NCBI GenBank assembly: GCA_035609245.1
Contig: CP141202.1
Span: forward strand, 1,612,001-1,676,000
Reading direction: 5' to 3'
From: Bacteroidales bacterium MB20-C3-3
Lineage (GTDB): Bacteria; Bacteroidota; Bacteroidia; Bacteroidales; UBA932
Length of the DNA: 64,000 nt
Shown here: positions 1 to 64,000 of the stretch, one piece after another
Position numbering within the stretch: the stretch's first letter is position 1
How the letters are laid out: every line of letters starts with the position of its first letter
Notes under the pieces: generated by a model
What the model saw: the letters and a program-made list of their open reading frames with translations, nothing else
The model's database searches: none
What the model was told of the DNA's origin: nothing
Translations under genes and position numbers: made by a program

Positions 1-840
1 CAAACAGATGCGGTCTATTTTACCAAAGAGGAGCCGGTAGATCTCAAACTTCCTCTTGTTGTTCTCGTTAACTCAGGTTCGGCATCATCTTCAGAAATTG
101 TAGCCGGTGCACTTCAAGATTTAGACAGAGCAACAATTGTTGGAACAAGAACATTTGGCAAAGGTCTGATTCAATCAATAAGAGATGTAGGGTACAATAC
201 CAAACTTAAGATAACAACAGCTAAGTATTACACCCCAAGCGGCAGGTGTGTTCAGGCAATAGACTACAGCAACAGAAATGAAGATGGAAGCGTGGGTTTT
301 GTTCCGGATTCTCTGATAAAACCCTTTAAAACTCGCCTGGGAAGAACAGTTTACGATGGGGGAGGAATAGTCCCTGATGTAAAGATTGACCCAAAGATTT
401 ACAGCAGGATTGCCGTTTCTCTTATTTATGGAGATATACTGAGAGACTACTCTGTTGAATTTTTTAAAAAGAATATTTCAATTGCTAAACCTCGTGATTT
501 TTCCCTCTCTGAAGAGGAGTTTGAGGAGTTTGTAAAATATGCAGAGAGCAGGGAGTTTGATCACAGGACAGCATCTGAGGTTGAATTTGATAAAATGATT
601 CAGACAGCGAAGAGAGAGGGCCTGCTCACCAATTATGACGAGGCTCTTAAAGAGTTGGAATCCAGGGTTAAGCTTAACAAAAGGGGCGCTCTGCTTAAAA
701 ACAGAGATGAGATAAAGAGCCTGCTTGAAGAGGAGATTTGTACAAGATATTTCTACCAGTGGGGCAGGTTTGAGAAAATGACAATGAGTGATGAACAGTT
801 AAAAAAGGCTGCTTCAGCAGAGTTAATAAAGACGGAGTGA
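1..840 (+). CDS. S41 family C-terminal processing peptidase (3' part)
   Basis: The frame is open from base 1, so the N-terminus (signal peptide, PDZ domain) lies upstream of the window. What remains is the C-terminal half of a tail-specific periplasmic serine protease. The catalytic region reads VNSGSASSSEIVAGALQD, and 14 residues after its final Asp comes the Lys of GTRTFGKG; the Ser-11-Asp-14-Lys spacing matches the Ser/Lys dyad of E. coli Prc. The following YYTPSGRCVQ and GGGIVPDV segments are also family-typical. A helical tail of about 150 residues follows. The stop codon overlaps the GTG start of comF by four bases, suggesting translational coupling. Confidence 0.93.
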   Translation, partial: QTDAVYFTKEEPVDLKLPLVVLVNSGSASSSEIVAGALQDLDRATIVGTRTFGKGLIQSIRDVGYNTKLKITTAKYYTPSGRCVQAIDYSNRNEDGSVGFVPDSLIKPFKTRLGRTVYDGGGIVPDVKIDPKIYSRIAVSLIYGDILRDYSVEFFKKNISIAKPRDFSLSEEEFEEFVKYAESREFDHRTASEVEFDKMIQTAKREGLLTNYDEALKELESRVKLNKRGALLKNRDEIKSLLEEEICTRYFYQWGRFEKMTMSDEQLKKAASAELIKTE

Positions 841-1514
841 GAGAGATTGCGGATTTGATATTGCCAAGAGTCTGTCCTGTGTGCAGAGAGGTGTTGAGTG
901 GGGTTGAGAGGGAGATATGCATGGACTGTCTTTCGTCACTTCCGCTTACCTATTTTTGGAGTTACAGGAACAATCCGGCAGAGGAGCTTTTCTGGGGTAA
1001 AGTCTATTTTCAACGGGCCTGTTCTCTTTTTTTCTATGGGGATGACAGCCCTTACAGAAGGCTTATTCACGAACTCAAATACAACGGAAGATGTGAAATA
1101 GGCACACTTCTCGGCTCTATTCTTGGCCGGAGAATGAAGGAGAGTGGACTCTACAGTGATTTGGACCTGGTTACAGCCGTTCCTGTCAGCCCTTTTAAGC
1201 AATGGACAAGAGGTTACAATCAGGCCGAGGTAATTGCTAAGGCTATTTCCAAAGAGATGGGAATCAGTTTGATCAGCGGAGCTCTTAAGAAGAGGCTATT
1301 TGTCTCTTCTCAAACCACGAAGAACCCACAGGAGAGATGGCGAAATGCATCGGCCTCTTTCAGATTGGCAAGAGAAAAGGAGATCTGCGGACGACATATC
1401 CTTTTAGTAGATGATGTGTTAACAACAGGGGCAACACTTGAGGCGTGCGGCACCTCTCTTTTATCCGCTTCAGAATGCAGAGTGAGTGCTGCAACTCTCG
1501 CATTTGTTGAATAA
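837..1514 (+). CDS. comF: ComF family phosphoribosyltransferase-like protein
   Basis: A 225-residue protein with an N-terminal zinc-ribbon-like pair (CPVC near residue 14 and CMDC near residue 28) and a C-terminal PRTase fold carrying the PRPP-binding motif ILLVDDVLTTGAT (about residues 183-195). This is the standard ComF/GntX architecture. Family members are linked to DNA uptake in competent species, but their reaction is unproven, and here the role is inferred only from the family. It starts with GTG inside the stop of the upstream protease gene. Cytoplasmic, no membrane segment. Confidence 0.88.
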   Translation: MREIADLILPRVCPVCREVLSGVEREICMDCLSSLPLTYFWSYRNNPAEELFWGKVYFQRACSLFFYGDDSPYRRLIHELKYNGRCEIGTLLGSILGRRMKESGLYSDLDLVTAVPVSPFKQWTRGYNQAEVIAKAISKEMGISLISGALKKRLFVSSQTTKNPQERWRNASASFRLAREKEICGRHILLVDDVLTTGATLEACGTSLLSASECRVSAATLAFVE

Positions 1515-1538
1515 TATTTTTAAGTTTGTAAACTGGTT

Positions 1539-2321
1539 ATGCTCGATTTTATAAAAATAGGATTTATAGATATTCTGGATATTTTTCTGGTAGGACTCCT
1601 TATTTATCAGGCTTATAAGCTGATTAAAGGGACTGCAGCGATGAATATTTTTACCGGGGTTCTGGTATTCTATTTCATATGGATTATTGTTAAAGCCCTT
1701 CATATGGATCTTCTGGGCGAGATAATGGGGCAGATTATTGGAGTAGGGGGTATAGCCCTTGTAATTTTATTTCAGCAGGAGATAAGAAGATTTTTGCTTA
1801 GAATTGGAACAAGGTATATTGATTCAAGAAAACAGATGCGCCTTGTAAGGGCATTTATGGGTAAACAAAAAAGAGCAATTTCTCTGGAAACGCTTGAAGA
1901 GATAACTCTTGCATGTAAACGGATGGCAGAGACCAAGACTGGTGCGCTTATAGTTTTAGCTCACAGCTCTGCACTTGAAGTTGTTGCTGAGACGGGGGAC
2001 AGAATTGATTCCCTGGTTAACAGAAGGCTTATTGAAACAATCTTTTTTAAAAATACACCTTTGCACGATGGTGCAATGCTGATCTTTGGGGAGAAGATAA
2101 TTGCAGCAAGATGTACTCTTCCCATTTCAGAGAGCCCTTCAATTCCTGCACATTATGGAATGAGGCACAGGGCTGCGATAGGCATAACAGAACAGAGCGA
2201 TGCCAGTGTGATTGTTGTCTCCGAACAGAGAGGAGAGATATCCTTTGTAACAAACGGAGAGATTAAGAGTATGAACAGCATCAACGAACTGAGGCTGGCT
2301 ATTGAAAATTCATATAAATAA
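1539..2321 (+). CDS. cdaA: Diadenylate cyclase CdaA
   Basis: A 260-residue integral membrane enzyme making c-di-AMP from two ATP. Three hydrophobic helices (about residues 10-25, 35-53 and 63-80) precede the DAC domain. Both catalytic signatures are present: DGA at 177-179 (in PLHDGAMLIF) and RHR at 209-211 (in GMRHRAAIG). Length and order match the CdaA class, so this is not DisA or CdaS. It is followed almost at once by mutS2; a longer TTG start for mutS2 would overlap its end. No cognate phosphodiesterase is visible in the window. Confidence 0.95.
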   Translation: MLDFIKIGFIDILDIFLVGLLIYQAYKLIKGTAAMNIFTGVLVFYFIWIIVKALHMDLLGEIMGQIIGVGGIALVILFQQEIRRFLLRIGTRYIDSRKQMRLVRAFMGKQKRAISLETLEEITLACKRMAETKTGALIVLAHSSALEVVAETGDRIDSLVNRRLIETIFFKNTPLHDGAMLIFGEKIIAARCTLPISESPSIPAHYGMRHRAAIGITEQSDASVIVVSEQRGEISFVTNGEIKSMNSINELRLAIENSYK

Positions 2322-2325
2322 TTGG

Positions 2326-4830
2326 ATGAACTACCTTTCCAGACTGGAAAATAAACTCGGCTTTGATAAGATCAGAGGGGCCGTGGAGGCAGGATGCTCC
2401 ACAAATATTGCAAGGTCTATGGCCTCTGATTTTACATTTATGACTGATGAAGAGAGCATCAGAGTGGCAATTGAGGAGACAGATGAGATGAGGGTTATTC
2501 AGATGCTTGAGTCTGGATTTCCCAATGATGGCTATGTAGACACAATCGGCTTCCTGAAACAGCTGGAGGCAGAGCAATACTATCTTGATACTCAGTCTAT
2601 GTTTAGGCTGAGGCAATCACTTGAGGCAACAGGCGCAATTATAAGGTTTTTTAAGGGGACAAAGGAGGCGAGCTATCCATATCTTAAAAAACTTGCTGCC
2701 CCTGTGGTGAATTTTCCTGAGGTATCAAGGCGCATAGATGTCATTGTTGATAAATACGGAGAGATTAGGGATGGGGCAAGTCCCGGTCTTATGGCTGTAA
2801 GGAGGGAGATTAAAGAGAAAGAGGGTCAGATTTCAAAAAGGATAACTGCAATTTTAAAAAGGGCTCAGGCCGATGGTTTGGCCGATGAGGACTCATCGGT
2901 TTCTGTAAGGGATGGCAGGATGCTTATACCTGTTTCAGCAGCCAATAAAAGGAAGATACCTGGTTTTGTAGTGGACGAGTCTTCATCCGGAAAGACTGTC
3001 TTTATTGAGCCAATGGAGATAGTAGAGTTAAACAATGTGGTCAAAGAGCTCTATTTTGCAGAACAGAGAGAGATACTTAAAATTCTTGTAGAGTTCTCGG
3101 ATTTCTTAAGACCTTATGCACCGGATTTAATAATTTCAGCTGAGTTCCTTTCAAAAATTGATTTTATAAGGGCTAAATCCAGGGTTGCTATTTCAATGAG
3201 TGCCGGGAAGCCCATTTTAACTGATGAAAGACAGATAAGAATCGTCAGAGGGAGGCATCCTATTTTGGAAAAGGCTCTCTCCAGAGAGGGTAAGGAGATA
3301 GTTCCCCTTAATATGGAATTAAGCGGAGAGAAGAGAATTCTTCTTATTTCCGGGCCAAATGCAGGAGGGAAGTCTGTGTGTCTTAAGACTGTGGGGATTT
3401 TGCAATATATGTTGCAGTCCGGTATGCTTGTCCCGGCATCTGAAATTTCCGAATTCCCCCTCTTCACTAAAATCTTTATTGATATTGGTGACGAACAGTC
3501 TATAGAGAATGATTTAAGTACTTACAGTTCGCATCTTACAAATATGAGAGAGGTTCTTCTGAATGCAGATGAAAAATCTCTTGTTCTTGTTGACGAATTT
3601 GGTGCAGGGACAGAACCTACGGCTGGAGGAGCTATTGCGGAGTCAATCCTAAAGGAGCTTGAAGAGAGGGGTTGTTTTGGTGTGATTACTACTCACTACA
3701 GTAATTTGAAGTTTTATGCAGGAACAAGCAGGGGAGTTATCAATGGCGGGATGCAATTTGATGTTCAGAATATAAAACCGCTTTTTAAACTAGAGACCGG
3801 AGTTCCGGGAAGCTCTTTTGCATTTGAACTGGCAAAGAAAATCGGTCTTCCCCACGAGATTGTAAAGTATGCAGAAGAGAGGGCGGGAGGTGACTTCGTT
3901 GATCTGGAGAGGAATCTGAAAAAGATAGCCAGAAACAGAAGGATGCTTGATGAGAAACTGGCAAGAATTAAAAGTACGGATAGGACACTCGAGAGTATTA
4001 CTGAGAAATACGAAAAAGAGTTGCTTGATATAAAAGCCTTAAGAAAAAATATTCTCACAGAGGCCAGAGAGGAGGCGGAGAGGCTTCTTGCGGAGGCAAA
4101 TAAAAAAATAGAGGCAACTATAAAGGAGATCAGGGAGAGCCAGGCAGATAAAGAGAAGACGAGATTTATAAGAAAAGATCTTGAGGACTTTGCATCTAAG
4201 GCGTTAAGTGATTCCGGAAACGGAAATAACGAACATATAGAGAGAAAGATGGAGCAGCTTAAAAAGCGCAAGGAGAGAAGGGAGGAGCGAAGAGTTAACA
4301 GACCCAAAGATCCGGATGCGGCAGCTAATAAGATAGTTGTGCTCGGATCAAAACCTAATGATAAGATAATCTCTGCAGGAGATAAAATTAAATTAAAGGG
4401 CAGTGATCTGACAGGTGAGGTGATCAGGATAGAGGGAAGGGATGTTAATGTTGCCATAGGAAATATTATTAGCAAGTTATCCCTGGAGAAGGTAGAGAAG
4501 ATATCTGCAAAGGAGTTTAAAGAGACAACCAGGGCTGTGTGGAGTATAAGCTCTTCCTCTGCTTCAATATCTGAGAGAAGATTGAATTTTAAACCCACTA
4601 TTGATGTTAGGGGTCAGAGGGCGGACGAGGCTCTTGAAAATGTTAGCAGATTTGTGGATGATGCCATAATGGTGGGGGTTGGAGAGGTAAAGATATTACA
4701 CGGTAAAGGGAATGGGATTCTAAAAGAGGAGATTAGAAAATATCTTAAGGTTGTCCCCGGGGTGTTATCAGTGAAAGATGAAGTCCTGGAGCTGGGAGGC
4801 TCAGGCATAACAGTTGTCAAATTGGATTAA
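2326..4830 (+). CDS. mutS2: Endonuclease MutS2
   Basis: The protein has about 834 residues. The ATG at 2326 was chosen because an in-frame TTG at 2302 would overlap cdaA and adds eight unlike residues, while family members start just before the conserved NKLGFDKIR stretch. A MutS core/clamp region is followed by the ATPase with Walker A GPNAGGKS (nt about 3352) and Walker B LVLVDEFGAGTEP. A long Lys/Arg/Glu-rich coiled coil follows, then a C-terminal Smr nuclease domain (VDVRGQRADEAL, ILHGKGNGIL). MutS2 proteins bind branched DNA or collided ribosomes rather than mismatches; which applies here is not visible. Confidence 0.95.
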   Translation: MNYLSRLENKLGFDKIRGAVEAGCSTNIARSMASDFTFMTDEESIRVAIEETDEMRVIQMLESGFPNDGYVDTIGFLKQLEAEQYYLDTQSMFRLRQSLEATGAIIRFFKGTKEASYPYLKKLAAPVVNFPEVSRRIDVIVDKYGEIRDGASPGLMAVRREIKEKEGQISKRITAILKRAQADGLADEDSSVSVRDGRMLIPVSAANKRKIPGFVVDESSSGKTVFIEPMEIVELNNVVKELYFAEQREILKILVEFSDFLRPYAPDLIISAEFLSKIDFIRAKSRVAISMSAGKPILTDERQIRIVRGRHPILEKALSREGKEIVPLNMELSGEKRILLISGPNAGGKSVCLKTVGILQYMLQSGMLVPASEISEFPLFTKIFIDIGDEQSIENDLSTYSSHLTNMREVLLNADEKSLVLVDEFGAGTEPTAGGAIAESILKELEERGCFGVITTHYSNLKFYAGTSRGVINGGMQFDVQNIKPLFKLETGVPGSSFAFELAKKIGLPHEIVKYAEERAGGDFVDLERNLKKIARNRRMLDEKLARIKSTDRTLESITEKYEKELLDIKALRKNILTEAREEAERLLAEANKKIEATIKEIRESQADKEKTRFIRKDLEDFASKALSDSGNGNNEHIERKMEQLKKRKERREERRVNRPKDPDAAANKIVVLGSKPNDKIISAGDKIKLKGSDLTGEVIRIEGRDVNVAIGNIISKLSLEKVEKISAKEFKETTRAVWSISSSSASISERRLNFKPTIDVRGQRADEALENVSRFVDDAIMVGVGEVKILHGKGNGILKEEIRKYLKVVPGVLSVKDEVLELGGSGITVVKLD

Positions 4831-4836
4831 AGATAT

Positions 4837-5253
4837 ATGGAAAAGAAATTTTTTAAACTTGGAGTTGCGATAATTGCTTCCATTTCACTTCTTCAGGCCT
4901 GTACTGACTACAAGGAGGATATTAAGGTAAAAACGAACGAGTTTCTTAGTGCATACTTCAACGGAGATTACCAGAGAGCTATGACATTTTGCACAGATTC
5001 TCTTGGAGGAGAGATATCGAAGATGTTAAGTGGTTTTGAGGCCCTTGATCCATCAATTCAGGATATGGTAAAACGGCAGGCATCAACTCTTACAACAGAG
5101 ATTGTATCAGTTGTTAAAAGCGAAAACAGAGACACAATAATGGTTAATTATAAACTTTCTCTTCCATTTTCTCCCCGGGATATTGATAATTCGATATCAT
5201 TTATAAAAGAGGATAAAGATTGGAAGGTTGCCAGGCTTGGTGCTGATAAATAG
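4837..5253 (+). CDS. Small secreted lipoprotein, NTF2-like
   Basis: A 138-residue protein with a short basic N-terminus, a hydrophobic stretch and a lipobox-like LLQAC placing the lipidated Cys at residue 22. The mature part (FLSAYFNGDYQRAM..., ending DKDWKVARLGADK) resembles small NTF2/DUF4878-type lipoproteins that have an accumulation-of-helix start and a final KDWKV strand. No catalytic motif is seen, so no function is assigned. It lies between mutS2 (6 bp upstream) and the PHP phosphatase, whose GTG overlaps its TAG by one base. Confidence 0.75.
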   Translation: MEKKFFKLGVAIIASISLLQACTDYKEDIKVKTNEFLSAYFNGDYQRAMTFCTDSLGGEISKMLSGFEALDPSIQDMVKRQASTLTTEIVSVVKSENRDTIMVNYKLSLPFSPRDIDNSISFIKEDKDWKVARLGADK

Positions 5254-6068
5254 TGAACAGATTGAAACTTTTTGATACTCATACACACTCAGAATTCTCT
5301 CCTGACGGAAGGATGACTATGGAGGAGGCTGTAGAGTCTTCCCTGGCAAAAGGTCTGGGTGGAATTTCATTTACAGACCATTTTGATGTGGAGGCTCCCG
5401 GTGACAACTCTCACTTCTCATTTGACCCTTTAGAGCAACAGGATAAGATTGATAAACTTAAGTCCCGTGAGGGTTTTTTTATTGGCAAAGGTATTGAGCT
5501 GGGGCTTCAGCCCAGTGCGATTGAGAGTGCCAGAAAGGCTGTCTCTCTGTTCAAGTTTGATCTTGTTATTGCCTCTGTTCACTTTGTAGATGGAATTGAT
5601 CCATATCACGATAAATACTACGATTTAAGAAATGAAAAGGTGGCCTACGGGAGATATCTTGAGACCATTTATCAATGTATTACAGGTTATGATGACTTTG
5701 ATATCCTGGGTCACTTTGACTATATAACAAGATACTCCCCCTATTTGAATAAATCTCTAACAATGAAAGAGTATGGAGATTATTTAGACCCTATTTTAAG
5801 GCACCTGGCTTATAGAGGTAAAGCACTTGAGATTAATACCAATACATACAGGGTAAGAAACGGGTCATCTCCTGTGCTGGATAATGCTGTTATCAGGCAT
5901 TTCAGGCAGATTGGCGGAGAGTTAGTAACTCTTGGGTCAGATGCCCATGACTATCAAAGGGTTGGCGAAGGGCTTGAGGAGGCAGCCAGATTGCTTGTCT
6001 CTGAAGGATACAGATATACCGCATATTTTGCAGAGAGGAAGGCTGTGTTAGTCCCGTTAGCTATTTAA
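5253..6068 (+). CDS. PHP-domain histidinol-phosphatase family protein
   Basis: A 271-residue PHP metal-dependent phosphoesterase. Visible metal ligands are the N-terminal HTHSEFSPDG (HxH), SFTDHFD, the ASVHFVDG block, LGHFDYITRY and the C-terminal GSDAHD. This order matches the HisJ/HisK histidinol-phosphate phosphatase group, which dephosphorylates L-histidinol phosphate, but no other his gene is nearby, so the substrate is inferred. The start is GTG at 5253, overlapping the preceding stop. Its 3' end overlaps the convergent gene at 6061 by eight bases. Confidence 0.85.
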   Translation: MNRLKLFDTHTHSEFSPDGRMTMEEAVESSLAKGLGGISFTDHFDVEAPGDNSHFSFDPLEQQDKIDKLKSREGFFIGKGIELGLQPSAIESARKAVSLFKFDLVIASVHFVDGIDPYHDKYYDLRNEKVAYGRYLETIYQCITGYDDFDILGHFDYITRYSPYLNKSLTMKEYGDYLDPILRHLAYRGKALEINTNTYRVRNGSSPVLDNAVIRHFRQIGGELVTLGSDAHDYQRVGEGLEEAARLLVSEGYRYTAYFAERKAVLVPLAI

Positions 6069-6453
6069 TTCCATTTCTTTTCTTATAATCTTTCCACCTT
6101 CCTGATATCTTAAGGTATCTGATAAACTGCTCTTTATCCAGAATCTTTTCAAAAGCTTCTTCTGTCTTTTGTCCCCATTTTTTCTGTGCGTTAAAATAGG
6201 TGTCTCTTGACTGTAGTCCTGCTTTTTTCATCTCCTCAATTTCGTTTGTAAGAGCCTGAAAGTTATATTGAAGTATTGAATCAATATAGAAGAGCTGATG
6301 GTCTGCAAGTTTAAGATCTCTTTGAAGTCTGTCTGCCTGTTCTGAGGCCATCTCCAGAGGAGTTTTCTGAGGCTCTTGTCCTAATGCAGAATAATTTGCA
6401 AAGAACAGAATTAGTGTTGATAACGACAGAAAAAGGGTGATTTTGCTCTTCAT
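6061..6453 (-). CDS. Secreted helical protein of unknown function
   Basis: A 130-residue protein with a clear signal peptide (hydrophobic residues about 5-22, likely cleavage after ALG-Q). The mature part is charged and helical, with the spacing of small periplasmic LTxxQ/Spy-like proteins (ADHQLFYIDSILQYNF, ILDKEQFIRYLKISGRWKDYKK). Similar short proteins are common in Bacteroidales; I do not know a function. It is transcribed divergently from the C69 dipeptidase and convergently overlaps the PHP gene. Confidence 0.7.
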   Translation of the reverse strand: MKSKITLFLSLSTLILFFANYSALGQEPQKTPLEMASEQADRLQRDLKLADHQLFYIDSILQYNFQALTNEIEEMKKAGLQSRDTYFNAQKKWGQKTEEAFEKILDKEQFIRYLKISGRWKDYKKRNGIK

Positions 6454-6472
6454 ATTGCTAAGAAAATAATAT

Positions 6473-6480
6473 TATCTTTG
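6473..6480 (+). promoter_or_regulatory. Bacteroidota -7 box TATCTTTG for the dipeptidase gene
   Basis: TATCTTTG matches the Bacteroidota -7 consensus TAnnTTTG and lies 41 bp before the ATG at 6522. No convincing TTTG -33 element is seen at the usual distance of about 23 bp. Confidence 0.5.
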
Positions 6481-6521
6481 TAATCAGTGGAAGCGTAAAT
6501 ATAACACAATCATTTGAAAAT

Positions 6522-8210
6522 ATGAATAAATCAATCTTAACATCACTAGCTCTGTTAGCCTTTCTCTTAATACCGGGGAGAGGAGAGTCTTGTACTAATC
6601 TTTTGATTACCAAAGGAGCATCAAAGGACGGGTCTGTAATGGTAACATACTCTGCAGACTCTCATCAGCTTTATGGAGAACTCTACTTTAAGAAGGCAAA
6701 TAACTTTGCTCCGGGTACAATGTTGAAAATTTATGAGTGGGATACCGGAAAGTACCTGGGAGAGATTCCGCAGTCAGAGAGAACTTACTATACAGTAGGT
6801 AACATGAATGAACACCAGGTTATAATTACAGAGACAACTTTTGGAGGAAGGGAGCTTGATGATCCTCACGGAATTATGGATTACGGTTCATTGATTTATG
6901 TAACTCTTCAGAGAGCAAAAAGTGCTCGTGAAGCCATAAAGATTATGACTGATCTTGTAAAGGAGCACGGCTACTACTCTTCCGGAGAATCATTCTCAAT
7001 TGCGGATAAAAACGAGGTTTGGATTCTTGAGATGATTGGGAAGGGAGTTAAGATGGAAAATGGAAAAAATCTAAATAAAGGTGCTGTATGGGTAGCCGTT
7101 AGGATACCGGACGGATATGTATCTGCACATGCGAATCAGGCCAGAATTACAACTTTCCCTTTAAATGATTCTGAAAACTGTGTTTATGCACCGGATGTAA
7201 TCTCTTTCGCAAAAGAGATGGGATGGTATAAAGGTGCTGATAAAGATTTCAGTTTCTCTGATACCTATGCTCCTCTTGATTTTGGTGCAATGCGCGGTTG
7301 TGAGGCCAGAGTCTGGGCAGCATTTAACATTATGGGAAAAGGGATGATTGGTGACAAACCTTATACACATTATCTTGACTATGCAATGGGACATAATGCA
7401 AAGAACAGAATGCCCCTTTACATTAAGCCCGCTGAGAAGCTCACGGTTAAAATGGTTGCTGATGTAATGAGAGATCATTATGAGGGAACAGAACTTGATA
7501 TGACAAAAGATATCGGAGCGGGCGGCCACGCTCTTCCTTATCGCTGGAGGCCAATGGGATTTGAAGTAGATGGTGCCAGATATACAAATGAAAGAGCTAT
7601 TGCTACACAACAAACAGGGTTCTGGCTGCTTGGACAGGCGCGCAGCTGGCTGCCTGACGAGGTTGGAGGTATCTTCTGGTTTGGCGTTGACGATGCTTCA
7701 ACATCTGCACTTACTCCTATCTATTCAAGTTCACTGAGAGTCCCTGAGTGCTTCAGAACTGGTAACGGAAATATGACTACATATTCACCTACCTCTGCAT
7801 TCTGGATATTTAACAGAGTGGCTCAGTTTGCGTATCTTCTTTATGACAGAATTCATCCTGAGGTTAAAAAAGTTGCAGACAAACACGAACTTGACGCAAT
7901 GGAGCGTACAGCAGCCATTGATGCTGCTGCTATGGAGCTTTACAAACAATCTCCAGAGAAGGCTCGTGAATTTCTGACAGACTACTCTGTAAGAACTGCA
8001 CAGGATCTTTTTGATAAATGGGTTGCCCTTGATCAGTATCTTCTGGTTAAGTTTATGGATGGCAATGTAAAGAAACAGGATGCAAATGGCTGCTTTATTG
8101 ATAATGGTAATGGCAAGAATATTCCGGCATCACCATCACAGCCGGGCTATTCCGATATTTGGAAAAGAGCAGTAAAAGAGAGTGCTGGTGAGAGGCTTAA
8201 AACGAAGTAA
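6522..8210 (+). CDS. Secreted C69 family dipeptidase
   Basis: A 562-residue peptidase. A signal peptide of about 23 residues ends directly before Cys24 (GES-CTNLLITKGAS), the N-terminal nucleophile expected for the Ntn-hydrolase family C69 (PepD-like dipeptidases). Conserved blocks SMVTYSADSH-like, YTVGNMNEHQV, ETTFGGR and SFSIADKNEVWILEMIGKG agree with the family. The export signal implies periplasmic or outer-membrane processing of di- and tripeptides, fitting an amino-acid-fermenting lifestyle. A -7 box is present upstream and a terminator-like hairpin follows. Confidence 0.92.
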   Translation: MNKSILTSLALLAFLLIPGRGESCTNLLITKGASKDGSVMVTYSADSHQLYGELYFKKANNFAPGTMLKIYEWDTGKYLGEIPQSERTYYTVGNMNEHQVIITETTFGGRELDDPHGIMDYGSLIYVTLQRAKSAREAIKIMTDLVKEHGYYSSGESFSIADKNEVWILEMIGKGVKMENGKNLNKGAVWVAVRIPDGYVSAHANQARITTFPLNDSENCVYAPDVISFAKEMGWYKGADKDFSFSDTYAPLDFGAMRGCEARVWAAFNIMGKGMIGDKPYTHYLDYAMGHNAKNRMPLYIKPAEKLTVKMVADVMRDHYEGTELDMTKDIGAGGHALPYRWRPMGFEVDGARYTNERAIATQQTGFWLLGQARSWLPDEVGGIFWFGVDDASTSALTPIYSSSLRVPECFRTGNGNMTTYSPTSAFWIFNRVAQFAYLLYDRIHPEVKKVADKHELDAMERTAAIDAAAMELYKQSPEKAREFLTDYSVRTAQDLFDKWVALDQYLLVKFMDGNVKKQDANGCFIDNGNGKNIPASPSQPGYSDIWKRAVKESAGERLKTK

Positions 8211-8232
8211 AAAAGAGTCCCTGGAAAAAAAC

Positions 8233-8257
8233 AACCCTCGCCTCAAGCGGGGGTTTT
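8233..8257 (+). terminator. Terminator between dipeptidase gene and tRNA-Thr
   Basis: The stem AACCCTCGC (8233-8241) pairs with GCGGGGGTT (8247-8255), with one T-G wobble and a CTCAA loop, followed by a short T run. The tRNA starts one base later, so the hairpin separates the two transcription units or trims the tRNA leader. Confidence 0.7.
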
Positions 8258-8330
8258 GCTGAACTAGCTCAGTTGGTAGAGCAGCTCATTCGTAATGAGC
8301 AGGTCGGGGGTTCAACTCCCCCGTTCAGCT
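8258..8330 (+). tRNA. tRNA-Thr (anticodon CGU)
   Basis: The cloverleaf folds fully: acceptor GCTGAAC/GTTCAGC with seven perfect pairs, D stem GCTC/GAGC, anticodon stem GCTCA/TGAGC with loop TTCGTAA (anticodon CGT, reading ACG), variable loop AGGTC, T stem GGGGG/CCCCC with loop TTCAACT. The discriminator base is T and CCA is not encoded. Its last 19 bases also encode, on the other strand, the C-terminus of the DUF4954-like protein. Confidence 0.97.
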
Positions 8331-10315
8331 CTGATTTTATTTAGTCTCCCTGTTAACTCCTCTCCAAGTGCTGTTTTGTCATCTATGTGCTGTAAAACTG
8401 CCGCAACAAAGGGATTTTTCTCAAAGCCCCCTCTAACCTGTTCAAAGTCCATAAGCCTCTCTTCGTTGTTTCCATCGGCACCAAATCCTGTCATTGCATT
8501 TAGAGAGAATTCTTTACGCGCATCTTCGTAAACCATTCTGTCTAATCCAACTACCGCCTCCCTCCAATCAAGGACAATCTCACGGACTTGTTCTGCGGTA
8601 ATTTCTTCCGGATCAATTTCATAGAACTCTTTGATTTTTGAATGGGCCCATGTCCACTCGTAGTAGTAGTAGTTTGAATGGAGATTCTCTATGAATTCAT
8701 TTATATCTCTTAATTTACAAATACTCTTGTCCTCAATACCATTCATCAGGTGCTCAATCTCACTTCTGGGAGCGATGAGGCCGGATATATCCACCCATTC
8801 GCCAAGTCCAATATTAGTATCGGGTTTTAGCCTTTCACGGATAGATTGTTCATTTGAGAATTCTATGCCCTCAAGCCTTTTGATTATTGAGTTCCCGAGG
8901 AATTTCCGGATAGCAATCTCATAATATTTAATACCATTTACCAATGAGCTGTTTTTAATCTTTGTGCTTTTGTAAGAATAGAGGTCTGTTGTCTCTCCGG
9001 ATACTCTTCTAAGCTCAAGGAGGAGTTCGCGGCCGTTTATCATCTTCTGAATGGTAAAAGGGCTTAAGAGATTGTAATTGATCTGATCAAATTTTACTGG
9101 ATCTTTTCTTCGGTCTCTTTTAGGCCACTTCTGGGCATCTCTGATAGTCCCGACGCTCCTCAGGTTAACACCCGGAATAAGGTGTGTTGTATTATCCTTC
9201 TCGATCAGGTAGGAGAATGGGAGAGATGTAGTGTCGGTGTTGTTAACATGTCTGCCCATAACAAGCGAAAATGCTCCAATTCTGGCTGGCCACAAAATGT
9301 AAGAGTCAGAAGTTGTTTTTGCACCCCTCTCAAGGATTCCCTGATGGATTGGGCCGAGTTTGTACATATGGTTACTTTGATTTGATCCCGATCCTGCATT
9401 CATAAATGAGAACATACCGGCAATAAGAAGACTGCTTTTATGATGGCTGACAGTATACGGACCAGCAAACACAGAGCAAGCCTCTCCGTTTTCTCCATGG
9501 CAATTTGAGAAGAAAAGTGTATCACTTGCCGAATAACCTCTTCCCAATATTGTGCTTTGACCGACAAAACATTTGCTTATTGTGGCTCCGCTATCCAAAT
9601 GCGCTCCTGAGGAGATTATAAAATCCTCACAACTCACGCCATATCCAATGTAAACAGGATCCTCCATACAACTGTTAATGCTGCCGTTAACAAGGTGTGG
9701 AGCCCCCTCTATTGTAGCTCCGTCTCCAATAATAACATTTTTAATGTTCCCGGTATTGCTGATCTTAACCCCTTTACCAATTTTTCCTCTATCTGAAGAG
9801 TGCTTTAATGCGTAGTATTTTACAAGCTCCTTCATCCTTTTTATCAATTCAGGTCTGTGTCTGTAAAGGGCCATGATATAAGCAAAGTGTGCGCTTAGCT
9901 TGTTGTTTATAGGCACCTCCCTTCCTCCGGTCTCGTTAAGTACAGAGACCTCCACCCCATTTCCAAATGAAGTAAAGCAATCTACAAGAATCCTGTCTGC
10001 ATTCTCAATTATGCAATCCGGACCAATGTCATAATTTGCAATGTAGTTATGGATATTCTCAACACATGTGTTATTGCCAACGCAAACATTATGGAGTTTA
10101 GCGTGGCAAATACCGGATTGAATCTTAACTCCGCCTGGTAATTCAAAGACCGAATCAAACAGGCCAAGCCTTATTTCACCTGAGAACGAAGCGTCCCAAA
10201 CCCTGTCAGGCCTAAAATCGGGATGGACGAAAATCTTTGCCCAGTCTTGCGAATGGCAGCGTTGCAATTTGAGCTGCCTTATTTCTTGTTCGTTAACTCT
10301 TCTGTAGTTTTCCAT
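8312..10315 (-). CDS. DUF4954-like protein with left-handed beta-helix repeats
   Basis: A 667-residue cytoplasmic protein without signal peptide. The middle (about residues 180-330) shows hexapeptide-repeat character, with I-G-x-G-A/V-x steps such as VIIGDGATIEGA and HLDSGATISKCFVGQ, as in GlmU-like acyl- and nucleotidyltransferases. The C-terminal third is helical. It matches the large Bacteroidota family annotated DUF4954, with no proven activity; a nucleotide-sugar role is possible but unsupported by neighbours. The stop codon and last six residues lie inside the tRNA-Thr gene on the opposite strand. Confidence 0.85.
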   Translation of the reverse strand: MENYRRVNEQEIRQLKLQRCHSQDWAKIFVHPDFRPDRVWDASFSGEIRLGLFDSVFELPGGVKIQSGICHAKLHNVCVGNNTCVENIHNYIANYDIGPDCIIENADRILVDCFTSFGNGVEVSVLNETGGREVPINNKLSAHFAYIMALYRHRPELIKRMKELVKYYALKHSSDRGKIGKGVKISNTGNIKNVIIGDGATIEGAPHLVNGSINSCMEDPVYIGYGVSCEDFIISSGAHLDSGATISKCFVGQSTILGRGYSASDTLFFSNCHGENGEACSVFAGPYTVSHHKSSLLIAGMFSFMNAGSGSNQSNHMYKLGPIHQGILERGAKTTSDSYILWPARIGAFSLVMGRHVNNTDTTSLPFSYLIEKDNTTHLIPGVNLRSVGTIRDAQKWPKRDRRKDPVKFDQINYNLLSPFTIQKMINGRELLLELRRVSGETTDLYSYKSTKIKNSSLVNGIKYYEIAIRKFLGNSIIKRLEGIEFSNEQSIRERLKPDTNIGLGEWVDISGLIAPRSEIEHLMNGIEDKSICKLRDINEFIENLHSNYYYYEWTWAHSKIKEFYEIDPEEITAEQVREIVLDWREAVVGLDRMVYEDARKEFSLNAMTGFGADGNNEERLMDFEQVRGGFEKNPFVAAVLQHIDDKTALGEELTGRLNKIRAERGS

Positions 10316-10340
10316 ACTCTAAATTAGATAAAAAATCTTC

Positions 10341-10348
10341 TATATTTG
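10341..10348 (+). promoter_or_regulatory. -7 box TATATTTG for glutaminase
   Basis: TATATTTG matches TAnnTTTG and sits 14 bp before the glutaminase ATG, implying a very short leader. Confidence 0.55.
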
Positions 10349-10362
10349 TAAAAATTAAGAGA

Positions 10363-11277
10363 ATGCAGTACAAAGAAATAATTGAAAGAATTTATAAAGA
10401 GCTACAAGATTATACCGGACATGGTAAGGTGGCTGATTATATTCCCGCGCTTTCAAAGGTAATTCCTGATAATTACGGGATATCTGTTGCAACACTTGAT
10501 GGTGAGAACTTTTCAATAGGCGATGTTGAAAAAAGGTTTACAATTCAGAGTATTTCAAAGGTATTTACACTGGCAATGGTGAGCAGGCATCTGGGTGATA
10601 AATTGTGGGAGATTGTAGGAAGAGAGCCATCAGGAACAGCTTTTAACTCTCTTATCCAACTTGAGCAAGAGAGGGGGATTCCAAGAAATCCATTTATTAA
10701 TGCAGGTGCTCTTGTGATAACAGACAGATTGATTTCTCTCTATAAAAATCCTAAAGATGATATCCTGGAGTTTGTAAGGGAACTTAGCGGTAATGGATAT
10801 CTCTCCTATAACAAAGAGGTAGCTATCTCTGAGATAGAACATTCACATAGAAACCTTGCTCTTGCAAATTTTGTGAAAAGCTTTGGTAACCTTGTTAATG
10901 ACCCTGTTAAAGTAATTGATACATATTGCCACCATTGTTCTCTAAGTATGAATACAAATGAATTGGCAACATCTTTTCTGTTTCTGGCAAACGGAGGTAT
11001 TATACCATCTTCAGAGCAGAGAGTTTGCGGGGCAAGAAGTGCAAAAAGATTAAATGCATTAATGTTAACTTGTGGTCTGTACAATGAATCAGGGGACTTT
11101 GCCTACCGGGTGGGACTTCCGGGCAAAAGCGGTGTTGGCGGAGGGGTTGTTGCAGTTATTCCCGGCAAACTTTCTATTGCAGTATGGAGTCCGGAACTTA
11201 ACAAAAATGGTAATTCATACAGAGGGATTGAGACCCTTGAGAGATTTACAACATATCTTGGAATATCTGTATTTTAG
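10363..11277 (+). CDS. glsA: Glutaminase A
   Basis: A 304-residue serine-dependent glutaminase (glutamine to glutamate and ammonia). The SxxK catalytic motif is Ser63-Lys66 in IQSISKVF. Other family blocks are visible: GREPSGTAFNS, GIPRNPFINAGA, the LANGG segment and the final GLPGKSGVGGGVVAVIPGK. Cytoplasmic and of normal length. The 13-bp gap to the following S9 peptidase gene suggests co-transcription. Family members often help with acid resistance or nitrogen release; the neighbours (peptidases) point to amino-acid catabolism. Confidence 0.96.
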   Translation: MQYKEIIERIYKELQDYTGHGKVADYIPALSKVIPDNYGISVATLDGENFSIGDVEKRFTIQSISKVFTLAMVSRHLGDKLWEIVGREPSGTAFNSLIQLEQERGIPRNPFINAGALVITDRLISLYKNPKDDILEFVRELSGNGYLSYNKEVAISEIEHSHRNLALANFVKSFGNLVNDPVKVIDTYCHHCSLSMNTNELATSFLFLANGGIIPSSEQRVCGARSAKRLNALMLTCGLYNESGDFAYRVGLPGKSGVGGGVVAVIPGKLSIAVWSPELNKNGNSYRGIETLERFTTYLGISVF

Positions 11278-11290
11278 AAATTTAATTATT

Positions 11291-13897
11291 ATGAAACGAT
11301 ACTTACACTCTTTTGCAATTTTTTTACTGGCTCTGTTTTTTACGAATTTTGCACATGCCCAGCTTAAAAAGCAGCTAACTGTTGATGATATTGTGAAATG
11401 GAACAGAATATCAGATAAGAAGATATCTGATGACGGCAGATATGTTTTTGTATTAACAGAGCCCTGGAAAGGAACATCTAGTGCAAATCTTCTTGACAAC
11501 AGAGGAAATTCTCTCTTCTCCGCAGACTCCGTAAGATCTGCTGACTTTACATCAGGGGGTGAGTTCCTTATACTTAACAGAGCCGGAAAAAAGGCAGAAT
11601 CTTTGATTTTATTCAATATCAAAAATGGGACAAAAGAGATAATAGATTCTATCTCAAAATTCTCAATAATGAAAGATTGGGGTCCATGGCTTTTGTTTAC
11701 AAAAAAGGACTCAACACTCATATCTTTAAATCTCGCAAACAATAATAGGGCTGAGTTTGGGAAAGTGAAAGAGTGGACACCCGCTGAAAAATCGACAATA
11801 ATACTGGCAGTTCAGGGAGATAGTATTTTGGTTATCAATCCCTCTGCAAATACAAAGATTGTAGCAGGGAGCGCTAAAAACACAAAGAGACTTGCATTGT
11901 CAAAAGATGGTGACTACTTTGCCTGGCTTAGTAAGGGTGAAATTACAATCCAGTCTCAAAGTGGAGTAATCAAAAAAATTTCAAGCGGAGAATCTTCTCT
12001 GCCACAGGGGTGGAGAGTGCCGGATAATTCGCAGCTATACTTTTCTGAGAGTGGCGCTAAGCTCTATTTTGGAACTGCACCGGCAGAGAGAAAAAGAGAT
12101 AGTTCTGCCGTAAAAGGTGAATGGCCAGGAGTGCAGGTCTGGAATTGGAAAGAGGGAACTCAGTTTACTGCTCAGGTAGTTGAAAAAGAGAGAGAAAAAA
12201 AGAGAACATTTCTTGCAGTTTACGATATAAAATCATCCTCTCTGGTCCAACTGTCTACTCCTTCTAATGAAAGGGTTGTAACATCAGACAAAGGCGACGG
12301 AGAGTGGGCTCTCTCTTTATCAGACAATAAATACAGACTTGAAGAGATGTGGACAGGAAGGAGTAAATATGATGTCCATATTATTAATACTGTTTCGGAC
12401 AGGTCTGTTCCTGTTGCAAGAGAGGTTAACGGAAACCCGATGATTTCGCCAAAAGGTAACTGGGTAATATGGTACAGTTTCCCGGATAGCTCCTGGTATG
12501 CCTGGTCAGTGAAATCAATGACCGGACAATTTATTACCACTCCTTCTCTGCTTCCTGTTCACGATGAAGACAATGATGTTCCCGACTGGCCTTCTGCTTA
12601 CGGAGTTGCGGGATGGAATGAGGATGAAAGTGCTTTGTATTTATACGATAAATATGATATTTGGCGTGTTGATCCTCTTTCATTAGGCAAACCTTTGAGG
12701 ATTACAGAGAATGGAAGGGAGTCAGGGATAACTTACAGAGTAGAGAAGACAGAGAGTACTAGAGATTTCATTGATGAGAAGGGGGATCTTATATTATCTG
12801 TTTTTGATAATAAAACTAAAGAGAGTGGATACTCGAAAATTGCCCCTGGTTTTAAAAAGGGACCTCAATTATTAGTAAAAGGCCCTTTCAGTTTCTCCGG
12901 TCTGTTAAAGGCTAAGAACTCCAAAGATATTATATATACCAGGGAGAATTATGAGACCTCTCCTGATGTTTATTTAACAGATATCTCATTTAAAAAAGAG
13001 CAAAAAATAACAAACATTAATCCTCAGCAAAATGATTTTCTCTGGGGAAGGGCAGAATTGGTAAGCTGGACATCTCTTGACGGGATAAAACTTGAGGGTG
13101 TTGTATATAAGCCTGCAGACTTTGACCCAAATAAAAAATATCCTCTTATTGTTAATTTTTACGAAAAAAACTCATCCTCTCTTTACAGTTACAGAACTCC
13201 GGAGGCTCACAGATCTACTGTTGATTACCATATGTATAACAGTCATGGATATGTGGTATTCAATCCCGATATTGTTTACAGAGACGGCTATCCCGGAGAG
13301 AGTGGATTTAATTGTATAATGCCGGGAATCTCTTCATTAGTCCAGCAAGGATGGGTAGAGGAAAAGGCAATTGGAGCTCAGGGACATAGCTGGGGAGGTT
13401 ATCAGGTTGCATATCTGGCTACAAGAACAAGCATTTTTGCTGCTATTGAGAGCGGTGCCCCGGTAGTTAATATGTTTAGTGCTTATGGAGGAATCAGGTG
13501 GGGTACAGGGTTAAACAGATCTTTTCAGTACGAGCATCAGCAAAGCAGAATCGGAGCAACTCCATGGGAGGCTCATCAGAGGTACATTGAGAATTCTCCG
13601 CTATTTGCTATGGATAAGGTTACAACACCAATCCTGATTATGCATAATGATCAGGATGGGCATGTTCCGTGGTACCAGGGTATTGAATATTTCGTGGCAC
13701 TAAAAAGATTACAAAAACCTGTATGGCTTCTGAACTATTCAGGAGAGGTTCACTGGCCCCAGAAGATTCAGAATAAAATGGATTTCCAGATAAGAATGCT
13801 TCAGTTTTTTGACCACTATCTTCGGGGGAAGGATGCCCCTAAGTGGATGAAGGATGGTATCTCTGCAATTGACTTGGATTATGAACTTGGGTATTGA
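11291..13897 (+). CDS. Secreted S9 family prolyl oligopeptidase-like peptidase
   Basis: An 868-residue peptidase. The start at 11291 was chosen because it gives a clean signal peptide (MKRYLHSFAIFLLALFF, cleavage near AHA-Q); a longer frame would overlap glsA by more than 200 bases. The N-terminal two thirds is a beta-propeller of WD-like strands. The C-terminal alpha/beta-hydrolase carries the nucleophile Ser of GHSWGG (about residue 700), an Asp in HNDQDGHVP and a His in GEVHWPQ. Likely periplasmic dipeptidyl- or acylaminoacyl-peptidase; specificity is not predictable here. Confidence 0.92.
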   Translation: MKRYLHSFAIFLLALFFTNFAHAQLKKQLTVDDIVKWNRISDKKISDDGRYVFVLTEPWKGTSSANLLDNRGNSLFSADSVRSADFTSGGEFLILNRAGKKAESLILFNIKNGTKEIIDSISKFSIMKDWGPWLLFTKKDSTLISLNLANNNRAEFGKVKEWTPAEKSTIILAVQGDSILVINPSANTKIVAGSAKNTKRLALSKDGDYFAWLSKGEITIQSQSGVIKKISSGESSLPQGWRVPDNSQLYFSESGAKLYFGTAPAERKRDSSAVKGEWPGVQVWNWKEGTQFTAQVVEKEREKKRTFLAVYDIKSSSLVQLSTPSNERVVTSDKGDGEWALSLSDNKYRLEEMWTGRSKYDVHIINTVSDRSVPVAREVNGNPMISPKGNWVIWYSFPDSSWYAWSVKSMTGQFITTPSLLPVHDEDNDVPDWPSAYGVAGWNEDESALYLYDKYDIWRVDPLSLGKPLRITENGRESGITYRVEKTESTRDFIDEKGDLILSVFDNKTKESGYSKIAPGFKKGPQLLVKGPFSFSGLLKAKNSKDIIYTRENYETSPDVYLTDISFKKEQKITNINPQQNDFLWGRAELVSWTSLDGIKLEGVVYKPADFDPNKKYPLIVNFYEKNSSSLYSYRTPEAHRSTVDYHMYNSHGYVVFNPDIVYRDGYPGESGFNCIMPGISSLVQQGWVEEKAIGAQGHSWGGYQVAYLATRTSIFAAIESGAPVVNMFSAYGGIRWGTGLNRSFQYEHQQSRIGATPWEAHQRYIENSPLFAMDKVTTPILIMHNDQDGHVPWYQGIEYFVALKRLQKPVWLLNYSGEVHWPQKIQNKMDFQIRMLQFFDHYLRGKDAPKWMKDGISAIDLDYELGY

Positions 13898-13923
13898 TTA
13901 ATAGCAAATAATTTTTATCTTTG
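13894..13923 (+). promoter_or_regulatory. Promoter of the nrfHA operon
   Basis: A -7 box TATCTTTG (13916-13923) follows a TTG element (13894-13896) by 22 bp start to start, close to the Bacteroidota TTTG/TAnnTTTG arrangement. It lies 22 bp before the nrfH ATG. No clear regulator site is recognised. Confidence 0.55.
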
Positions 13924-13945
13924 TTAAAGATCAAAAGAGTAAGTT

Positions 13946-14512
13946 ATGGAAGTTCATTTTCCCAAAAAACTTGTTCTCCCACTTATCATCCTTCTGGGTG
14001 CAGTAATTGGTGTATTTTTCTATCTCCTCTATGTTGCCAGGATGCCATCCTATCTCTCTGACGACCCGTCGGCCTGCGTAAACTGTCATATAATGGCTCC
14101 GTACTATCAGAGTTGGCAAAAGAGTTCTCACCAGGCCTGGACAACCTGCAACGAGTGTCATGTTCCTCAGGACAACTTTGTCAGGGGTTATGCATTTAAA
14201 GCAAAGGACGGACTATATCACGCTGCAGTTTTTACAGCGAGAATGGAGCCTCAGGTGATAAGACCTCGCGACGAGAGTTATGGCGTAATAATGGAGAACT
14301 GTATAAGATGCCATACTCAGCTTAATCAGGAGTTTGTAAATACAGGTATGCTAAGTTATGCCGATACTCAGAAGGGTATGGGAAAGGCTTGCTGGGACTG
14401 TCACCGGGAGGTTCCTCACGGACGCATATCAAACCTTGCAATGAGTCCAAATGCAATTGTTCCTCTTCCTGAATCTCCTGTTCCTCAATGGTTAAAAGAC
14501 ATAATGAAATAA
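13946..14512 (+). CDS. nrfH: Cytochrome c nitrite reductase small subunit NrfH
   Basis: A 188-residue NapC/NirT-type membrane cytochrome. One N-terminal transmembrane helix (about residues 9-30) anchors a periplasmic domain with four haem motifs: CVNCH (44-48), CNECH (68-72), CIRCH and CWDCH. It takes electrons from menaquinol and passes them to NrfA. nrfA follows after ten bases, the usual operon order in ammonifying Bacteroidota. Confidence 0.96.
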   Translation: MEVHFPKKLVLPLIILLGAVIGVFFYLLYVARMPSYLSDDPSACVNCHIMAPYYQSWQKSSHQAWTTCNECHVPQDNFVRGYAFKAKDGLYHAAVFTARMEPQVIRPRDESYGVIMENCIRCHTQLNQEFVNTGMLSYADTQKGMGKACWDCHREVPHGRISNLAMSPNAIVPLPESPVPQWLKDIMK

Positions 14513-14522
14513 AGCCTATAAT

Positions 14523-16004
14523 ATGAAATTCTATGAAAAACACAAAGGAATCCTGTTGTGGATCCTTTTCGGAGGTACGATAGTAGTCGTATTTCTGCTT
14601 GGTTTGCTGGCTGCCTCTGTAAATGAGAGGAGGGCAGAGATTGCAACCCTTTTTGCTAATAAGAGAGTTGAGATTACAGGTATTGAGTCCAGAAGTTCAA
14701 TCTGGGGAGAGAACTATCCTAGGGAGTACGAAACCTGGAAAAAAACAGCCGATTCTACTTTTGAGAGCAAACATCATGGTAATCATTTTCAGGATGTTCT
14801 GGAAGAGAGACCTGAGATGGTTGTGCTGTGGGCCGGTTATGCTTTTTCAATGGATTATTCAGCACCCAGAGGGCACTCAAACGCAATAAAGGATATTCAT
14901 AATACCCTGAGAACAGGTTCTCCAATGACAGCTGATGAGGGCCCTCAGCCGGCTACCTGCTGGAGCTGTAAAAGTCCTGATGTGCCAAGAATGATGGCAG
15001 AAGTGGGCATTGAGGAGTTTTACAAGAACAAGTGGGCCGCTTATGGACACGAGGTTGTAAATCCTATTGGATGTGCAGATTGTCATAACCCTCAGAATAT
15101 GAATATCAATATCTCCCGTCCTGCTCTTGCTGAGGCATTTGAAAGACAGGGGAAAGATATATCAAAGTCAACAATACAGGATCTTCGCTCTCTCGCTTGC
15201 GCTCAATGTCATGTTGAGTATTATTTCAAGGGAGATGGCAAATATCTTACATTCCCCTGGGATAAAGGTATGACAGTTGAGGCAATGGAGGAGTATTATG
15301 ATGAATATGGATTCACGGACTGGACTCATAAACTCAGCAAAGCTCCTATGCTTAAAGCTCAGCACCCGGATTACGAATTATTCCAGCTGGGACCACACGC
15401 TCAGAGGGGACTCTCTTGTGCAGACTGCCATATGCCATACAAGACAGATGGAGCGATAAAGTATAGTGACCACCAGCTTGTATCGCCTCTTATGAATATT
15501 GATCGTACATGCCAGAGCTGTCACAGAGACAGTAAGGAGAATCTGATGAAGTATGTGTATGAATATCAGGACAAGGCACTGGAAATACGAAACAGGGTTG
15601 AGGCAGAGCTTTCAAAAGCTCATATTGGAGCTAAATATGCATGGGATAATGGTGCAAACGAGAAGCAGATGGAGCCGGTGCTTAAACTTCTAAGATCTGC
15701 ACAATGGAGGTGGGATTTTGCTGTAGCATCACACGGAGCATCCTTCCATGCACCTGTTGAAACACAGAGAATCCTTGCACACTCTCTTGATAAGAGCTAT
15801 CAGGCTCAGCTAGAGATACAAAAGGTGCTTTCGGCTATTGGTGTAAAAGGAGAGTTCCCTATGCCGGACATCTCAACCAAGGCAAAAGCACAGGAGTATA
15901 TCGGCCTTGATATGAAGACACTCCACGCAAATAAAGATAAATTCAAATCTGAAATTATTCCTCAATGGGTAGCCAAAGCAAAGGAAAACAAGAGACTTCT
16001 CTAG
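14523..16004 (+). CDS. nrfA: Ammonia-forming cytochrome c nitrite reductase NrfA
   Basis: A 493-residue pentahaem enzyme reducing nitrite to ammonium in the periplasm. An N-terminal signal/anchor helix spans about residues 10-32. The catalytic haem motif with lysine ligand, CWSCK, is at 146-150, and four CxxCH motifs are at 184-188, 226-230, 299-303 and 330-334. This is the standard NrfA set, with Lys rather than His at the active site. NrfA enzymes can also reduce sulfite in vitro, of possible interest beside the DsrC operon 3.7 kb downstream. Confidence 0.97.
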   Translation: MKFYEKHKGILLWILFGGTIVVVFLLGLLAASVNERRAEIATLFANKRVEITGIESRSSIWGENYPREYETWKKTADSTFESKHHGNHFQDVLEERPEMVVLWAGYAFSMDYSAPRGHSNAIKDIHNTLRTGSPMTADEGPQPATCWSCKSPDVPRMMAEVGIEEFYKNKWAAYGHEVVNPIGCADCHNPQNMNINISRPALAEAFERQGKDISKSTIQDLRSLACAQCHVEYYFKGDGKYLTFPWDKGMTVEAMEEYYDEYGFTDWTHKLSKAPMLKAQHPDYELFQLGPHAQRGLSCADCHMPYKTDGAIKYSDHQLVSPLMNIDRTCQSCHRDSKENLMKYVYEYQDKALEIRNRVEAELSKAHIGAKYAWDNGANEKQMEPVLKLLRSAQWRWDFAVASHGASFHAPVETQRILAHSLDKSYQAQLEIQKVLSAIGVKGEFPMPDISTKAKAQEYIGLDMKTLHANKDKFKSEIIPQWVAKAKENKRLL

Positions 16005-17095
16005 TTGAAATAATTATAATATCTGCCGTGACAATTGCAGGGTTCGCCCTGCAATTTGTCATTGGTCCCCTTGATTTTGGGATTCTCTCTTTTCCTGTAA
16101 ATCTTGTATTGGGAATATTACTTCTTCTGCTGATACCTTTTAAGTTTCCCAAACCAATTCGAAAGTTTGGCTCGGGAAAGGTATCTGTTATCCTCCTGGT
16201 CCTGGTTACTTTAATGGCTATCTATATGGGTCTGGTACCGGGGAATGATGTTAAGCACTCGTGGCCGTTTGCATTAGTATACCTGATGTGTATGATAAAT
16301 CTTGCTCTTGCCATTGGTAAAAGAGTAAGGAGATTCAGTATTAAAAAGGATTATGGTTTTATGCTAAACCACGTGGGGTTGCTTTTATTTCTTTTTGCCG
16401 CAGGGCCGGGTTCAGGAGATATGCAGCGGTGGTTTATGACAGTTGCCGAGGGTAGTACTGAGTGGAGAGGAGAGAGAGGTGGAGTTAAGGAGCCTGTTGA
16501 GCTACCGGTTGCAATAACTCTGCTTGATTTTAGTATGTCTGAATATCCACCTAAGATAGCTATTGTTGATAAAACAACAGGGGAATCTCAGCCGGTTAAA
16601 AGAGCTGTTTTTGTTGAGGCTGTGGAGGGCGAATCAGGGATAATTTCAGGATGGAGGATTAATATTGACACGTTTAAGTATCCTCCTATGATGGCTCCTG
16701 TTGCTTCAATTACTGCAGAGAGAGTCTCTGATGGCAGGGTACTTAAAGGAAAAGTAAGTTGCGGTAACCATTTTCAGCAATTTATCATACTTGATATAGA
16801 TGAGAGATACTGTTTTGCAATGACCTATCCTGAACCTGAAAAATTCTCTTCTCAGGTAGAGGTTTTTACAAAGGATGGAAAGGAGAAAAGTGGTGTTATA
16901 GAGGTTAATAATCCCCTTTCAATTGGTGGATGGAATATATACCAATACTCTTATGATACCGGTAAAGGGAGAGATTCAAATATTTCAATTTTTGAACTGG
17001 TATACGATCCCTGGCTCATAGCCTCCTATATTGGTATTGCTATGGTTATGCTGGGTTCTGTTACCCTTTTATTCAAGGGAGGAAAAAGAGAATGA
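15965..17095 (+). CDS. ResB-like cytochrome c biogenesis protein
   Basis: A 376-residue membrane protein. Four N-terminal hydrophobic segments are followed by a large extracytoplasmic domain and a C-terminal helix (YDPWLIASYIGIAMVMLGSV), a layout matching the ResB/CcsB half of system II haem lyase as found next to nrfHA in Bacteroides relatives. The ATG overlaps the end of nrfA by 40 bases. The conserved PLSIGGWNIYQYSYD segment before the last helix is typical. It should work with the CcsA-like protein encoded next to attach haem to NrfH and NrfA. Confidence 0.85.
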   Translation: MGSQSKGKQETSLVEIIIISAVTIAGFALQFVIGPLDFGILSFPVNLVLGILLLLLIPFKFPKPIRKFGSGKVSVILLVLVTLMAIYMGLVPGNDVKHSWPFALVYLMCMINLALAIGKRVRRFSIKKDYGFMLNHVGLLLFLFAAGPGSGDMQRWFMTVAEGSTEWRGERGGVKEPVELPVAITLLDFSMSEYPPKIAIVDKTTGESQPVKRAVFVEAVEGESGIISGWRINIDTFKYPPMMAPVASITAERVSDGRVLKGKVSCGNHFQQFIILDIDERYCFAMTYPEPEKFSSQVEVFTKDGKEKSGVIEVNNPLSIGGWNIYQYSYDTGKGRDSNISIFELVYDPWLIASYIGIAMVMLGSVTLLFKGGKRE

Positions 17096-17865
17096 GCTGG
17101 AATGAATTTATATATTTTGCGATAGGTTCTCTTGTTCTATGGACATTGGGGACAGTTGCTATTTACAGATTTAAGAGAAGCTTGTACGGAGAGCTTCTGA
17201 TTGTTGGCGGTCTTGTGCTTTTTTCACTCTTTATTGCCCTCTTATGGAACTATGTTAATCATCCTCCTTTAAGAACAATGGGAGAAACCAGATTGTGGTA
17301 TTCACTCTTCCTTGTTCTTGTTGGCTATGTTACATATAAGAGGTGGCATTACAAGTGGCTTATGGCATACAGCGTATTTGTTTCAGCTGTTTTTATTTTT
17401 GTAAATCTCTTAAAACCTGAAATACACGGAACAAATCTGATGCCTGCTCTTCAGAGTCTCTGGTTTGTACCCCATGTGACTGTGTATATTCTCTCCTATG
17501 CAATGATGGGTGCTGCTACAATCGCATCAATAATAACCTTGAGTTCCGGAAGTAAAAGGGAGAAAGAGTTGCTCCCATTAATAGATAATCTTGTTTATAT
17601 AGGCTTTGGCTTTCTTGTGCTTGGTATGCTTATGGGAGCTGTCTGGGCAAAGGAGGCATGGGGTGACTACTGGACCTGGGATCCTAAAGAGGTTTGGGCA
17701 TTCATAACAGCATCGGCCTATCTGGTCTACATGCACGCACATTATGCAAAAATATCCAGAAGAGATGCCCTCTGGATACTTCCTGTTGCTTTTATTCTGC
17801 TTATGATAACCTGGCTTGGTGTAAGCTATCTCCCTGCAGCACAGGGGAGTATTCATACTTATTAA
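17092..17865 (+). CDS. ccsA: Cytochrome c biogenesis protein CcsA (haem lyase)
   Basis: A 257-residue polytopic membrane protein with about eight helices and the tryptophan-rich WWD haem-handling motif WGDYWTWDPKEVWAF at about residues 190-204. Conserved His residues flank it, one in FVPHVTVYI and one in the late MHAHYAK loop. The start overlaps the ResB-like gene by four bases (ATGA), so the two system II components are coupled. A G/C hairpin lies right after the stop. Confidence 0.92.
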   Translation: MSWNEFIYFAIGSLVLWTLGTVAIYRFKRSLYGELLIVGGLVLFSLFIALLWNYVNHPPLRTMGETRLWYSLFLVLVGYVTYKRWHYKWLMAYSVFVSAVFIFVNLLKPEIHGTNLMPALQSLWFVPHVTVYILSYAMMGAATIASIITLSSGSKREKELLPLIDNLVYIGFGFLVLGMLMGAVWAKEAWGDYWTWDPKEVWAFITASAYLVYMHAHYAKISRRDALWILPVAFILLMITWLGVSYLPAAQGSIHTY

Positions 17866-17888
17866 GGGGCTGTAAGGTGAGCAGCCCC
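17866..17888. terminator. Hairpin between convergent ccsA and fhs
   Basis: GGGGCTG (17866-17872) pairs with CAGCCCC (17882-17888) around a nine-base loop in the 37-bp gap between two convergent genes. There is no T run on either side, so it may be a weak bidirectional terminator or only an RNA 3' end stabiliser. Confidence 0.45.
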
Positions 17889-17902
17889 ATTGGTGCAGAG
17901 CT

Positions 17903-19564
17903 TTAAAATAACCCGGTTATATTGCCGTCATTATCAATATCGATGCGAATAGATGACGGCTCTTCAGGAAGTCCCGGCATTCTCATTATTTCACCTGTGA
18001 TAGGTACAAGAAAGCCAGCTCCTGCCGCAATCTCTATCTCTCTAACAGTGACAACAAAGTCTTTAGGCCTTCCTAGTAGCTCAGGGTTGTCAGAGAGTGA
18101 TTTCTGAGTCTTTGCCATACATATAGCAAGATCATTGAGTCCCAGCCTGTCAATCTTTGCTAGGTTTGCTTTTGCTTTTGCAGTATAGTCAACAGCCTCT
18201 GCCCCGTATATCTTTTTGGCAATAGTCTCAATTTTTTTCTCTACGCTCTCTTTTAAAGGATATAGTGGAAGGAAGTTAGGGCAGCAATCTTCGGCAGCAT
18301 CAACTACCATTTTTGCAAGCTCCTCTGCTCCGGCACCACCTTTTGCCCAAACATCAATAATTGAAACAGGGATTTTTCTTTCTATACAGTAATTCTTGAT
18401 AAAATCAAGCTCCTCCTGGGTGTCTGTGACAAATCTGTTGATTGCTACAACCGGTGCCAGGCTGAATAACTTTATGTTTTCAACGTGTTTTTGTAGATTC
18501 TCAATCCCTTTTGCCAAAGCAGCTACATCAGGATCTTTAATCTCCTTAAGAGGTTTCCCTCCGTGATATTTAAGAGCCCTTACTGTTGCAACCAAAACAG
18601 CAGCATTTGGAGATAACTTTGCAGAGCGGCATTTTATATCCAGGAACTTCTCTGCACCAAGGTCAAACCCAAAGCCAGCCTCCGTTACAGTGTAGTCAGT
18701 AAGAGACATAGCAGTTTGAGTTGCAATCACAGAATTTGTACCCTGAGCGATGTTTGCAAAAGGTCCTCCGTGAATTATCGCAGGAGTGCCCTCTATTGTC
18801 TGTACAAGATTTGGTTTAATTGCATCTTTAAGAAGTGCTGCCATTGCTCCGTTTGCCTTAAGATCTCTTGCATAAACAGGCTTTTTGTCAAAAGTGAAGC
18901 CAATAAAGATATTGCCAAGCCTCTCTTTCAGATCCTCCCTGTCTTTTGCAAGACAAAGTATAGCCATTACTTCAGATGCCGCTGTGATATCAAACCCGGT
19001 CTCTCTTGGAATTCCATTTCCGGTTCCCCCCAATCCAACAACTATATCTCTCAAAGCTCTGTCATTCATGTCCATAACCCTTTTCCATGATATAGTTCTT
19101 GGGTCAAGGTTAAGGTTATTGTTTTTACTTTGAATATTGTTGTCAATAAGAGCAGAGAGAAGATTGTGAGCCTTCTCAATAGCGGCAAAGTCTCCGGTAA
19201 AGTGGAGATTAATATCTTCCATAGGAAGTACCTGAGAGTATCCTCCTCCTGTTGCTCCCCCTTTTATACCAAACACAGGGCCAAGAGAGGGCTCTCGTAA
19301 TACAACAGTAGATTTTTTACCAATCCTGTTCAGCGCTTGGGAGAGGCCTATTGAAACAGTTGTCTTACCCTCTCCTGCCGGAGTGGGAGAGATGGCGGAT
19401 ACAAGAATCAGTTTGCCGAATTTGTTCCTGTCAATATATTTTAAAGGCAATTTTGCCTTATACTTGCCATAAAGCTCTAGGTCATCGGCATCTATTCCAA
19501 GCTTGGCAGCTATTTCTCCAATAGGTTTTAACTTGATTGTGCGTGCAACTTCCTGATCAGTCAT
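17903..19564 (-). CDS. fhs: Formate-tetrahydrofolate ligase
   Basis: A 553-residue enzyme making 10-formyl-THF from formate, ATP and THF. The nucleotide-binding motif TPAGEGKTTVSIGL is near residue 60, and conserved blocks LREPSLGPVFGIKGGA and INLHFTGDFAAI follow; the C-terminal FLVPITGEIMRMPGLP is intact. Full length for the family and single-domain, unlike eukaryotic C1-THF synthase. It diverges from the DsrC operon; both have recognisable promoter elements in the 139-bp gap. Confidence 0.97.
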   Translation of the reverse strand: MTDQEVARTIKLKPIGEIAAKLGIDADDLELYGKYKAKLPLKYIDRNKFGKLILVSAISPTPAGEGKTTVSIGLSQALNRIGKKSTVVLREPSLGPVFGIKGGATGGGYSQVLPMEDINLHFTGDFAAIEKAHNLLSALIDNNIQSKNNNLNLDPRTISWKRVMDMNDRALRDIVVGLGGTGNGIPRETGFDITAASEVMAILCLAKDREDLKERLGNIFIGFTFDKKPVYARDLKANGAMAALLKDAIKPNLVQTIEGTPAIIHGGPFANIAQGTNSVIATQTAMSLTDYTVTEAGFGFDLGAEKFLDIKCRSAKLSPNAAVLVATVRALKYHGGKPLKEIKDPDVAALAKGIENLQKHVENIKLFSLAPVVAINRFVTDTQEELDFIKNYCIERKIPVSIIDVWAKGGAGAEELAKMVVDAAEDCCPNFLPLYPLKESVEKKIETIAKKIYGAEAVDYTAKAKANLAKIDRLGLNDLAICMAKTQKSLSDNPELLGRPKDFVVTVREIEIAAGAGFLVPITGEIMRMPGLPEEPSSIRIDIDNDGNITGLF

Positions 19565-19608
19565 AATTGTAAATATTTGTAATTAAATACATAAGTTTTA
19601 TATACTAA

Positions 19609-19639
19609 CAAATATAATTTATTAAAGTTTCCTTTCAAA
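19609..19639 (-). promoter_or_regulatory. Promoter of fhs
   Basis: On the minus strand a TTTG (complement of CAAA at 19636-19639) and TATATTTG (complement of 19609-19616) are spaced 23 bp start to start, exactly the Bacteroidota -33/-7 geometry. The box lies about 44 bp before the fhs ATG. Confidence 0.6.
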
Positions 19640-19651
19640 ACGATATTTTTT

Positions 19652-19659
19652 TATCTTCG
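19652..19659 (+). promoter_or_regulatory. Candidate -7 box TATCTTCG for the DsrC operon
   Basis: TATCTTCG differs from TAnnTTTG at one base and sits 44 bp before the dsrC-like ATG. The same variant occurs at 62701-62708 behind a well-placed TTTG, which supports its use. No perfect -33 element is seen here. Confidence 0.4.
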
Positions 19660-19703
19660 TGAACGAAGCCTTTTTTAATAGTTTATAAACAAGAAATAGA
19701 AAT

Positions 19704-20021
19704 ATGGCAACACTGGAAATTGAAGGAAAAGTTTTTGAAGTAGATGGAGATGGATTCCTCTCGGATCCATCTGTATGGAACGAACAGGTAGCAACTCTTT
19801 TTGCTAAATCTGACGGGATAGATAATTTAAACGAAAAGCATTGGGCAGTGGTTAATATTATCAGAAGGAATTTTGAGGAGAAGGGAAATGCTCCAATGAT
19901 AAGGACTATTTGTCAGGAGACTGGTCTTAAACTTCGTGAAATCTACGAACTTTTTCCTTTGGGACCAGCCAGAGGGGCCTGCAGAATTGCCGGTTTACCC
20001 AAGCCGGATGGGTGTGTTTAA
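19704..20021 (+). CDS. DsrC family sulfur-carrier protein (two arm cysteines)
   Basis: A 105-residue cytoplasmic protein of the DsrC/TusE family. The C-terminal arm has Cys93 (RGACRIAG) and the penultimate Cys104 (PKPDGCV), 11 positions apart, the same spacing as the redox pair of true DsrC; TusE has only the last one. Family blocks DGDGFL, WNEQVA and HWAVVNIIRR are present. DsrC normally carries sulfite-derived sulfur as a trisulfide from DsrAB to DsrMK. Here DsrAB is absent from the window but DsrMK-like genes follow within 12 bp. A third Cys (70) is extra. Confidence 0.92.
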   Translation: MATLEIEGKVFEVDGDGFLSDPSVWNEQVATLFAKSDGIDNLNEKHWAVVNIIRRNFEEKGNAPMIRTICQETGLKLREIYELFPLGPARGACRIAGLPKPDGCV

Positions 20022-20033
20022 CATCTGTATAAT

Positions 20034-20672
20034 ATGGATGTTTACAAACTAGTCTCGCTTATAGCAATTGCTATATGTATAGCAATGTTGCTTTTTCAGC
20101 TCTTAAGATTGATTTCAGCAGGAAATCCTGTTGATTACTCTAAACCATCCGGAAGTATAAGGGATGGGGTGATTTATTCTTTTACCTCGGCTATGTCTCC
20201 TTTTGAAAAGGAGTCGGCCTTTATGCATTTGCCAACATATGTTGCGGGTATAATTTTCCACATTGGGACATTCCTCTCATTTCCTGTTTTATTGACACTT
20301 ATCATTTATCCTAAAGTATTTATTGAAAGTGCCCTGCTCTCCCCTTTGGGTGGTGTGGTTTTTTCTGCAGGTGCAATTTGCGGCTTAGCGATATTGATAA
20401 AGAGGATTGTAAAAAAAGAGTTAAGATCAATCTCGGGTGCTGACGACTATATTTCCAATGCTGTGACTACAGTAGCACAGGCACTCTCAGCTTTTGTTCT
20501 GTTAACAGGAGGCGGTTATCCATTGTATTATATAGCATTTTCTATCTTCCTGATTTGGATACCAATAGGGAAGACCAGACATCTGCTATATTTTTTCTAT
20601 GCCAGATATCATTTAGGTGCATTTTATGGAAGAAGAGGGACTTGGCCTGTAAATCGGAATATCAATGAATAA
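20034..20672 (+). CDS. DsrM/NarI-like membrane cytochrome b
   Basis: A 212-residue membrane protein with about five hydrophobic segments. Candidate haem b ligands are His65 and His76 in FMHLPTYVAGIIFHIGTF and His183 and His193 near the C-terminus (GKTRHLLYFFYARYHLG). The FxxRxxLGAFYGRRG-like ending and the DDYISN loop resemble NarI/DsrM. It would pass electrons between menaquinol and the Fe-S partner encoded next, with which it overlaps by eight bases. It is shorter than typical DsrM, closer to NarI length. Confidence 0.8.
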   Translation: MDVYKLVSLIAIAICIAMLLFQLLRLISAGNPVDYSKPSGSIRDGVIYSFTSAMSPFEKESAFMHLPTYVAGIIFHIGTFLSFPVLLTLIIYPKVFIESALLSPLGGVVFSAGAICGLAILIKRIVKKELRSISGADDYISNAVTTVAQALSAFVLLTGGGYPLYYIAFSIFLIWIPIGKTRHLLYFFYARYHLGAFYGRRGTWPVNRNINE

Positions 20673-21942
20673 GAAACCTGAGTTTAAACAAGTAGACAAC
20701 AAACTTTTAACACACCTCAACGCTTGTGTGAAATGTGGTCTTTGTGCGGAGAGTTGTATGTTTTACAAAACATTTAAAGAGCCGGAATATATTCCTGCAT
20801 CAAAAGTTGCATTGGTAAGTTCTGTTTACAGAAGGTACAATACACTATCTGGAAGGCTTATCCCCGGACTTGTGGGAGCAGAGGAGATGACTGATAAAAT
20901 GGCAGAGAGAATGGTTGACCTGCTTTTTGGTGCCTGTACTATGTGCGGGAGATGTGTAAAGCATTGTTCTGTAGGTGTAGATATAGCTTATGTTGTGAGA
21001 AAGGGCAGAGAGATGCTCGCAGAAATGGGCCTTGTTCCCGAGACTTTACAATCAACTGTTGATGCTGCTGTGCAGACCGGTAACAATATGGGTATTCCGG
21101 AGGATGAGTTTATTGGTACAATAGAGTGGATGGAGGATGAGTTAAAAGATGAACTTAATGATCAGAGTGCAAGTATCCCATTAAACCAGAGCAACAAAAG
21201 AGTTCTCTATACTCTAAATCCGAGGGAACCAAAGTTTTTCCCGCTCTCTATCTCGGCAATGGCCAAAATTTTCTATGCTGCAGGAGAGAGCTGGACACTC
21301 TCTTCCAAGTATTATGATGTTACTAATTATGGGTTCTTTAGCGGGAACAGGAAAGAGGCAAAAACAATAGCTGTTAATTTGCATGATGAGGTTATTAAAC
21401 TTGATTCGTCTCTTTTGGTTCTGGGGGAGTGTGGGCACGGCTCACGGGCAAACAGATGGGAGGCTCCCAACTATATTGGTAAAGAGTATGAGTTTGATAT
21501 GACGACAGCCGTAGAGTTAATTGGCAACTATATCAGAGACGGGAGAATAAAACTTGATCCTTCATTTAATTCAGAGGTTGTAACTATTCATGACCCCTGT
21601 AATTTAGTAAGAAACGGAGGTCTTCTGAATGAAATTAGATTTGTTGTTAATTCATCGGCTACAAATGTTATAGAGATGACACCAGGCGGAAACGACAACT
21701 TTTGTTGCGGAGGTGGTGGAGGCTTACTTGCAATGAGTGAGTATAATGAAAGAAGGATTAAAGCTGGTGAAATTAAGGCAGAACAAATAAGAAAAACAGG
21801 GGCTAAAGTAGTCGTTACCCCATGTCATAACTGTGTGGATCAACTCACACAAATAAATCACACCTATAAGCTTGGTGTTAAAATTAAGACCATTGCTGAA
21901 TTGGTTGCTGATGCTCTACTATTAGAAAATAACCTTAAATAG
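20665..21942 (+). CDS. DsrK/HdrD-like iron-sulfur protein
   Basis: A 425-residue cytoplasmic protein. Two [4Fe-4S] motifs lie at Cys21/24/27/31 (CVKCGLCAESC) and Cys91/94/97/101 (CTMCGRCVKHC). The C-terminal half has a degenerate first CCG domain (LGECGHGSRANRW) and an intact second one: HDPCNLVRNGG, NFCCGGGGG, TPCHNC. That second CCG domain binds the non-cubane cluster for disulfide reduction in HdrB/HdrD and is the proposed DsrC-reducing site in DsrK. With the cytochrome b subunit it forms a minimal DsrMK-like quinone:disulfide module. Confidence 0.88.
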   Translation: MNKKPEFKQVDNKLLTHLNACVKCGLCAESCMFYKTFKEPEYIPASKVALVSSVYRRYNTLSGRLIPGLVGAEEMTDKMAERMVDLLFGACTMCGRCVKHCSVGVDIAYVVRKGREMLAEMGLVPETLQSTVDAAVQTGNNMGIPEDEFIGTIEWMEDELKDELNDQSASIPLNQSNKRVLYTLNPREPKFFPLSISAMAKIFYAAGESWTLSSKYYDVTNYGFFSGNRKEAKTIAVNLHDEVIKLDSSLLVLGECGHGSRANRWEAPNYIGKEYEFDMTTAVELIGNYIRDGRIKLDPSFNSEVVTIHDPCNLVRNGGLLNEIRFVVNSSATNVIEMTPGGNDNFCCGGGGGLLAMSEYNERRIKAGEIKAEQIRKTGAKVVVTPCHNCVDQLTQINHTYKLGVKIKTIAELVADALLLENNLK

Positions 21943-21950
21943 AATAAACA

Positions 21951-23114
21951 ATGAGTAAACTGATTTATCTGGACAACTCAGCTACCAGCTATCCTAAGCC
22001 GGAGGCTGTTTATGACTTCATGAACACTTTTTACAGGACAAAAGGTGTTAGTCCCGGCCGCTCCGGATTTGATGCAGCCCTTGAAACAGAGGAGGTTGTG
22101 AACAATACCAGGAAAATGTTAACCCGTCTTTTTAACGGAGGGGCTGATCACAACAGACTTACATTTAGTTATAACGCTACTGATTCTCTTAATTTAATCA
22201 TTAACGGACTTGTTGAAAAGGGAGACCATGTTGTTACAACAATGCTGGAGCATAATTCTGTGCTAAGACCTTTATATTATCATACTGAAAAAGGAACCAT
22301 CGAAACCACTCATGTCCCTTTTGATAATGAGGGGTATGTTAATCCAAAGGATATTGAAAATGCTATAAAACAGAATACAAAATTCGTAATTGTAACGCAT
22401 TGCTCAAATGTACTTGGAACAATTCAGCCGCTAAAAGAGATTGGAGAGATTTGCAAGAAAAAAGGTATTCTCTTTGTCGTAGATGGAAGTCAGGGAGCCG
22501 GAGCTGTTGAGTTTGACATGCAGGATTGTAATGTTGATGTATACTGTTTCACCGGTCATAAATGTTTGATGGGACCTACCGGAATAGGCGGTTCATATGT
22601 CAGGGAGGGTATAGAGATAAAACACACCAGAGCGGGTGGTACAGGAGTAAGATCTGCTCACCTGTCTCATCTTGATGAGTATCCCTACAGGCTGGAGTAT
22701 GGAACCCTAAATTTACTGGGTGTAGGGGGACTCTATGCCGGAGTTAAGTGGATTACAGAGCAAGGAATATCAAGGATACATGAAAGAGAGATGGATTTGT
22801 GGGATATGCTTGTAAGTGAGATGAAAAAGACAAAGGGTGTTCTTACATATTGTGCTAACGGAAGAGAAAATAAAAATCCCGTAGTATCTTTTAATATAAA
22901 TGGATTTGAAGCATCAGATGTTGGGACTATGCTGGATGTGGACTATAATATTGCGGTAAGGACCGGGCTTCAGTGTGCTCCTTTTGTCCATAAACAAATA
23001 GGTACATTTGATATTCACGGAACAGTAAGAATGAGTATTGGTGCTTTTACCACCGAAGAGGAGGTCAAGGCAGCAATTACTGCAATAAAAGAGATAGCTT
23101 CAATAAAGAACTAA
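21951..23114 (+). CDS. Group II cysteine desulfurase-family protein
   Basis: A 387-residue class V PLP enzyme starting LIYLDNSATSYPKPEAV. The PLP lysine is in FTGHKCLMGPTGIGG, the cofactor Asp/Gln in VVDGSQGAG, and the catalytic cysteine in RTGLQCAPFVH, close to the RTG-x-x-C of SufS/CsdA-type enzymes. It would take sulfur from cysteine as a persulfide. No SufE, SufU or scaffold gene is adjacent; it follows the DsrK-like gene by 8 bp, so DsrC is its most likely local acceptor (inference). Confidence 0.88.
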   Translation: MSKLIYLDNSATSYPKPEAVYDFMNTFYRTKGVSPGRSGFDAALETEEVVNNTRKMLTRLFNGGADHNRLTFSYNATDSLNLIINGLVEKGDHVVTTMLEHNSVLRPLYYHTEKGTIETTHVPFDNEGYVNPKDIENAIKQNTKFVIVTHCSNVLGTIQPLKEIGEICKKKGILFVVDGSQGAGAVEFDMQDCNVDVYCFTGHKCLMGPTGIGGSYVREGIEIKHTRAGGTGVRSAHLSHLDEYPYRLEYGTLNLLGVGGLYAGVKWITEQGISRIHEREMDLWDMLVSEMKKTKGVLTYCANGRENKNPVVSFNINGFEASDVGTMLDVDYNIAVRTGLQCAPFVHKQIGTFDIHGTVRMSIGAFTTEEEVKAAITAIKEIASIKN

Positions 23115-23115
23115 T

Positions 23116-23150
23116 AATTTAGGCGTTTAGTTTTAAGCGCCTAAATTTTA
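23116..23150 (+). terminator. Terminator of the DsrC operon
   Basis: AATTTAGGCG (23116-23125) pairs perfectly with CGCCTAAATT (23138-23147), loop 12 bases, followed by TTTTA. It lies directly after the desulfurase stop and closes the four-gene operon. Confidence 0.8.
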
Positions 23151-23180
23151 ATATTATATATAGTTTAAATTCAAGCAAAG

Positions 23181-23494
23181 CTACCTGTGAAAAAACGGAG
23201 TAACAGATAATTCTAAGTTGTAGTATTTAATATCGTGACTAACTTCTATTCCAAGCCATTCGGGTCTCTCAAAAGGCTTTTCCATTCAAATCTTTTAATT
23301 CCACCGGTTGTTGTCTCTCCTTTTATTGTAATGTATCCGGAATTGTCCTTAATCCTTGTTCTGACACTCCTTGATGATTAGTGTGAAATATAACCCTGGA
23401 TGATTTTGTTACTTGATTTTACATGTATTTTGTAATCACCGGGAACTAGAAACTTTTTCTCAATTTCTGTGTACTCTTCTCTTTTTATTATGTA
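23181..23494 (-). pseudogene. CYTH-domain protein remnant
   Basis: Translating the minus strand from about 23494 gives REEYTEIEKKFLVPGDYK, IIQGYISH-stop-SSRSVRTRIKD and NSGYITIKGETTTGGIKRF, the hallmarks of a CYTH (triphosphate tunnel) domain: EIExKFLV, QGY, RxRI, LTIKG. After RFEW the frame changes and the recognisable C-terminus follows (EKPFERPEWLGIEVSHDIKYY), ending at 23181. So there is an internal TAA, a deletion of roughly 55 residues with frameshift, and no start codon at the expected place. No function is expected. Confidence 0.75.
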
Positions 23495-23668
23495 ATTAAC
23501 ATTAAATAAATTAATAACACTATAATGATACATAGGGTAACAACTTTGTTACTGAGTTTCCTTAAGCCATTTTAATTCAATTCACAGACTGAAATTTTGA
23601 TTTAAAATAATTAAATAACAAAGAATATGTTAAATTTACGCAAATTATGATACAATAGTAATCCTGTT
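23495..23668. other. AT-rich spacer before the polysaccharide locus
   Basis: Apart from the CYTH remnant, the gap between the desulfurase terminator and the first response regulator holds no open frame or convincing hairpin. TAAATTTA at about 23630-23637 is a weak candidate -7 box for the locus. Confidence 0.4.
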
Positions 23669-24043
23669 ATGGAAGAGATTAAAAAAATCAAAATTCTTTA
23701 CGCAGAAGACAATGACAGTAATTACATACTTGCCAAGGCCATGTTAAAAGGGGTATATGATATATACAGAGCAAATAATGGGGCTGAGGCAATTGAATTG
23801 TATACTTCTATTGAACCGGATATAATTCTTATGGATATGAAGATGCCGGTAATGGATGGACTCGAGGCTACCAGAAAACTCAGGCAAATGGGCGTGACAG
23901 TACCAATAATTGCTTTAACAGCATTTGCATATGATAATGACAGAAGCGTCGCTCTTCAATCGGGATGTACAGAGTACATAACAAAGCCATACAGGGCAGA
24001 GACTCTAAGGAAGACTATTTCTAAACTTCTTAATTTAGATTAA
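23669..24043 (+). CDS. Single-domain response regulator
   Basis: A 124-residue stand-alone receiver (CheY-like) without output domain. The acidic pair is in YAEDNDSN, the phosphoacceptor Asp in IILMDMKMPVMDG, the switch Thr in IALTAFA and the Lys in YITKPYR. It opens the polysaccharide locus, 4 bp before UDP-glucose dehydrogenase. The receiver-kinase hybrid at 26311 is the nearest possible partner. Confidence 0.92.
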   Translation: MEEIKKIKILYAEDNDSNYILAKAMLKGVYDIYRANNGAEAIELYTSIEPDIILMDMKMPVMDGLEATRKLRQMGVTVPIIALTAFAYDNDRSVALQSGCTEYITKPYRAETLRKTISKLLNLD

Positions 24044-24047
24044 TTAA

Positions 24048-25370
24048 ATGATGAATATTGCCATAGTAGGCACTGGTTACGTGGGATTAGTAACTGGTGC
24101 TTGTTTTGCTGAAATGGGTGTTAGTGTTGTTTGTGTAGACATAGATACCAATAAGATAGATTTGCTAAGAAAAGGTATAATGCCCATTTACGAACCTGGT
24201 ATTAAAGAGTTGGTTGATAAAAATGTTAGAGAGGGCAGATTGACTTTTAGTGAGAGTCTTGAAAGTGTAATTGATGGGGTATCAATTATTTTTAGTGCTG
24301 TAGGAACTCCTCCTGACGAAGATGGCAGTGCCGATTTGCGTTATGTCCTTAATGTAGCGAGGACAATTGGAAGAAACATGAATAACTATGTTCTGCTTGT
24401 TACAAAAAGCACGGTACCCGTTGGAACGGCAGCCAAAGTGAAAGCAGCTATCAGTGAGGAATTAAGATTGAGAGGGAAAAATATTGAATTTGATGTTGCC
24501 TCTAACCCTGAATTTTTAAAAGAGGGTGCTGCAATAAAAGACTTCATGTCACCAGACAGGGTGGTTGTTGGTGTTGAGAACGATAGGGCTGCTCTCATGA
24601 TGGAGAGGCTGTACAAACCTTTTGTTCTTAATGGTTTTCCAATAATTTTCATGGATATCTCCTCTGCAGAAATGACTAAATACGCAGCAAATGCGATGCT
24701 AGCCACAAGAATAAGCTTTATGAATGAGATAGCAAGATTGTGTGAGGCTACGGGGGCAAATGTTGAAATGGTAAGAAAGGGGATAGGATCAGATAAAAGA
24801 ATAGGGATGAGTTTTCTTTATGCAGGAGCTGGTTATGGTGGCTCATGTTTTCCAAAAGATGTCAAGGCTCTTGCCAGAAGTGGAAAAGATTATGGGGTTG
24901 AAATGAAAATAGTGGAGGCGGTTGAGGAGGTTAATAATGAGCAAAAAGAGATTGTTTTCAAAAAATTACAACATGCTTTTGCCGGAATCCTTAAAGGAAA
25001 GGTAATTGCTTTGTGGGGACTTTCATTTAAACCTGATACAGATGATATGAGAGAGGCTCCATCGCTTGTTGTTATAGAGAGGCTTATTGAGGCCGGGGCA
25101 ACTGTTAGGGTTTTTGATCCGGTTGCAATGGAGGAGTCAAAGAGAAGAATTGGAAATATTGTCCAATACTGCAATAATATTTACGATTCTGTTGATGGTG
25201 CAGATGCTATTGCTCTTCTGACTGAATGGAAACAGTTCAGATTGCCGTCATGGACTAAGGTTAAAGGGCTTATGAAAGGAAATATTGTTGTTGACGGAAG
25301 AAATATTTATGACAATAATGAGCTTAAGACAGAAGGTTTCAGGCTCTATTCTATCGGTAAAAACAACTAA
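24048..25370 (+). CDS. ugd: UDP-glucose 6-dehydrogenase
   Basis: A 440-residue enzyme oxidising UDP-glucose to UDP-glucuronate. The NAD-binding [10 protein letters not shown] is at the N-terminus, [12 protein letters not shown] binds substrate, and the catalytic Cys is in [10 protein letters not shown]. The C-terminal UDP-binding domain starts near [16 protein letters not shown]. Two consecutive ATGs make the exact start uncertain by one residue. Its product is the substrate of the UXS-type decarboxylase two bases downstream. Confidence 0.96.
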
Positions 25371-25372
25371 TT

Positions 25373-26311
25373 ATGAAAAGGATACTAGTAACAGGTGGTA
25401 CGGGATTTATTGGTTCACATCTGTGTGAAAGGCTTCTTAATGAGGGTAACGATGTAATTTGTCTGGATAATTTTTTTACAGGGACAAAAGAGAATGTTAT
25501 ACATCTAATTGGAAATCCGCATTTTGAACTCATAAGACATGATGTTACACATCCTTTTTATGCTGAGGTTGACCAGATTTATAATCTTGCTTGTCCTGCC
25601 TCTCCGGTTCATTATCAGTATAACCCTATCAAGACTGTAAAGACTTCTGTGATGGGCGCAATAAATATGCTCGGCCTCGCAAAAAGGGTTAAGGCCAGGA
25701 TACTTCAGGCGTCTACCAGTGAGGTTTACGGAGATCCTTCGGTTCATCCTCAGGAGGAGAGTTACTGGGGTAATGTAAATCCAATTGGTATAAGGTCTTG
25801 CTACGATGAGGGAAAGAGATGTGCGGAAACACTTTTTATGGATTATCACAGGCAAAACAGGGTAAAAATAAAGATTATAAGAATATTTAATACTTATGGT
25901 CCCAAAATGCATCCAAACGATGGCCGGGTAGTCTCTAATTTTATTGTCCAGGCACTTAAAGGTGAGGATATAACACTTTATGGAGGTGGAGGTCAGACCA
26001 GAAGTTTTCAGTACATTGACGATCTGATTGAAGCAATGATCAGGGTTATGAATAACACTGATGATAGTTTTATCGGCCCGGTAAATATTGGGAATCCTAA
26101 TGAATTTACAATAAGAGAACTTGCTGAAAAGGTCATTAAACTAACCGGGACAAAATCCGGATTTGTTATAAAGGATCTTCCTTCCGATGACCCCAGGCAG
26201 AGGCAGCCCGATATATCGTTAGCTAAAGAAATTATTGGCTGGAGTCCAAAAATTGAAATTGATGAGGGGCTTGTTAAGACAATAGATTATTTTAGAAAAA
26301 GTTTGCAATAA
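25373..26311 (+). CDS. UDP-glucuronate decarboxylase (UDP-xylose synthase)
   Basis: A 312-residue extended SDR enzyme: GGTGFIGSH at the N-terminus binds NAD, the YxxxK catalytic pair is in [11 protein letters not shown], and a Ser/Thr/Glu set lies in [10 protein letters not shown]. The [11 protein letters not shown] and [10 protein letters not shown] blocks are typical for UXS, converting UDP-glucuronate to UDP-xylose. Placed behind ugd, the pair supplies xylose or pentose to the polysaccharide. The stop overlaps the next ATG by one base. Confidence 0.93.
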
Positions 26312-27435
26312 TGGAAATTACACCCTCTGATTTCACGGTGATGATTGTTGATGATGTTGATGCAAATGTGCTTCTTCTTAAATTATTATTGACCAAGGCT
26401 GGCTACAAGACAACAACTGCTTATAACGGTAAGGATGCATTGAATCTGGTTTCAAGAACATCCCCTGATCTTATCCTTCTCGATATTATGATGCCGGTTA
26501 TGGATGGGCACGAAGTTGCTGAAAAGCTGAAAGGAATGCCAGATAAAAGAGATATCCCGATTATTTTTCTTACTGCTCTTAATTCACCAGAGGATATTGT
26601 TAAAGGGTTTAAGAACGGAGCAGCAGATTACATCTCCAAGCCATTTAACAAAGAAGAGCTTTTAATCAGGGTGAATCATCAACTATCACTTGTCTCTGCG
26701 AAAAGAACTATCGAAAAGCAGAAGGAGGAGCTGGAAAAAACGGTAGAAGCAAGGGATAAGCTATATTCTCTTATTGCTCATGATTTAAGAGCCCCTATCG
26801 GCTCTTTGAGGATGGTAATGAACGCCCTCTCTATGAATGTTGACAGGAGTAAATTTGATGATGATATATATGAGGTCTTTATAACAGGTAACAGGCTTGC
26901 TGAAGACACATTTGTTCTCCTTGACAATTTGCTGAAATGGACAAAGAGCCAAACCGGCAGACTTAAAACGGTATTTCAGGATGATGTTGAAATCTTATCA
27001 TTAATAAAGGGAGAGCTGGAGGTTTCTGAGGTTCTTGCTGAATTAAAACAAATATCAATTGTTTTCAATGGATATTCAGAGGCAAAAGCAAGAATTGATC
27101 AGGATATGATAAAGACAGTTTTAAGGAATTTGTTAAACAACGCAATTAAGTTCAGCAACAGGGGCTCTGAGATTATTGTTTCTCTTAAGGAGGAGGGTGA
27201 TAGAGTTATTATATCGGTTTCTGACAAAGGGAAAGGTATTAAAACCTCAGATCAGAATAAGATTTTTAAAACAAATGTTCATATTAGCTCTTTTGGAACA
27301 GAAAATGAGGAGGGTTCTGGCCTGGGGCTTTTAATTTGCAAAGAGTTTATAAACAGAAATAATGGTGAAATATGGTTTGAGTCCCGGGAAGGGGCCGGAT
27401 CTACTTTCAGTTTTTATATACCAATTCAGAAATAA
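26311..27435 (+). CDS. Receiver-histidine kinase hybrid
   Basis: A 374-residue soluble protein. The N-terminal receiver (phospho-Asp in ILLDIMMPVMDG, Lys in YISKPFN) is joined by a coiled coil (about residues 125-150) to a HisKA domain with His in LIAHDLRAPIGSL and an HATPase domain (NAIKFSN, DKGKGI, GSGLGL). No transmembrane segment or sensor domain is present, so input probably comes through the receiver. One base overlap with the UXS gene places it in the sugar operon. It overlaps the convergent nuclease-family gene by 29 bases. Confidence 0.93.
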   Translation: MEITPSDFTVMIVDDVDANVLLLKLLLTKAGYKTTTAYNGKDALNLVSRTSPDLILLDIMMPVMDGHEVAEKLKGMPDKRDIPIIFLTALNSPEDIVKGFKNGAADYISKPFNKEELLIRVNHQLSLVSAKRTIEKQKEELEKTVEARDKLYSLIAHDLRAPIGSLRMVMNALSMNVDRSKFDDDIYEVFITGNRLAEDTFVLLDNLLKWTKSQTGRLKTVFQDDVEILSLIKGELEVSEVLAELKQISIVFNGYSEAKARIDQDMIKTVLRNLLNNAIKFSNRGSEIIVSLKEEGDRVIISVSDKGKGIKTSDQNKIFKTNVHISSFGTENEEGSGLGLLICKEFINRNNGEIWFESREGAGSTFSFYIPIQK

Positions 27436-28474
27436 CAGGCTTGTGATCGCTGTGATTGGTTTCAGGGGTCCTGTATCTTATTGACCTGAAATGATCTGAG
27501 TGAAAAATATAATCAATTCTGAAAAGTCCAGAAATACCTTTATAGGTTCCTGCAAAACCTGACCCTGCTTGCCTGAAGCCATCTGTCATATTCTCCCCCT
27601 TAATTGTTGTGTATGTATAGGATGAAGGGGTGTCGTTAAAATCACCACAAACAACAACAGGAAAGGGGGTGCTGTTAATAATTACTTTTACAGCCTCTGC
27701 CTGTGTTGCCCTGATTTTATTGTTTTCCATTAATTCGTTTATTCTTTTGAAAAAATCGGTCCCATTTTTAGATGCTCTTGCCAGACCGGTTGTTTGCAGA
27801 TGACAGTTGATAACTCTTATTTTTCCTCTGTCAGTTATTAAATCTGCCCATATAACCCTGTTTGATGTACCCTCAAAGTCAACCACCCCTTTATCAGATA
27901 TATTGTATACACTCATAATTGCAAGACCAAGCTTTTCTTGGGTTGTTTTCTCAATATATTTGGCCGAGAAATGGCTGAAATAGCTATGCATTTCATTGTC
28001 ATTTAGATATCCTGGGGTTTCAAACTCTTGTATGCATAAAATATCAGGCTTTTCACTATTAATAAACTCATTTATTTCAGCAACTTCGTCATAACTTTTG
28101 GAGTAATTAAAATCATGAACATTGAAACTAATAACTTTAATGGATGAGTTTAAAGCAGCAGCAAATGGTTCTCTTTCTGCTCTTGGCTGAATGATGGAGA
28201 AGATTGTATTTATATTGACAGCTATCCCAATTAGCGGAAAAATGAAAACCCATCTTTTTCTTATAAGCCATATAATAAGTAGAATGGATAGTGCACCTAG
28301 TGTAATTGGGAGTAAATTATTTGTCAGGGAGATAAATTTGAAATGATGTGGTCTTATATATCCTGAAATAGAAGCAAATATTGAAAATATGAAAATTATT
28401 ATAGTTGTAAAAAAAAGAAATATGTGGAAAATATCGTTACTCTTAAACTTTGTCATTGATTCAGGATTTACCAT
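27407..28474 (-). CDS. Membrane-anchored endonuclease/exonuclease/phosphatase-family protein
   Basis: A 355-residue protein. Three N-terminal hydrophobic segments (about residues 15-105) precede an EEP domain with ISFNVHDFN, the metal Glu in CIQEFETPG, the VVCGDFNDTPSS block and the C-terminal NHSDHKPVISE. The active-site set is complete, so it should be a Mg-dependent phosphodiesterase facing the periplasm; the substrate is not evident. A second start at 28456 (MTKFK) is equally plausible. It is the only minus-strand gene within the polysaccharide locus and splits the operon in two. Confidence 0.85.
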   Translation of the reverse strand: MVNPESMTKFKSNDIFHIFLFFTTIIIFIFSIFASISGYIRPHHFKFISLTNNLLPITLGALSILLIIWLIRKRWVFIFPLIGIAVNINTIFSIIQPRAEREPFAAALNSSIKVISFNVHDFNYSKSYDEVAEINEFINSEKPDILCIQEFETPGYLNDNEMHSYFSHFSAKYIEKTTQEKLGLAIMSVYNISDKGVVDFEGTSNRVIWADLITDRGKIRVINCHLQTTGLARASKNGTDFFKRINELMENNKIRATQAEAVKVIINSTPFPVVVCGDFNDTPSSYTYTTIKGENMTDGFRQAGSGFAGTYKGISGLFRIDYIFHSDHFRSIRYRTPETNHSDHKPVISELVYKN

Positions 28475-28565
28475 AAATATATTAACGAATTAATATTATT
28501 GCAATATTTTTTTGTTAAACCGTAATAAATATTCATAAGGCAATGATTTTAATGCTAATTTTTCC

Positions 28566-28573
28566 TACTTTTG
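28566..28573 (+). promoter_or_regulatory. -7 box TACTTTTG before the second half of the locus
   Basis: TACTTTTG fits TAnnTTTG and lies about 42 bp before the GTG of the response regulator at 28615. It probably starts transcription of the long 28.6-42 kb run. Confidence 0.5.
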
Positions 28574-28614
28574 AGAGATAAATTACGAGGTGTTGTTTAA
28601 ATTGTAACATTATT

Positions 28615-28980
28615 GTGAAAAAGAACGCTCTATTGGTTGATGATAAGGAGACAATCGCAAAGATTATCAAAGTATACATTGCAGACATATTTGATTGTGT
28701 TTATTTTGATGACCCTATAAAAGCTATAGCCTGGCTTCAGAGTGGGAATATGCCTGATTTAATAATATCTGATATAAATATGCCAAATATGACCGGCGTT
28801 GAGTTTCTTGGTTATATTAAGAGCAGCGAGATGTTTAAGAAAATCCCATTTGTAATATTGTCAGGAGAAGATAGCACTTCCCAAAAAATTGATCTGCTGG
28901 AGAGGGGAGCCAGCGACTATATTTCCAAACCCTTCAATCCAATGGAACTCAAAGTCAGGCTTAAAAAACTGGTTGAGTGA
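28615..28980 (+). CDS. Single-domain response regulator (GTG start)
   Basis: A 121-residue receiver with no output domain: acidic residues in LLVDDKET, phospho-Asp in LIISDINMPNMTG, Ser in VILSGEDS and Lys in YISKPFNP. It starts with GTG, with no ATG nearby. The stop overlaps the GTG of the sugar transferase by three bases, so it is translationally coupled to an enzyme that itself bears a degenerate receiver domain. Confidence 0.9.
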   Translation: MKKNALLVDDKETIAKIIKVYIADIFDCVYFDDPIKAIAWLQSGNMPDLIISDINMPNMTGVEFLGYIKSSEMFKKIPFVILSGEDSTSQKIDLLERGASDYISKPFNPMELKVRLKKLVE

Positions 28981-30143
28981 CTGTAAAAATTTCATATCTG
29001 GGAAATGATAGTGTGATTTACTCACACTTGAGATCAGTTTCAGATAAATTAATAAGTTTTTGTAATAATATTGATGATATAGATTCTTCATCAAAGAATT
29101 TTAACTCAGATGCCCCTCATCTTGTTTTTGTTGAACAAGGGGATTTTTCAACGGATAAAAATTTAATTCAATCGTTAAAATTAAAATGTCCTTTTGCATA
29201 TATAGTTCTTGTTTCTGACCAAATTAAACCGGAGTTGTTTGCAAAATACACTAAATATGGTGTGAAGGATACTATTCGAAGTGATGTTTCAAGAGAGCGG
29301 TTGTTAAATGCTATAGAATTTATTGAAAGGAATCATAAACTACTCTCCTCTGTAATTAATGAGCAGAATATTTCAGGTATGTATGAGATTCCTTTGTGGA
29401 AGAGGATGTTTGATATTATCTTTTCAGCCCTGGCATTGATAATTCTCTTTCCGTTTCTTATTGTTATTGCAGCATTGATCAGAGTTGAAAGCGAAGGACC
29501 GGTAATCTATATCTCAAAAAGAGTTGGAAGTAATTATAGGATATTTAATTTTTATAAATTCAGGTCAATGTATAAAGATGCAGATAAAAGACTTAAAGAT
29601 TATTTAAGCCTTAATCAATATAATGATGTTGATCTGTCTGCATTTAATATAGAAGATGATACAGCAAAAATTCCCCTTAACATCTCTGTAAATCAAGAAA
29701 CCAGTCTTTACTACTCTGATGACGATGTTATTTCAGAAGAGGATTTTATAAGAGATAAGAAATCAAAACAGAAGAATAATTTTCTTAAATTTGAAAATGA
29801 TCCTCGTATAACTAAAATGGGACATTTTATTAGAAAATTTAGCATAGATGAACTACCTCAGCTAGTGAATATCATTAGAGGGGATATGTCTATTGTCGGG
29901 AACAGACCATTGCCTATGTACGAGGCAGAACAGCTTACAACAGACCAGTATATTGACAGATTTATAGGTCCCGCCGGTTTGACTGGTCTATGGCAGGTTC
30001 AAAAGAGGGGGGACTCAGGAAAACTCTCCCCAGAGGAGAGAAAGCAACTGGATATTTTTTATTCAAGTAATTATAATTTCTGGATGGATATAAAAATTAT
30101 ATTCAAGACACTTACAGCATTTGTTCAAAAAGAAAATGTATAA
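28977..30143 (+). CDS. Polyprenyl glycosylphosphotransferase with N-terminal pseudo-receiver
   Basis: A 388-residue protein. Residues 1-120 have a receiver-like fold but lack the phospho-Asp (HLVFVEQGDF) and the conserved Lys (VKDTIRSDV). One transmembrane hairpin (IIFSALALIILFPFLIV) leads into the initiating sugar transferase domain (WcaJ/WbaP-type): GPVIYISKRVG, FYKFRSMY, a longer acidic insertion, RKFSIDELPQLVNI, MSIVGNRPLP and GLTGLWQV. It puts the first sugar phosphate on undecaprenyl phosphate. The pseudo-receiver is an unusual extension, coupled to the response regulator gene before it. Confidence 0.9.
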   Translation: MTVKISYLGNDSVIYSHLRSVSDKLISFCNNIDDIDSSSKNFNSDAPHLVFVEQGDFSTDKNLIQSLKLKCPFAYIVLVSDQIKPELFAKYTKYGVKDTIRSDVSRERLLNAIEFIERNHKLLSSVINEQNISGMYEIPLWKRMFDIIFSALALIILFPFLIVIAALIRVESEGPVIYISKRVGSNYRIFNFYKFRSMYKDADKRLKDYLSLNQYNDVDLSAFNIEDDTAKIPLNISVNQETSLYYSDDDVISEEDFIRDKKSKQKNNFLKFENDPRITKMGHFIRKFSIDELPQLVNIIRGDMSIVGNRPLPMYEAEQLTTDQYIDRFIGPAGLTGLWQVQKRGDSGKLSPEERKQLDIFYSSNYNFWMDIKIIFKTLTAFVQKENV

Positions 30144-30146
30144 TTT

Positions 30147-30875
30147 ATGGCAATTCTGAAATTCATCTGCGCAATATTATGCTTTACCGGAATGAACATA
30201 TATATGTTTGGTCAGGTTCAATCAGAAGACGAATTTGCCGGGCTTATGCTTCCTCCTATTGAAGTATTATTTGAAAAACTTAAGGAGTGTCCTCAGTACA
30301 GATATTATGACAGCAAAATAGAGACGGAGGAGGAGGTATTAAAGAGAGACAAATTAAGTTGGCTGTCATTTTTTTCAATAGTTGGTACATATCAATACGG
30401 GATGGTCGGGCTAAACTCCTATACTAATGTTGGTGAAAATTTCCCTTTAATATACCAGGTGTCTGGTACACAACAAATATGGTACAATATTGGGGGGATA
30501 ATTAACATTCCATTAAATAGGGTTTTTGAAAGAAGACGAAATATAAGAATTCAGAAAACCAAAATTAATACATCAACATTTGAAAGGGACATGTGGTATG
30601 AAGATCAAAAGATTAAAGTTATTACATCATATGTTGATGCTCAAAGAGTAATGAATCAGTTGACTGTGTTTGAGGAGGCTTATGAATATGCCAGAGCCCA
30701 GTTTAGACTGGTGGAGAATGATTTTATTGTTGGAAAGATAACAGCAGGGGAGTTGAGCGTTTCAAAAACTTTGCATATGCAGGCGAATACAAATCTTGAG
30801 AATGCCAGGGCAGATCTTAAAATTGCAATTCTTAAGCTAGAGACATTAACCAACACAAAAATATTTAAAAAATAG
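30147..30875 (+). CDS. TolC-like outer-membrane export protein, half length
   Basis: A 242-residue protein with a signal peptide (about residues 1-22). The remainder resembles one repeat of the TolC/outer membrane efflux family: an amphipathic strand stretch (GGIINIPLNRVFERRRNIR) and long coiled-coil helices (AQFRLVENDFIVGKITAGELS). Normal TolC proteins have two repeats and over 400 residues. Position between the initiating transferase and the Wzz-like gene suggests a role in polymer export, but it is not a Wza-type protein and no polysaccharide export domain is recognised. Confidence 0.7.
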   Translation: MAILKFICAILCFTGMNIYMFGQVQSEDEFAGLMLPPIEVLFEKLKECPQYRYYDSKIETEEEVLKRDKLSWLSFFSIVGTYQYGMVGLNSYTNVGENFPLIYQVSGTQQIWYNIGGIINIPLNRVFERRRNIRIQKTKINTSTFERDMWYEDQKIKVITSYVDAQRVMNQLTVFEEAYEYARAQFRLVENDFIVGKITAGELSVSKTLHMQANTNLENARADLKIAILKLETLTNTKIFKK

Positions 30876-33026
30876 ATGGATTTCTTACATCAATTGGTTA
30901 AAATGATATACAGAAGGCGCTACTGGATAGTGATTTTACCTCTGTTTACTACATTATTAGCCATTTATAGTACAAGAAATATCCCCAAAACATATGAGGT
31001 AAATACAACAATATACACCGGTATTGCTTCTGGTTTTACAATAGAATCAGGTATTGAAGGTGCCAGAGTGGACTGGAGCTCAGTTAAAAACGGTATTGAT
31101 AACCTCATTAGCATTATAATGTCTAAGTCCACACTCAGGAATGTTTCGTTAAGGCTATATGCACAGCATATGATATATGGAGATTCTCTAAGGGACAATA
31201 ATTACATTACAGCAGATAATTTCAGATCCATATACAGGATTACACCTTATGAAGTAAGACAGCTCATTGATAAATCTTCTGTAGATAAAACCATTGAGAA
31301 TTTAAACGCATACGAAAGATCTTCTCCCAAAAATTTCGTATATGGGCTTTTTAATTGGTATCACAGGCACTATAGTTATAATTCTCTTAAAGATATAGTT
31401 GTTAAAAGAGTTCTTGATAGTGATATGATCGATATTGAGTATTCTGCTGATGATCCCGGTGTTGCGTATCATACTTTGCTTCTCCTTAATTCAGAATTTG
31501 TAAAGCAATATGAAGTTCTTCGTTTTGGTCAAACAAATTCGGTGATTGATTATTTTAGAAATGAATTATCTCAGCTTGAAAAGAGATTAAAATCCTCAGA
31601 AGATTCTCTTACACTTTATAATATTGAGAAGAGGATTATTAACTATTCTGAGCAGACTAAGCAAGTTGCTGATTTGTCAGCTAAATATGCATTGGAGTAC
31701 ATGGAGGTGCAGCTGGCATATTCCAGTGCAGATGCTGCGGTATCAAATCTTGAGAAGAGAATTGATAAACAAATTAAAATAATTCAGAATAATACTCAGT
31801 TCACCGAAAAAATCAGGGAGATGGCTGCCCTGAGCAGTCAGATATCCAGGATAGAATTAATAGGGAGGGATAGTATTATTGATCGCGGAATTAGTATTGG
31901 ATCACTAATAAAACAGAGACAAGATATTGAGTCTGAATTAAGGGACATAACAAGCAGCATAAATGAAGATAAATTCACAAAGGAGGGAGTAGCCTCTGTT
32001 ACCTTTGTTGAGGAGTGGATTAATGAATATCTGTTAAGAGAAAAAACCAGGGCTCAACTGGATGTTATAAATGAAATTGTTGCTGATCTTCAGGATGAAT
32101 ACACATATTTCTCACCTATTGGTTCTACACTAAAAAGGAAAGAGAGAATTATTGATTTTACTGAAAAATCCTACCTTGCTATTCTTGAAAGTCTTAATGC
32201 TGCATTGATGAGGCAGAAAACACTTCAGATGACTTCTGCTAACCTTAAACCGATTGACCCTCCATTATTCCCAATTTCACCATCTTCAAAAAGGAGGATT
32301 ATTATATTAATTGTATTTGGGTCTACCATTGCCTTTATTGCCGGTTTCTTTGCATTTCTGGAACTATTTGACAGAACAATCAGAGATAAGTTCAGGGCTG
32401 AAAGGCTTATCGGTACTACTGTATTGGGGGCTTTTCCAAAAAAATTCCTGTTTCAGTATAAACGGTATAATGCAGAATATGAAAAAATTGCTACTAATAC
32501 TCTTGCCAATTCCATTATACCATTCCTAAATCCAAAAGAGGGTCCTGATATTATTAACTTTTTAAGTGTTGAAGATGGAACGGGTAAATCAAGGCTAACA
32601 AGGTTGTTATATGATTACTGGACAGATAGAGGCTTAAAGATTAGAGTCATATCCTGGCATGATGAAGAGCCTGCTATTTCAAGAGACTATGTAATTTCAC
32701 AAAACTTATCCAATATTTATGATATTGATAATTACGATATAATTCTGGTCGAACACAGAGCCTTGCTTAAATCAGCAGTACCTGCAGGTTTATTGAAGGA
32801 GGCCTCTCTAAACTTGTTGGTTTTAAGAAGCGACAAAGTGTGGAGAGATATTGATAAGATTATTTTTGAAAGATTAACTAAGAGTGCAGAGAGATCCCCT
32901 CTGCAGGTATATCTTACAAATGTCAGCAGACACGATGTTGAAACCTTTACAGGAATGCTTCCGCCTCACTCATTCTTGAGAAAATTGATTTACAAGATTC
33001 TTCAGTTTGGCCTCACTTCTAATTAG
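30876..33026 (+). CDS. Wzz-type chain-length protein with degenerate tyrosine-kinase domain
   Basis: A 716-residue polysaccharide co-polymerase. The first helix (about residues 17-35) and a second after a Pro-rich stretch (PIDPPLFPISPSS then IIILIVFGSTIAFIAGFFAF) enclose a large periplasmic coiled coil. The C-terminus has a BY-kinase fold with a P-loop-like EDGTGKSRL, but Walker A' (VISWHDEE) and Walker B (YDIILVEHR) lack the usual Asp residues and there is no Tyr-rich tail. So it probably regulates chain length without kinase activity (inference). Confidence 0.85.
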   Translation: MDFLHQLVKMIYRRRYWIVILPLFTTLLAIYSTRNIPKTYEVNTTIYTGIASGFTIESGIEGARVDWSSVKNGIDNLISIIMSKSTLRNVSLRLYAQHMIYGDSLRDNNYITADNFRSIYRITPYEVRQLIDKSSVDKTIENLNAYERSSPKNFVYGLFNWYHRHYSYNSLKDIVVKRVLDSDMIDIEYSADDPGVAYHTLLLLNSEFVKQYEVLRFGQTNSVIDYFRNELSQLEKRLKSSEDSLTLYNIEKRIINYSEQTKQVADLSAKYALEYMEVQLAYSSADAAVSNLEKRIDKQIKIIQNNTQFTEKIREMAALSSQISRIELIGRDSIIDRGISIGSLIKQRQDIESELRDITSSINEDKFTKEGVASVTFVEEWINEYLLREKTRAQLDVINEIVADLQDEYTYFSPIGSTLKRKERIIDFTEKSYLAILESLNAALMRQKTLQMTSANLKPIDPPLFPISPSSKRRIIILIVFGSTIAFIAGFFAFLELFDRTIRDKFRAERLIGTTVLGAFPKKFLFQYKRYNAEYEKIATNTLANSIIPFLNPKEGPDIINFLSVEDGTGKSRLTRLLYDYWTDRGLKIRVISWHDEEPAISRDYVISQNLSNIYDIDNYDIILVEHRALLKSAVPAGLLKEASLNLLVLRSDKVWRDIDKIIFERLTKSAERSPLQVYLTNVSRHDVETFTGMLPPHSFLRKLIYKILQFGLTSN

Positions 33027-33033
33027 CAATATT

Positions 33034-34527
33034 ATGAGGCGAATTGCTGAATACATTAAATCTAATTCGTCAGGTACGATTATATATGTCTTTCTTGTAG
33101 TAAGTATTCTGCTATTAATAACTGTTATTCTTAATCATGGACTTTATATAGGTCTTGCCCTGTCTTTTCTACCATTAACAGTTCTGGTTATTTATTTTCT
33201 AATAAGAAATCCCTTTTTAGCTTTATCTGTACTATTTATACTTAATTACTATGTGTCAGGCTTGTCAAGATATATTACAGTGTTATCTCCTGGCATTACA
33301 ATGGACATTTTAATTGTACTTGTAATAATAATAATTCTATTAAACATACTTTCAGGTAAACAATCAGTAGAGTTATCAAATATTGTTAACGGACTAACTT
33401 TTGCGGCGTTTATATGGCTTATTTATTGTGTTTTCTTAGTTCTTAATCCAACTAACTTTTCCTTCTATGGATGGTTTCAGAGTGCAAGAGGAGTCACAAT
33501 ATATTTTTTATTAATATCACTAATCAGTGCTCTTATACTTAAAAAATTCAAAGAGGTTAGATATATGCTTTATATTTGGGCCGTTCTTTCTTTAACAGCT
33601 GTTCTTAAGGCATATATCCAAAAAAACTTTGGATTTGATTACGCAGAGTGGAGATGGTTATATGCATCAGGAGGAAGGACACATATAATTAACACTGGAA
33701 TTAGGTATTTTTCATTTTATCCTGATGCTGCAAATTTTGGAACTGGAATCGCCTTTGCCGGTGTGGTATTTGGGTTTGTAGCTCTAACCTTTAAAGATAA
33801 GTGGGCAAAAATTTTCTTCATATTTACTTCTGCGGCTTGTGCTTATGGTATGATGATATCTGGAACACGAGGATCGCTAGCTGTTCCGTTTGTTGGAATG
33901 TTCGTTTATACTATTTTATCCAGGAAATTTAATATTCTGATTGTTTCTGTAATAGCTACAGCTTTGACATTTGGAATTTTAAAATATACGGATATTGGTA
34001 GTGGGAATGTATTCGTAAGAAGAATGAGAACTGCTTTTGACCCTTCGGACGCATCCTTTAAAGTGCGTATTGACAATCAGGCTAAGTTGAGAGATTATAT
34101 GCAAGACAAGCCTTTTGGAGCAGGAATTGGTATGGCAAGGAAAAGATCAGATAAATATGAACCAAACTATTACTTGTCAAAAATTCCTACTGACTCCTGG
34201 TATGTATTGATTTGGGTTGAGACAGGGATTGTTGGTCTTATACTTCACTTAGGAATATTAATATATATTGTTGGATATGGGACTTTCCTTGTCTATTTCA
34301 AGTTAAGAGACAGAGAGGTCAAAGGAGTTGTAATGTCTTTAGTATCCGGGATATCAGGAGTATATGTAGCTTCATACAGTATAGAGATCATGGGCCAGTT
34401 TCCTACAGGCTTCATTTTATATTTGGGAATGACAATCATTTTCCTGAGTCCAAAATTTGATAAAGAATTAATAGAAAAAGAGGAATCGCTTTTACTACTT
34501 TCTGAAGCAGATGAAAAAGAAATGTGA
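33034..34527 (+). CDS. O-antigen ligase/polymerase-like membrane protein
   Basis: About 497 residues with roughly eleven hydrophobic helices and a large loop before the last ones, the layout of the Wzy/WaaL family. The loop carries a Wzy_C-like MISGTRGSLAVPF segment and the IDNQAKLRDYMQDKPFGAGIG region. The ATG at 33034 is preferred over a TTG at 33007 that lies within the previous gene. As the only such gene in the locus it probably polymerises repeat units. Confidence 0.85.
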   Translation: MRRIAEYIKSNSSGTIIYVFLVVSILLLITVILNHGLYIGLALSFLPLTVLVIYFLIRNPFLALSVLFILNYYVSGLSRYITVLSPGITMDILIVLVIIIILLNILSGKQSVELSNIVNGLTFAAFIWLIYCVFLVLNPTNFSFYGWFQSARGVTIYFLLISLISALILKKFKEVRYMLYIWAVLSLTAVLKAYIQKNFGFDYAEWRWLYASGGRTHIINTGIRYFSFYPDAANFGTGIAFAGVVFGFVALTFKDKWAKIFFIFTSAACAYGMMISGTRGSLAVPFVGMFVYTILSRKFNILIVSVIATALTFGILKYTDIGSGNVFVRRMRTAFDPSDASFKVRIDNQAKLRDYMQDKPFGAGIGMARKRSDKYEPNYYLSKIPTDSWYVLIWVETGIVGLILHLGILIYIVGYGTFLVYFKLRDREVKGVVMSLVSGISGVYVASYSIEIMGQFPTGFILYLGMTIIFLSPKFDKELIEKEESLLLLSEADEKEM

Positions 34528-35422
34528 TATATCTTTTATTGTAGTAAACTATAACGGAGCGGAACACACACGAGGTTTGCTTTCGAGTTTTCTTTTTTAT
34601 TTAAGGGATTATGATTACGAGGTAATTGTTGTAGATAATGGATCAAAATATAATGAGGCAGCAGACCTTGAAAGGGAGTTCCCTCAGTTTATATATATAA
34701 GGAGTGAGCTTAATCTAGGTTTTTCCGGAGGTAATAATTTGGCAATAAGGATTGCATCTAAAGAGTTTATAATGCTTATTAATAATGATGCATATCTAAT
34801 AGATAGTTCGATAATAAGATTAAGTACTTTTTTGAGAGAAAGAGGAGATGTTGGTGCAGTTTCTCCAAAAATTCTATTTGAAAGGCCTGAAGGTTATATC
34901 CAATATGCAGGATTTACTGAGTTTTCCCCCGTTTTTCTCAGAAATAAAGCGATAGGATACATGAGCCCCGATATCGGCCAGTATAACATCTCTTCAAGGG
35001 TATGGTCAACACACGGAGCTGCTATGATGGTAAAAAAAGAGGTGCTAAGCTATTCCGGATTAATGCCGGAGATATATTTCTTATACTATGAGGAGTTTGA
35101 CTGGTGCAATAAAATAAAGGAGGCTGGATATGAAATATGGTACAATCCGGATTGTGTTGTAGTTCATAAAGAGGGCTCAACAACTAAAGGTATATCCTCC
35201 CTAAAAAATTATTACTTAACCAGAAACAGGTTACTATACGCTTTTAGAAACCTCCGAGGCGTATCAAAGGGTTTGTCTATCATATATCAGTTATTTATTG
35301 TTTTGCCAAAAGAAGTTATTAAATTGATGATTATTGGTAATTTTAATAAGGCGTTTGCTGTTTTGAAAGGAGCCTGGAGCTTTATCAGGCTGAAGGACAA
35401 GAATGTAAAGGTTTTTTTATGA
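34511..35422 (+). CDS. Family 2 glycosyltransferase (rhamnosyltransferase-like)
   Basis: A 303-residue GT-A enzyme: FIVVNYNGAEHTRGLL at the N-terminus, VVDNGS, NLGFSGGNN, LINNDAYL (DxD-type) and the EEFDWCNKIKEAGYEIWY acceptor region. This is the GT2 group that includes dTDP-rhamnosyl transferases; donor and acceptor cannot be read from the sequence. It overlaps the polymerase gene by 17 bases. Confidence 0.9.
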   Translation: MKKKCDISFIVVNYNGAEHTRGLLSSFLFYLRDYDYEVIVVDNGSKYNEAADLEREFPQFIYIRSELNLGFSGGNNLAIRIASKEFIMLINNDAYLIDSSIIRLSTFLRERGDVGAVSPKILFERPEGYIQYAGFTEFSPVFLRNKAIGYMSPDIGQYNISSRVWSTHGAAMMVKKEVLSYSGLMPEIYFLYYEEFDWCNKIKEAGYEIWYNPDCVVVHKEGSTTKGISSLKNYYLTRNRLLYAFRNLRGVSKGLSIIYQLFIVLPKEVIKLMIIGNFNKAFAVLKGAWSFIRLKDKNVKVFL

Positions 35423-36603
35423 GTAATATATTAAATATTACAGATTGGATTCTTTTTTTATTTTTTTTGTTGATTGTACTGTACCTGTTAGTTTTCAGTT
35501 TGGCATCACTTAAGAAGCGCAAATTGAAAAGTATTATACATCTGGATGAGAAAAGAATGATGTTGGTTCTTTTTCCTGCATATAAGGAGGATGAGATTAT
35601 AATAGACTCCGTTAAGGATTTTTTAAAACAGGATTATCCCCCGGATAGATTTGAAGTAGTTGTAATTTCTGATAAAATGAGGACTGAAACGAATGATTCT
35701 CTTAAGGAGTTATCTGTTACCATTTTTGAAGCAAATTATGAAAATAGTACAAAAGCAAAAGCTCTGAATTTAGCGATTGACAAATTAGGAGACAGCTTAT
35801 ATGATGTGGTTGTAGTTATGGATGCCGACAACAAAGTGGAAACCTCCTTTTTGACAGATATTAACCATGCTTTTTGTAATGGTTCCAAGGCTGTTCAGGC
35901 TCATAGAACGGCAAAAAATCTTAATACCAGCATAGCAATTCTCGACGCAATCAGTGAGGAGATAAACAATTCAATTTTCAGAAAAGGGCATATTAATTTT
36001 GGTCTCTCAGCTGCATTGATAGGTTCAGGAATGGCATTTGAATACAATTGGTTTAGAGAAAACATAAAAAAATTCAGGACAATGCCTGAGGAGAGAGAGC
36101 TTGAAGCACTACTGCTTAAACAAAGAATATTCATTGATTATCTTGAAAATGTGCTGGTATATGATGAAAAGATTCAAAAAAGTGGAATCTTTTATAAACA
36201 GAGAAGAAGATGGTTTGCTTCACAGATTGAGACCCTAAAATCAGTTATCTGGGATTTGCCCTCTGCCCTGTTTTCGGGAAATATATCATATGCGGATAAG
36301 ATAATTCAGTGGCTGTTTCTTCCAAGATTGCTAATAATGGGGTTTCTTACTGGCATTGCTTTTATTTTGGCTCTATTTTACTTTGCCATTTCGATTAAGT
36401 GGTTTGTTCTTCTTTTTTTATTATTGTTCTCGCTTATTATATCTATACCTGCCAAATTTTTTAATAAAAGGCTTCTTGTGGCATTATGGAATCTTCCCTA
36501 CCTTTTTATTCTAATGTTTTTAAATATTTTTAAGGTGCAGGGTGTATATAGCAGATTTATTCACACTGAAAAAAATTATCAAAAGGATGAGAATTGCAAT
36601 TGA
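35419..36603 (+). CDS. Membrane family 2 glycosyltransferase
   Basis: A 394-residue processive-type GT2. One N-terminal helix, then the GT-A domain with FPAYKEDEII, VVVISDKM, VVVMDADNKVE (DxD), GSGMAFEYNW and the QxxRRW signature in YKQRRRWFASQ, followed by three or so C-terminal helices. The QRRRW motif resembles polymer synthases of the cellulose/hyaluronan type. It overlaps the previous gene by four bases and the next one by 17. Confidence 0.88.
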   Translation: MSNILNITDWILFLFFLLIVLYLLVFSLASLKKRKLKSIIHLDEKRMMLVLFPAYKEDEIIIDSVKDFLKQDYPPDRFEVVVISDKMRTETNDSLKELSVTIFEANYENSTKAKALNLAIDKLGDSLYDVVVVMDADNKVETSFLTDINHAFCNGSKAVQAHRTAKNLNTSIAILDAISEEINNSIFRKGHINFGLSAALIGSGMAFEYNWFRENIKKFRTMPEERELEALLLKQRIFIDYLENVLVYDEKIQKSGIFYKQRRRWFASQIETLKSVIWDLPSALFSGNISYADKIIQWLFLPRLLIMGFLTGIAFILALFYFAISIKWFVLLFLLLFSLIISIPAKFFNKRLLVALWNLPYLFILMFLNIFKVQGVYSRFIHTEKNYQKDENCN

Positions 36604-37708
36604 AGCACAGAGGATTTTCAGGAAGAATAAACACGGGATGGATTTTGTTGCTCTAGAAACTATAAAAGAGCTTCAGAAACTTGATACGGCTAATGAATAT
36701 TTTATTATTACTGCAAGAGGGGAGGATTGTAATATTATTAATGAGACTTTGAATTTTAAGATAATTTCCATTAATTGTTCCTTCTACCCATTTTGGGAAC
36801 AAATAGCACTGCCTTTTATTCTTTGGAAAATCAAGCCAGACTTGCTTCATTGTACGAGTAATACAGGGCCGGTAGCTTGCAAACAGAAAATGATTGTGAC
36901 TCTTCATGATGTTATTTTTTTAGAGAAAAGAGATGCGCCACGAAAATCTCTTTATCAAACTTTTGGATGGTATTACAGAAAACTCATAGTCCCTTTTGTT
37001 TTGAAGAATTGTAAGAAAATCATTACTGTTTCAGATTATGAGGCGAACAGAATAAGCGAGGTGACAGGGATAGACAATACGATGATTACAACGGTATATA
37101 ACGGATTAAGTAAACATTTTATAAGGAGAGAGAACCCATGGTCAATATCAGAATTATACATCCCTGAAAAAGATTTTATTTTTTTTCTGGGTAATACTGA
37201 TCCCAAAAAAAACACGGACAATGTTCTAAGAGCCTATGCAGAATATGTTAGTTCTGCAACAGAAAAGCCACTTCCTCTGCTTATTGCAGATCTTAAGAGA
37301 GAGATTGTCGATTCAATTCTTCTGAAATATAATCTATCTAATGTAATTGATCTTGTTTATACGCCGGGTTATATAAACAATAACCATCTGCCATACATTT
37401 ATTCTGCTGCAAAGATTTTTCTTTACCCTTCTCTGAGAGAGAGCTTTGGTATTCCTATTCTTGAATCTATGGCTTGCGGAACACCTGTTATTACTTCAAA
37501 ACGATCTGCTATGCCTGAAATTGCAGGTGTGAATGCAATCCTTATTAATCCGGATGATCATTACACAATTGCTGAAGAAATATGCAAACTGTTGAATGAT
37601 TCTGATTATTACACCAGTAAAGTAGAGTATGGATTGGAAAGGGCAAAACATTTCTCTTGGAAAAATGCAGCTGAAAGGCTGAAATCAATTTATGAATCAA
37701 TGGAATGA
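36587..37708 (+). CDS. Family 4 glycosyltransferase
   Basis: About 373 residues. The ATG at 36587 (MRIAIEAQRIFRKNK) is preferred because the longer frame adds a segment unlike the family. GT-B fold with LHCTSNTGPVA and VTLHDVIFLE in the N-domain and the C-terminal nucleotide-sugar site YPSLRESFGIPILESMACG (ESFG / E-x7-E). Retaining GT4 enzyme, donor unknown. Overlaps the flippase gene by four bases. Confidence 0.9.
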   Translation: MRIAIEAQRIFRKNKHGMDFVALETIKELQKLDTANEYFIITARGEDCNIINETLNFKIISINCSFYPFWEQIALPFILWKIKPDLLHCTSNTGPVACKQKMIVTLHDVIFLEKRDAPRKSLYQTFGWYYRKLIVPFVLKNCKKIITVSDYEANRISEVTGIDNTMITTVYNGLSKHFIRRENPWSISELYIPEKDFIFFLGNTDPKKNTDNVLRAYAEYVSSATEKPLPLLIADLKREIVDSILLKYNLSNVIDLVYTPGYINNNHLPYIYSAAKIFLYPSLRESFGIPILESMACGTPVITSKRSAMPEIAGVNAILINPDDHYTIAEEICKLLNDSDYYTSKVEYGLERAKHFSWKNAAERLKSIYESME

Positions 37709-39159
37709 ATTCATTAAGACAACAATTAATTGCAGGTACAGCATACTCAGCTATTGCTAAATACTCAGGGATGGTAATTGCCCTTATTGTTACAGCAATT
37801 CTTGCCAGATTACTCCCCCCGGAGGACTTTGGTATAGCAACAGTAGCAACGGTAATTATCTCTTTTTTGAGCATGTTCTCAAGTTTTGGATTTGAACCAG
37901 CTATTGTTCAGTTCAGAAATTTAGATGAGTATGACTACAATAACATCTTTTCATTTACTTTCTGGATTGGATTACTACTTTCAATAGGATTCTATTTCCT
38001 TGCTAAGCCAGTATCACTGTTCTATGAGAGCCAAGAGTTACTCACGATTTTAAGATTATTATGTATAAATCTTTTCTTTGCAACACTGAATGTAGTGCCT
38101 AATGCATTAATCTACAAGGATAAATTATTTCGGTTCATTGCAATAAGATCATTCTCTGTACAGCTGATTGTTGGAATTGCATCTATTGTAGCAGCGTTAA
38201 TGGGTGCCGGAATTTATGCTCTTATTATAGCTCCCGTTTTTTCGAGCGTAATAATTTTTATTCTTAATTTCAACAGATTTCCACAAAAACTTAGTGCCAG
38301 CTTAGGTCTTGAATCTGTGCGAAAAATATTTTCCTACTCTTTTTACCAGTTTCTATTCAGTACTTTTAACTTCTTTTCTAAGAGTATGGACAAACTTATA
38401 ATTGGTAAAGGATTAGGTATGGACATGCTGGGATTCTATGAAAAGTCTTACAGATTAATGATGCTGCCTATACAAAACATTACCTATGTAATGAGTCCTG
38501 TAATTCATCCTGTTTTTTCTGATCTTCAGGGTAACCTGGAAAAAATGGCTACTTCTTATGAGAAAATGGTTAGAGTGCTCGCTTTTATAGGATTCCCCCT
38601 CTCAGTCTTTCTTTATTTCGCTGCTGAAGAGTTAGTCATAATTATGTTTGGAAATAATTGGCTTCAATCAATTCCCTCATTTGAAATACTCTCTTTTTCT
38701 GTAGGCTTTCAAATTATTCTTTCAACTTCCGGATCAATCTTTCAAGCTTCAAACTCAACAAAACATCTATTTATATATGGAGTATCAACATCATTAATTA
38801 CTTTACTTACTGTTGTTCTCTCTGTATTAATCTTTGGCACAATTGAATCTGTTGCATGGTCAATAACGATAACATCTCTTGTGAATTTTCTAATAATATA
38901 CTTTGTAATGTATAAGAGTATTCTTAAAAGAAGATTAAGCCTTTTTCTTAAACATTTCTCCTCACCTCTTTTGTTATCCATTCTTTTATCGGGCTTTAAT
39001 TTGATTTTTGATTATGTGTTTAAAACAGAAAATGTAGTCTTAAGATTATTTTTAAATGGCTCTTTGTCAGTCTTTCTATATTTGTTATTTATTCAGATAT
39101 GTGGTGAGTATGATATAAAAGGGGCAATTGTATCTTTAATTAAAAAGTTAAAAAGATGA
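37705..39159 (+). CDS. Polysaccharide flippase (Wzx/WzxC family)
   Basis: A 484-residue protein with about fourteen hydrophobic helices and the family start GTAYSAIAKYSGMVI, ARLLPPEDFGIATVATV. It matches the MOP-superfamily oligosaccharide flippases of the WzxC type, which move lipid-linked repeat units across the inner membrane. Together with the Wzy-like and Wzz-like proteins it completes a Wzy-dependent pathway. Confidence 0.92.
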   Translation: MNSLRQQLIAGTAYSAIAKYSGMVIALIVTAILARLLPPEDFGIATVATVIISFLSMFSSFGFEPAIVQFRNLDEYDYNNIFSFTFWIGLLLSIGFYFLAKPVSLFYESQELLTILRLLCINLFFATLNVVPNALIYKDKLFRFIAIRSFSVQLIVGIASIVAALMGAGIYALIIAPVFSSVIIFILNFNRFPQKLSASLGLESVRKIFSYSFYQFLFSTFNFFSKSMDKLIIGKGLGMDMLGFYEKSYRLMMLPIQNITYVMSPVIHPVFSDLQGNLEKMATSYEKMVRVLAFIGFPLSVFLYFAAEELVIIMFGNNWLQSIPSFEILSFSVGFQIILSTSGSIFQASNSTKHLFIYGVSTSLITLLTVVLSVLIFGTIESVAWSITITSLVNFLIIYFVMYKSILKRRLSLFLKHFSSPLLLSILLSGFNLIFDYVFKTENVVLRLFLNGSLSVFLYLLFIQICGEYDIKGAIVSLIKKLKR

Positions 39160-40289
39160 AACTCTTTTTTTTACATTTTTTTGAATTGAGCCCTCATAGC
39201 GGAATCAGTAAGAAAATAATTTATCAGACAAATGCTCTAAAAAAATTGGGTGTTGATGTAGAGTTGTGTCATTTGAAGATATACGATGATGGTAAGCAGT
39301 GCAGAGTTTGTGGTGATGTTGATATAGATGAGTTGGGGAGCGGTTGGAAAGTTAGATTTACAAAATGGTTTAAGTATAGAAAACTGACAGATTATATAAT
39401 AGAGGCAGGGATTGATGTGTTGTATATCAGGAGTTTCTATAATACTACGCCTCAACTTTTAAAAATGTTTAAGAGTCTAAAAATTAGAGGAGTAAAAATT
39501 GTTTTAGAGTTTCCTACTTACCCCTACGATTCTGAGGTCAGAGGCGGGGCATTAAAGACAAGAATGATATTTCTTGTAAACAGGTTATTCAGGTCTCAGT
39601 TAAGGAAATATGTAGATAGAGCAGTTACATTTTCTCTTTCTGATTTTATACATGGAATTCCAACAATTAAAATTTCTAACGGAATAGACTTTAGTGCTGT
39701 ACCTTTAAAAAGAGTGACAGACGCAACAAAGGATATTGTTCTTCTGGGAGTTGCTGATATTCATATCTGGCATGGTTTCGATAGAGTTATTTTAGGTTTA
39801 GATGATTATTACAGAAACTCTTTAATGGGAGTTAGGGTTGTTTTTAATATTGTTGGGGACGGAGATACTTTTGAAATTGAAAGGCTAAAACAACTAACAA
39901 TAGATTTGGGCTTAAGCGAGTTTGTTCACTTTTACGGTTACCTTTATGGAGAAATGCTAGATGAAGCATTCAATACAGCACACTTTGGAATTGCAAGTCT
40001 TGCAAGACACAGAACAAATATTACAAATATTAAAACGCTGAAAAACAGAGAGTATGCTGCAAGGGGTATTCCGTTCCTATATTCGGAAAGGGATGAGGAC
40101 TTTGATGGAATGCCATATATAATAAAAGTATCAGCTGATGATTCTTCTATAGATATATCTGCAATTGTGAATTTTCTGAATCAATTTAACATGACTCCGG
40201 ATGATATCAGAAACTCAATTATTGATAGTCTCTCCTGGGATATTCAGATGAAAAGGGTCTTAGATAATATTTATACTTATGATGATTGA
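39156..40289 (+). CDS. Glycosyltransferase, GT4-like
   Basis: A 377-residue GT-B protein. The N-domain has LSPHSGISKKI and IDVLYIRSFYNTTPQLL; the C-domain has VLLGVADIHIWHGFDRVILGL and FNIVGDGDTFEIERLKQL. The usual E-x7-E motif is weak (FGIASLARHRTNITNI and YAARGIPFLYSE), so it belongs to a divergent GT4 subgroup. It overlaps neighbours by 4 and 11 bases. Confidence 0.8.
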   Translation: MKLFFLHFFELSPHSGISKKIIYQTNALKKLGVDVELCHLKIYDDGKQCRVCGDVDIDELGSGWKVRFTKWFKYRKLTDYIIEAGIDVLYIRSFYNTTPQLLKMFKSLKIRGVKIVLEFPTYPYDSEVRGGALKTRMIFLVNRLFRSQLRKYVDRAVTFSLSDFIHGIPTIKISNGIDFSAVPLKRVTDATKDIVLLGVADIHIWHGFDRVILGLDDYYRNSLMGVRVVFNIVGDGDTFEIERLKQLTIDLGLSEFVHFYGYLYGEMLDEAFNTAHFGIASLARHRTNITNIKTLKNREYAARGIPFLYSERDEDFDGMPYIIKVSADDSSIDISAIVNFLNQFNMTPDDIRNSIIDSLSWDIQMKRVLDNIYTYDD

Positions 40290-41457
40290 AATTATTTTCT
40301 GGATATTGTTGATTATTGTATTTTATACATATATAGGATATGGGATAGTTCTTTTTATATTAGTAAAAATCAAAGAGCTATTTATTGTTAAAAATCAAAA
40401 CATTAGGGTTTCAGAGGAGTTCCCTGATGTTACATTGCTTATTGCTGCCTATAATGAAGAGGCGGTAATAACCAAAAAAATGAAAAATTCACACGAGCTA
40501 TCTTATCCTGAAGGAAGGCTAAAAATTGTTTGGATTACTGATGGAAGCAATGATGGAACAAATAAGCTGCTAAATGATTATAAGGATGTAAAGATTCTTT
40601 TTGAACCGGAAAGGAAGGGTAAAACGGCCGCCCTTAACAGAGCAATTAGTTTTATTGATACTCCATTTGTTGTGTTTTCTGATGCAAATACAATGCTTAA
40701 CAAAGATGCGTTGCTAAATCTTATAAAACCGTTTGAAAATGATAGTATTGGTTGTGTGGCAGGAGAGAAAAGAATAGCAGCAGAAGGGAGAGATATAGCC
40801 TCTTCAAGTGGAGAGAGTTTTTACTGGAAATACGAGTCTTTTCTTAAGGATTTGGATTCCAGGCTCTATAGTTCTATGGGAGCAGCAGGAGAGCTATATG
40901 CAATCAGAACGGAGTTATATAAAACAATCCCCTCTTCAATTTTATTGGATGATTTTATATTGTCAATGTTAATTGTAGAGGGTGGATACAAAATTTATTA
41001 TTGTAAAGATGCATACGCAGTTGAGAAAGGCGCTCTTAACATGGTTGAAGAGGAAAAAAGAAAGATTAGAATTGCTGCCGGAGGGATTCAGTCATTTAAA
41101 CTTCTTAAAAATCTCTTAAATCCAATTGCTCATCCCCGTACCTGGTTACAGTTCATATCTCACAGAGTCCTGCGATGGACTGTCACTCCAATTGCTCTGT
41201 TTTGTTTACTCCCTGTCAACATCTCTCTTTCACTAGTTGATAATTCGTCGATATATGATTATCTTCTTCTAATGCAGCTAGTGATTTATTTTTTTGCATT
41301 AATAGGAAAGTTCAATCAAGACAGAAAAGTTAAGATTAAGATTTTTTTTATCCCGTACTATTTTATCTTTATGAATTTCTGTGTTGTAAAGGGTTTTGTA
41401 TATTTGATGAAAAATAGGGGGAAGGGAACATGGGAGAAATCAGAAAGAAAAGGCTGA
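40279..41457 (+). CDS. Membrane family 2 glycosyltransferase
   Basis: A 392-residue protein. One N-terminal helix, then GT-A domain with LLIAAYNEEAVI, WITDGSNDGT, VFSDANTML (DxD-type), GAAGELYAIR and a RKIRIAAGGIQ segment in place of the QxxRW motif, then three C-terminal helices. It resembles biofilm-type or cellulose-synthase-like transferases with a variant acceptor motif. Confidence 0.88.
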   Translation: MMIEIIFWILLIIVFYTYIGYGIVLFILVKIKELFIVKNQNIRVSEEFPDVTLLIAAYNEEAVITKKMKNSHELSYPEGRLKIVWITDGSNDGTNKLLNDYKDVKILFEPERKGKTAALNRAISFIDTPFVVFSDANTMLNKDALLNLIKPFENDSIGCVAGEKRIAAEGRDIASSSGESFYWKYESFLKDLDSRLYSSMGAAGELYAIRTELYKTIPSSILLDDFILSMLIVEGGYKIYYCKDAYAVEKGALNMVEEEKRKIRIAAGGIQSFKLLKNLLNPIAHPRTWLQFISHRVLRWTVTPIALFCLLPVNISLSLVDNSSIYDYLLLMQLVIYFFALIGKFNQDRKVKIKIFFIPYYFIFMNFCVVKGFVYLMKNRGKGTWEKSERKG

Positions 41458-41461
41458 TGAA

Positions 41462-42082
41462 ATGAAAATAATAGAACAAACTCTCACTAATAATATTCGC
41501 TTAAAGAAATTTTTACTCTCTTTAATGGTTAGTAAGGTCAGGACAAGACCTCGTATGTGGCTTAGAATCCTTTTGCCTTTCTATATTAAAAGAGGCGCTG
41601 GATCAGTTATATATTCTAGTGTAAGAATGGATATAGTCCCCTTTAGAAAATTTTCTATAGGCAGATCCTCTGTAATTGAGAGTTTCTCTGTAATAAACAA
41701 TATGGTTGGAGATGTTCAAATTGGTGATTATTCAAGAGTTGGGATAGGAAACACTATTATTGGCCCAGTCACAATTGGATCCAATGTAATGCTTGCTCAG
41801 AATGTTGTAGTATCAGGTATGGATCATAAATATGATGATATTGATACTCCGGTCTCACTACAGGGTATCTCCTCATCTTCGGTTACAATTTGTGATGGCT
41901 CCTGGATAGGAGCAAATGTAGTAATTACCAAGGGATTGAAAATTGGTAAACACTCTGTTGTTGCTGCCGGAAGTGTAGTTACCAGAGATGTAGAAGATTA
42001 TTGTGTTGTTGCAGGAGTGCCGGCAAAAATTATAAAAAGATATAACATTGAAAAACATTGTTGGTACAGTCAATCTGAGTAA
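41462..42082 (+). CDS. Hexapeptide-repeat acetyltransferase
   Basis: A 206-residue left-handed beta-helix protein of the WcaF/LbetaH family: VGDVQIGDYSRVGIGNTI, GPVTIGSNVMLAQNVVVSG, the catalytic His in GMDHKYDD, and the ending SVVTRDVEDYCVVAGVPAK. It probably O-acetylates a sugar of the polymer using acetyl-CoA. Last gene of the tightly packed + strand run that starts at 28615. Confidence 0.9.
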   Translation: MKIIEQTLTNNIRLKKFLLSLMVSKVRTRPRMWLRILLPFYIKRGAGSVIYSSVRMDIVPFRKFSIGRSSVIESFSVINNMVGDVQIGDYSRVGIGNTIIGPVTIGSNVMLAQNVVVSGMDHKYDDIDTPVSLQGISSSSVTICDGSWIGANVVITKGLKIGKHSVVAAGSVVTRDVEDYCVVAGVPAKIIKRYNIEKHCWYSQSE

Positions 42083-42167
42083 TCTTCAATAGTATTTGTT
42101 GCCAATAAGGTTATAATTTGTTATATTCACGCTATCACAGAAATTGAAAAATATTAACTCTTTGATT

Positions 42168-43310
42168 ATGCGAAGTTGTGCCATAGTAATTTCTTTGCTT
42201 ATCCTGGCTTCGTGCGTGAAGTTCCCGGAGGAGAATTATGTATCGCCTCTTGTTGTCCCGGCTGATTTCAACTGGAAGTCAATCGAAGCAAAATCTGTTT
42301 CTGTAAATTCCATTTCAACAATTTTAAATGAAGATGGTGATACTGTTGCATTTTTCATCCCTCCTGGTGATTATTCAATTAATGTTGGTATGAATGATAC
42401 TCTTAAAATTATTGCCGAGGAAAGTAATCCATTAACCAAGGCTTTGTCAGGTAATATTAAAGAAGTAATATACTTCCCGGCAAAGGGAAAATATTCTACC
42501 ATAATGTTTGAAGATCTCTTTCCAATCAAAGGAGATATGGATATGAATGATGTTGTATTTGGATTAAATATTGAATATTTTCTTGATAATCAGGCCAGAG
42601 TGTTAGGATTTAGAATGAATATCCAGCCCAGGGCTGCCGGAAGTTCATACCAGGCTATTGGCTTGGCTGCTACAATCTCCTCCCTTGATAAGAAGGTTTC
42701 AATTGTAAAGGAGATTATTCATTCCTCTGATCCCAGATTATCCAGGTTTTTTTCTGTGAATAGCACAAAAGATGGATATACCCCAGAAGTTGGTCAGAGT
42801 AAATACGAAGTCATACCAATTACAGGTGATTTCAGATCAAACTTTGCACAAACAACACAATTGTTCATTAATGTACGAAATATTGATCAGGAGGTAAAGC
42901 CTGAAAACTTTTCAGTGACAGTAGAATTTAATTCAGAAGACAAGATGCCGGCATCTAATTTTACTTTTCTTGAAGAATTACAACAAGGTAAATTCAATCT
43001 AGATATATTCGCTGTTTTTGGTCAGAGAGGAAGAGAGGTTCATTTTAAAGGGCAGAAACCAACAGATAATTTTAATTTTCAGTTTCTACTGGCTACAATG
43101 ACTGGGGATTTTTCTACAGTTGACAACTGGGTGTGGGCAATTTTAAGCGATAAGTCAATCAGGCATCAACAGGAATTTGTAAAAATTTACAATGCGTACC
43201 CCAATTTTAAAACTTGGGCTGAGGGAGAGATAAGTATTGGATCGGATTGGCATATACCATCAGTTAAAGATAGTCTATACACCAGATTAGATTTCAGCTA
43301 TGTTAATTAA
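42168..43310 (+). CDS. LruC-domain lipoprotein
   Basis: About 380 residues. The ATG at 42168 gives a short signal peptide and lipobox ILASC with Cys at residue 16; a TTG at 42144 adds eight residues and is less likely. The core carries the LruC-type EDLFPIKGDMDMNDVV motif, also present in the protein at 46417-48873 (EDLYPWKGDYDMNDLV). Both share the ASCVKFPE start and a P(A/S)DF(N/D)WK(S/T) segment, so they are paralogues. Surface location is likely; the function of LruC domains is unknown. Confidence 0.85.
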   Translation: MRSCAIVISLLILASCVKFPEENYVSPLVVPADFNWKSIEAKSVSVNSISTILNEDGDTVAFFIPPGDYSINVGMNDTLKIIAEESNPLTKALSGNIKEVIYFPAKGKYSTIMFEDLFPIKGDMDMNDVVFGLNIEYFLDNQARVLGFRMNIQPRAAGSSYQAIGLAATISSLDKKVSIVKEIIHSSDPRLSRFFSVNSTKDGYTPEVGQSKYEVIPITGDFRSNFAQTTQLFINVRNIDQEVKPENFSVTVEFNSEDKMPASNFTFLEELQQGKFNLDIFAVFGQRGREVHFKGQKPTDNFNFQFLLATMTGDFSTVDNWVWAILSDKSIRHQQEFVKIYNAYPNFKTWAEGEISIGSDWHIPSVKDSLYTRLDFSYVN

Positions 43311-43320
43311 ATAGCAAATA

Positions 43321-44469
43321 ATGAAAAAGTTAGCACACCCGGTTTATGTAACACAACCAGCTTTGCCGCCGCTTAAGGAGTTTAATTTATATCTGAAAGA
43401 AATTTGGAGAAGTAAAATTATTACAAATAATGGACCCTATCACCAGAAATTTGAACAAGCACTGGCCGAATATCTTGGAGTGAATCATATCTCTGTTTTT
43501 AGTAACGGCACAATGGCTCTAATGACTGCTATTCAGGCCCTGAGAGTTACAGGAGAGGTAATCACAACGCCTTTCAGCTTTGTAGCAACAACTCACTCAC
43601 TCTGGTGGAATAATATAAAACCTGTTTTTTCTGATATTGAACAGGAGTTTTTTACTCTTGACCCATTAAAGTTGGAGGCAGCAATAACGCCTAAGACAAC
43701 TGCAATAATGCCGGTTCATGTGTATGGAAATCCATGTCAGATAGAGAAATTACAGACAATTGCAGACACATATGGTCTTAAAATAATATATGATGCTGCA
43801 CACGCATTTGCTGTAAAGAGAGAGGGTAAATCAGTCTTAAACTATGGGGACCTTTCTATACTTAGTTTTCACGCCACGAAGGTTTTCAATTCTATTGAAG
43901 GAGGTGCAATAATAAGTCCTGATGAGAAAACCAAGAAAAGAATTGATTATCTGAAGAATTTTGGGTTTGCAAATGAAGTTACCGTTATTGAGCCCGGAAT
44001 AAATGCAAAGATGAATGAACTGCAGGCAGCCTACGGTTTACTTCAACTTAAATATGTTGATGAATATATACACAAGAGAAAGATAATATCATCAAGATAT
44101 AGAGATAATCTTAGTTATATTAAAGGCATATCTGTGTTAAATGACTTACCAGAGATTGAACATAACTATGCTTACTTCCCTATTTTAGTTGATGTTAATC
44201 ATTATGGGGTATCAAGGGATAAACTCTACGAGATTTTAAAAAGTTATAACATTTATGCAAGAAGGTATTTTTATCCTTTGATTAGCCATTTCCCATCATA
44301 CAGAGGGTTAGAATCCGCAAATCCAGATAACTTGCCTGTTGCTGAACGAATCTCTGCTCAGGTTATCTGTTTGCCCGTTTATCCTGATTTACCGCTACAT
44401 ATTGTTGACCTGATCTGTGAAATTATTTTAAAAAAGGGAGGGACTGATGCTTCCGGCAGAAATAAATAG
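43321..44469 (+). CDS. DegT/DnrJ/EryC1 sugar aminotransferase
   Basis: A 382-residue PLP enzyme: FSNGTMALMTAIQAL, TTPFSFVATTHS, VHVYGNPC, YDAAHAFAVK and the PLP Lys in SFHATKVFNSIEGGA. It aminates a keto sugar nucleotide, commonly dTDP-4-keto-6-deoxy sugars. The gene that follows overlaps it by 23 bases and looks like an amino-fucose transferase, so a 4-amino-4,6-dideoxy sugar is a reasonable guess. Confidence 0.92.
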   Translation: MKKLAHPVYVTQPALPPLKEFNLYLKEIWRSKIITNNGPYHQKFEQALAEYLGVNHISVFSNGTMALMTAIQALRVTGEVITTPFSFVATTHSLWWNNIKPVFSDIEQEFFTLDPLKLEAAITPKTTAIMPVHVYGNPCQIEKLQTIADTYGLKIIYDAAHAFAVKREGKSVLNYGDLSILSFHATKVFNSIEGGAIISPDEKTKKRIDYLKNFGFANEVTVIEPGINAKMNELQAAYGLLQLKYVDEYIHKRKIISSRYRDNLSYIKGISVLNDLPEIEHNYAYFPILVDVNHYGVSRDKLYEILKSYNIYARRYFYPLISHFPSYRGLESANPDNLPVAERISAQVICLPVYPDLPLHIVDLICEIILKKGGTDASGRNK

Positions 44470-45649
44470 TGATGGGAACTATATTCTTCATCTTTTATCT
44501 GATGAAAAGTTTACTGATCATGTAATTCAGATTTTTGAAGAGATTTATCCATCCAGGAACATATATTATATTGAACTTAACTCAGGATTTAGGGAGTTTA
44601 AATATGTTAAATCATGTAATTCAGGAATTATTATTGCCGAGTTTGGTGCACCTGCTATTGAATCTCAGCTGCCGGATTTGTCTGGATTCTGTGCTGTTAT
44701 ATTCCATAATATTATTAATCAGTATAAAATTGACTTTTTAGCTAACAGAAAAGAGAAGCTGAAATATCACTGGATGATTTGGGGTGCCGATTTATATTCA
44801 TTTCCCGGCCTGTCTCGGAACATACTCCCAATATCAATGGAGTATTTAAAGAGAAACAGCACTTTTATAAAAAATTTTACGCGGTTTATATATGACAACT
44901 ATCCATATGTTTATAATATTCTATATATAATTACTCATTTCAAAAAGTCCCCTATACATAGGACATTGAGTTATTGCAAAAAGTTTGCAAGTATCTCAAC
45001 AATCATTTCGCCAGAGATTGATCTTGTAAAAAAGTGGATTAATCCTAAAGTAGTAGATGTTCCTTTCAGATACTCTACAATAGAAAAGCTTGTTGCAGGA
45101 GACCTTAATTCTTTTTGCGTCGGGGATAATTTTTTGTTAGGCAACTCTGCTACTATTGAGAATAACCATTTAGATACTTTTAGTTTAATTAGTAAATTAG
45201 ATTTTGATAAAGAACTTATTTTTTGCCCCCTTTCATACGGAGGTCCGGGTTTTACAAATTATGCAAGAGATATTACTTTAGCGGGAAAGAATATTTTTGG
45301 AGAAAAATTTATCCCTTTAACAGAGTTTCTGTCAAACGATGAATATGTTGAAATAATAGAGAAATGTGGTAATGTCATAATGAATCATCTCAGACAACAG
45401 GCATTAGGAAATATAATAACTTCAATGTGGAAAGGTGCAAGAGTCTATTTCAACGAGCTTAGTCCGGTCTATTCCTATTATAAAAGTCTTGGATTAACTG
45501 TATACACATTGTCTGACATCCATAACTTCAGAAATCTTCCGGATTACGAATCTCTTGCAAAAGCTAACAGGGGTATTTTGTACAACATGTATTCAGAGCA
45601 AATTGTCAAGAAGGAGGCATTTGAGCTTGTAGATTTTCTATTAAAATGA
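44447..45649 (+). CDS. 4-acetamido-4,6-dideoxygalactose transferase-like protein (WecF family)
   Basis: A 400-residue protein whose start ILHLLSDEKFTDHVIQIFEE and WMIWGADLY, GDNFLLGNSATIENNHLD and LSYGGPGFTNYARDI blocks match the GT56/WecF group of Fuc4NAc transferases. Enterobacterial WecF adds the third sugar of enterobacterial common antigen; here it likely adds an amino-fucose to the polymer, consistent with the aminotransferase next to it. No transmembrane segment. A hairpin terminator follows the stop. Confidence 0.85.
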   Translation: MLPAEINSDGNYILHLLSDEKFTDHVIQIFEEIYPSRNIYYIELNSGFREFKYVKSCNSGIIIAEFGAPAIESQLPDLSGFCAVIFHNIINQYKIDFLANRKEKLKYHWMIWGADLYSFPGLSRNILPISMEYLKRNSTFIKNFTRFIYDNYPYVYNILYIITHFKKSPIHRTLSYCKKFASISTIISPEIDLVKKWINPKVVDVPFRYSTIEKLVAGDLNSFCVGDNFLLGNSATIENNHLDTFSLISKLDFDKELIFCPLSYGGPGFTNYARDITLAGKNIFGEKFIPLTEFLSNDEYVEIIEKCGNVIMNHLRQQALGNIITSMWKGARVYFNELSPVYSYYKSLGLTVYTLSDIHNFRNLPDYESLAKANRGILYNMYSEQIVKKEAFELVDFLLK

Positions 45650-45684
45650 CCCAAATGGTAAAAATTTACAATTTGGGGTTTTTA
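45650..45684 (+). terminator. Terminator at the end of the polysaccharide locus
   Basis: CCCAAAT (45650-45656) pairs with ATTTGGG (45671-45677); the loop also contains a GTAAAAATTTAC palindrome, and GTTTTT follows. It closes the polysaccharide operon. Confidence 0.75.
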
Positions 45685-45700
45685 AGTCGCAATTAACATT

Positions 45701-45708
45701 TATATTTG
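45701..45708 (+). promoter_or_regulatory. -7 box TATATTTG
   Basis: TATATTTG matches TAnnTTTG and lies 25 bp before the ATG at 45734, after the upstream terminator, so the secreted protein gene is its own unit. Confidence 0.5.
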
Positions 45709-45733
45709 AACCAACTATATAAAACTAAACTAT

Positions 45734-46351
45734 ATGAGAAAAATTTTAGCATCATTATTAGTGCTTCTCCCTGGGATGGTGTTTGCACTTGGAGGAGGTA
45801 ATGAGCAGCCGACTCCAAAAATGAATTTCTACGGAATCGATTTCACACTCGTAAAGACCTTTGGTGTTAAGGAAGATGTTGGTAAAACGGCCTTAGCATT
45901 TGAAGCAATTAATAAATTAATTGTAACAGAAACTAAAAAGTATCAGTATGGTAATTTCTTCAGGAAATATATCAGGCAGATCGCTCAGACTACAGAACTG
46001 GGCAGGATTGAATCTCTTGGTTTTGATAATGTTAATATTGATGAGGCTATATACAGGGCAAGAGTAATGGACGAAGCCGCAATGCCTACTTACAATAAAG
46101 CTTTTAAAATTGATGATGCTGATTTGGCTCGGCTTATTAAATCCTTTAATACAGGAAGTGATAGCGGTTACGGCGTTCTTTATGTAGCAGAGCTTCTAAA
46201 TAAAGAGGATGGAATTGGTAATTATATTGCTGTATTCTTTGATATAAGAACAAAGAAAATAATTTTTGCTGACAGGGTTTCAGGAAAAGCTGGTGGCTTT
46301 GGTCTTAGAAATTATTGGGCAGCTCCTTTGGAAAAGATATTTAAACTATAG
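45734..46351 (+). CDS. Secreted protein of unknown function
   Basis: A 205-residue protein with a signal peptide (MRKILASLLVLLPGMVFA, likely cleavage after FA or ALG). The mature part has YGIDFTLVKTFG early and ends in a beta-rich block (YIAVFFDIRTKKIIFADRVSG, GFGLRNYWAAPLEKI). No lipobox and no motif that I recognise. It stands alone between two terminators, with its own promoter, between the sugar locus and a large LruC lipoprotein. Confidence 0.75.
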   Translation: MRKILASLLVLLPGMVFALGGGNEQPTPKMNFYGIDFTLVKTFGVKEDVGKTALAFEAINKLIVTETKKYQYGNFFRKYIRQIAQTTELGRIESLGFDNVNIDEAIYRARVMDEAAMPTYNKAFKIDDADLARLIKSFNTGSDSGYGVLYVAELLNKEDGIGNYIAVFFDIRTKKIIFADRVSGKAGGFGLRNYWAAPLEKIFKL

Positions 46352-46370
46352 AGGTGTTTGTGTTTAAAAA

Positions 46371-46408
46371 AAGGCCGGTTGATAATAATAACCGGCCTTC
46401 TTTTTTTT
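46371..46408. terminator. Strong bidirectional terminator
   Basis: AAGGCCGGTT (46371-46380) and AACCGGCCTT (46390-46399) form a perfect 10-bp stem with a nine-base loop, flanked by A on the left and eight Ts on the right, between convergent genes. Confidence 0.9.
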
Positions 46409-46416
46409 ATGATACT

Positions 46417-48873
46417 CTAGTAAGTATATATATCTTCAATATTCCGGTAGCCAGGGATATTAACATACCAATCAGGATATTCTACCCCGGAAGATTGTGC
46501 CCAAGCTTCAAATTTCAGATAAGCATTGTTTACAGCTTTAAGTTCAGCAGGATACTCAAAAACTACAGGTAACATAATACCCCACATCATTCCATCTGAA
46601 AATTTAAATTTATCAACAGGGTGAAGCTGTTTCCCGGATAGGTAAACATTATCCATTTTTGTAGTTGGAGGATAACCCGGTAGATGTACCTCCTTACCTC
46701 TCTGGATATCTCCTCTGGCATTAACAATTATGAAGAAATTAAAATTATCTGAAGTTAAATTGCTCGGTTGGACAGGAGTTGATAGATTTATCTGTATGGT
46801 GTTTTCAGGAGTTAAATTATATGATCCCGGAACAGTATTCAAGAAATTTAATGACTCAATGTTTGTTGCATCACTTACTTTGTTAAACAATGGAATTACA
46901 GCTAAAGATACTCCTGATTCTGTTCCGTTAGATGATAAAGAGAAAGGGGCAGATCCAGTTATATTTTGACCAGTAACAGATGCGATGTTTGAAGAATTTA
47001 TCAGGTCAAGCTGAAATCCAGCAGAGATTGAGTAAGTACTTCCGGAAGCTTTGACAGAATACTTAAATCCAACTCTGGTGGCCATATTAGAAGAGTTTGT
47101 ATATATAATCTTTCTAAATGCCAGAACAAGGTCATTCATATCATAATCTCCTTTCCATGGATACAAATCTTCAAAAGCATATGATGCCCAGCCTGTTTGA
47201 CTTGGGAAGTATGAGGCGAATGCAACAGAAGGATCATTATCATCTATATCCTGACTTTGTTGAACGCCATCACCGTCATTATCTGTTATTACTGGTGGAG
47301 GGGCAACTATCTGACCCTTGCCGTCATTACAAGTTGTGGCAACTATGTTTTTAGATTGAGTATTTGTCAAAAGAGATAACGGGTCAGTAAACGAAGGCTG
47401 GTAATTAGCTCTTCCATTTGTCCCGCTACCCTCTACTAGGTTAGAATAAACAAACTCTATTCTGCCGCTGACAGTAGATCCTTTGTAAAGGAATGTTACC
47501 ATGCTTCCAGTGACTTTAAAAACAGAATATTCGGAAGAAGAAGAAGTTAGAGTCATTCCGTATAATTCACTGAAATTATTGGCAATCATCATACTGCCTC
47601 CATGCATTGTTATGGTATTTCCTCCAACTTTAAGTGTCTGTGTTTCCCACAAAGAGCCACCATGCAGATTAACAGAGCCTCCGGCCCCTTTTAAATCAGT
47701 GATGTTGGCTGTAATATTACAAAAGTTGTTTGTAACAGCTGTGCTGGAGGTTTCAAAAGTTCCTGTTGCAACAATTTGATGATGATTGTTCATCACGCTC
47801 AGGTTTGTCTGGTAGTAGTTCAAAGTTGTTATTCTGCCGCCTGTATCATTAAGGGTAGATGCCCCAACTGTTAGCTCAAACTTTTTCACATCAATATTAC
47901 CACTGTTAAACATCTGGGAGTTGTTTGTAACCTCAAGGCCTTTCCCGCTTTTATCAATCTGAATTATTCCCTCATTATAAATGATGCTGGAGTTGTTGAT
48001 TCCAAAGTCATCGTTTGCAGTAATAGTCCCTTTATTTACGATAACAGCACCTCCTGAGATATTTGTTGATTTGCCTACATAGAGGGAGCCTCCTTCATGA
48101 ATATAAATCACAGGCGGGGCAGATGCATTTACTGTCCCATTGCCTAGACTATTTGATAACTTAACTTTTCCTCCCGGAAGAATCACAAGAGATGCCTTCC
48201 CAATATTGGCACTGTTAACATCATATGTGCCTTTAACATATAAAATGGCATGTCCTTGCCAGTTAGAGAGGCTTATGGAAGCGGTTCTGTTAACCCCCTC
48301 TTTAATAATATATGATTTATAAGTATTTCCGTATATTGAAGATTCGCTGGAACTAAAGCCAACAAAAGAAACAGAGCTATTGTTTGTAATCTCAACATCA
48401 TAGTTTGATGGTACAGGAACAGTTGGAGATGTAAATGATGCATTGGACGAAATTACATTTGAACTTTTAACAGAGACTGCCATGGAGACATTAAGCGTTT
48501 GAGAGCTAATTTCTACAGGCTTAACAGAACTGCTTCCTGTTGGAAATACTTCTTGAATATATATTGTTTTCAGATGTTTAGGCAAGCTTAAAGTCACACT
48601 AAACGGCGCCCCTGGTTTGGCAGCACCGGACGCAACCATTGAGCCATCTTTAAGTAATGGAGATGTATAGACTTTAAGCACTCTGATATAAGAATCGGCA
48701 ATACCGGAGACTGGTGAAACTTGTACATTCAACTTGATATCTTTGACAGTCTTCCAGTCAAAGTCACTTGGAATTTTGCTGGTAGTGGGTTCCGTGGTTG
48801 GTTCGGGAAACTTAACGCAAGATGCGAAAAGTACTACGGAGAAACTTATAAGGATAAATATGAATTTTTTCAT
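46417..48873 (-). CDS. Large LruC-domain lipoprotein with beta-helix-like region
   Basis: An 818-residue surface lipoprotein: signal peptide and lipobox LFASC with Cys19. After a Pro/Thr-rich linker, residues about 180-480 hold repeated Asn/Gly-rich short strands (IVNKGTITANDD, IIYNEGIIQIDKSG, MFNSGNIDVKKF) typical of a right-handed beta-helix. A calcium-binding DNDGDGVQQSQDIDDNDPS follows, then the LruC motif EDLYPWKGDYDMNDLV and a beta-rich tail. Adhesin-like, probably exported to the outer surface. Paralogue of the lipoprotein at 42168. A -7 box lies upstream on the minus strand. Confidence 0.88.
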   Translation of the reverse strand: MKKFIFILISFSVVLFASCVKFPEPTTEPTTSKIPSDFDWKTVKDIKLNVQVSPVSGIADSYIRVLKVYTSPLLKDGSMVASGAAKPGAPFSVTLSLPKHLKTIYIQEVFPTGSSSVKPVEISSQTLNVSMAVSVKSSNVISSNASFTSPTVPVPSNYDVEITNNSSVSFVGFSSSESSIYGNTYKSYIIKEGVNRTASISLSNWQGHAILYVKGTYDVNSANIGKASLVILPGGKVKLSNSLGNGTVNASAPPVIYIHEGGSLYVGKSTNISGGAVIVNKGTITANDDFGINNSSIIYNEGIIQIDKSGKGLEVTNNSQMFNSGNIDVKKFELTVGASTLNDTGGRITTLNYYQTNLSVMNNHHQIVATGTFETSSTAVTNNFCNITANITDLKGAGGSVNLHGGSLWETQTLKVGGNTITMHGGSMMIANNFSELYGMTLTSSSSEYSVFKVTGSMVTFLYKGSTVSGRIEFVYSNLVEGSGTNGRANYQPSFTDPLSLLTNTQSKNIVATTCNDGKGQIVAPPPVITDNDGDGVQQSQDIDDNDPSVAFASYFPSQTGWASYAFEDLYPWKGDYDMNDLVLAFRKIIYTNSSNMATRVGFKYSVKASGSTYSISAGFQLDLINSSNIASVTGQNITGSAPFSLSSNGTESGVSLAVIPLFNKVSDATNIESLNFLNTVPGSYNLTPENTIQINLSTPVQPSNLTSDNFNFFIIVNARGDIQRGKEVHLPGYPPTTKMDNVYLSGKQLHPVDKFKFSDGMMWGIMLPVVFEYPAELKAVNNAYLKFEAWAQSSGVEYPDWYVNIPGYRNIEDIYTY

Positions 48874-48901
48874 TTTTGTATTATTAACACAATATTAACA
48901 G

Positions 48902-48909
48902 CAAATATA
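48902..48909 (-). promoter_or_regulatory. -7 box of the large LruC gene
   Basis: The complement reads TATATTTG and sits 28 bp before the ATG at 48873. A clear -33 element is not seen. The rest of the 174-bp spacer to pabA holds nothing I recognise. Confidence 0.5.
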
Positions 48910-49047
48910 AAGCCATTTTTGGATTTATGTACTTTTTTGACCATATATTTCACACCGTTAAATAATTATATTCTCCTGACTAATCGAGCCGTGTAAAACA
49001 ATTTGACAAAGTGTAAAGAAATGATTTACGAGCTTATAATATCTAAG

Positions 49048-49650
49048 TTATAAAATAAGCCCTGAAAATTTTCCCCAGCTGGCTATTATTTCATTACCTC
49101 TCTCTGTTATAATGGATTCGGGGTGGAATTGCATGCCATATATGTTTAAGGATTTATGATAAATACTCATTATAACACTATCTTCACTTATACTTCCAAC
49201 TTCCAGTTCGTTAGGAATAGTTGTTTTATCTACGGCCCAGGAGTGATATAATCCGGCGTGTAGTTTGTTATTAGAGCTGTTATTATTTGTAAGCGGCCCT
49301 AAAATTGGATCCTCAGCATTTACAAACAGAGTGCTTTTATGACCATGCAGCGGAGTTGTAAGGTTTATCAATTTTGCTCCAAAGTACTCTGCGATGGCTT
49401 GGTGTCCTAAGCATATTCCCAATATAGAATGGCTCACTTTACAAAGATCAATTACTTTTAAAATTGAACCAGCTTCAGATGGAATCCCGGGTCCGGGAGA
49501 TATTACTATGTGAGAATAAATACCTATCGTCTCAAATTCTAAATAATCATTCTTTACAATATCAACAGAATTATTAAACACTTTGTTTAATAAATGAAGA
49601 ACATTGTATGTAAATGAATCGTAATTGTCAATGAGTAGAATTCTCTTCAT
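49048..49650 (-). CDS. pabA: Aminodeoxychorismate synthase glutaminase component (PabA/TrpG-like)
   Basis: A 200-residue class I glutamine amidotransferase: LLIDNYDSFTYNV start, SPGPGIPSEAG, catalytic Cys in GICLGHQAIAE and His/Glu in QFHPESI. It supplies ammonia to the chorismate-binding partner. The pabB-like gene diverges only 34 bp away and pabC follows, so the folate (PABA) role is more likely than tryptophan; TrpG/PabA proteins are often shared. Confidence 0.92.
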   Translation of the reverse strand: MKRILLIDNYDSFTYNVLHLLNKVFNNSVDIVKNDYLEFETIGIYSHIVISPGPGIPSEAGSILKVIDLCKVSHSILGICLGHQAIAEYFGAKLINLTTPLHGHKSTLFVNAEDPILGPLTNNNSSNNKLHAGLYHSWAVDKTTIPNELEVGSISEDSVIMSIYHKSLNIYGMQFHPESIITERGNEIIASWGKFSGLIL

Positions 49651-49654
49651 AATG

Positions 49655-49680
49655 CAAAAGTATATAATTTGCTAAATTTG
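49655..49680. promoter_or_regulatory. Face-to-face -7 boxes between pabA and pabB
   Basis: The minus strand has TACTTTTG (complement of 49655-49662) ending 4 bp before the pabA ATG, and the plus strand has TAAATTTG (49673-49680) ending 4 bp before the pabB GTG. Transcripts from these boxes would be leaderless or nearly so, or the pabB start is further downstream. Confidence 0.5.
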
Positions 49681-49684
49681 TTTT

Positions 49685-50686
49685 GTGATAGATAATATCT
49701 TTTATACTTCGGAGGAGGTTGCAAGGTTTATGGACGATTACTCGTCCAGGGGTATGCCATACCTGTTTGCATTTGATTATGAATTGAATGAGGGTCTTTT
49801 TATAGAATCTCCTCATAATCAGTCTGAGGTTTTATTTAAATTCTCAAATGGTACAAACTTCAGGAGAGATTTCATAATAGAAAATAGTCAAGAGCATCTA
49901 AAAATATTGCATACAGACACTCTTGATACTTATCGGAATAAGTTCAATATAATTATTCAAGGACTTAGCAGAGGTGACTCATATCTTGCAAACCTGACTT
50001 GTAAAAGCAGTATATCTACAGATCTTGACCCGATTACGATTTTATCTTCTACTTACTCACCATTTGCATTATATGTCCCTGACCGATTTCTCTCTTTTTC
50101 ACCTGAGAGATTTGTTAAGGTAGAAAATGGGATTATATCCTCTTTCCCAATGAAGGGGACGATTGATGCAAATATTCCTTATGCAGAGAGCAGTATTCTT
50201 AATAACTACAAAGAGAGCTCAGAGCACGCTACAATAACCGATCTCATCAGAAACGACATTGGTATGGTTTCAGATAATGTTTGGGTGGAAAAATACAGAT
50301 ACATTGACAAAATTTCAACTGACAGAGGGGAGATTTTACAGGTTAGTTCTGATATAAGAGGAAGACTTAAACAAGAATTTTCAAATTCACTCGGAAGCCT
50401 GATTCTCTCGCTGCTTCCCGCAGGCTCTATTTCAGGGGCACCAAAAAGATCTACAGTGGATTTGATAGCTAAGGCCGAATTTATCCCAAGAGGGTTTTAT
50501 ACCGGCATTGCAGGCTTTTTTGACGGTAATTCTCTAGACTCTGCTGTCCTGATAAGATATATTGAGTTTGATAAAGAGGGGGGCATATTTTACAGGAGTG
50601 GTGGAGGGATTACTATCAATAGCAATGTAGATGAGGAGTACATGGAGATGATTAATAAAATTTACCTGCCATTAAGGAGATGCTAA
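49685..50686 (+). CDS. pabB: Aminodeoxychorismate synthase component I
   Basis: A 333-residue chorismate-utilising enzyme. Conserved blocks: FLSFSPERFV, the active-site Lys in SFPMKGTID (PabB-type P-x-KGT), ATITDLIRNDIG, and SISGAPKRSTVDLI with GFYTGIAGFF. The Lys motif marks PabB rather than TrpE. The GTG at 49685 is the longest start, but an ATG at 49730 is preceded by GGAGGAGG and would still contain the YLFAFDYEL start seen in relatives. pabC overlaps its end by seven bases. Confidence 0.92.
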   Translation: MIDNIFYTSEEVARFMDDYSSRGMPYLFAFDYELNEGLFIESPHNQSEVLFKFSNGTNFRRDFIIENSQEHLKILHTDTLDTYRNKFNIIIQGLSRGDSYLANLTCKSSISTDLDPITILSSTYSPFALYVPDRFLSFSPERFVKVENGIISSFPMKGTIDANIPYAESSILNNYKESSEHATITDLIRNDIGMVSDNVWVEKYRYIDKISTDRGEILQVSSDIRGRLKQEFSNSLGSLILSLLPAGSISGAPKRSTVDLIAKAEFIPRGFYTGIAGFFDGNSLDSAVLIRYIEFDKEGGIFYRSGGGITINSNVDEEYMEMINKIYLPLRRC

Positions 50687-51282
50687 AATTCATTGAGTCT
50701 ATAAAAGTGTTAAATGGAGATACTCCTGATATTAATGAACATCTGCAGAGAGTCATCCGAACAATACAATATTTTTATTCAAAATCAAACGAGAAATTTG
50801 ATTTCATTTCATGTGTATATACTGTTTTGGAAAGAGAGAGGGATAAGATATCAGACGGCTTATTCAAATTAAGAGTAGTTTATTCTGACAGGTTTATATC
50901 AGGTACACTTATCCCATACACACCCAAGACAATAAAAAGGCTAAAATTAGTAGAGAGTGATGATATAGAATATCCATTTAAATATGAAAACAGAACAGCT
51001 ATTGATTCTCTTCTCTCTTATAAAGATAAATGTGATGATATCCTGATAGTAAAAAACGGAGTGATAACAGATACCTCTTATTCAAATATAGTTTTTGAAA
51101 GAATGGGGAATCTGTATACTCCGGATTCTTACCTGCTTGCCGGGACAAAAAGGGCTAAGCTTATCAGAGAGGGTTTGATCAGAGAAGAAAAAATCAGGCC
51201 TTGTGATATTGATAAATATGACAAGGCCTACCTTATTAATTCTATGCTGGACCTCTATCCTGTAGAGGCTTTAGAATTTTAA
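50680..51282 (+). CDS. pabC: Aminodeoxychorismate lyase-like class IV aminotransferase
   Basis: A 200-residue protein, shorter than E. coli PabC but like the compact Bacteroidota forms. Visible class IV features are the FKLRVVYSDR strand, the likely PLP Lys in YPFKYENRTAI, and the pyruvate/cofactor site ILIVKNGVITDTSYSNIVF followed by LLAGTKRAKLI. It splits aminodeoxychorismate to p-aminobenzoate and pyruvate. Context with pabA and pabB supports this reading. Confidence 0.87.
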   Translation: MLKFIESIKVLNGDTPDINEHLQRVIRTIQYFYSKSNEKFDFISCVYTVLERERDKISDGLFKLRVVYSDRFISGTLIPYTPKTIKRLKLVESDDIEYPFKYENRTAIDSLLSYKDKCDDILIVKNGVITDTSYSNIVFERMGNLYTPDSYLLAGTKRAKLIREGLIREEKIRPCDIDKYDKAYLINSMLDLYPVEALEF

Positions 51283-51290
51283 AATATTTT

Positions 51291-51533
51291 CTAATCCTTA
51301 AGCTTGTTATGCGATCCGTCGCAAAATGGTTTGTTTGCAGAGTGCTTGCATCCGCAAAGATAATGCTCTTCGCTTTTCTCTGCTTTGAAATTAACAGGCG
51401 TAATACCACTGCCTTTATGTGAACCATCGCAGAATGGCTGATTCTTGCTCTCTCCGCATGCGCACCAGTGATAGCTTGTACCCTCTTCAAGCTGAACTTT
51501 AAAAGGGCCCTTTTTTGCAATTTTTGGATTCAT
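51291..51533 (-). CDS. Double CDGSH iron-sulfur protein
   Basis: An 80-residue protein with two CDGSH units, CACGESKNQPFCDGSH and CGCKHSANKPFCDGSH, each holding the three Cys and one His that bind a [2Fe-2S] cluster. It belongs to the MitoNEET-like bacterial group with tandem clusters. Cytoplasmic, no membrane anchor. Function in bacteria is unsettled. It converges on pabC with an 8-bp gap. Confidence 0.93.
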   Translation of the reverse strand: MNPKIAKKGPFKVQLEEGTSYHWCACGESKNQPFCDGSHKGSGITPVNFKAEKSEEHYLCGCKHSANKPFCDGSHNKLKD

Positions 51534-51566
51534 AAAAAAAGAAATTTTAAGAGCGTTTATAAAAAT

Positions 51567-52100
51567 CTAATGTACATGATCTTTCTCAGCCTCAACAGCC
51601 TCTGCTTTTGTATTATGCACGGTTCCAAAAGGGTGTTCTGCCGGAGCGTAGATTGAGTATAGCAGCAATGGGACATCCCCTGTATTTACAAGATTATGCC
51701 ATTTTCCGGCAGGAATCATTACAGAGAAATCATCTTCCACATCTGCCTGAAATGACAGATTCTCTTTGTCGTCGCCCATATAGACAATCCCTTTACCAGA
51801 TTCAATTCTCAGAAACTGATCAAGTTCATTGTGCTGTTCCAGCCCGATATCCTCTCCGGGCATAATTCTCATTAGTGTAAGCTGAAGGTTTTTTCCGGTC
51901 CACAGAGACTGTCGGAAAGTCTCGTTCTTTAAAGTGTATGCCTCAATATCAAAAACAAACGGTTCAGGGCCATAATCACGAAACTCCACCACTGCCTCGT
52001 TTTGGGCTACTATTTCCTCTGCGTTCTCTTTTGCAGGATTATTGCAGGAGACCATTACAACGGTCATCCCAATTGCAAGAGTAAGTGTAAATTTCTTCAT
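51567..52100 (-). CDS. Cupin-domain lipoprotein
   Basis: A 177-residue protein with a signal peptide and lipobox MVSC (Cys19). The cupin motifs are GLEQHNELDQFLRIESG (metal-binding His and Glu) and IPAGKWHNLVN (second His), so a metal site is likely. The C-terminus is acidic with several His (TKAEAVEAEKDHVH). Secreted single-domain cupin of unknown substrate; it runs with CDGSH and thrC on the minus strand with short gaps. Confidence 0.85.
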   Translation of the reverse strand: MKKFTLTLAIGMTVVMVSCNNPAKENAEEIVAQNEAVVEFRDYGPEPFVFDIEAYTLKNETFRQSLWTGKNLQLTLMRIMPGEDIGLEQHNELDQFLRIESGKGIVYMGDDKENLSFQADVEDDFSVMIPAGKWHNLVNTGDVPLLLYSIYAPAEHPFGTVHNTKAEAVEAEKDHVH

Positions 52101-52124
52101 AAATAATATGTTTTGGTTATAAAG

Positions 52125-53225
52125 TCAAAATCTGTAAGAACTTTTAAGACCCGTTCCTGTAAGTGATACTACTGCAGTCTCTCCATTTACACCCATCTCC
52201 GCTCCCTTTTTTACGGCAGCTACTGCACTGGCAGATGTCGGCTCAATGTAGACTCCCTGTTTTGCAGAAGCCTTCATAGCTTCTATTATTTCTGAGTCAT
52301 CCACGGTTATAAACTCACCTCCGCTTGATATGACAGCATCAACAATCTGTTTAAGTCTGACAGGTCTGTGAATGGCTATACCTTCAGCAATAGATGGATT
52401 TCCGGAGGTAACAGGTGTCTCTTTTCCCTCTACAAAATCCTTAAGCGGAGAGCATTTATTGCTCTGTACAGCCATCAATCTTGTCATTTTGTCAATTATC
52501 CCCGCCTCTTTCATCTCCAATAATCCTAAATATACACCAATTAATTGAGAACCGCTACCAACCGGTATAAAAATTGAATCCGGAGCTTTCCATCCAAGTT
52601 GCTCAACAATCTCATAAATAATAGTCTTGGTGCCGTGTATAAAATAGGGATTCCATGCATGTGCTGCATAATATGAACTTTTAGCCGCTTCTAAAGCAGC
52701 ATTGGCACAATCAATCCTGTTTCCCTCAACGAGATGTATTCGAGAGCCGTATGAGCCTGCCTGAATGGATTTTGCCGATGAGTTGCCTGCAGGCATATAG
52801 ATATTTGCCTTAATACCGCCTCTGGCACAATAGGCAGATACAGAGCAGGCCGAGTTTCCTGAAGAGTCTTCAACGATCTCATCTATCCCCATCTCCTTGC
52901 ATTTACTGATCATAAGTGATGCTCCTCTGTCTTTGAATGAACCGGAGGGCAGCATAAAATCCATTTTGCCAAGAAACTTCACATCATTGAATACCATATC
53001 AACCAAAGGAGTAGTTCCCTCTCCAAACGAAATAGCATTATTATAGTCATTCAGAGGAAGTACATCTTTATAACGCCAGAAACTCCTGTCTGCCATGTTA
53101 AGATTTTCTCTGATCAGAACAGGATGGTAATCAAGATCCAGATAGTTTCCACATTTACAGCGCCAAATTTCTCTGGTAACGGAATACTTTGCCCCGCATG
53201 AGGGGCAAATAAAAGAACAATCCAT
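52125..53225 (-). CDS. thrC: Threonine synthase
   Basis: A 366-residue PLP enzyme. The ATG at 53225 (MDCSFICPSCGAKY) was chosen over a longer frame that overlaps the upstream symporter. The N-terminus has a zinc ribbon (CPSCG, CKCG) of the short archaeal/Gram-negative ThrC type, then the PLP Lys in LPSGSFKDRGAS and the Gly-rich phosphate loop PVGSGSQLIGVY. It converts O-phosphohomoserine to threonine. No other thr gene is adjacent. Confidence 0.9.
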   Translation of the reverse strand: MDCSFICPSCGAKYSVTREIWRCKCGNYLDLDYHPVLIRENLNMADRSFWRYKDVLPLNDYNNAISFGEGTTPLVDMVFNDVKFLGKMDFMLPSGSFKDRGASLMISKCKEMGIDEIVEDSSGNSACSVSAYCARGGIKANIYMPAGNSSAKSIQAGSYGSRIHLVEGNRIDCANAALEAAKSSYYAAHAWNPYFIHGTKTIIYEIVEQLGWKAPDSIFIPVGSGSQLIGVYLGLLEMKEAGIIDKMTRLMAVQSNKCSPLKDFVEGKETPVTSGNPSIAEGIAIHRPVRLKQIVDAVISSGGEFITVDDSEIIEAMKASAKQGVYIEPTSASAVAAVKKGAEMGVNGETAVVSLTGTGLKSSYRF

Positions 53226-53242
53226 TATTAATATATTTATAG

Positions 53243-54475
53243 TTAAAGATTCAGTTTTTCTCCTTCGCTGATAGCCACAACCGCAGCTCCTGTACAATCT
53301 CCCCAAACATTAACAGCAGAGCGTATCATATCAAGCGGTTGTTGCACAACCAATACCAGTCCAATTCCCTCAAGAGGTAATCCTACAGCATTTAGAACTA
53401 CAGCAAGCATAACCAGACCGGCAAGAGGAATACCTGCTGTACCTATAGCAGCAAGGAGGCTGGTAAGAACAATAATTATCTGCTGGGCAATTGTCATCTC
53501 AATTCCGTATGCCTGTGCAATAAATATTGCAGTAACACTTTCAAAAAGTGCAGTCCCGTTCATATTTACTGTATTTCCGAGCGGAAGGCAGAAATTCGCA
53601 ATTTTTCTTGATACACCTGTCTTGGTATGGATATCTTCAAGATTTATTGGAAGAGATGCTGCAGATGAAGCTGTTGCAAATGAAGTTAAGAGGCCCGGGC
53701 TCACCTGCTGCATAAATTTATATGGGTTCTTTCTTGTAAGTAAAGCAAAAAGTGCAGGCAGAAGACCTATGCCATGAATTATACATCCGCCACCAATAAT
53801 AGCAGCATAGATTCCCAGACTACCAAAAAGAGTTGCGAGAGCCTCTGAATCCCCGGCTTGTGCACCTACTACACCTGCCACTACACCAAAGAGTCCAAAC
53901 GGAGCAAATCTTATTACAAGAAAGGTAAGTTTTATCATAACCTCATATATTCCGTTAAAGAGGTCTGTAAGCTGGACTCTTGTTTTATCTTGTGCAACAG
54001 TTATAAAATAACCAAACATAATTGCAAAGAATATTACCGGCAGCATATTCCCATCAGCCATAGCCCGGATAATATTCTCAGGTACAATGCCCAGTAACTG
54101 ATCGGCAAAAGAGATATTTGTCCCTGCTACCTGAGTTACTGTCTCAGACAGTTTTAGATCAACTCCGTAACCAGGTTTGAATATATTGACCAGAAATAGT
54201 CCAAGTGTTGATGCAATTGCAGTTGTTACGATATAATAAAGAAAAGTTTTTCCAGCAATTCTCCCCAGGTCTTTGCTCTCACCAATGCTAGAAACGCCCA
54301 TTATTAAAGCGCTGAATACAAGAGGTATAACGACCATTTTAAGGCCTCTCAGAAAAAGATCTCCTAGCCATTTTACATATTCAACATATTCATGGGCAAA
54401 GATTCCAAAAATTGCTCCCAGCGTTATTCCAATTAGAATTTGCCAGGGCAGAGCCAGTTTGAATGTTTTTTTCAT
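53243..54475 (-). CDS. Dicarboxylate/amino acid:cation symporter
   Basis: A 410-residue inner-membrane transporter of the DAACS (GltP/DctA) family with about eight helices and re-entrant loops. Signature FATASSAASLPINLE precedes NMNGTALFE, the substrate/cation-binding motifs. It imports glutamate, aspartate or C4-dicarboxylates with Na+ or H+. The start codon overlaps the esterase stop by four bases. Confidence 0.92.
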   Translation of the reverse strand: MKKTFKLALPWQILIGITLGAIFGIFAHEYVEYVKWLGDLFLRGLKMVVIPLVFSALIMGVSSIGESKDLGRIAGKTFLYYIVTTAIASTLGLFLVNIFKPGYGVDLKLSETVTQVAGTNISFADQLLGIVPENIIRAMADGNMLPVIFFAIMFGYFITVAQDKTRVQLTDLFNGIYEVMIKLTFLVIRFAPFGLFGVVAGVVGAQAGDSEALATLFGSLGIYAAIIGGGCIIHGIGLLPALFALLTRKNPYKFMQQVSPGLLTSFATASSAASLPINLEDIHTKTGVSRKIANFCLPLGNTVNMNGTALFESVTAIFIAQAYGIEMTIAQQIIIVLTSLLAAIGTAGIPLAGLVMLAVVLNAVGLPLEGIGLVLVVQQPLDMIRSAVNVWGDCTGAAVVAISEGEKLNL

Positions 54476-55293
54476 TTAGGTTGCAAAATTAAGTCTCGTA
54501 AATAGTTCATAATATATGGCATTACAGCCCATCTAACCTCTCCGGTGAAATGTCCGCCGTAAATTTCGTGAAATTCAAACCTGGCCTTTTTATCTGATAG
54601 TGTTTTTACAAGCTCTTTATGAGCCTCTCTGAATGATACAAACTCATCATGGGTGCCGATGGCCATAAAGATATAGGGCATTTTGTCAGTACAGGACTCT
54701 GATATAAGCTTCATTACATCATTATCCGGATCATCCCCGAAAACAGCATTCACAGAAGCCATCACAGGTTCCAGATACTTGTCTGAAGCAACACTCCTGA
54801 AGGGTGCATTTACCGCCCCGCTTAAGTCCGCAATAAAACCAAAGCGCTCAGGATTTCTAAGGCCTATCAGCATTGCTCCATATCCACCCATGGAAGACCC
54901 ACCAATTGCCTGTTTACCCTTTATTGTATTGTATTTCATGTCAACATAGCTGAATAGCTCTTGCTCAATGAAGTCTCTTTGCTTCTCTCCTCCCTTTAAA
55001 GCACTATTTATATACCAGTTATTCCCAAGAGAGGGAGCTATAACAATAACAGGTTTGTCGTCAATTGAGGATAGCAGGCTTATATCAATATATGCAGTGT
55101 TATCACCATCCCAGTAGTGTAGCATATAAAATACTACATGAGGTTTATCAGGATTGAAATCTCTTGGTTCTATTATTGAAACAGGTACACCCCTTCCCAG
55201 AATTGATGAAAACAATGTATCTGTTTTTACGGTTTGAGCGGATACTATATTGAAAATGACGAGAGATAGTATCCCAAGAAAAAAATGTCTCAT
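54472..55293 (-). CDS. Secreted alpha/beta-hydrolase esterase
   Basis: A 273-residue protein with a signal peptide (MRHFFLGILSLVIFNIVSA, cleavage near SA-Q). The nucleophile Ser is in GGSSMGGYGAML, with FGFIADLSGA and a late His in GGHFTGEVRW. The pattern matches the esterase D/S-formylglutathione hydrolase-like family (Esterase, PF00756), which includes carbohydrate and feruloyl esterases. The substrate is unknown; export makes a role on surface glycans or host or plant polymers plausible. Confidence 0.88.
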   Translation of the reverse strand: MRHFFLGILSLVIFNIVSAQTVKTDTLFSSILGRGVPVSIIEPRDFNPDKPHVVFYMLHYWDGDNTAYIDISLLSSIDDKPVIVIAPSLGNNWYINSALKGGEKQRDFIEQELFSYVDMKYNTIKGKQAIGGSSMGGYGAMLIGLRNPERFGFIADLSGAVNAPFRSVASDKYLEPVMASVNAVFGDDPDNDVMKLISESCTDKMPYIFMAIGTHDEFVSFREAHKELVKTLSDKKARFEFHEIYGGHFTGEVRWAVMPYIMNYLRDLILQPK

Positions 55294-55294
55294 T

Positions 55295-56437
55295 CTAAAT
55301 TCCTAGTTTTTTTCTGATGGGTTCAGGAATTGCATCTTTATGAACTACTATTGAAATAGTCTTAGCCTCCACAAATCTTTTTGAAAGAAAATTATATCCT
55401 CCAAAGATGTTAATTTCAGGCTTCCATGAATTTTTAACCTTGTAGTATACGGTCCCGTTTTGGTCAGTAGCTTTTCCTATAAGGTGCATTAGGTGCACAT
55501 CTGTGGTTACAAATCGTTCAAAACCATCCTGACGGGACTCCTGAGTTACATCTTCCTCTTTATATATTTTTTTAAAAGATAGTTCTTTACCCGGTTCGCT
55601 ATTAAGCTCTTCACCGGTTGGATTTACAGCAACACCCATTCTGTCAGAATAGCTCTTTTCACTCATATCTCCATCCCAGCAAACGGTGTATCCCCTCTCC
55701 AAAGAATTATCTATAACCTGAATAAACTCATCCAGGGGGAGGTTGTAGAATCTTCCGCCATCCCAGTTATCAGGAATTTCAAGAACAATATGAGAGTACC
55801 ATGGGTGGTGGGAGAAACTGGTAATTTCTACATAGTCATCCGGATTCAAATTAAATGTTTTGAAAAAGCTAATCGGTGTGTAATCTATCCCTTTGTATTT
55901 AAACTTTTCCGGAACAGGACCCAGATAAATGTCAAGCAGACTATTAACGAGATTGTAGTACTCAGGACTTCTGTTTTTAAGTTTAACAGGAACAGATGCT
56001 ATAGAGTTTACAAACATATTAAGCTCTGTGTGATTATGAGTCAGAGAGTTATAGTTAATGCCGTTATAGACACTCTCAGGTACCATCCCATGTTTTTTAA
56101 CAATGTTAAACATCATATGCGCAAGGCTTCCCTCTCCCAGATTCCCTTTGCCTTCTCTCAGGTAGTTGTCCTGAAGTCTGTTAATGTAGTTGAATCTTAC
56201 CGTGTGCATTTCAGAAAGGTCATACTCTCCCTTTCCCATCCGCAAAAGCTCGGACTCAAAAAAAGATGTGGTGGTATATGACCAGCATGTGCCTGTTACG
56301 GCCTGGTTCTTAACCGGTGTGGCAGGAAGAAGAATGCTCTCCTTGAATTCATACCCTCCTGTTTTATAGACTTGTGTTTGTGCAAATGCGCTCCATGTAC
56401 AGATGAGCATTAGTGACAAAAGAAGATGATTTTTCAT
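55295..56437 (-). CDS. Secreted C1 family aminopeptidase (bleomycin hydrolase type)
   Basis: About 380 residues. The ATG at 56437 gives a signal peptide (MKNHLLLSLMLICTWSAFA). Papain-fold catalytic residues: Cys in VTGTCWSYTTTSFFES, His in TTDVHLMHLIGKA and Asn in YYKVKNSWKPE, the bleomycin hydrolase/PepC pattern. Secreted C1 peptidases of this type are common in Bacteroidota. Its 5' end lies inside the 3' end of the SGNH-like gene (74-bp overlap in another frame). Confidence 0.9.
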   Translation of the reverse strand: MKNHLLLSLMLICTWSAFAQTQVYKTGGYEFKESILLPATPVKNQAVTGTCWSYTTTSFFESELLRMGKGEYDLSEMHTVRFNYINRLQDNYLREGKGNLGEGSLAHMMFNIVKKHGMVPESVYNGINYNSLTHNHTELNMFVNSIASVPVKLKNRSPEYYNLVNSLLDIYLGPVPEKFKYKGIDYTPISFFKTFNLNPDDYVEITSFSHHPWYSHIVLEIPDNWDGGRFYNLPLDEFIQVIDNSLERGYTVCWDGDMSEKSYSDRMGVAVNPTGEELNSEPGKELSFKKIYKEEDVTQESRQDGFERFVTTDVHLMHLIGKATDQNGTVYYKVKNSWKPEINIFGGYNFLSKRFVEAKTISIVVHKDAIPEPIRKKLGI

Positions 56438-57332
56438 AGGTAGAAAGGGTTTTCCCAAAGTTAAGAATTTTTATAGAATCAATGAGTTTTTGTGCTCCTA
56501 CGCTATTTATATGATCAGAATCCTCAAAGAAATTATCATTATTGTGGAATATGTCTCTGAAATCATATACTATTATTTTGTTTACCGCAAGAATACTATC
56601 TGCACCATAAGATTTTCCCCCTATGAGATCGCTGTACTCACTAGCTAAAGGGAATTTGATTCCTATAAGTGTGATATCATTCTCTTCGCAAAGTTCAATA
56701 ATATTAAGAAGAGACTCTTCAAGTTTATCTGAACTCCCGCTATTTTCCGGGAACTGCTCTGAAAGGCGCTCTTTAGAAAGGGAGACCCTCTCCACTTCGC
56801 TCAGTTTGTCCCATGGCAAATCCACTACTTGCGCCTTCGCTTTTCCATACCCGAGTAATTTCTTTGATTGTTCATTGAAAAAGTGAGATACTATAGCTCT
56901 AATATTAGAATCAAAGAGAACGATGTAATGCTGAAGGTTGTATTTTGCATAGTCAGAGAATTTGTAGCCTCCTTGAGTGAATTCATATCTGACAGACTTA
57001 TAACCATTGTTTGAGAACTCTCTGTAAGGACTTAGTGTGTGATCATCTGCCGATATGTAGATTGTATCAACATCTACATTTCCAATGAGGTACTCAAGCT
57101 TCCTTTCGGTATCAATGTATGAATCGCTGTAATATGAAAAATTGGCTATACCAATAGTCTCTGTTTCTTCTCCAAGATACCAGCCGTGTGAGTCTGCAAG
57201 AAGATAGGAGTTGTACTCTTCAGAATGTTTGTAGTAGTCTATGAAGAGCAGATACTTAACAAGGAATATTACTCCGTTCACAACTAGCATTAAGATTGCA
57301 AATTTCAATATAGATCTCTTGAATTTCTCCAT
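56364..57332 (-). CDS. SGNH-like partner of the MBOAT acyltransferase
   Basis: A 322-residue protein with one N-terminal membrane helix (about residues 9-30) and an extracytoplasmic SGNH-type domain: the Ser of LLADSHGWYLG near residue 48 and the D-x-x-H pair in EDSDHINSVGAQKL near residue 280. Such proteins act with AlgI/DltB-like MBOAT enzymes in O-acetylation of cell-surface glycans. It starts 2 bp after the MBOAT stop and overlaps the peptidase start by 74 bp. Confidence 0.78.
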   Translation of the reverse strand: MEKFKRSILKFAILMLVVNGVIFLVKYLLFIDYYKHSEEYNSYLLADSHGWYLGEETETIGIANFSYYSDSYIDTERKLEYLIGNVDVDTIYISADDHTLSPYREFSNNGYKSVRYEFTQGGYKFSDYAKYNLQHYIVLFDSNIRAIVSHFFNEQSKKLLGYGKAKAQVVDLPWDKLSEVERVSLSKERLSEQFPENSGSSDKLEESLLNIIELCEENDITLIGIKFPLASEYSDLIGGKSYGADSILAVNKIIVYDFRDIFHNNDNFFEDSDHINSVGAQKLIDSIKILNFGKTLSTYEKSSSFVTNAHLYMERICTNTSL

Positions 57333-57334
57333 AG

Positions 57335-58789
57335 CTAAAATTGGAAATATATAAATTCAATATTGCTTGCAAAGTTACCAAAGAGGTATATTGCAAGCAT
57401 AATTACCATATACCATGACCATCTGTATTTTCGGCTTTTCTCAATACCCATGTCTCTTAATGCAAAATCTCTCTCTCTTCCTCTCCATTCAACAACAATA
57501 AATATGATTAGCAAAAGAATAAGAGGAAGAGTCCTCTCTGCTCCCTGAAATGCAGGAGGCGAAATAAGTGATTGTGAAAAGATTTTTCCAACTATATTTA
57601 TTGCATCGCCAATACTCTCTGCCCTAAAAAAAATCCATGCAAAAACTGTTAGAAAAAATGTAGATAATATCATTACCAGCTCCTTGAAAGTTGGGAGAGT
57701 CTTCCCCTTTGCAACGATATTAAGATTGTTTCTGTTATTTCCGGAAATCATAAGAGGAAGGAAGTAAACTGCATTCAGTGCTCCCCAGGCAACATATGTC
57801 CAGTTTGCACCATGCCAGAATCCGCTCAAAAGGAAAATAGCAAAAGTATTCCGAATCTTCATCCAAATTCCACCCCGGCTTCCGCCAAGTGGTATATAGA
57901 CATAGTCCCTGAACCAGGAGGATAGTGATATATGCCACCTTCTCCAGAATTCAGCAATGTCCCGTGAGAAGTATGGATATGCAAAGTTCCTGAGAAGTTC
58001 TATGCCGAATAGTCTGGATACTCCAAGAGCAATATCGGAATATCCGGAAAAATCACCATAAATCTGGAATGTGAAAAGAAGGGCCCCAATAAGAAGAGTA
58101 CTCCCTGAATGGTCCTGATGGTTGTTGAAAATTATATTGGCATACTGAGCACAGTTATCTGCAATGACTATTTTTTTGAAAAGGCCCCAGAGGATTTGCC
58201 TCAGACCATTTACGGCATTAGAATAATCGAATTTTCTGGCCTTATCAATCTGTGGCAGAAGGTGAGTTGCTCGCTCTATTGGACCGGCAACCAGCAGTGG
58301 AAAATAGCTGACAAACAGTGAGTAATTGACAAAATTTCCCTCAGGTTGAATTTTTCTGTTATAGATGTCAATAATGTAGGATAGTCCGTGGAAAGTATAG
58401 AATGAAATGCCTACAGGGAGTATGATACTAAGTGTAGACAATCCTGCGTTTATGCCAAGCAAATCCAGAGCATCAGAGAAGGATTCGGCAAAAAAGTTGA
58501 AATACTTGAAAAATCCAAGAAAACCAAGATTTAATAATATGCTTGTCCACAACCAGAATTTTCGCTGCCTCTCATTTACAGAATTATTGATTAGTGCACC
58601 TGAAAAAAATCCTAAAATAATTGATGTGATTAAAAGCAGCAGGAACCGCCAGTCCCAGCTTGCATAAAAATAGAGACTTGCAGCAAGCAGAAGAAGATTC
58701 TGAATCTTATGCCCCCTTTTAGCAAGAACCCAGTATAAAATAAAAATTATTGGAAGAAAAATTGCAAAAGCAACCGAGTTGAATAACAT
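57335..58789 (-). CDS. MBOAT family O-acyltransferase (AlgI-like)
   Basis: About 484 residues. The ATG at 58789 (MLFNSVAFAIFLPIIF) is the usual AlgI-type start; an upstream extension lacks family resemblance. Around ten helices, WRRWHISLSSWFRDYVYIPLGG, and the catalytic His in LSGFWHGANWTY. It moves acyl groups across the inner membrane to an extracellular acceptor, with the SGNH-like protein encoded next. The glycan acceptor is unknown; the polysaccharide of this window is one candidate. Confidence 0.92.
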   Translation of the reverse strand: MLFNSVAFAIFLPIIFILYWVLAKRGHKIQNLLLLAASLYFYASWDWRFLLLLITSIILGFFSGALINNSVNERQRKFWLWTSILLNLGFLGFFKYFNFFAESFSDALDLLGINAGLSTLSIILPVGISFYTFHGLSYIIDIYNRKIQPEGNFVNYSLFVSYFPLLVAGPIERATHLLPQIDKARKFDYSNAVNGLRQILWGLFKKIVIADNCAQYANIIFNNHQDHSGSTLLIGALLFTFQIYGDFSGYSDIALGVSRLFGIELLRNFAYPYFSRDIAEFWRRWHISLSSWFRDYVYIPLGGSRGGIWMKIRNTFAIFLLSGFWHGANWTYVAWGALNAVYFLPLMISGNNRNNLNIVAKGKTLPTFKELVMILSTFFLTVFAWIFFRAESIGDAINIVGKIFSQSLISPPAFQGAERTLPLILLLIIFIVVEWRGRERDFALRDMGIEKSRKYRWSWYMVIMLAIYLFGNFASNIEFIYFQF

Positions 58790-58794
58790 GGGCA

Positions 58795-58827
58795 CAAAAA
58801 TAAGAAATCTCTGAATTTTTATGCACA
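58795..58827 (-). promoter_or_regulatory. Promoter of the MBOAT gene
   Basis: The complement gives TTG (58825-58827) and TATTTTTG (58795-58802), 25 bp apart start to start. The -7 box ends 5 bp before the ATG at 58789, again a near-leaderless layout. Confidence 0.45.
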
Positions 58828-58856
58828 AGTATTGCACAATAGAAATTTTTAGCTTT

Positions 58857-58882
58857 ACTTTGCAAATAAAAGTACTTTTAAA
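58857..58882 (+). promoter_or_regulatory. Candidate operator, copy 1
   Basis: ACTTTG-N6-AAAGTACTTTTAAA, shared with 59829-59854. It contains the palindrome AAAGTACTTT and lies right before the ATG of the membrane protein gene. ACTTTG may also be part of a -7 box. Confidence 0.45.
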
Positions 58883-59508
58883 TGAAAAATGAAAAGGACT
58901 ATATAAGGGACATTTCAGAGATTCGTTCAATGATGGAGCGATCTTCTAGATTTCTGTCTCTCTCGGGCCTCTCAGGGGTGATGGCCGGAATATATGCGCT
59001 GGCAGGTGCTCTGGTTGCATACCTGGTTTTTGGGTTTAATCCCGATTCTGCCTCATACAGTATGTCCGGCACCACAGGAACTCCTGCAAATCTCTCAAGT
59101 GTTATTATTGTAGCATTGATAATATTAGCTTTAGCATTAGGTACAGTTGTATATCTTTCAAGAAGAAATGCCGGGAAGAGGGGAGAGAAGATGTGGAGCG
59201 CGACAACTCGCCGCCTTCTTGCAAATATGATGGTTCCTCTCTCAACCGGAGGTATACTGATTGTAATCCTGATCTTAAATGGCCTGGCCGGATTGGCTGC
59301 TCCCATATCAATGATTTTCTACGGATTGGCACTCTTCACAGCGAGCAAGATGACACTAGAGGAGGTTAAACTGATGGGCATTATACAAATTTCGCTTGGT
59401 CTTACTGCTATCCTTTTGATTCAGTATAGCCTTATTATATGGGCGTTGGGCTTTGGGTTAGTTAATATTGTTTACGGCATTTATATGCATTATAAATACG
59501 AGCGGTGA
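58882..59508 (+). CDS. Polytopic membrane protein of unknown function
   Basis: A 208-residue protein with six or so hydrophobic helices in three pairs. The N-terminus is charged (EKDYIRDISEIRSMMERSS). The stop overlaps the GTG of the winged-helix regulator by four bases, which suggests the two form a sensing or effector pair, as often seen for wHTH regulator plus membrane protein operons in Bacteroidota. No transport or enzyme motif is seen. Confidence 0.8.
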   Translation: MKNEKDYIRDISEIRSMMERSSRFLSLSGLSGVMAGIYALAGALVAYLVFGFNPDSASYSMSGTTGTPANLSSVIIVALIILALALGTVVYLSRRNAGKRGEKMWSATTRRLLANMMVPLSTGGILIVILILNGLAGLAAPISMIFYGLALFTASKMTLEEVKLMGIIQISLGLTAILLIQYSLIIWALGFGLVNIVYGIYMHYKYER

Positions 59509-59810
59509 AAATTTCCATAGAAGGTTTACATAAAGCTTTTGAAAGCAGGATTCGTCTGGGTATAATGTCTGCTCTTGCTGTGAATGAAACACTTGATTTT
59601 AATTCACTTAAGGAGTATCTTGACATTACAGACGGCAATCTCGCCAGCCACATCAAAGCTCTTGAGAAAGAGGATTTCATAGGCATTGAAAAGAGCTTTG
59701 TTGGCAAAAAACCAAACACCAGATACTTCATTACTACAGAGGGCAGGGAAGCCTTTAATCTTCACCTGCTATCCCTGGAAAAATTTCTAAAATCAAATAA
59801 ATCAAAGTAA
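59505..59810 (+). CDS. Winged-helix transcriptional regulator (MarR/ArsR-like)
   Basis: A 101-residue DNA-binding protein. The winged helix covers nearly the whole chain: helix FESRIRLGIMSALAV, recognition helix in ITDGNLASHIKALEKEDF and the wing KSFVGKKPNTRYFITTEGR. It matches the short transcriptional regulators (HTH_34 type). GTG start, coupled to the membrane protein gene. Candidate target: the motif found before both 58882 and 59866. Confidence 0.9.
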   Translation: MKISIEGLHKAFESRIRLGIMSALAVNETLDFNSLKEYLDITDGNLASHIKALEKEDFIGIEKSFVGKKPNTRYFITTEGREAFNLHLLSLEKFLKSNKSK

Positions 59811-59828
59811 AAAATTTTTTATCATCAC

Positions 59829-59854
59829 ACTTTGAAATACAAAGTACTATTAAA
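59829..59854 (+). promoter_or_regulatory. Candidate operator, copy 2
   Basis: ACTTTG-N6-AAAGTACTATTAAA, matching the copy at 58857-58882 in 19 of the 20 fixed positions. Here ACTTTG and CAAAGT also form an inverted repeat with a five-base spacer. It lies 11 bp before the ATG at 59866. Confidence 0.45.
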
Positions 59855-59865
59855 ACAATAAATCC

Positions 59866-61098
59866 ATGAAAGAGGAAATCTTAGCATTCATCAACGATCC
59901 CGGTCAGCTTGAAAAGATGTACCGGTCAAACAAAATTCAATTTAAAAAAGAGTTTGAAATTATTTATCCCCGGGTAGCCGGTAATCCTGTCGCAGATACC
60001 TGGAATGAGAGGCTGAATTTTGAATCAGATTCTCTGAACTTCGGAAATTTCAAAGAGGTGGCTGTAATAATTGGTCTCGCTCTGCTGGCCGGTTTTATAG
60101 CCAAGATACCATCCATCTTTTCGTTAGACGAGGAGGTTTTCTACCCAAGAAATATAGGATTTGTAATCTTTCCTATTCTCGCAGGATATTTTGCCTGGAA
60201 GAACAACCTGTCAAAGGGAAAAATAGGGGTAATCGCTGGTGTAATGCTAACAGGCCTCATCTTTATAAATTCACTTCCAAAGCCGGAAACAGATGTTCTC
60301 ATTCTTTCCTGTATTCATTTAATACTTTTGCTTTGGGCAGTTACAGGCTTCTCATTTGCAGGCACCATTAAAAGAGAGGGTGAAAAAAGGCTCGGCTATC
60401 TGAAATTCAACGGAGATCTTGTTGTGATGACAACCCTTATTGTTATTGCCGGTGGGATAATGAGCGGTATAACAATCGGCCTCTTTGAACTTATAGGTTT
60501 CAAAATTGAGGAAGTTTACTTTCAATACGTAGGTATTATGGGCCTTGCAGCATCGCCTATAGTTGCAACATATTTAATAAAGACTAACCCACAGCTTGTG
60601 GGAAAGGTATCCCCTGTAATTGCAAAAATATTCAGCCCGCTTGTCCTGATTATGCTCCTGGTGTTCCTTAGCGCAATGGCATTTTCCGGCAAAGATCCAT
60701 ATAACGACAGAGAATTTCTGATTATTTTCAATGCACTTCTGGTAGGTGTTATGGCAATAATATTCTTTTCAGTTGCCGAATCATCTTCCGGGGGAAAGGG
60801 TCGTGCAGAGAGATGGATACTTTTGCTTCTTTCAATAGTTACAATTGTTGTAAACAGCATTGCGCTCTCTGCTATACTTTTCAGAATCTCCGAATGGGGT
60901 CTCTCACCTAACAGAGCAGCAGTTCTGGGTGCAAATGTGCTGATTCTTATTAATCTTATAATGGTTACAGCACAACTATACAAGGTTATTCGTGAAAGGG
61001 CTCAGCCATCAGAGGTGGGTGCTGCAATTGCAAAGTATCTTCCTGTTTATGTAATCTGGACAGCTATAGTGACCTTTATTTTTCCGTTAATTTTCTGA
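59866..61098 (+). CDS. DUF4153-like polytopic membrane protein
   Basis: A 410-residue protein with a charged, helical N-terminus (about residues 1-65) and some ten to eleven hydrophobic helices. It resembles the DUF4153 group in helix spacing and the late YLPVYVIWTAIVTFIFPLIF end. No function is known to me. It follows the regulator gene by 55 bp, with its own copy of the shared motif, so it is probably in the same regulon. Confidence 0.75.
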   Translation: MKEEILAFINDPGQLEKMYRSNKIQFKKEFEIIYPRVAGNPVADTWNERLNFESDSLNFGNFKEVAVIIGLALLAGFIAKIPSIFSLDEEVFYPRNIGFVIFPILAGYFAWKNNLSKGKIGVIAGVMLTGLIFINSLPKPETDVLILSCIHLILLLWAVTGFSFAGTIKREGEKRLGYLKFNGDLVVMTTLIVIAGGIMSGITIGLFELIGFKIEEVYFQYVGIMGLAASPIVATYLIKTNPQLVGKVSPVIAKIFSPLVLIMLLVFLSAMAFSGKDPYNDREFLIIFNALLVGVMAIIFFSVAESSSGGKGRAERWILLLLSIVTIVVNSIALSAILFRISEWGLSPNRAAVLGANVLILINLIMVTAQLYKVIRERAQPSEVGAAIAKYLPVYVIWTAIVTFIFPLIF

Positions 61099-62381
61099 GG
61101 ATTACTTAGCAGCTTTATATATTTCTCACCATTAAGGACAAGATCTTTCCCTTCAAAGCGCCACTCAATGACTGCTCCCATTGAGAGGCTGTTAAATAAC
61201 TAGATTCTTCCGTCCCTTAACTCGTAACGGTTGTATCCTGCATCGTCAGGAATCCATTGATTACCGGGGGCCATTATCCCCTTGCTGTAACTCCAGTCTT
61301 TGTTGAAAACTATCCGGGTTTTATAAATCTGACCCTCCATTTTTATAGATGCTTCCCAGATACCTACAATTCCTGATGTTATATTTGACTTATCTGCGGC
61401 TTTGTCATATTTCTTAGCCGGATTTGCCCCTTTGGCCAGAAGAAGTTCTGCTGATTTTGTGCGGTTGTACCTTTATTTATTGCCGAGTGCATTTACCCCT
61501 CCTGCCGCATGCATCAGTGCTGTTTTACCCCAGGTGTCTTGCAAATTGACATCGGCTCCTTTGCTGATTAGTAACTTAACTGCATCCATATGCCCGCCTA
61601 CAACCGGAATGCCTCCCAAAATTACTTTCAGCAAGCCTCCCTTGACTGCGTGCATAAGTGCTGTTTCGCCGTTTTTGTTCTGTATGTTTACATCTGCTCC
61701 TTTTGCTATAAGAGCTTTTAAAGGTGTCATTTTTTGAACCGCATACATAAGCGGAGTTGTACCATTTCCATCTTGAGCGTTAATATCTGCACCTTTATCA
61801 ATCAGAATTTTTGAAATCTCTGTATTGTGTACACCGAGCATAAGTGCTGTATATCCCAGCTTGTTCTGAATGTTTATTTTAGCCCCCTTGTCAATCAAAA
61901 GCTTTGCGCTCTCTGTATATGTAAAATTTGGAGCACCTACAGCAAGCATCAATGCTGTATTACCACCGCTTTCGTGAAGCTTGCCGTCCCACAGAATCCA
62001 GTCATCCTGCAGGTCAATCAAAACATTTTTATCTAACAACTGCTTAACCACATCAGAAAACTTGACAGCCTTCATAAGTGCGGTATATTTCCAGGAGCGT
62101 TCAGGCTGAGTAAGGATATTCCATTCATTCAGCTTAATACCCTTTGCGTTAATAAGAAGGGTGGTTATCTCCGGAAATTTGCCGTTAATTGAGATAGCCA
62201 GAATTGTCTCATTGTGAATTTTTGTATTTGGGTTGACACCTTTTGCAAGTAAAGCTTTTACCTCCTCAATCTCTCCATTAGAAATTTTAGTGACAATCTC
62301 CTGAGCAAAAAGAGTATTAACGCTGCAAGTAAAGAAGATTGATGCTATGGCGATTATACACACAAAAAGAGTTTTTTTCAT
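61047..62381 (-). pseudogene. Secreted ankyrin-repeat protein with two in-frame stops
   Basis: From the ATG at 62381 there is a signal peptide (MKKTLFVCIIAIASIFF) and about seven ankyrin units (GYTALMLGVHNTEISKILID, DKGADINAQDGNGTTPLMYA and so on) up to a TAA at 61473-61475. The same frame then continues with a further ankyrin-like SAELLLAKGANP and a lipocalin-like tail (GIVGIWEASIKMEGQIY), is broken by TAG at 61200-61202, and goes on to EWRFEGKDLVLNGEKYIKL. The original end was probably near 61105. Both stops are one C-to-T change from Gln codons. A 302-residue shortened protein could still be made. Confidence 0.75.
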
Positions 62382-62600
62382 TTGAGTCAAATAATTAAAT
62401 GTGGATAAATGTAGGTAAATATTAAACGGAGAAACTCTTATAACTAATAACTTGTAGAGGATTGTTGAAAAATTATAGATTGCCCATAAATGTGACATTA
62501 GCGGAGTTGGTATGAAAAGGATGGACACAGAGGGCAAAGCCTGGGATATTCCCGTTTGAGATTTACATCACCGCAAACGAAACAATGATTAAAGAGGCAG
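62382..62600. other. Spacer without a recognised gene
   Basis: No supported gene. A short minus-strand frame ending at 62498 has CFVCG and CPLC with zinc-ribbon-like spacing but no start codon; it may be a remnant or chance. Confidence 0.3.
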
Positions 62601-62628
62601 AACAGGCTTCTTCAGGGAGCCTGTTTTT
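62601..62628 (+). terminator. Orphan rho-independent terminator
   Basis: AACAGGCT (62601-62608) pairs with AGCCTGTT (62618-62625) and is followed by a T run. No intact + strand gene precedes it, so it may be left from a lost gene. Confidence 0.6.
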
Positions 62629-62676
62629 CGTATCTCTTTTATCACCTCGGGGTTGCCGGTTAGATTAAAATAATAA

Positions 62677-62708
62677 ATTTGTTTTATTTAAAACAAATGC
62701 TATCTTCG
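62677..62708 (+). promoter_or_regulatory. Promoter overlaid by a perfect palindrome
   Basis: ATTTGTTTTA (62677-62686) and TAAAACAAAT (62689-62698) form a perfect 10-bp inverted repeat with a 2-bp spacer. Its TTTG (62678-62681) lies 23 bp start to start from TATCTTCG (62701-62708), the Bacteroidota -33/-7 geometry. A repressor bound to the palindrome would block the promoter. The leader to the next ATG is about 230 bases. Confidence 0.6.
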
Positions 62709-62945
62709 CTTTTAGACTAAGTTGTTTTATAAAAGCTATTTAAGCCTTGCCAACTTAAAAAACCGCTTTGTATAAAACATAAGAAAACTGTTACCCTGAC
62801 AAAGTAAACGGATTACTACATAAAATACAAAACGGCATGTAAAGGTAATTATTTCTCCTTTATTGATGAATGATTTCATTAATGAAGAGCGCATTAAAAA
62901 GCGAAAAATTTGTTATTTACATTTATTAATTTAAGATTTTTTGCG

Positions 62946-63155
62946 ATGAAATATTTACTACCAATATTTGCGTCATTACTTATATGTCTCTTTTCTCTCC
63001 ATACTATTGCTCAAGAAAACACAGGTCAGTGCTCTTATGATTTTTCTACGAGTTGTGGAGTTACAGCTACTATGACTTACCCATGTTCGTGGCAATCGGA
63101 TCAAGAATTAGTTGATATACTTGAGGGCGAAGTCGAAAGTCATTATTGTTCTTAA
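62946..63155 (+). CDS. Small secreted cysteine-rich peptide
   Basis: The ATG at 62946 gives 69 residues: a signal peptide (MKYLLPIFASLLICLFSLH, cleavage near TIA-Q) and a mature part of about 46 residues with four cysteines (GQCSYDFSTSCGV, TYPCSWQ and HYCS at the end), acidic overall. Four Cys would allow two disulfides. No known family comes to mind; a secreted peptide, small adhesin or toxin-like role is open. It has its own promoter and strong terminator and lies beside an IS. Confidence 0.65.
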   Translation: MKYLLPIFASLLICLFSLHTIAQENTGQCSYDFSTSCGVTATMTYPCSWQSDQELVDILEGEVESHYCS

Positions 63156-63168
63156 TCTTTATTTTTTA

Positions 63169-63210
63169 CTTTTTCTACCAGCTCTTTGCTGGTAGAAAAA
63201 GTTTTTTTTT
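63169..63210 (+). terminator. Strong terminator after the small peptide gene
   Basis: CTTTTTCTACCAGC (63169-63182) pairs with GCTGGTAGAAAAAG (63188-63201), a perfect 14-bp stem with a five-base loop, followed by nine Ts. Confidence 0.92.
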
Positions 63211-63220
63211 CACTTCATAT

Positions 63221-63428
63221 CATTAGTGTCCACTTAAAATATATTTTCGTTCTTTGAAATCATTATATTTTAGCATGTTATAAGCTTTTTTGTTCCGTGT
63301 CGATTTGAATTTATATTTTTAGTTCATTAGTGTCCACTTAAAATATATTTTCGTTCTTTGAAATCATTATATTTTAGCATGTTATAAGCTTTTTTGTTCC
63401 GTGTCGATTTGAATTTATATTTTTAGTT
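63221..63428. repeat. 104-bp tandem direct repeat at the IS left end
   Basis: 63221-63324 and 63325-63428 appear identical over 104 bp, each starting CATTAGTGTCCACTTAAAAT and ending ATTTTTAGTT. The unit lies directly before the transposase gene and probably carries its left terminal repeat and promoter. Confidence 0.9.
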
Positions 63429-63448
63429 AAGATAAATATTTCTTAGCT

Positions 63449-64000
63449 ATGAATACAGGTAAATATGTTTTCTCTCAATTAGTTGAGTTCTTACCAAAAC
63501 GGATTTTCGATGGCATTGCAGAGAGACACGATAGTAATAAGTATGTAAAACATTTTACCTGCTGGAATCAATTGCTAGCTATGATGTTCGGACAACTTAC
63601 CAATAGAGAAAGCCTAAGAGACCTAATAGTTGCAATTGATGCTCATAGTTCTAAATGCTATCATCTTGGTTTTGGCAAGAATGTGACCAGAAGCAATTTA
63701 TCAAAGGCTAATGAGAACAGAGACTTCAAAATATTTGAAGAGTACGCCTACCATCTTATCGAGATAGCTAGAAAGAAACGATCCAATAGCGACTTCGAAA
63801 TCCAGGGGAAAGTTTATGCTTTTGATTCAACTACCATTGACCTTTGCTTAAGTATTTTCTGGTGGGCTAAGTTCCGCTCGACAAAAGGAGGGCTAAAACT
63901 TCATACACTTTATGATATTACAACTCAGATTCCCGCATTTGTTCATATTACTCCTGCATCTGTTCATGACATGAATGCAATGGATGTAATCCCTTATGAA
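63449..64000 (+). CDS. IS4-family transposase, N-terminal part (DUF4372 type)
   Basis: 184 codons are open to the window end. The N-terminus (GKYVFSQLVEFLPKRIFDGI, then KHFTCWNQLLAMMFGQLT and RESLRDL) is the DUF4372-type DNA-binding domain common in Bacteroidota IS4 elements. The first catalytic Asp is in YAFDSTTIDLCLS, followed by STKGGLKLHTLYDITTQIP. The second Asp is probably in PASVHDMNAMD; the Glu of the DDE triad lies beyond the window. It appears intact as far as it can be read. Confidence 0.93.
   Translation, partial: MNTGKYVFSQLVEFLPKRIFDGIAERHDSNKYVKHFTCWNQLLAMMFGQLTNRESLRDLIVAIDAHSSKCYHLGFGKNVTRSNLSKANENRDFKIFEEYAYHLIEIARKKRSNSDFEIQGKVYAFDSTTIDLCLSIFWWAKFRSTKGGLKLHTLYDITTQIPAFVHITPASVHDMNAMDVIPYE

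Follow-up and report, generated by a model that had tools for sequence, protein, structure and literature searches.

In methanogens, HdrDE joins a membrane cytochrome b to a CCG protein and splits a disulfide, drawing its electrons from a carrier in the membrane. For DsrC, a second cysteine was stated in 2012 to occur only in organisms with DsrAB, apart from a few named exceptions (PMC3397948). The same paper describes TusE as a DsrC homologue fed with sulfur by IscS via TusA and TusBCD, and reports that A. vinosum DsrC gains sulfur when combined with E. coli IscS and cysteine, or with sulfide, a gain that is lost upon mutation of the penultimate cysteine. Single-cysteine DsrC homologues have been interpreted as TusE-like carriers (PMC8190135), Tmc and Hmc are postulated DsrC partners (PMC6470260), and an earlier study of one clade noted DsrMK genes in assemblies lacking DsrAB, 7 out of 74 (PMC10504309). 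Our literature search covered open-access papers, by titles and abstract beginnings; it found no description of the four-gene set presented here, nothing joining DsrC, cysteine desulfurase, DsrK and Bacteroidetes, and nothing joining DsrC with Butyricimonas.

The set is located within a window of 64,000 nucleotides, the whole stretch of DNA analysed, from the genome of Bacteroidales bacterium MB20-C3-3 (one contig, completeness 97.24%). It encodes DsrC, a cytochrome b, an Fe-S protein and a cysteine desulfurase (here denoted CSD), and the features of this cassette and its flanks are:

19565..19703, no strand: divergent intergenic region of 139 bp between FTHFS (minus strand) and dsrC, a probable promoter region (ORF coordinates)
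19704..20021, plus strand: dsrC, encoding DsrC of 105 amino acids with two arm cysteines, Cys93 and Cys104, and the tail GACRIAGLPKPDGCV (PF04358, TIGR03342)
20034..20672, plus strand: membrane cytochrome b with NarI fold, 212 amino acids, probably diheme (His65, His76, His183, His193)
20665..21942, plus strand: Fe-S protein of the TmcB/HmcF/DsrK family, 425 amino acids, with two [4Fe-4S] motifs and one intact CCG domain
21951..23114, plus strand: CSD, a group II-like (SufS-like) desulfurase of the EF2568/TIGR01977 family, 387 amino acids, with Cys342 in RTGLQCAP
23116..23147, plus strand: terminator-like hairpin of 14 pairs, 4 of them G-C (pattern match)

All four genes lie on the plus strand, and their ORF coordinates bear out the spacing of 12, -8 and 8 bp that an earlier note on this DNA had given. 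The hairpin begins one base past the CSD stop codon, and its position and stem length fit a terminator; hairpin-type sites in the region number 4, against 3.5 in shuffled sequences. Upstream of dsrC, a promoter scan detected no excess of promoter-like sites over shuffles. The earlier note had also placed nrfA 3.7 kb upstream, which is correct (14523-16004). This closeness is not a conserved trait, since no nrfA-like ORF is labelled in 12 related stretches of 8-16 kb, and we rejected nrfA as a conserved partner of the cassette, a more distant nrfA being possible. CcsB-ResB, about 7 kb from the cassette at the end of the stretch, was seen among the 12 stretches only in Bacteroidales bacterium CF. 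The only frames in the window with at least three CXXCH motifs are nrfH and nrfA, both of nitrite reduction, and no such multiheme frame adjoins the cassette in the 12 family loci or in the best 80 public loci.

The cassette DsrC, the sole DsrC match in the genome, scored 118 bits against PF04358 (cut-off 24.9) and 99 bits against TIGR03342 (cut-off 53.5). Cys93 and the penultimate Cys104, 11 residues apart as noticed earlier, are invariant in the family alignment (13/13 rows), and neither is lost in any of the 77 distinct cassette DsrCs; in 32 of 41 other distinct DsrCs only the penultimate cysteine is present. A DsrC tree placed the cassette proteins in one clade (support 100/99), apart from the single-cysteine paralogues of Bacteroidota, and a branch with 98/95 support set off the 32 single-cysteine rows. 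The cassette DsrC thus groups with two-cysteine DsrCs, whose order among themselves is weakly supported, with some long branches flagged. Bacteroidota commonly carry a single-cysteine paralogue together with an SQR-like flavoprotein and a DsrE-like protein, and the idea that every Bacteroidota DsrC resembles that of the cassette was rejected.

In 12 family loci from three genera, read in stretches of 8-16 kb, the order DsrC-cytochrome b-Fe-S protein-CSD is the same in all 12, with differing flanks. A scan of public loci with the Fe-S profile, in which the best 80 of 250 relatives were kept, found the four genes in the same order and strand at 54 loci; 5 loci lacked only a nearby CSD and 21 carried the Fe-S gene alone. 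Because order and strand agree in 54 of the best 80 loci, the association is more than chance. Lone Fe-S genes were considered as a sign of DsrC-independent use, which we rejected, as 18 of the 21 genomes have DsrC elsewhere (19 have CSD elsewhere) and the other 3 may be incomplete. In these genomes DsrC adjoins the cytochrome in 7 of 8 loci read, the eighth stopping at a contig edge.

Profile counts over one set of 393 Bacteroidales genomes, given as raw genome counts, detected cassette-type DsrC in 45 genomes of 24 families, the Fe-S protein in 44 and CSD in 45. All 44 genomes with the Fe-S protein have DsrC, 44 genomes have DsrC and CSD, and 43 have all three, which lie inside 6 kb in 33 genomes. 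The set is thus not unbroken, which counts against the mechanism proposed below. The exceptions are G663, in which DsrC directly adjoins CSD and the Fe-S protein is missing, G901 without CSD, and G962 with CSD only; these are perhaps assembly gaps. In G665, G688, G766, G856 and G915 the CSD gene runs on the opposite strand, and in G890 it lies upstream of dsrC. A further 77 genomes of the order have only a low-scoring DsrC, and all of them lack the Fe-S protein and CSD. No Tus genes lie within the four-gene array. At one locus (L134), TusA, DsrE-like (DrsE_2) and HdrA-like genes adjoin the cassette, and the first two suggest that this DsrC may also receive sulfur from other donors.

A search for the siroheme reductase domain PF01077 gave no match in the MB20-C3-3 genome and none in the 24 family genomes with a DsrC match, while the same search was positive in 8 of 28 genomes across the phylum. 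Hence there is no DsrAB, a statement of the earlier note that now holds genome-wide, and a place for the cassette in the sulfite-reduction (Dsr) pathway was rejected. The lack of PF01077, the conserved gene order and the near-perfect co-occurrence agree with a dedicated unit of DsrC, membrane redox module and desulfurase without DsrAB.

The cytochrome b matched no Pfam family, and its scores against HmcE (35 bits) and TmcC (27 bits) are weak and far below the cut-offs. Its AlphaFold2 model (mean pLDDT 86) found NarI as best fold match, and its profile had no match among PDB sequences. It has four conserved His residues, the fourth absent in 11 of 76 cytochromes. The Fe-S protein contains two four-cysteine [4Fe-4S] motifs and a CCG domain (C312, C347-C348, C387, C390), and 14 of its cysteines never vary among 87 distinct rows. 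It scored 290 bits against TmcB, 285 against HmcF and 234 against DsrK, short of the cut-off of each profile (735, 750 and 400, respectively). Its scores against LdhH (61 bits) and GlcF (20 bits) distinguish it from lactate and glycolate oxidase subunits, an identity that was rejected. At a yardstick locus with two PF01077 genes beside DsrC (L162, genome G555) the ranking is reversed, with DsrK at 304 and TmcB at 166; this protein and that of a second yardstick, L161 (285), are also below the DsrK cut-off of 400, yet DsrK ranks first. By profile score the membrane module thus appears nearer to TmcBC/HmcFE than to DsrMK. The earlier description as DsrMK-like is right about the NarI-fold cytochrome b, the two [4Fe-4S] motifs and the CCG domain, and fails on the closest profiles, TmcB/HmcF and HmcE/TmcC. 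The fold of the Fe-S protein is HdrB-like, with EtfD and LutA fitting better than HdrB, and EtfD was the one match of its profile among PDB sequences. CCG proteins serve other reactions too, which counts against the mechanism proposed below. Fold searches with the module proteins returned no DsrMK or HdrD chain among the matches, which excludes nothing.

CSD scored 429 bits against TIGR01977, over the cut-off of 377, and Cys342, Lys204 and His101 are present in 68 of 68 rows, in agreement with the earlier assignment as a group II cysteine desulfurase with its cysteine in RTGLQCAP. It is a second desulfurase, besides a SufS-like gene at another locus of the genome that is followed by an ORF recognised by eye as SufE-like.

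In the most likely reading, which we hold at roughly even odds (about 0.5), the four genes work as one unit that converts the sulfur of L-cysteine into sulfide. It draws on the gene identities, motifs, order and co-occurrence, on the lack of PF01077 in the genomes tested and on the separate SufS-like gene, and on the persulfuration of another DsrC at its penultimate cysteine by a desulfurase, demonstrated in vitro (PMC3397948). The steps that we infer, together with the sulfide product, the menaquinol donor and the direction, run as follows. CSD would strip sulfur off cysteine, yielding alanine and a persulfide on Cys342. DsrC would replace SufE and accept this sulfur on its penultimate Cys104. 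Cys93 would then attack the Cys104 persulfide, so that sulfide leaves and a Cys93-Cys104 disulfide remains, or a trisulfide if more sulfur had been loaded on DsrC. The CCG Fe-S protein, anchored to the membrane by cytochrome b, would reduce the DsrC disulfide with menaquinol electrons, the net reaction being cysteine + MQH2 -> alanine + H2S + MQ.

Tentatively, and short of even odds, cysteine might in this way be the terminal electron acceptor of a respiratory chain, through menaquinol-dependent reductive desulfuration to alanine and sulfide, with the desulfurase, the two-cysteine DsrC and an HdrDE-like membrane reductase of two subunits as its parts. The E0' of cysteine/alanine + H2S is roughly -0.1 V, near menaquinone, so that the reaction would yield little energy at standard conditions. 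Butyricimonas in hens is reported to correlate negatively with H2S (PMC6813079). Both points count against the mechanism.

It is unlikely that CSD instead loads DsrC for tRNA thiolation, a thio-cofactor or molybdo-enzyme sulfuration, as in the E. coli IscS-Tus-MnmA relay, with the membrane module merely keeping DsrC reduced. Such a relay would suit the homology of DsrC to the IscS-fed TusE and the EF2568 family of CSD, which lies in a selenium-dependent hydroxylase region. However, no more than 45 of the 393 genomes have cassette DsrC, which therefore does not serve a housekeeping step, the Fe-S protein is missing from G663 alone among the 45, and inspection by eye recognised neither tRNA-thiolation nor cofactor genes in the neighbour clusters found in at least 4 of the best 80 loci. 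Moreover, it is the single-cysteine homologues that were read as TusE-like (PMC8190135), whereas the second cysteine is present in all 77 cassette proteins.

Transfer in the oxidative direction is improbable. Thiol or sulfide would be oxidised at the membrane to DsrC persulfide or trisulfide with electrons passing to menaquinone, and the DsrC-bound sulfur would be handed on, CSD being an acceptor or a side supply. A DsrC trisulfide and quinone reduction by DsrMKJ have been proposed for cable bacteria (PMC13293266), and the DsrE-like, TusA and HdrA-like genes beside the L134 cassette fit this direction. The genomes tested, however, have no PF01077 enzyme for oxidising the product, and many source records are rumen or faecal by title, that is, from anaerobic places. 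Desulfurases are also practically one-way, toward alanine and persulfide, which speaks against a reverse flow.

More doubtful still is thiol-disulfide homeostasis, in which the module would reduce the disulfide of DsrC as a thioredoxin-like carrier and sulfur transfer would be secondary; the HdrDE-like pairing of a CCG Fe-S protein with a NarI-fold cytochrome b would serve such a role, but it leaves unexplained the CSD orthologue in 44 of the 45 DsrC genomes. A selenium variant, in which CSD would act as selenocysteine lyase and selenide would leave the module, is very remote. In its favour, NCBIfam SclA (selenocysteine lyase) is the second-best CSD profile with 313 bits; against it, this misses the SclA cut-off of 525, whereas the TIGR01977 cut-off was passed (429 against 377).

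The two-cysteine DsrC clade, spread over 24 families and 45 of the 393 genomes sampled from a single order, goes together with a desulfurase and an Fe-S protein and contrasts with the 2012 statement that confined the second cysteine to DsrAB organisms, PF01077 being absent in the one family searched. Were the desulfuration mechanism true, DsrC would be a general persulfide carrier to a membrane reductase, beyond sulfite reduction, and anaerobes could form H2S from cysteine as part of their respiration. Butyricimonas and other gut genera would gain a testable sulfide source, one missed by surveys of desulfhydrases, dsrAB and asr, and a respiratory chain of this kind would be an unrecognised H2S route in about one in nine sampled Bacteroidales genomes. 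A role of DsrC outside sulfur respirers is testable in the type strain Butyricimonas synergistica DSM 23225.

Compared with SufS-SufE, the cassette shares a desulfurase of group II type, which should require an acceptor for its persulfide, but has no SufE in the array, the SufS-like gene and its SufE-like neighbour being at a separate locus. With IscS-TusA-TusBCD-TusE-MnmA it would share the passage of desulfurase sulfur to the penultimate cysteine of a DsrC/TusE-family protein (PMC3397948); it differs by an array free of Tus genes, the kept second cysteine and the membrane redox module. The DsrC-DsrMK(JOP) system has in common with it a two-cysteine DsrC with the GAC..AGLPKP.GCV arm and a cytochrome b with a CCG Fe-S partner, whereas the cassette lacks PF01077 and JOP genes in the array, has a desulfurase as would-be sulfur donor, and comes nearer to TmcB/HmcF in its Fe-S protein and to HmcE/TmcC in its cytochrome. 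TmcABCD and HmcABCDEF of sulfate reducers provide these closest profiles, with scores far under the equivalog cut-offs, and the cassette adds its own DsrC and CSD in the array. With HdrDE it shares the architecture of membrane cytochrome b and CCG protein; the cassette differs in its would-be substrate, the protein DsrC, and in the single intact CCG motif of its Fe-S protein.

The four genes that the earlier note placed at 19704-23114 are borne out by the ORFs of the window, with spacings of 12, -8 and 8 bp, and their neighbourhood is as follows:

13946-17865, nrfH-nrfA-ResB-CcsB array, nitrite ammonification and cytochrome c maturation genes
14523-16004, nrfA
17903-19564, minus strand, FTHFS gene, divergent, upstream of dsrC
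19704-20021, plus strand, dsrC
20034-20672, plus strand, cytochrome b gene
20665-21942, plus strand, CCG Fe-S gene
21951-23114, plus strand, desulfurase gene, class V aminotransferase fold
from 23116, hairpin of 14 pairs, starting two bases past the final base of the desulfurase stop

The last 40 bp of nrfA are shared with a ResB-type ORF. In profile searches, the window DsrC scored 118 bits with PF04358 and 99 bits with TIGR03342; its arm ends in GACRIAGLPKPDGCV, compared with GACKMAGLPKPTGCV at the end of the solved structures 2v4j_C and 2xsj_C. The desulfurase scored 429 bits with TIGR01977, above the cut-off of 377, and its SufS score (256 bits) exceeds its IscS score (168 bits), so that assignment to group II fits.

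The order dsrC-cytochrome b-Fe-S gene-desulfurase (the cassette) was found in 12 of 12 family loci read, from three genera, with flanks that vary. Named by eye, the flanking genes of the window's genus are mostly FTHFS, his and UDP-glucose dehydrogenase genes; those of the two other genera include RecQ and PEP carboxykinase. Public genomes were scanned with an Fe-S protein alignment and the best 80 of 250 relatives were analysed. Among these 80 loci, 54 carry all four genes with order and strand alike (Fe-S to desulfurase gap of -100 to 265 bp; 2,252 bp at locus L119), five have dsrC, cytochrome and Fe-S genes without a nearby desulfurase, and 21 have the Fe-S gene alone. The genomes of the latter 21 encode DsrC elsewhere in 18 cases and a desulfurase orthologue elsewhere in 19 (490-746 bits), and the cytochrome gene adjoins dsrC in seven of eight such loci read, the eighth stopping at a contig edge. 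By title, the records take in Bacteroidales bacterium CF, Butyricimonas synergistica DSM 23225 and Butyricimonas sp. Marseille-P3923, and many are MAGs, from rumen, horse faeces and groundwater, for example. One complete cassette (L129) lies in a record titled Ignavibacteriae bacterium, a label outside Bacteroidales, reflecting either lateral transfer or a mislabelled bin.

We searched 393 genomes of the order Bacteroidales for DsrC, the Fe-S protein and the desulfurase. Scores were two-humped with wide gaps (DsrC, 166 versus 84 bits; desulfurase, 600 versus 391), giving 45 genomes with DsrC, 44 with the Fe-S protein (all matches at E <= 1e-80) and 45 with the desulfurase, the last count taking in a 199-residue piece at a contig edge (G736), an exception to the score gap. 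All three genes occur in 43 genomes, within 6 kb in 33; in the remaining 10 the members are on separate contigs or far apart (275 kb from DsrC to Fe-S gene on one contig of G805), and some of these may be contig breaks. Among the 393, the Fe-S gene was never found without DsrC; single genomes have DsrC without the Fe-S gene (G663), DsrC without the desulfurase (G901) and the desulfurase without DsrC (G962). Each gene pair is associated at p < 1e-53 (Fisher, kinship uncorrected). The DsrC genomes spread over 24 families, and the genes are gained or lost jointly inside single genera, namely g198 (present in G711 and G886, absent from G595), g260 (present in G759 and G915, absent from G657 and G850) and g308 (present in G705, absent from G802). 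The desulfurase gene is on the opposite strand in G665, G688, G766, G856 and G915, and precedes dsrC in G890. The earlier proposal of a cysteine-fed DsrC redox module is well supported in so far as the four genes form a functional unit, and moderately supported as regards mechanism.

The absence of DsrAB also held beyond the window. The siroheme-type reductase domain PF01077, our DsrAB marker, gave no match in the window genome (one contig, 2,379,874 bases, 97.24% complete), which has one DsrC match, nor in any of the 24 among 199 family genomes with a DsrC match (G186 having only the single-Cys paralogue and G145 a fragment). Across the phylum PF01077 was found in 8 of 28 genomes, indicating that the search works here. 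At two loci, L161 (G567) and L162 (G555), DsrM/DsrK-like genes accompany a DsrC of the Dsr type; two PF01077 genes stand side by side in G555, and none was found in G567 (98% complete).

Cassette-type DsrC ORFs gave 111 matches, 77 of them distinct, and all 77 have both arm cysteines. Among 41 other distinct DsrCs both are present in nine, which come from families f19 and f34 and their dsr-type genomes, and only the penultimate one in 32. A 121-row tree places the 77 cassette DsrCs in one clade (support 100/99) on the two-Cys side, with D. vulgaris DsrC, and a 98/95 branch separates the 32 single-Cys rows from all others. With 105 columns and a long-branch warning, this tree fixes the immediate sister group of the cassette clade poorly. 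A 2012 paper states that the first cysteine is limited to DsrAB holders except in Methylococcaceae, Marinobacter and Lawsonia (PMC3397948). As far as tested, the cassette clade is a further, larger exception, possibly owing to another sulfur donor. Single-Cys DsrCs of Bacteroidota occur in a module of their own, between a flavoprotein and a DsrE-like protein (L049:7535-9679; similarly L044-L051 and many of L163-L180). The L049 flavoprotein passes NF049943 (type III SQR, selenoprotein subtype), and L045 also has QmoC/HdrA-like genes; this module is perhaps an oxidative sulfide route.

Several loci carry additional genes. A protein of ~80 aa with five conserved cysteines (CPN...C...C...C...CPDFVLPD) is encoded directly upstream of the cassette dsrC in 17 of 17 loci where it was found (L086, L126, L204-L206 and 12 others; e.g. 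L086:4726-4968). It gave no Pfam match (two members) or NCBIfam match (one member), was not found in the window, and is a candidate fifth component. Two cassettes are embedded within larger sulfur loci: at L134:3018-13237 the genes next to the cassette encode NifX-like, DrsE_2, TusA and FlpD proteins, one more class V aminotransferase, and a flavoprotein of 930 aa whose parts resemble HdrA and GltD, and at L143:2198-8440 they encode a DrsE_2 protein, an aminotransferase similar to that of L134 and a further DsrC of the single-Cys type.

On the simplest reading, the desulfurase would pass sulfur to DsrC as a Cys104 persulfide, which would release sulfur, presumably as sulfide, with formation of a Cys93-Cys104 disulfide; the CCG protein would then re-reduce the disulfide with electrons delivered through the cytochrome, probably from menaquinol. 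The four-gene array has no SufE, which makes DsrC the natural acceptor; a second, SufS-like gene with a following SufE-like ORF lies elsewhere in the genome (L181; names by eye). Formation energies of about -340 (Cys), -371 (Ala) and -28 kJ/mol (H2S(aq)) place the cysteine/alanine + H2S couple near -0.1 V, and menaquinol as donor is feasible at low sulfide. Cysteine has been suggested as an electron acceptor for growth of Acetomicrobium in digesters, in passages that do not name the cassette gene set (PMC10579422, PMC11201294).

That a desulfurase can load a DsrC has precedent: A. vinosum DsrC gained sulfur on incubation with E. coli IscS and cysteine, or with sulfide, and did not when its penultimate cysteine was mutated (PMC3397948). 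In sulfate reducers DsrMKJOP is described as reducing the DsrC trisulfide with sulfide freed (PMC10504309). Of the DsrMK-like label given earlier to the membrane module, the two-subunit redox module stands and the name does not: we prefer to call it TmcBC/HmcFE-like or HdrDE-like rather than DsrMK.
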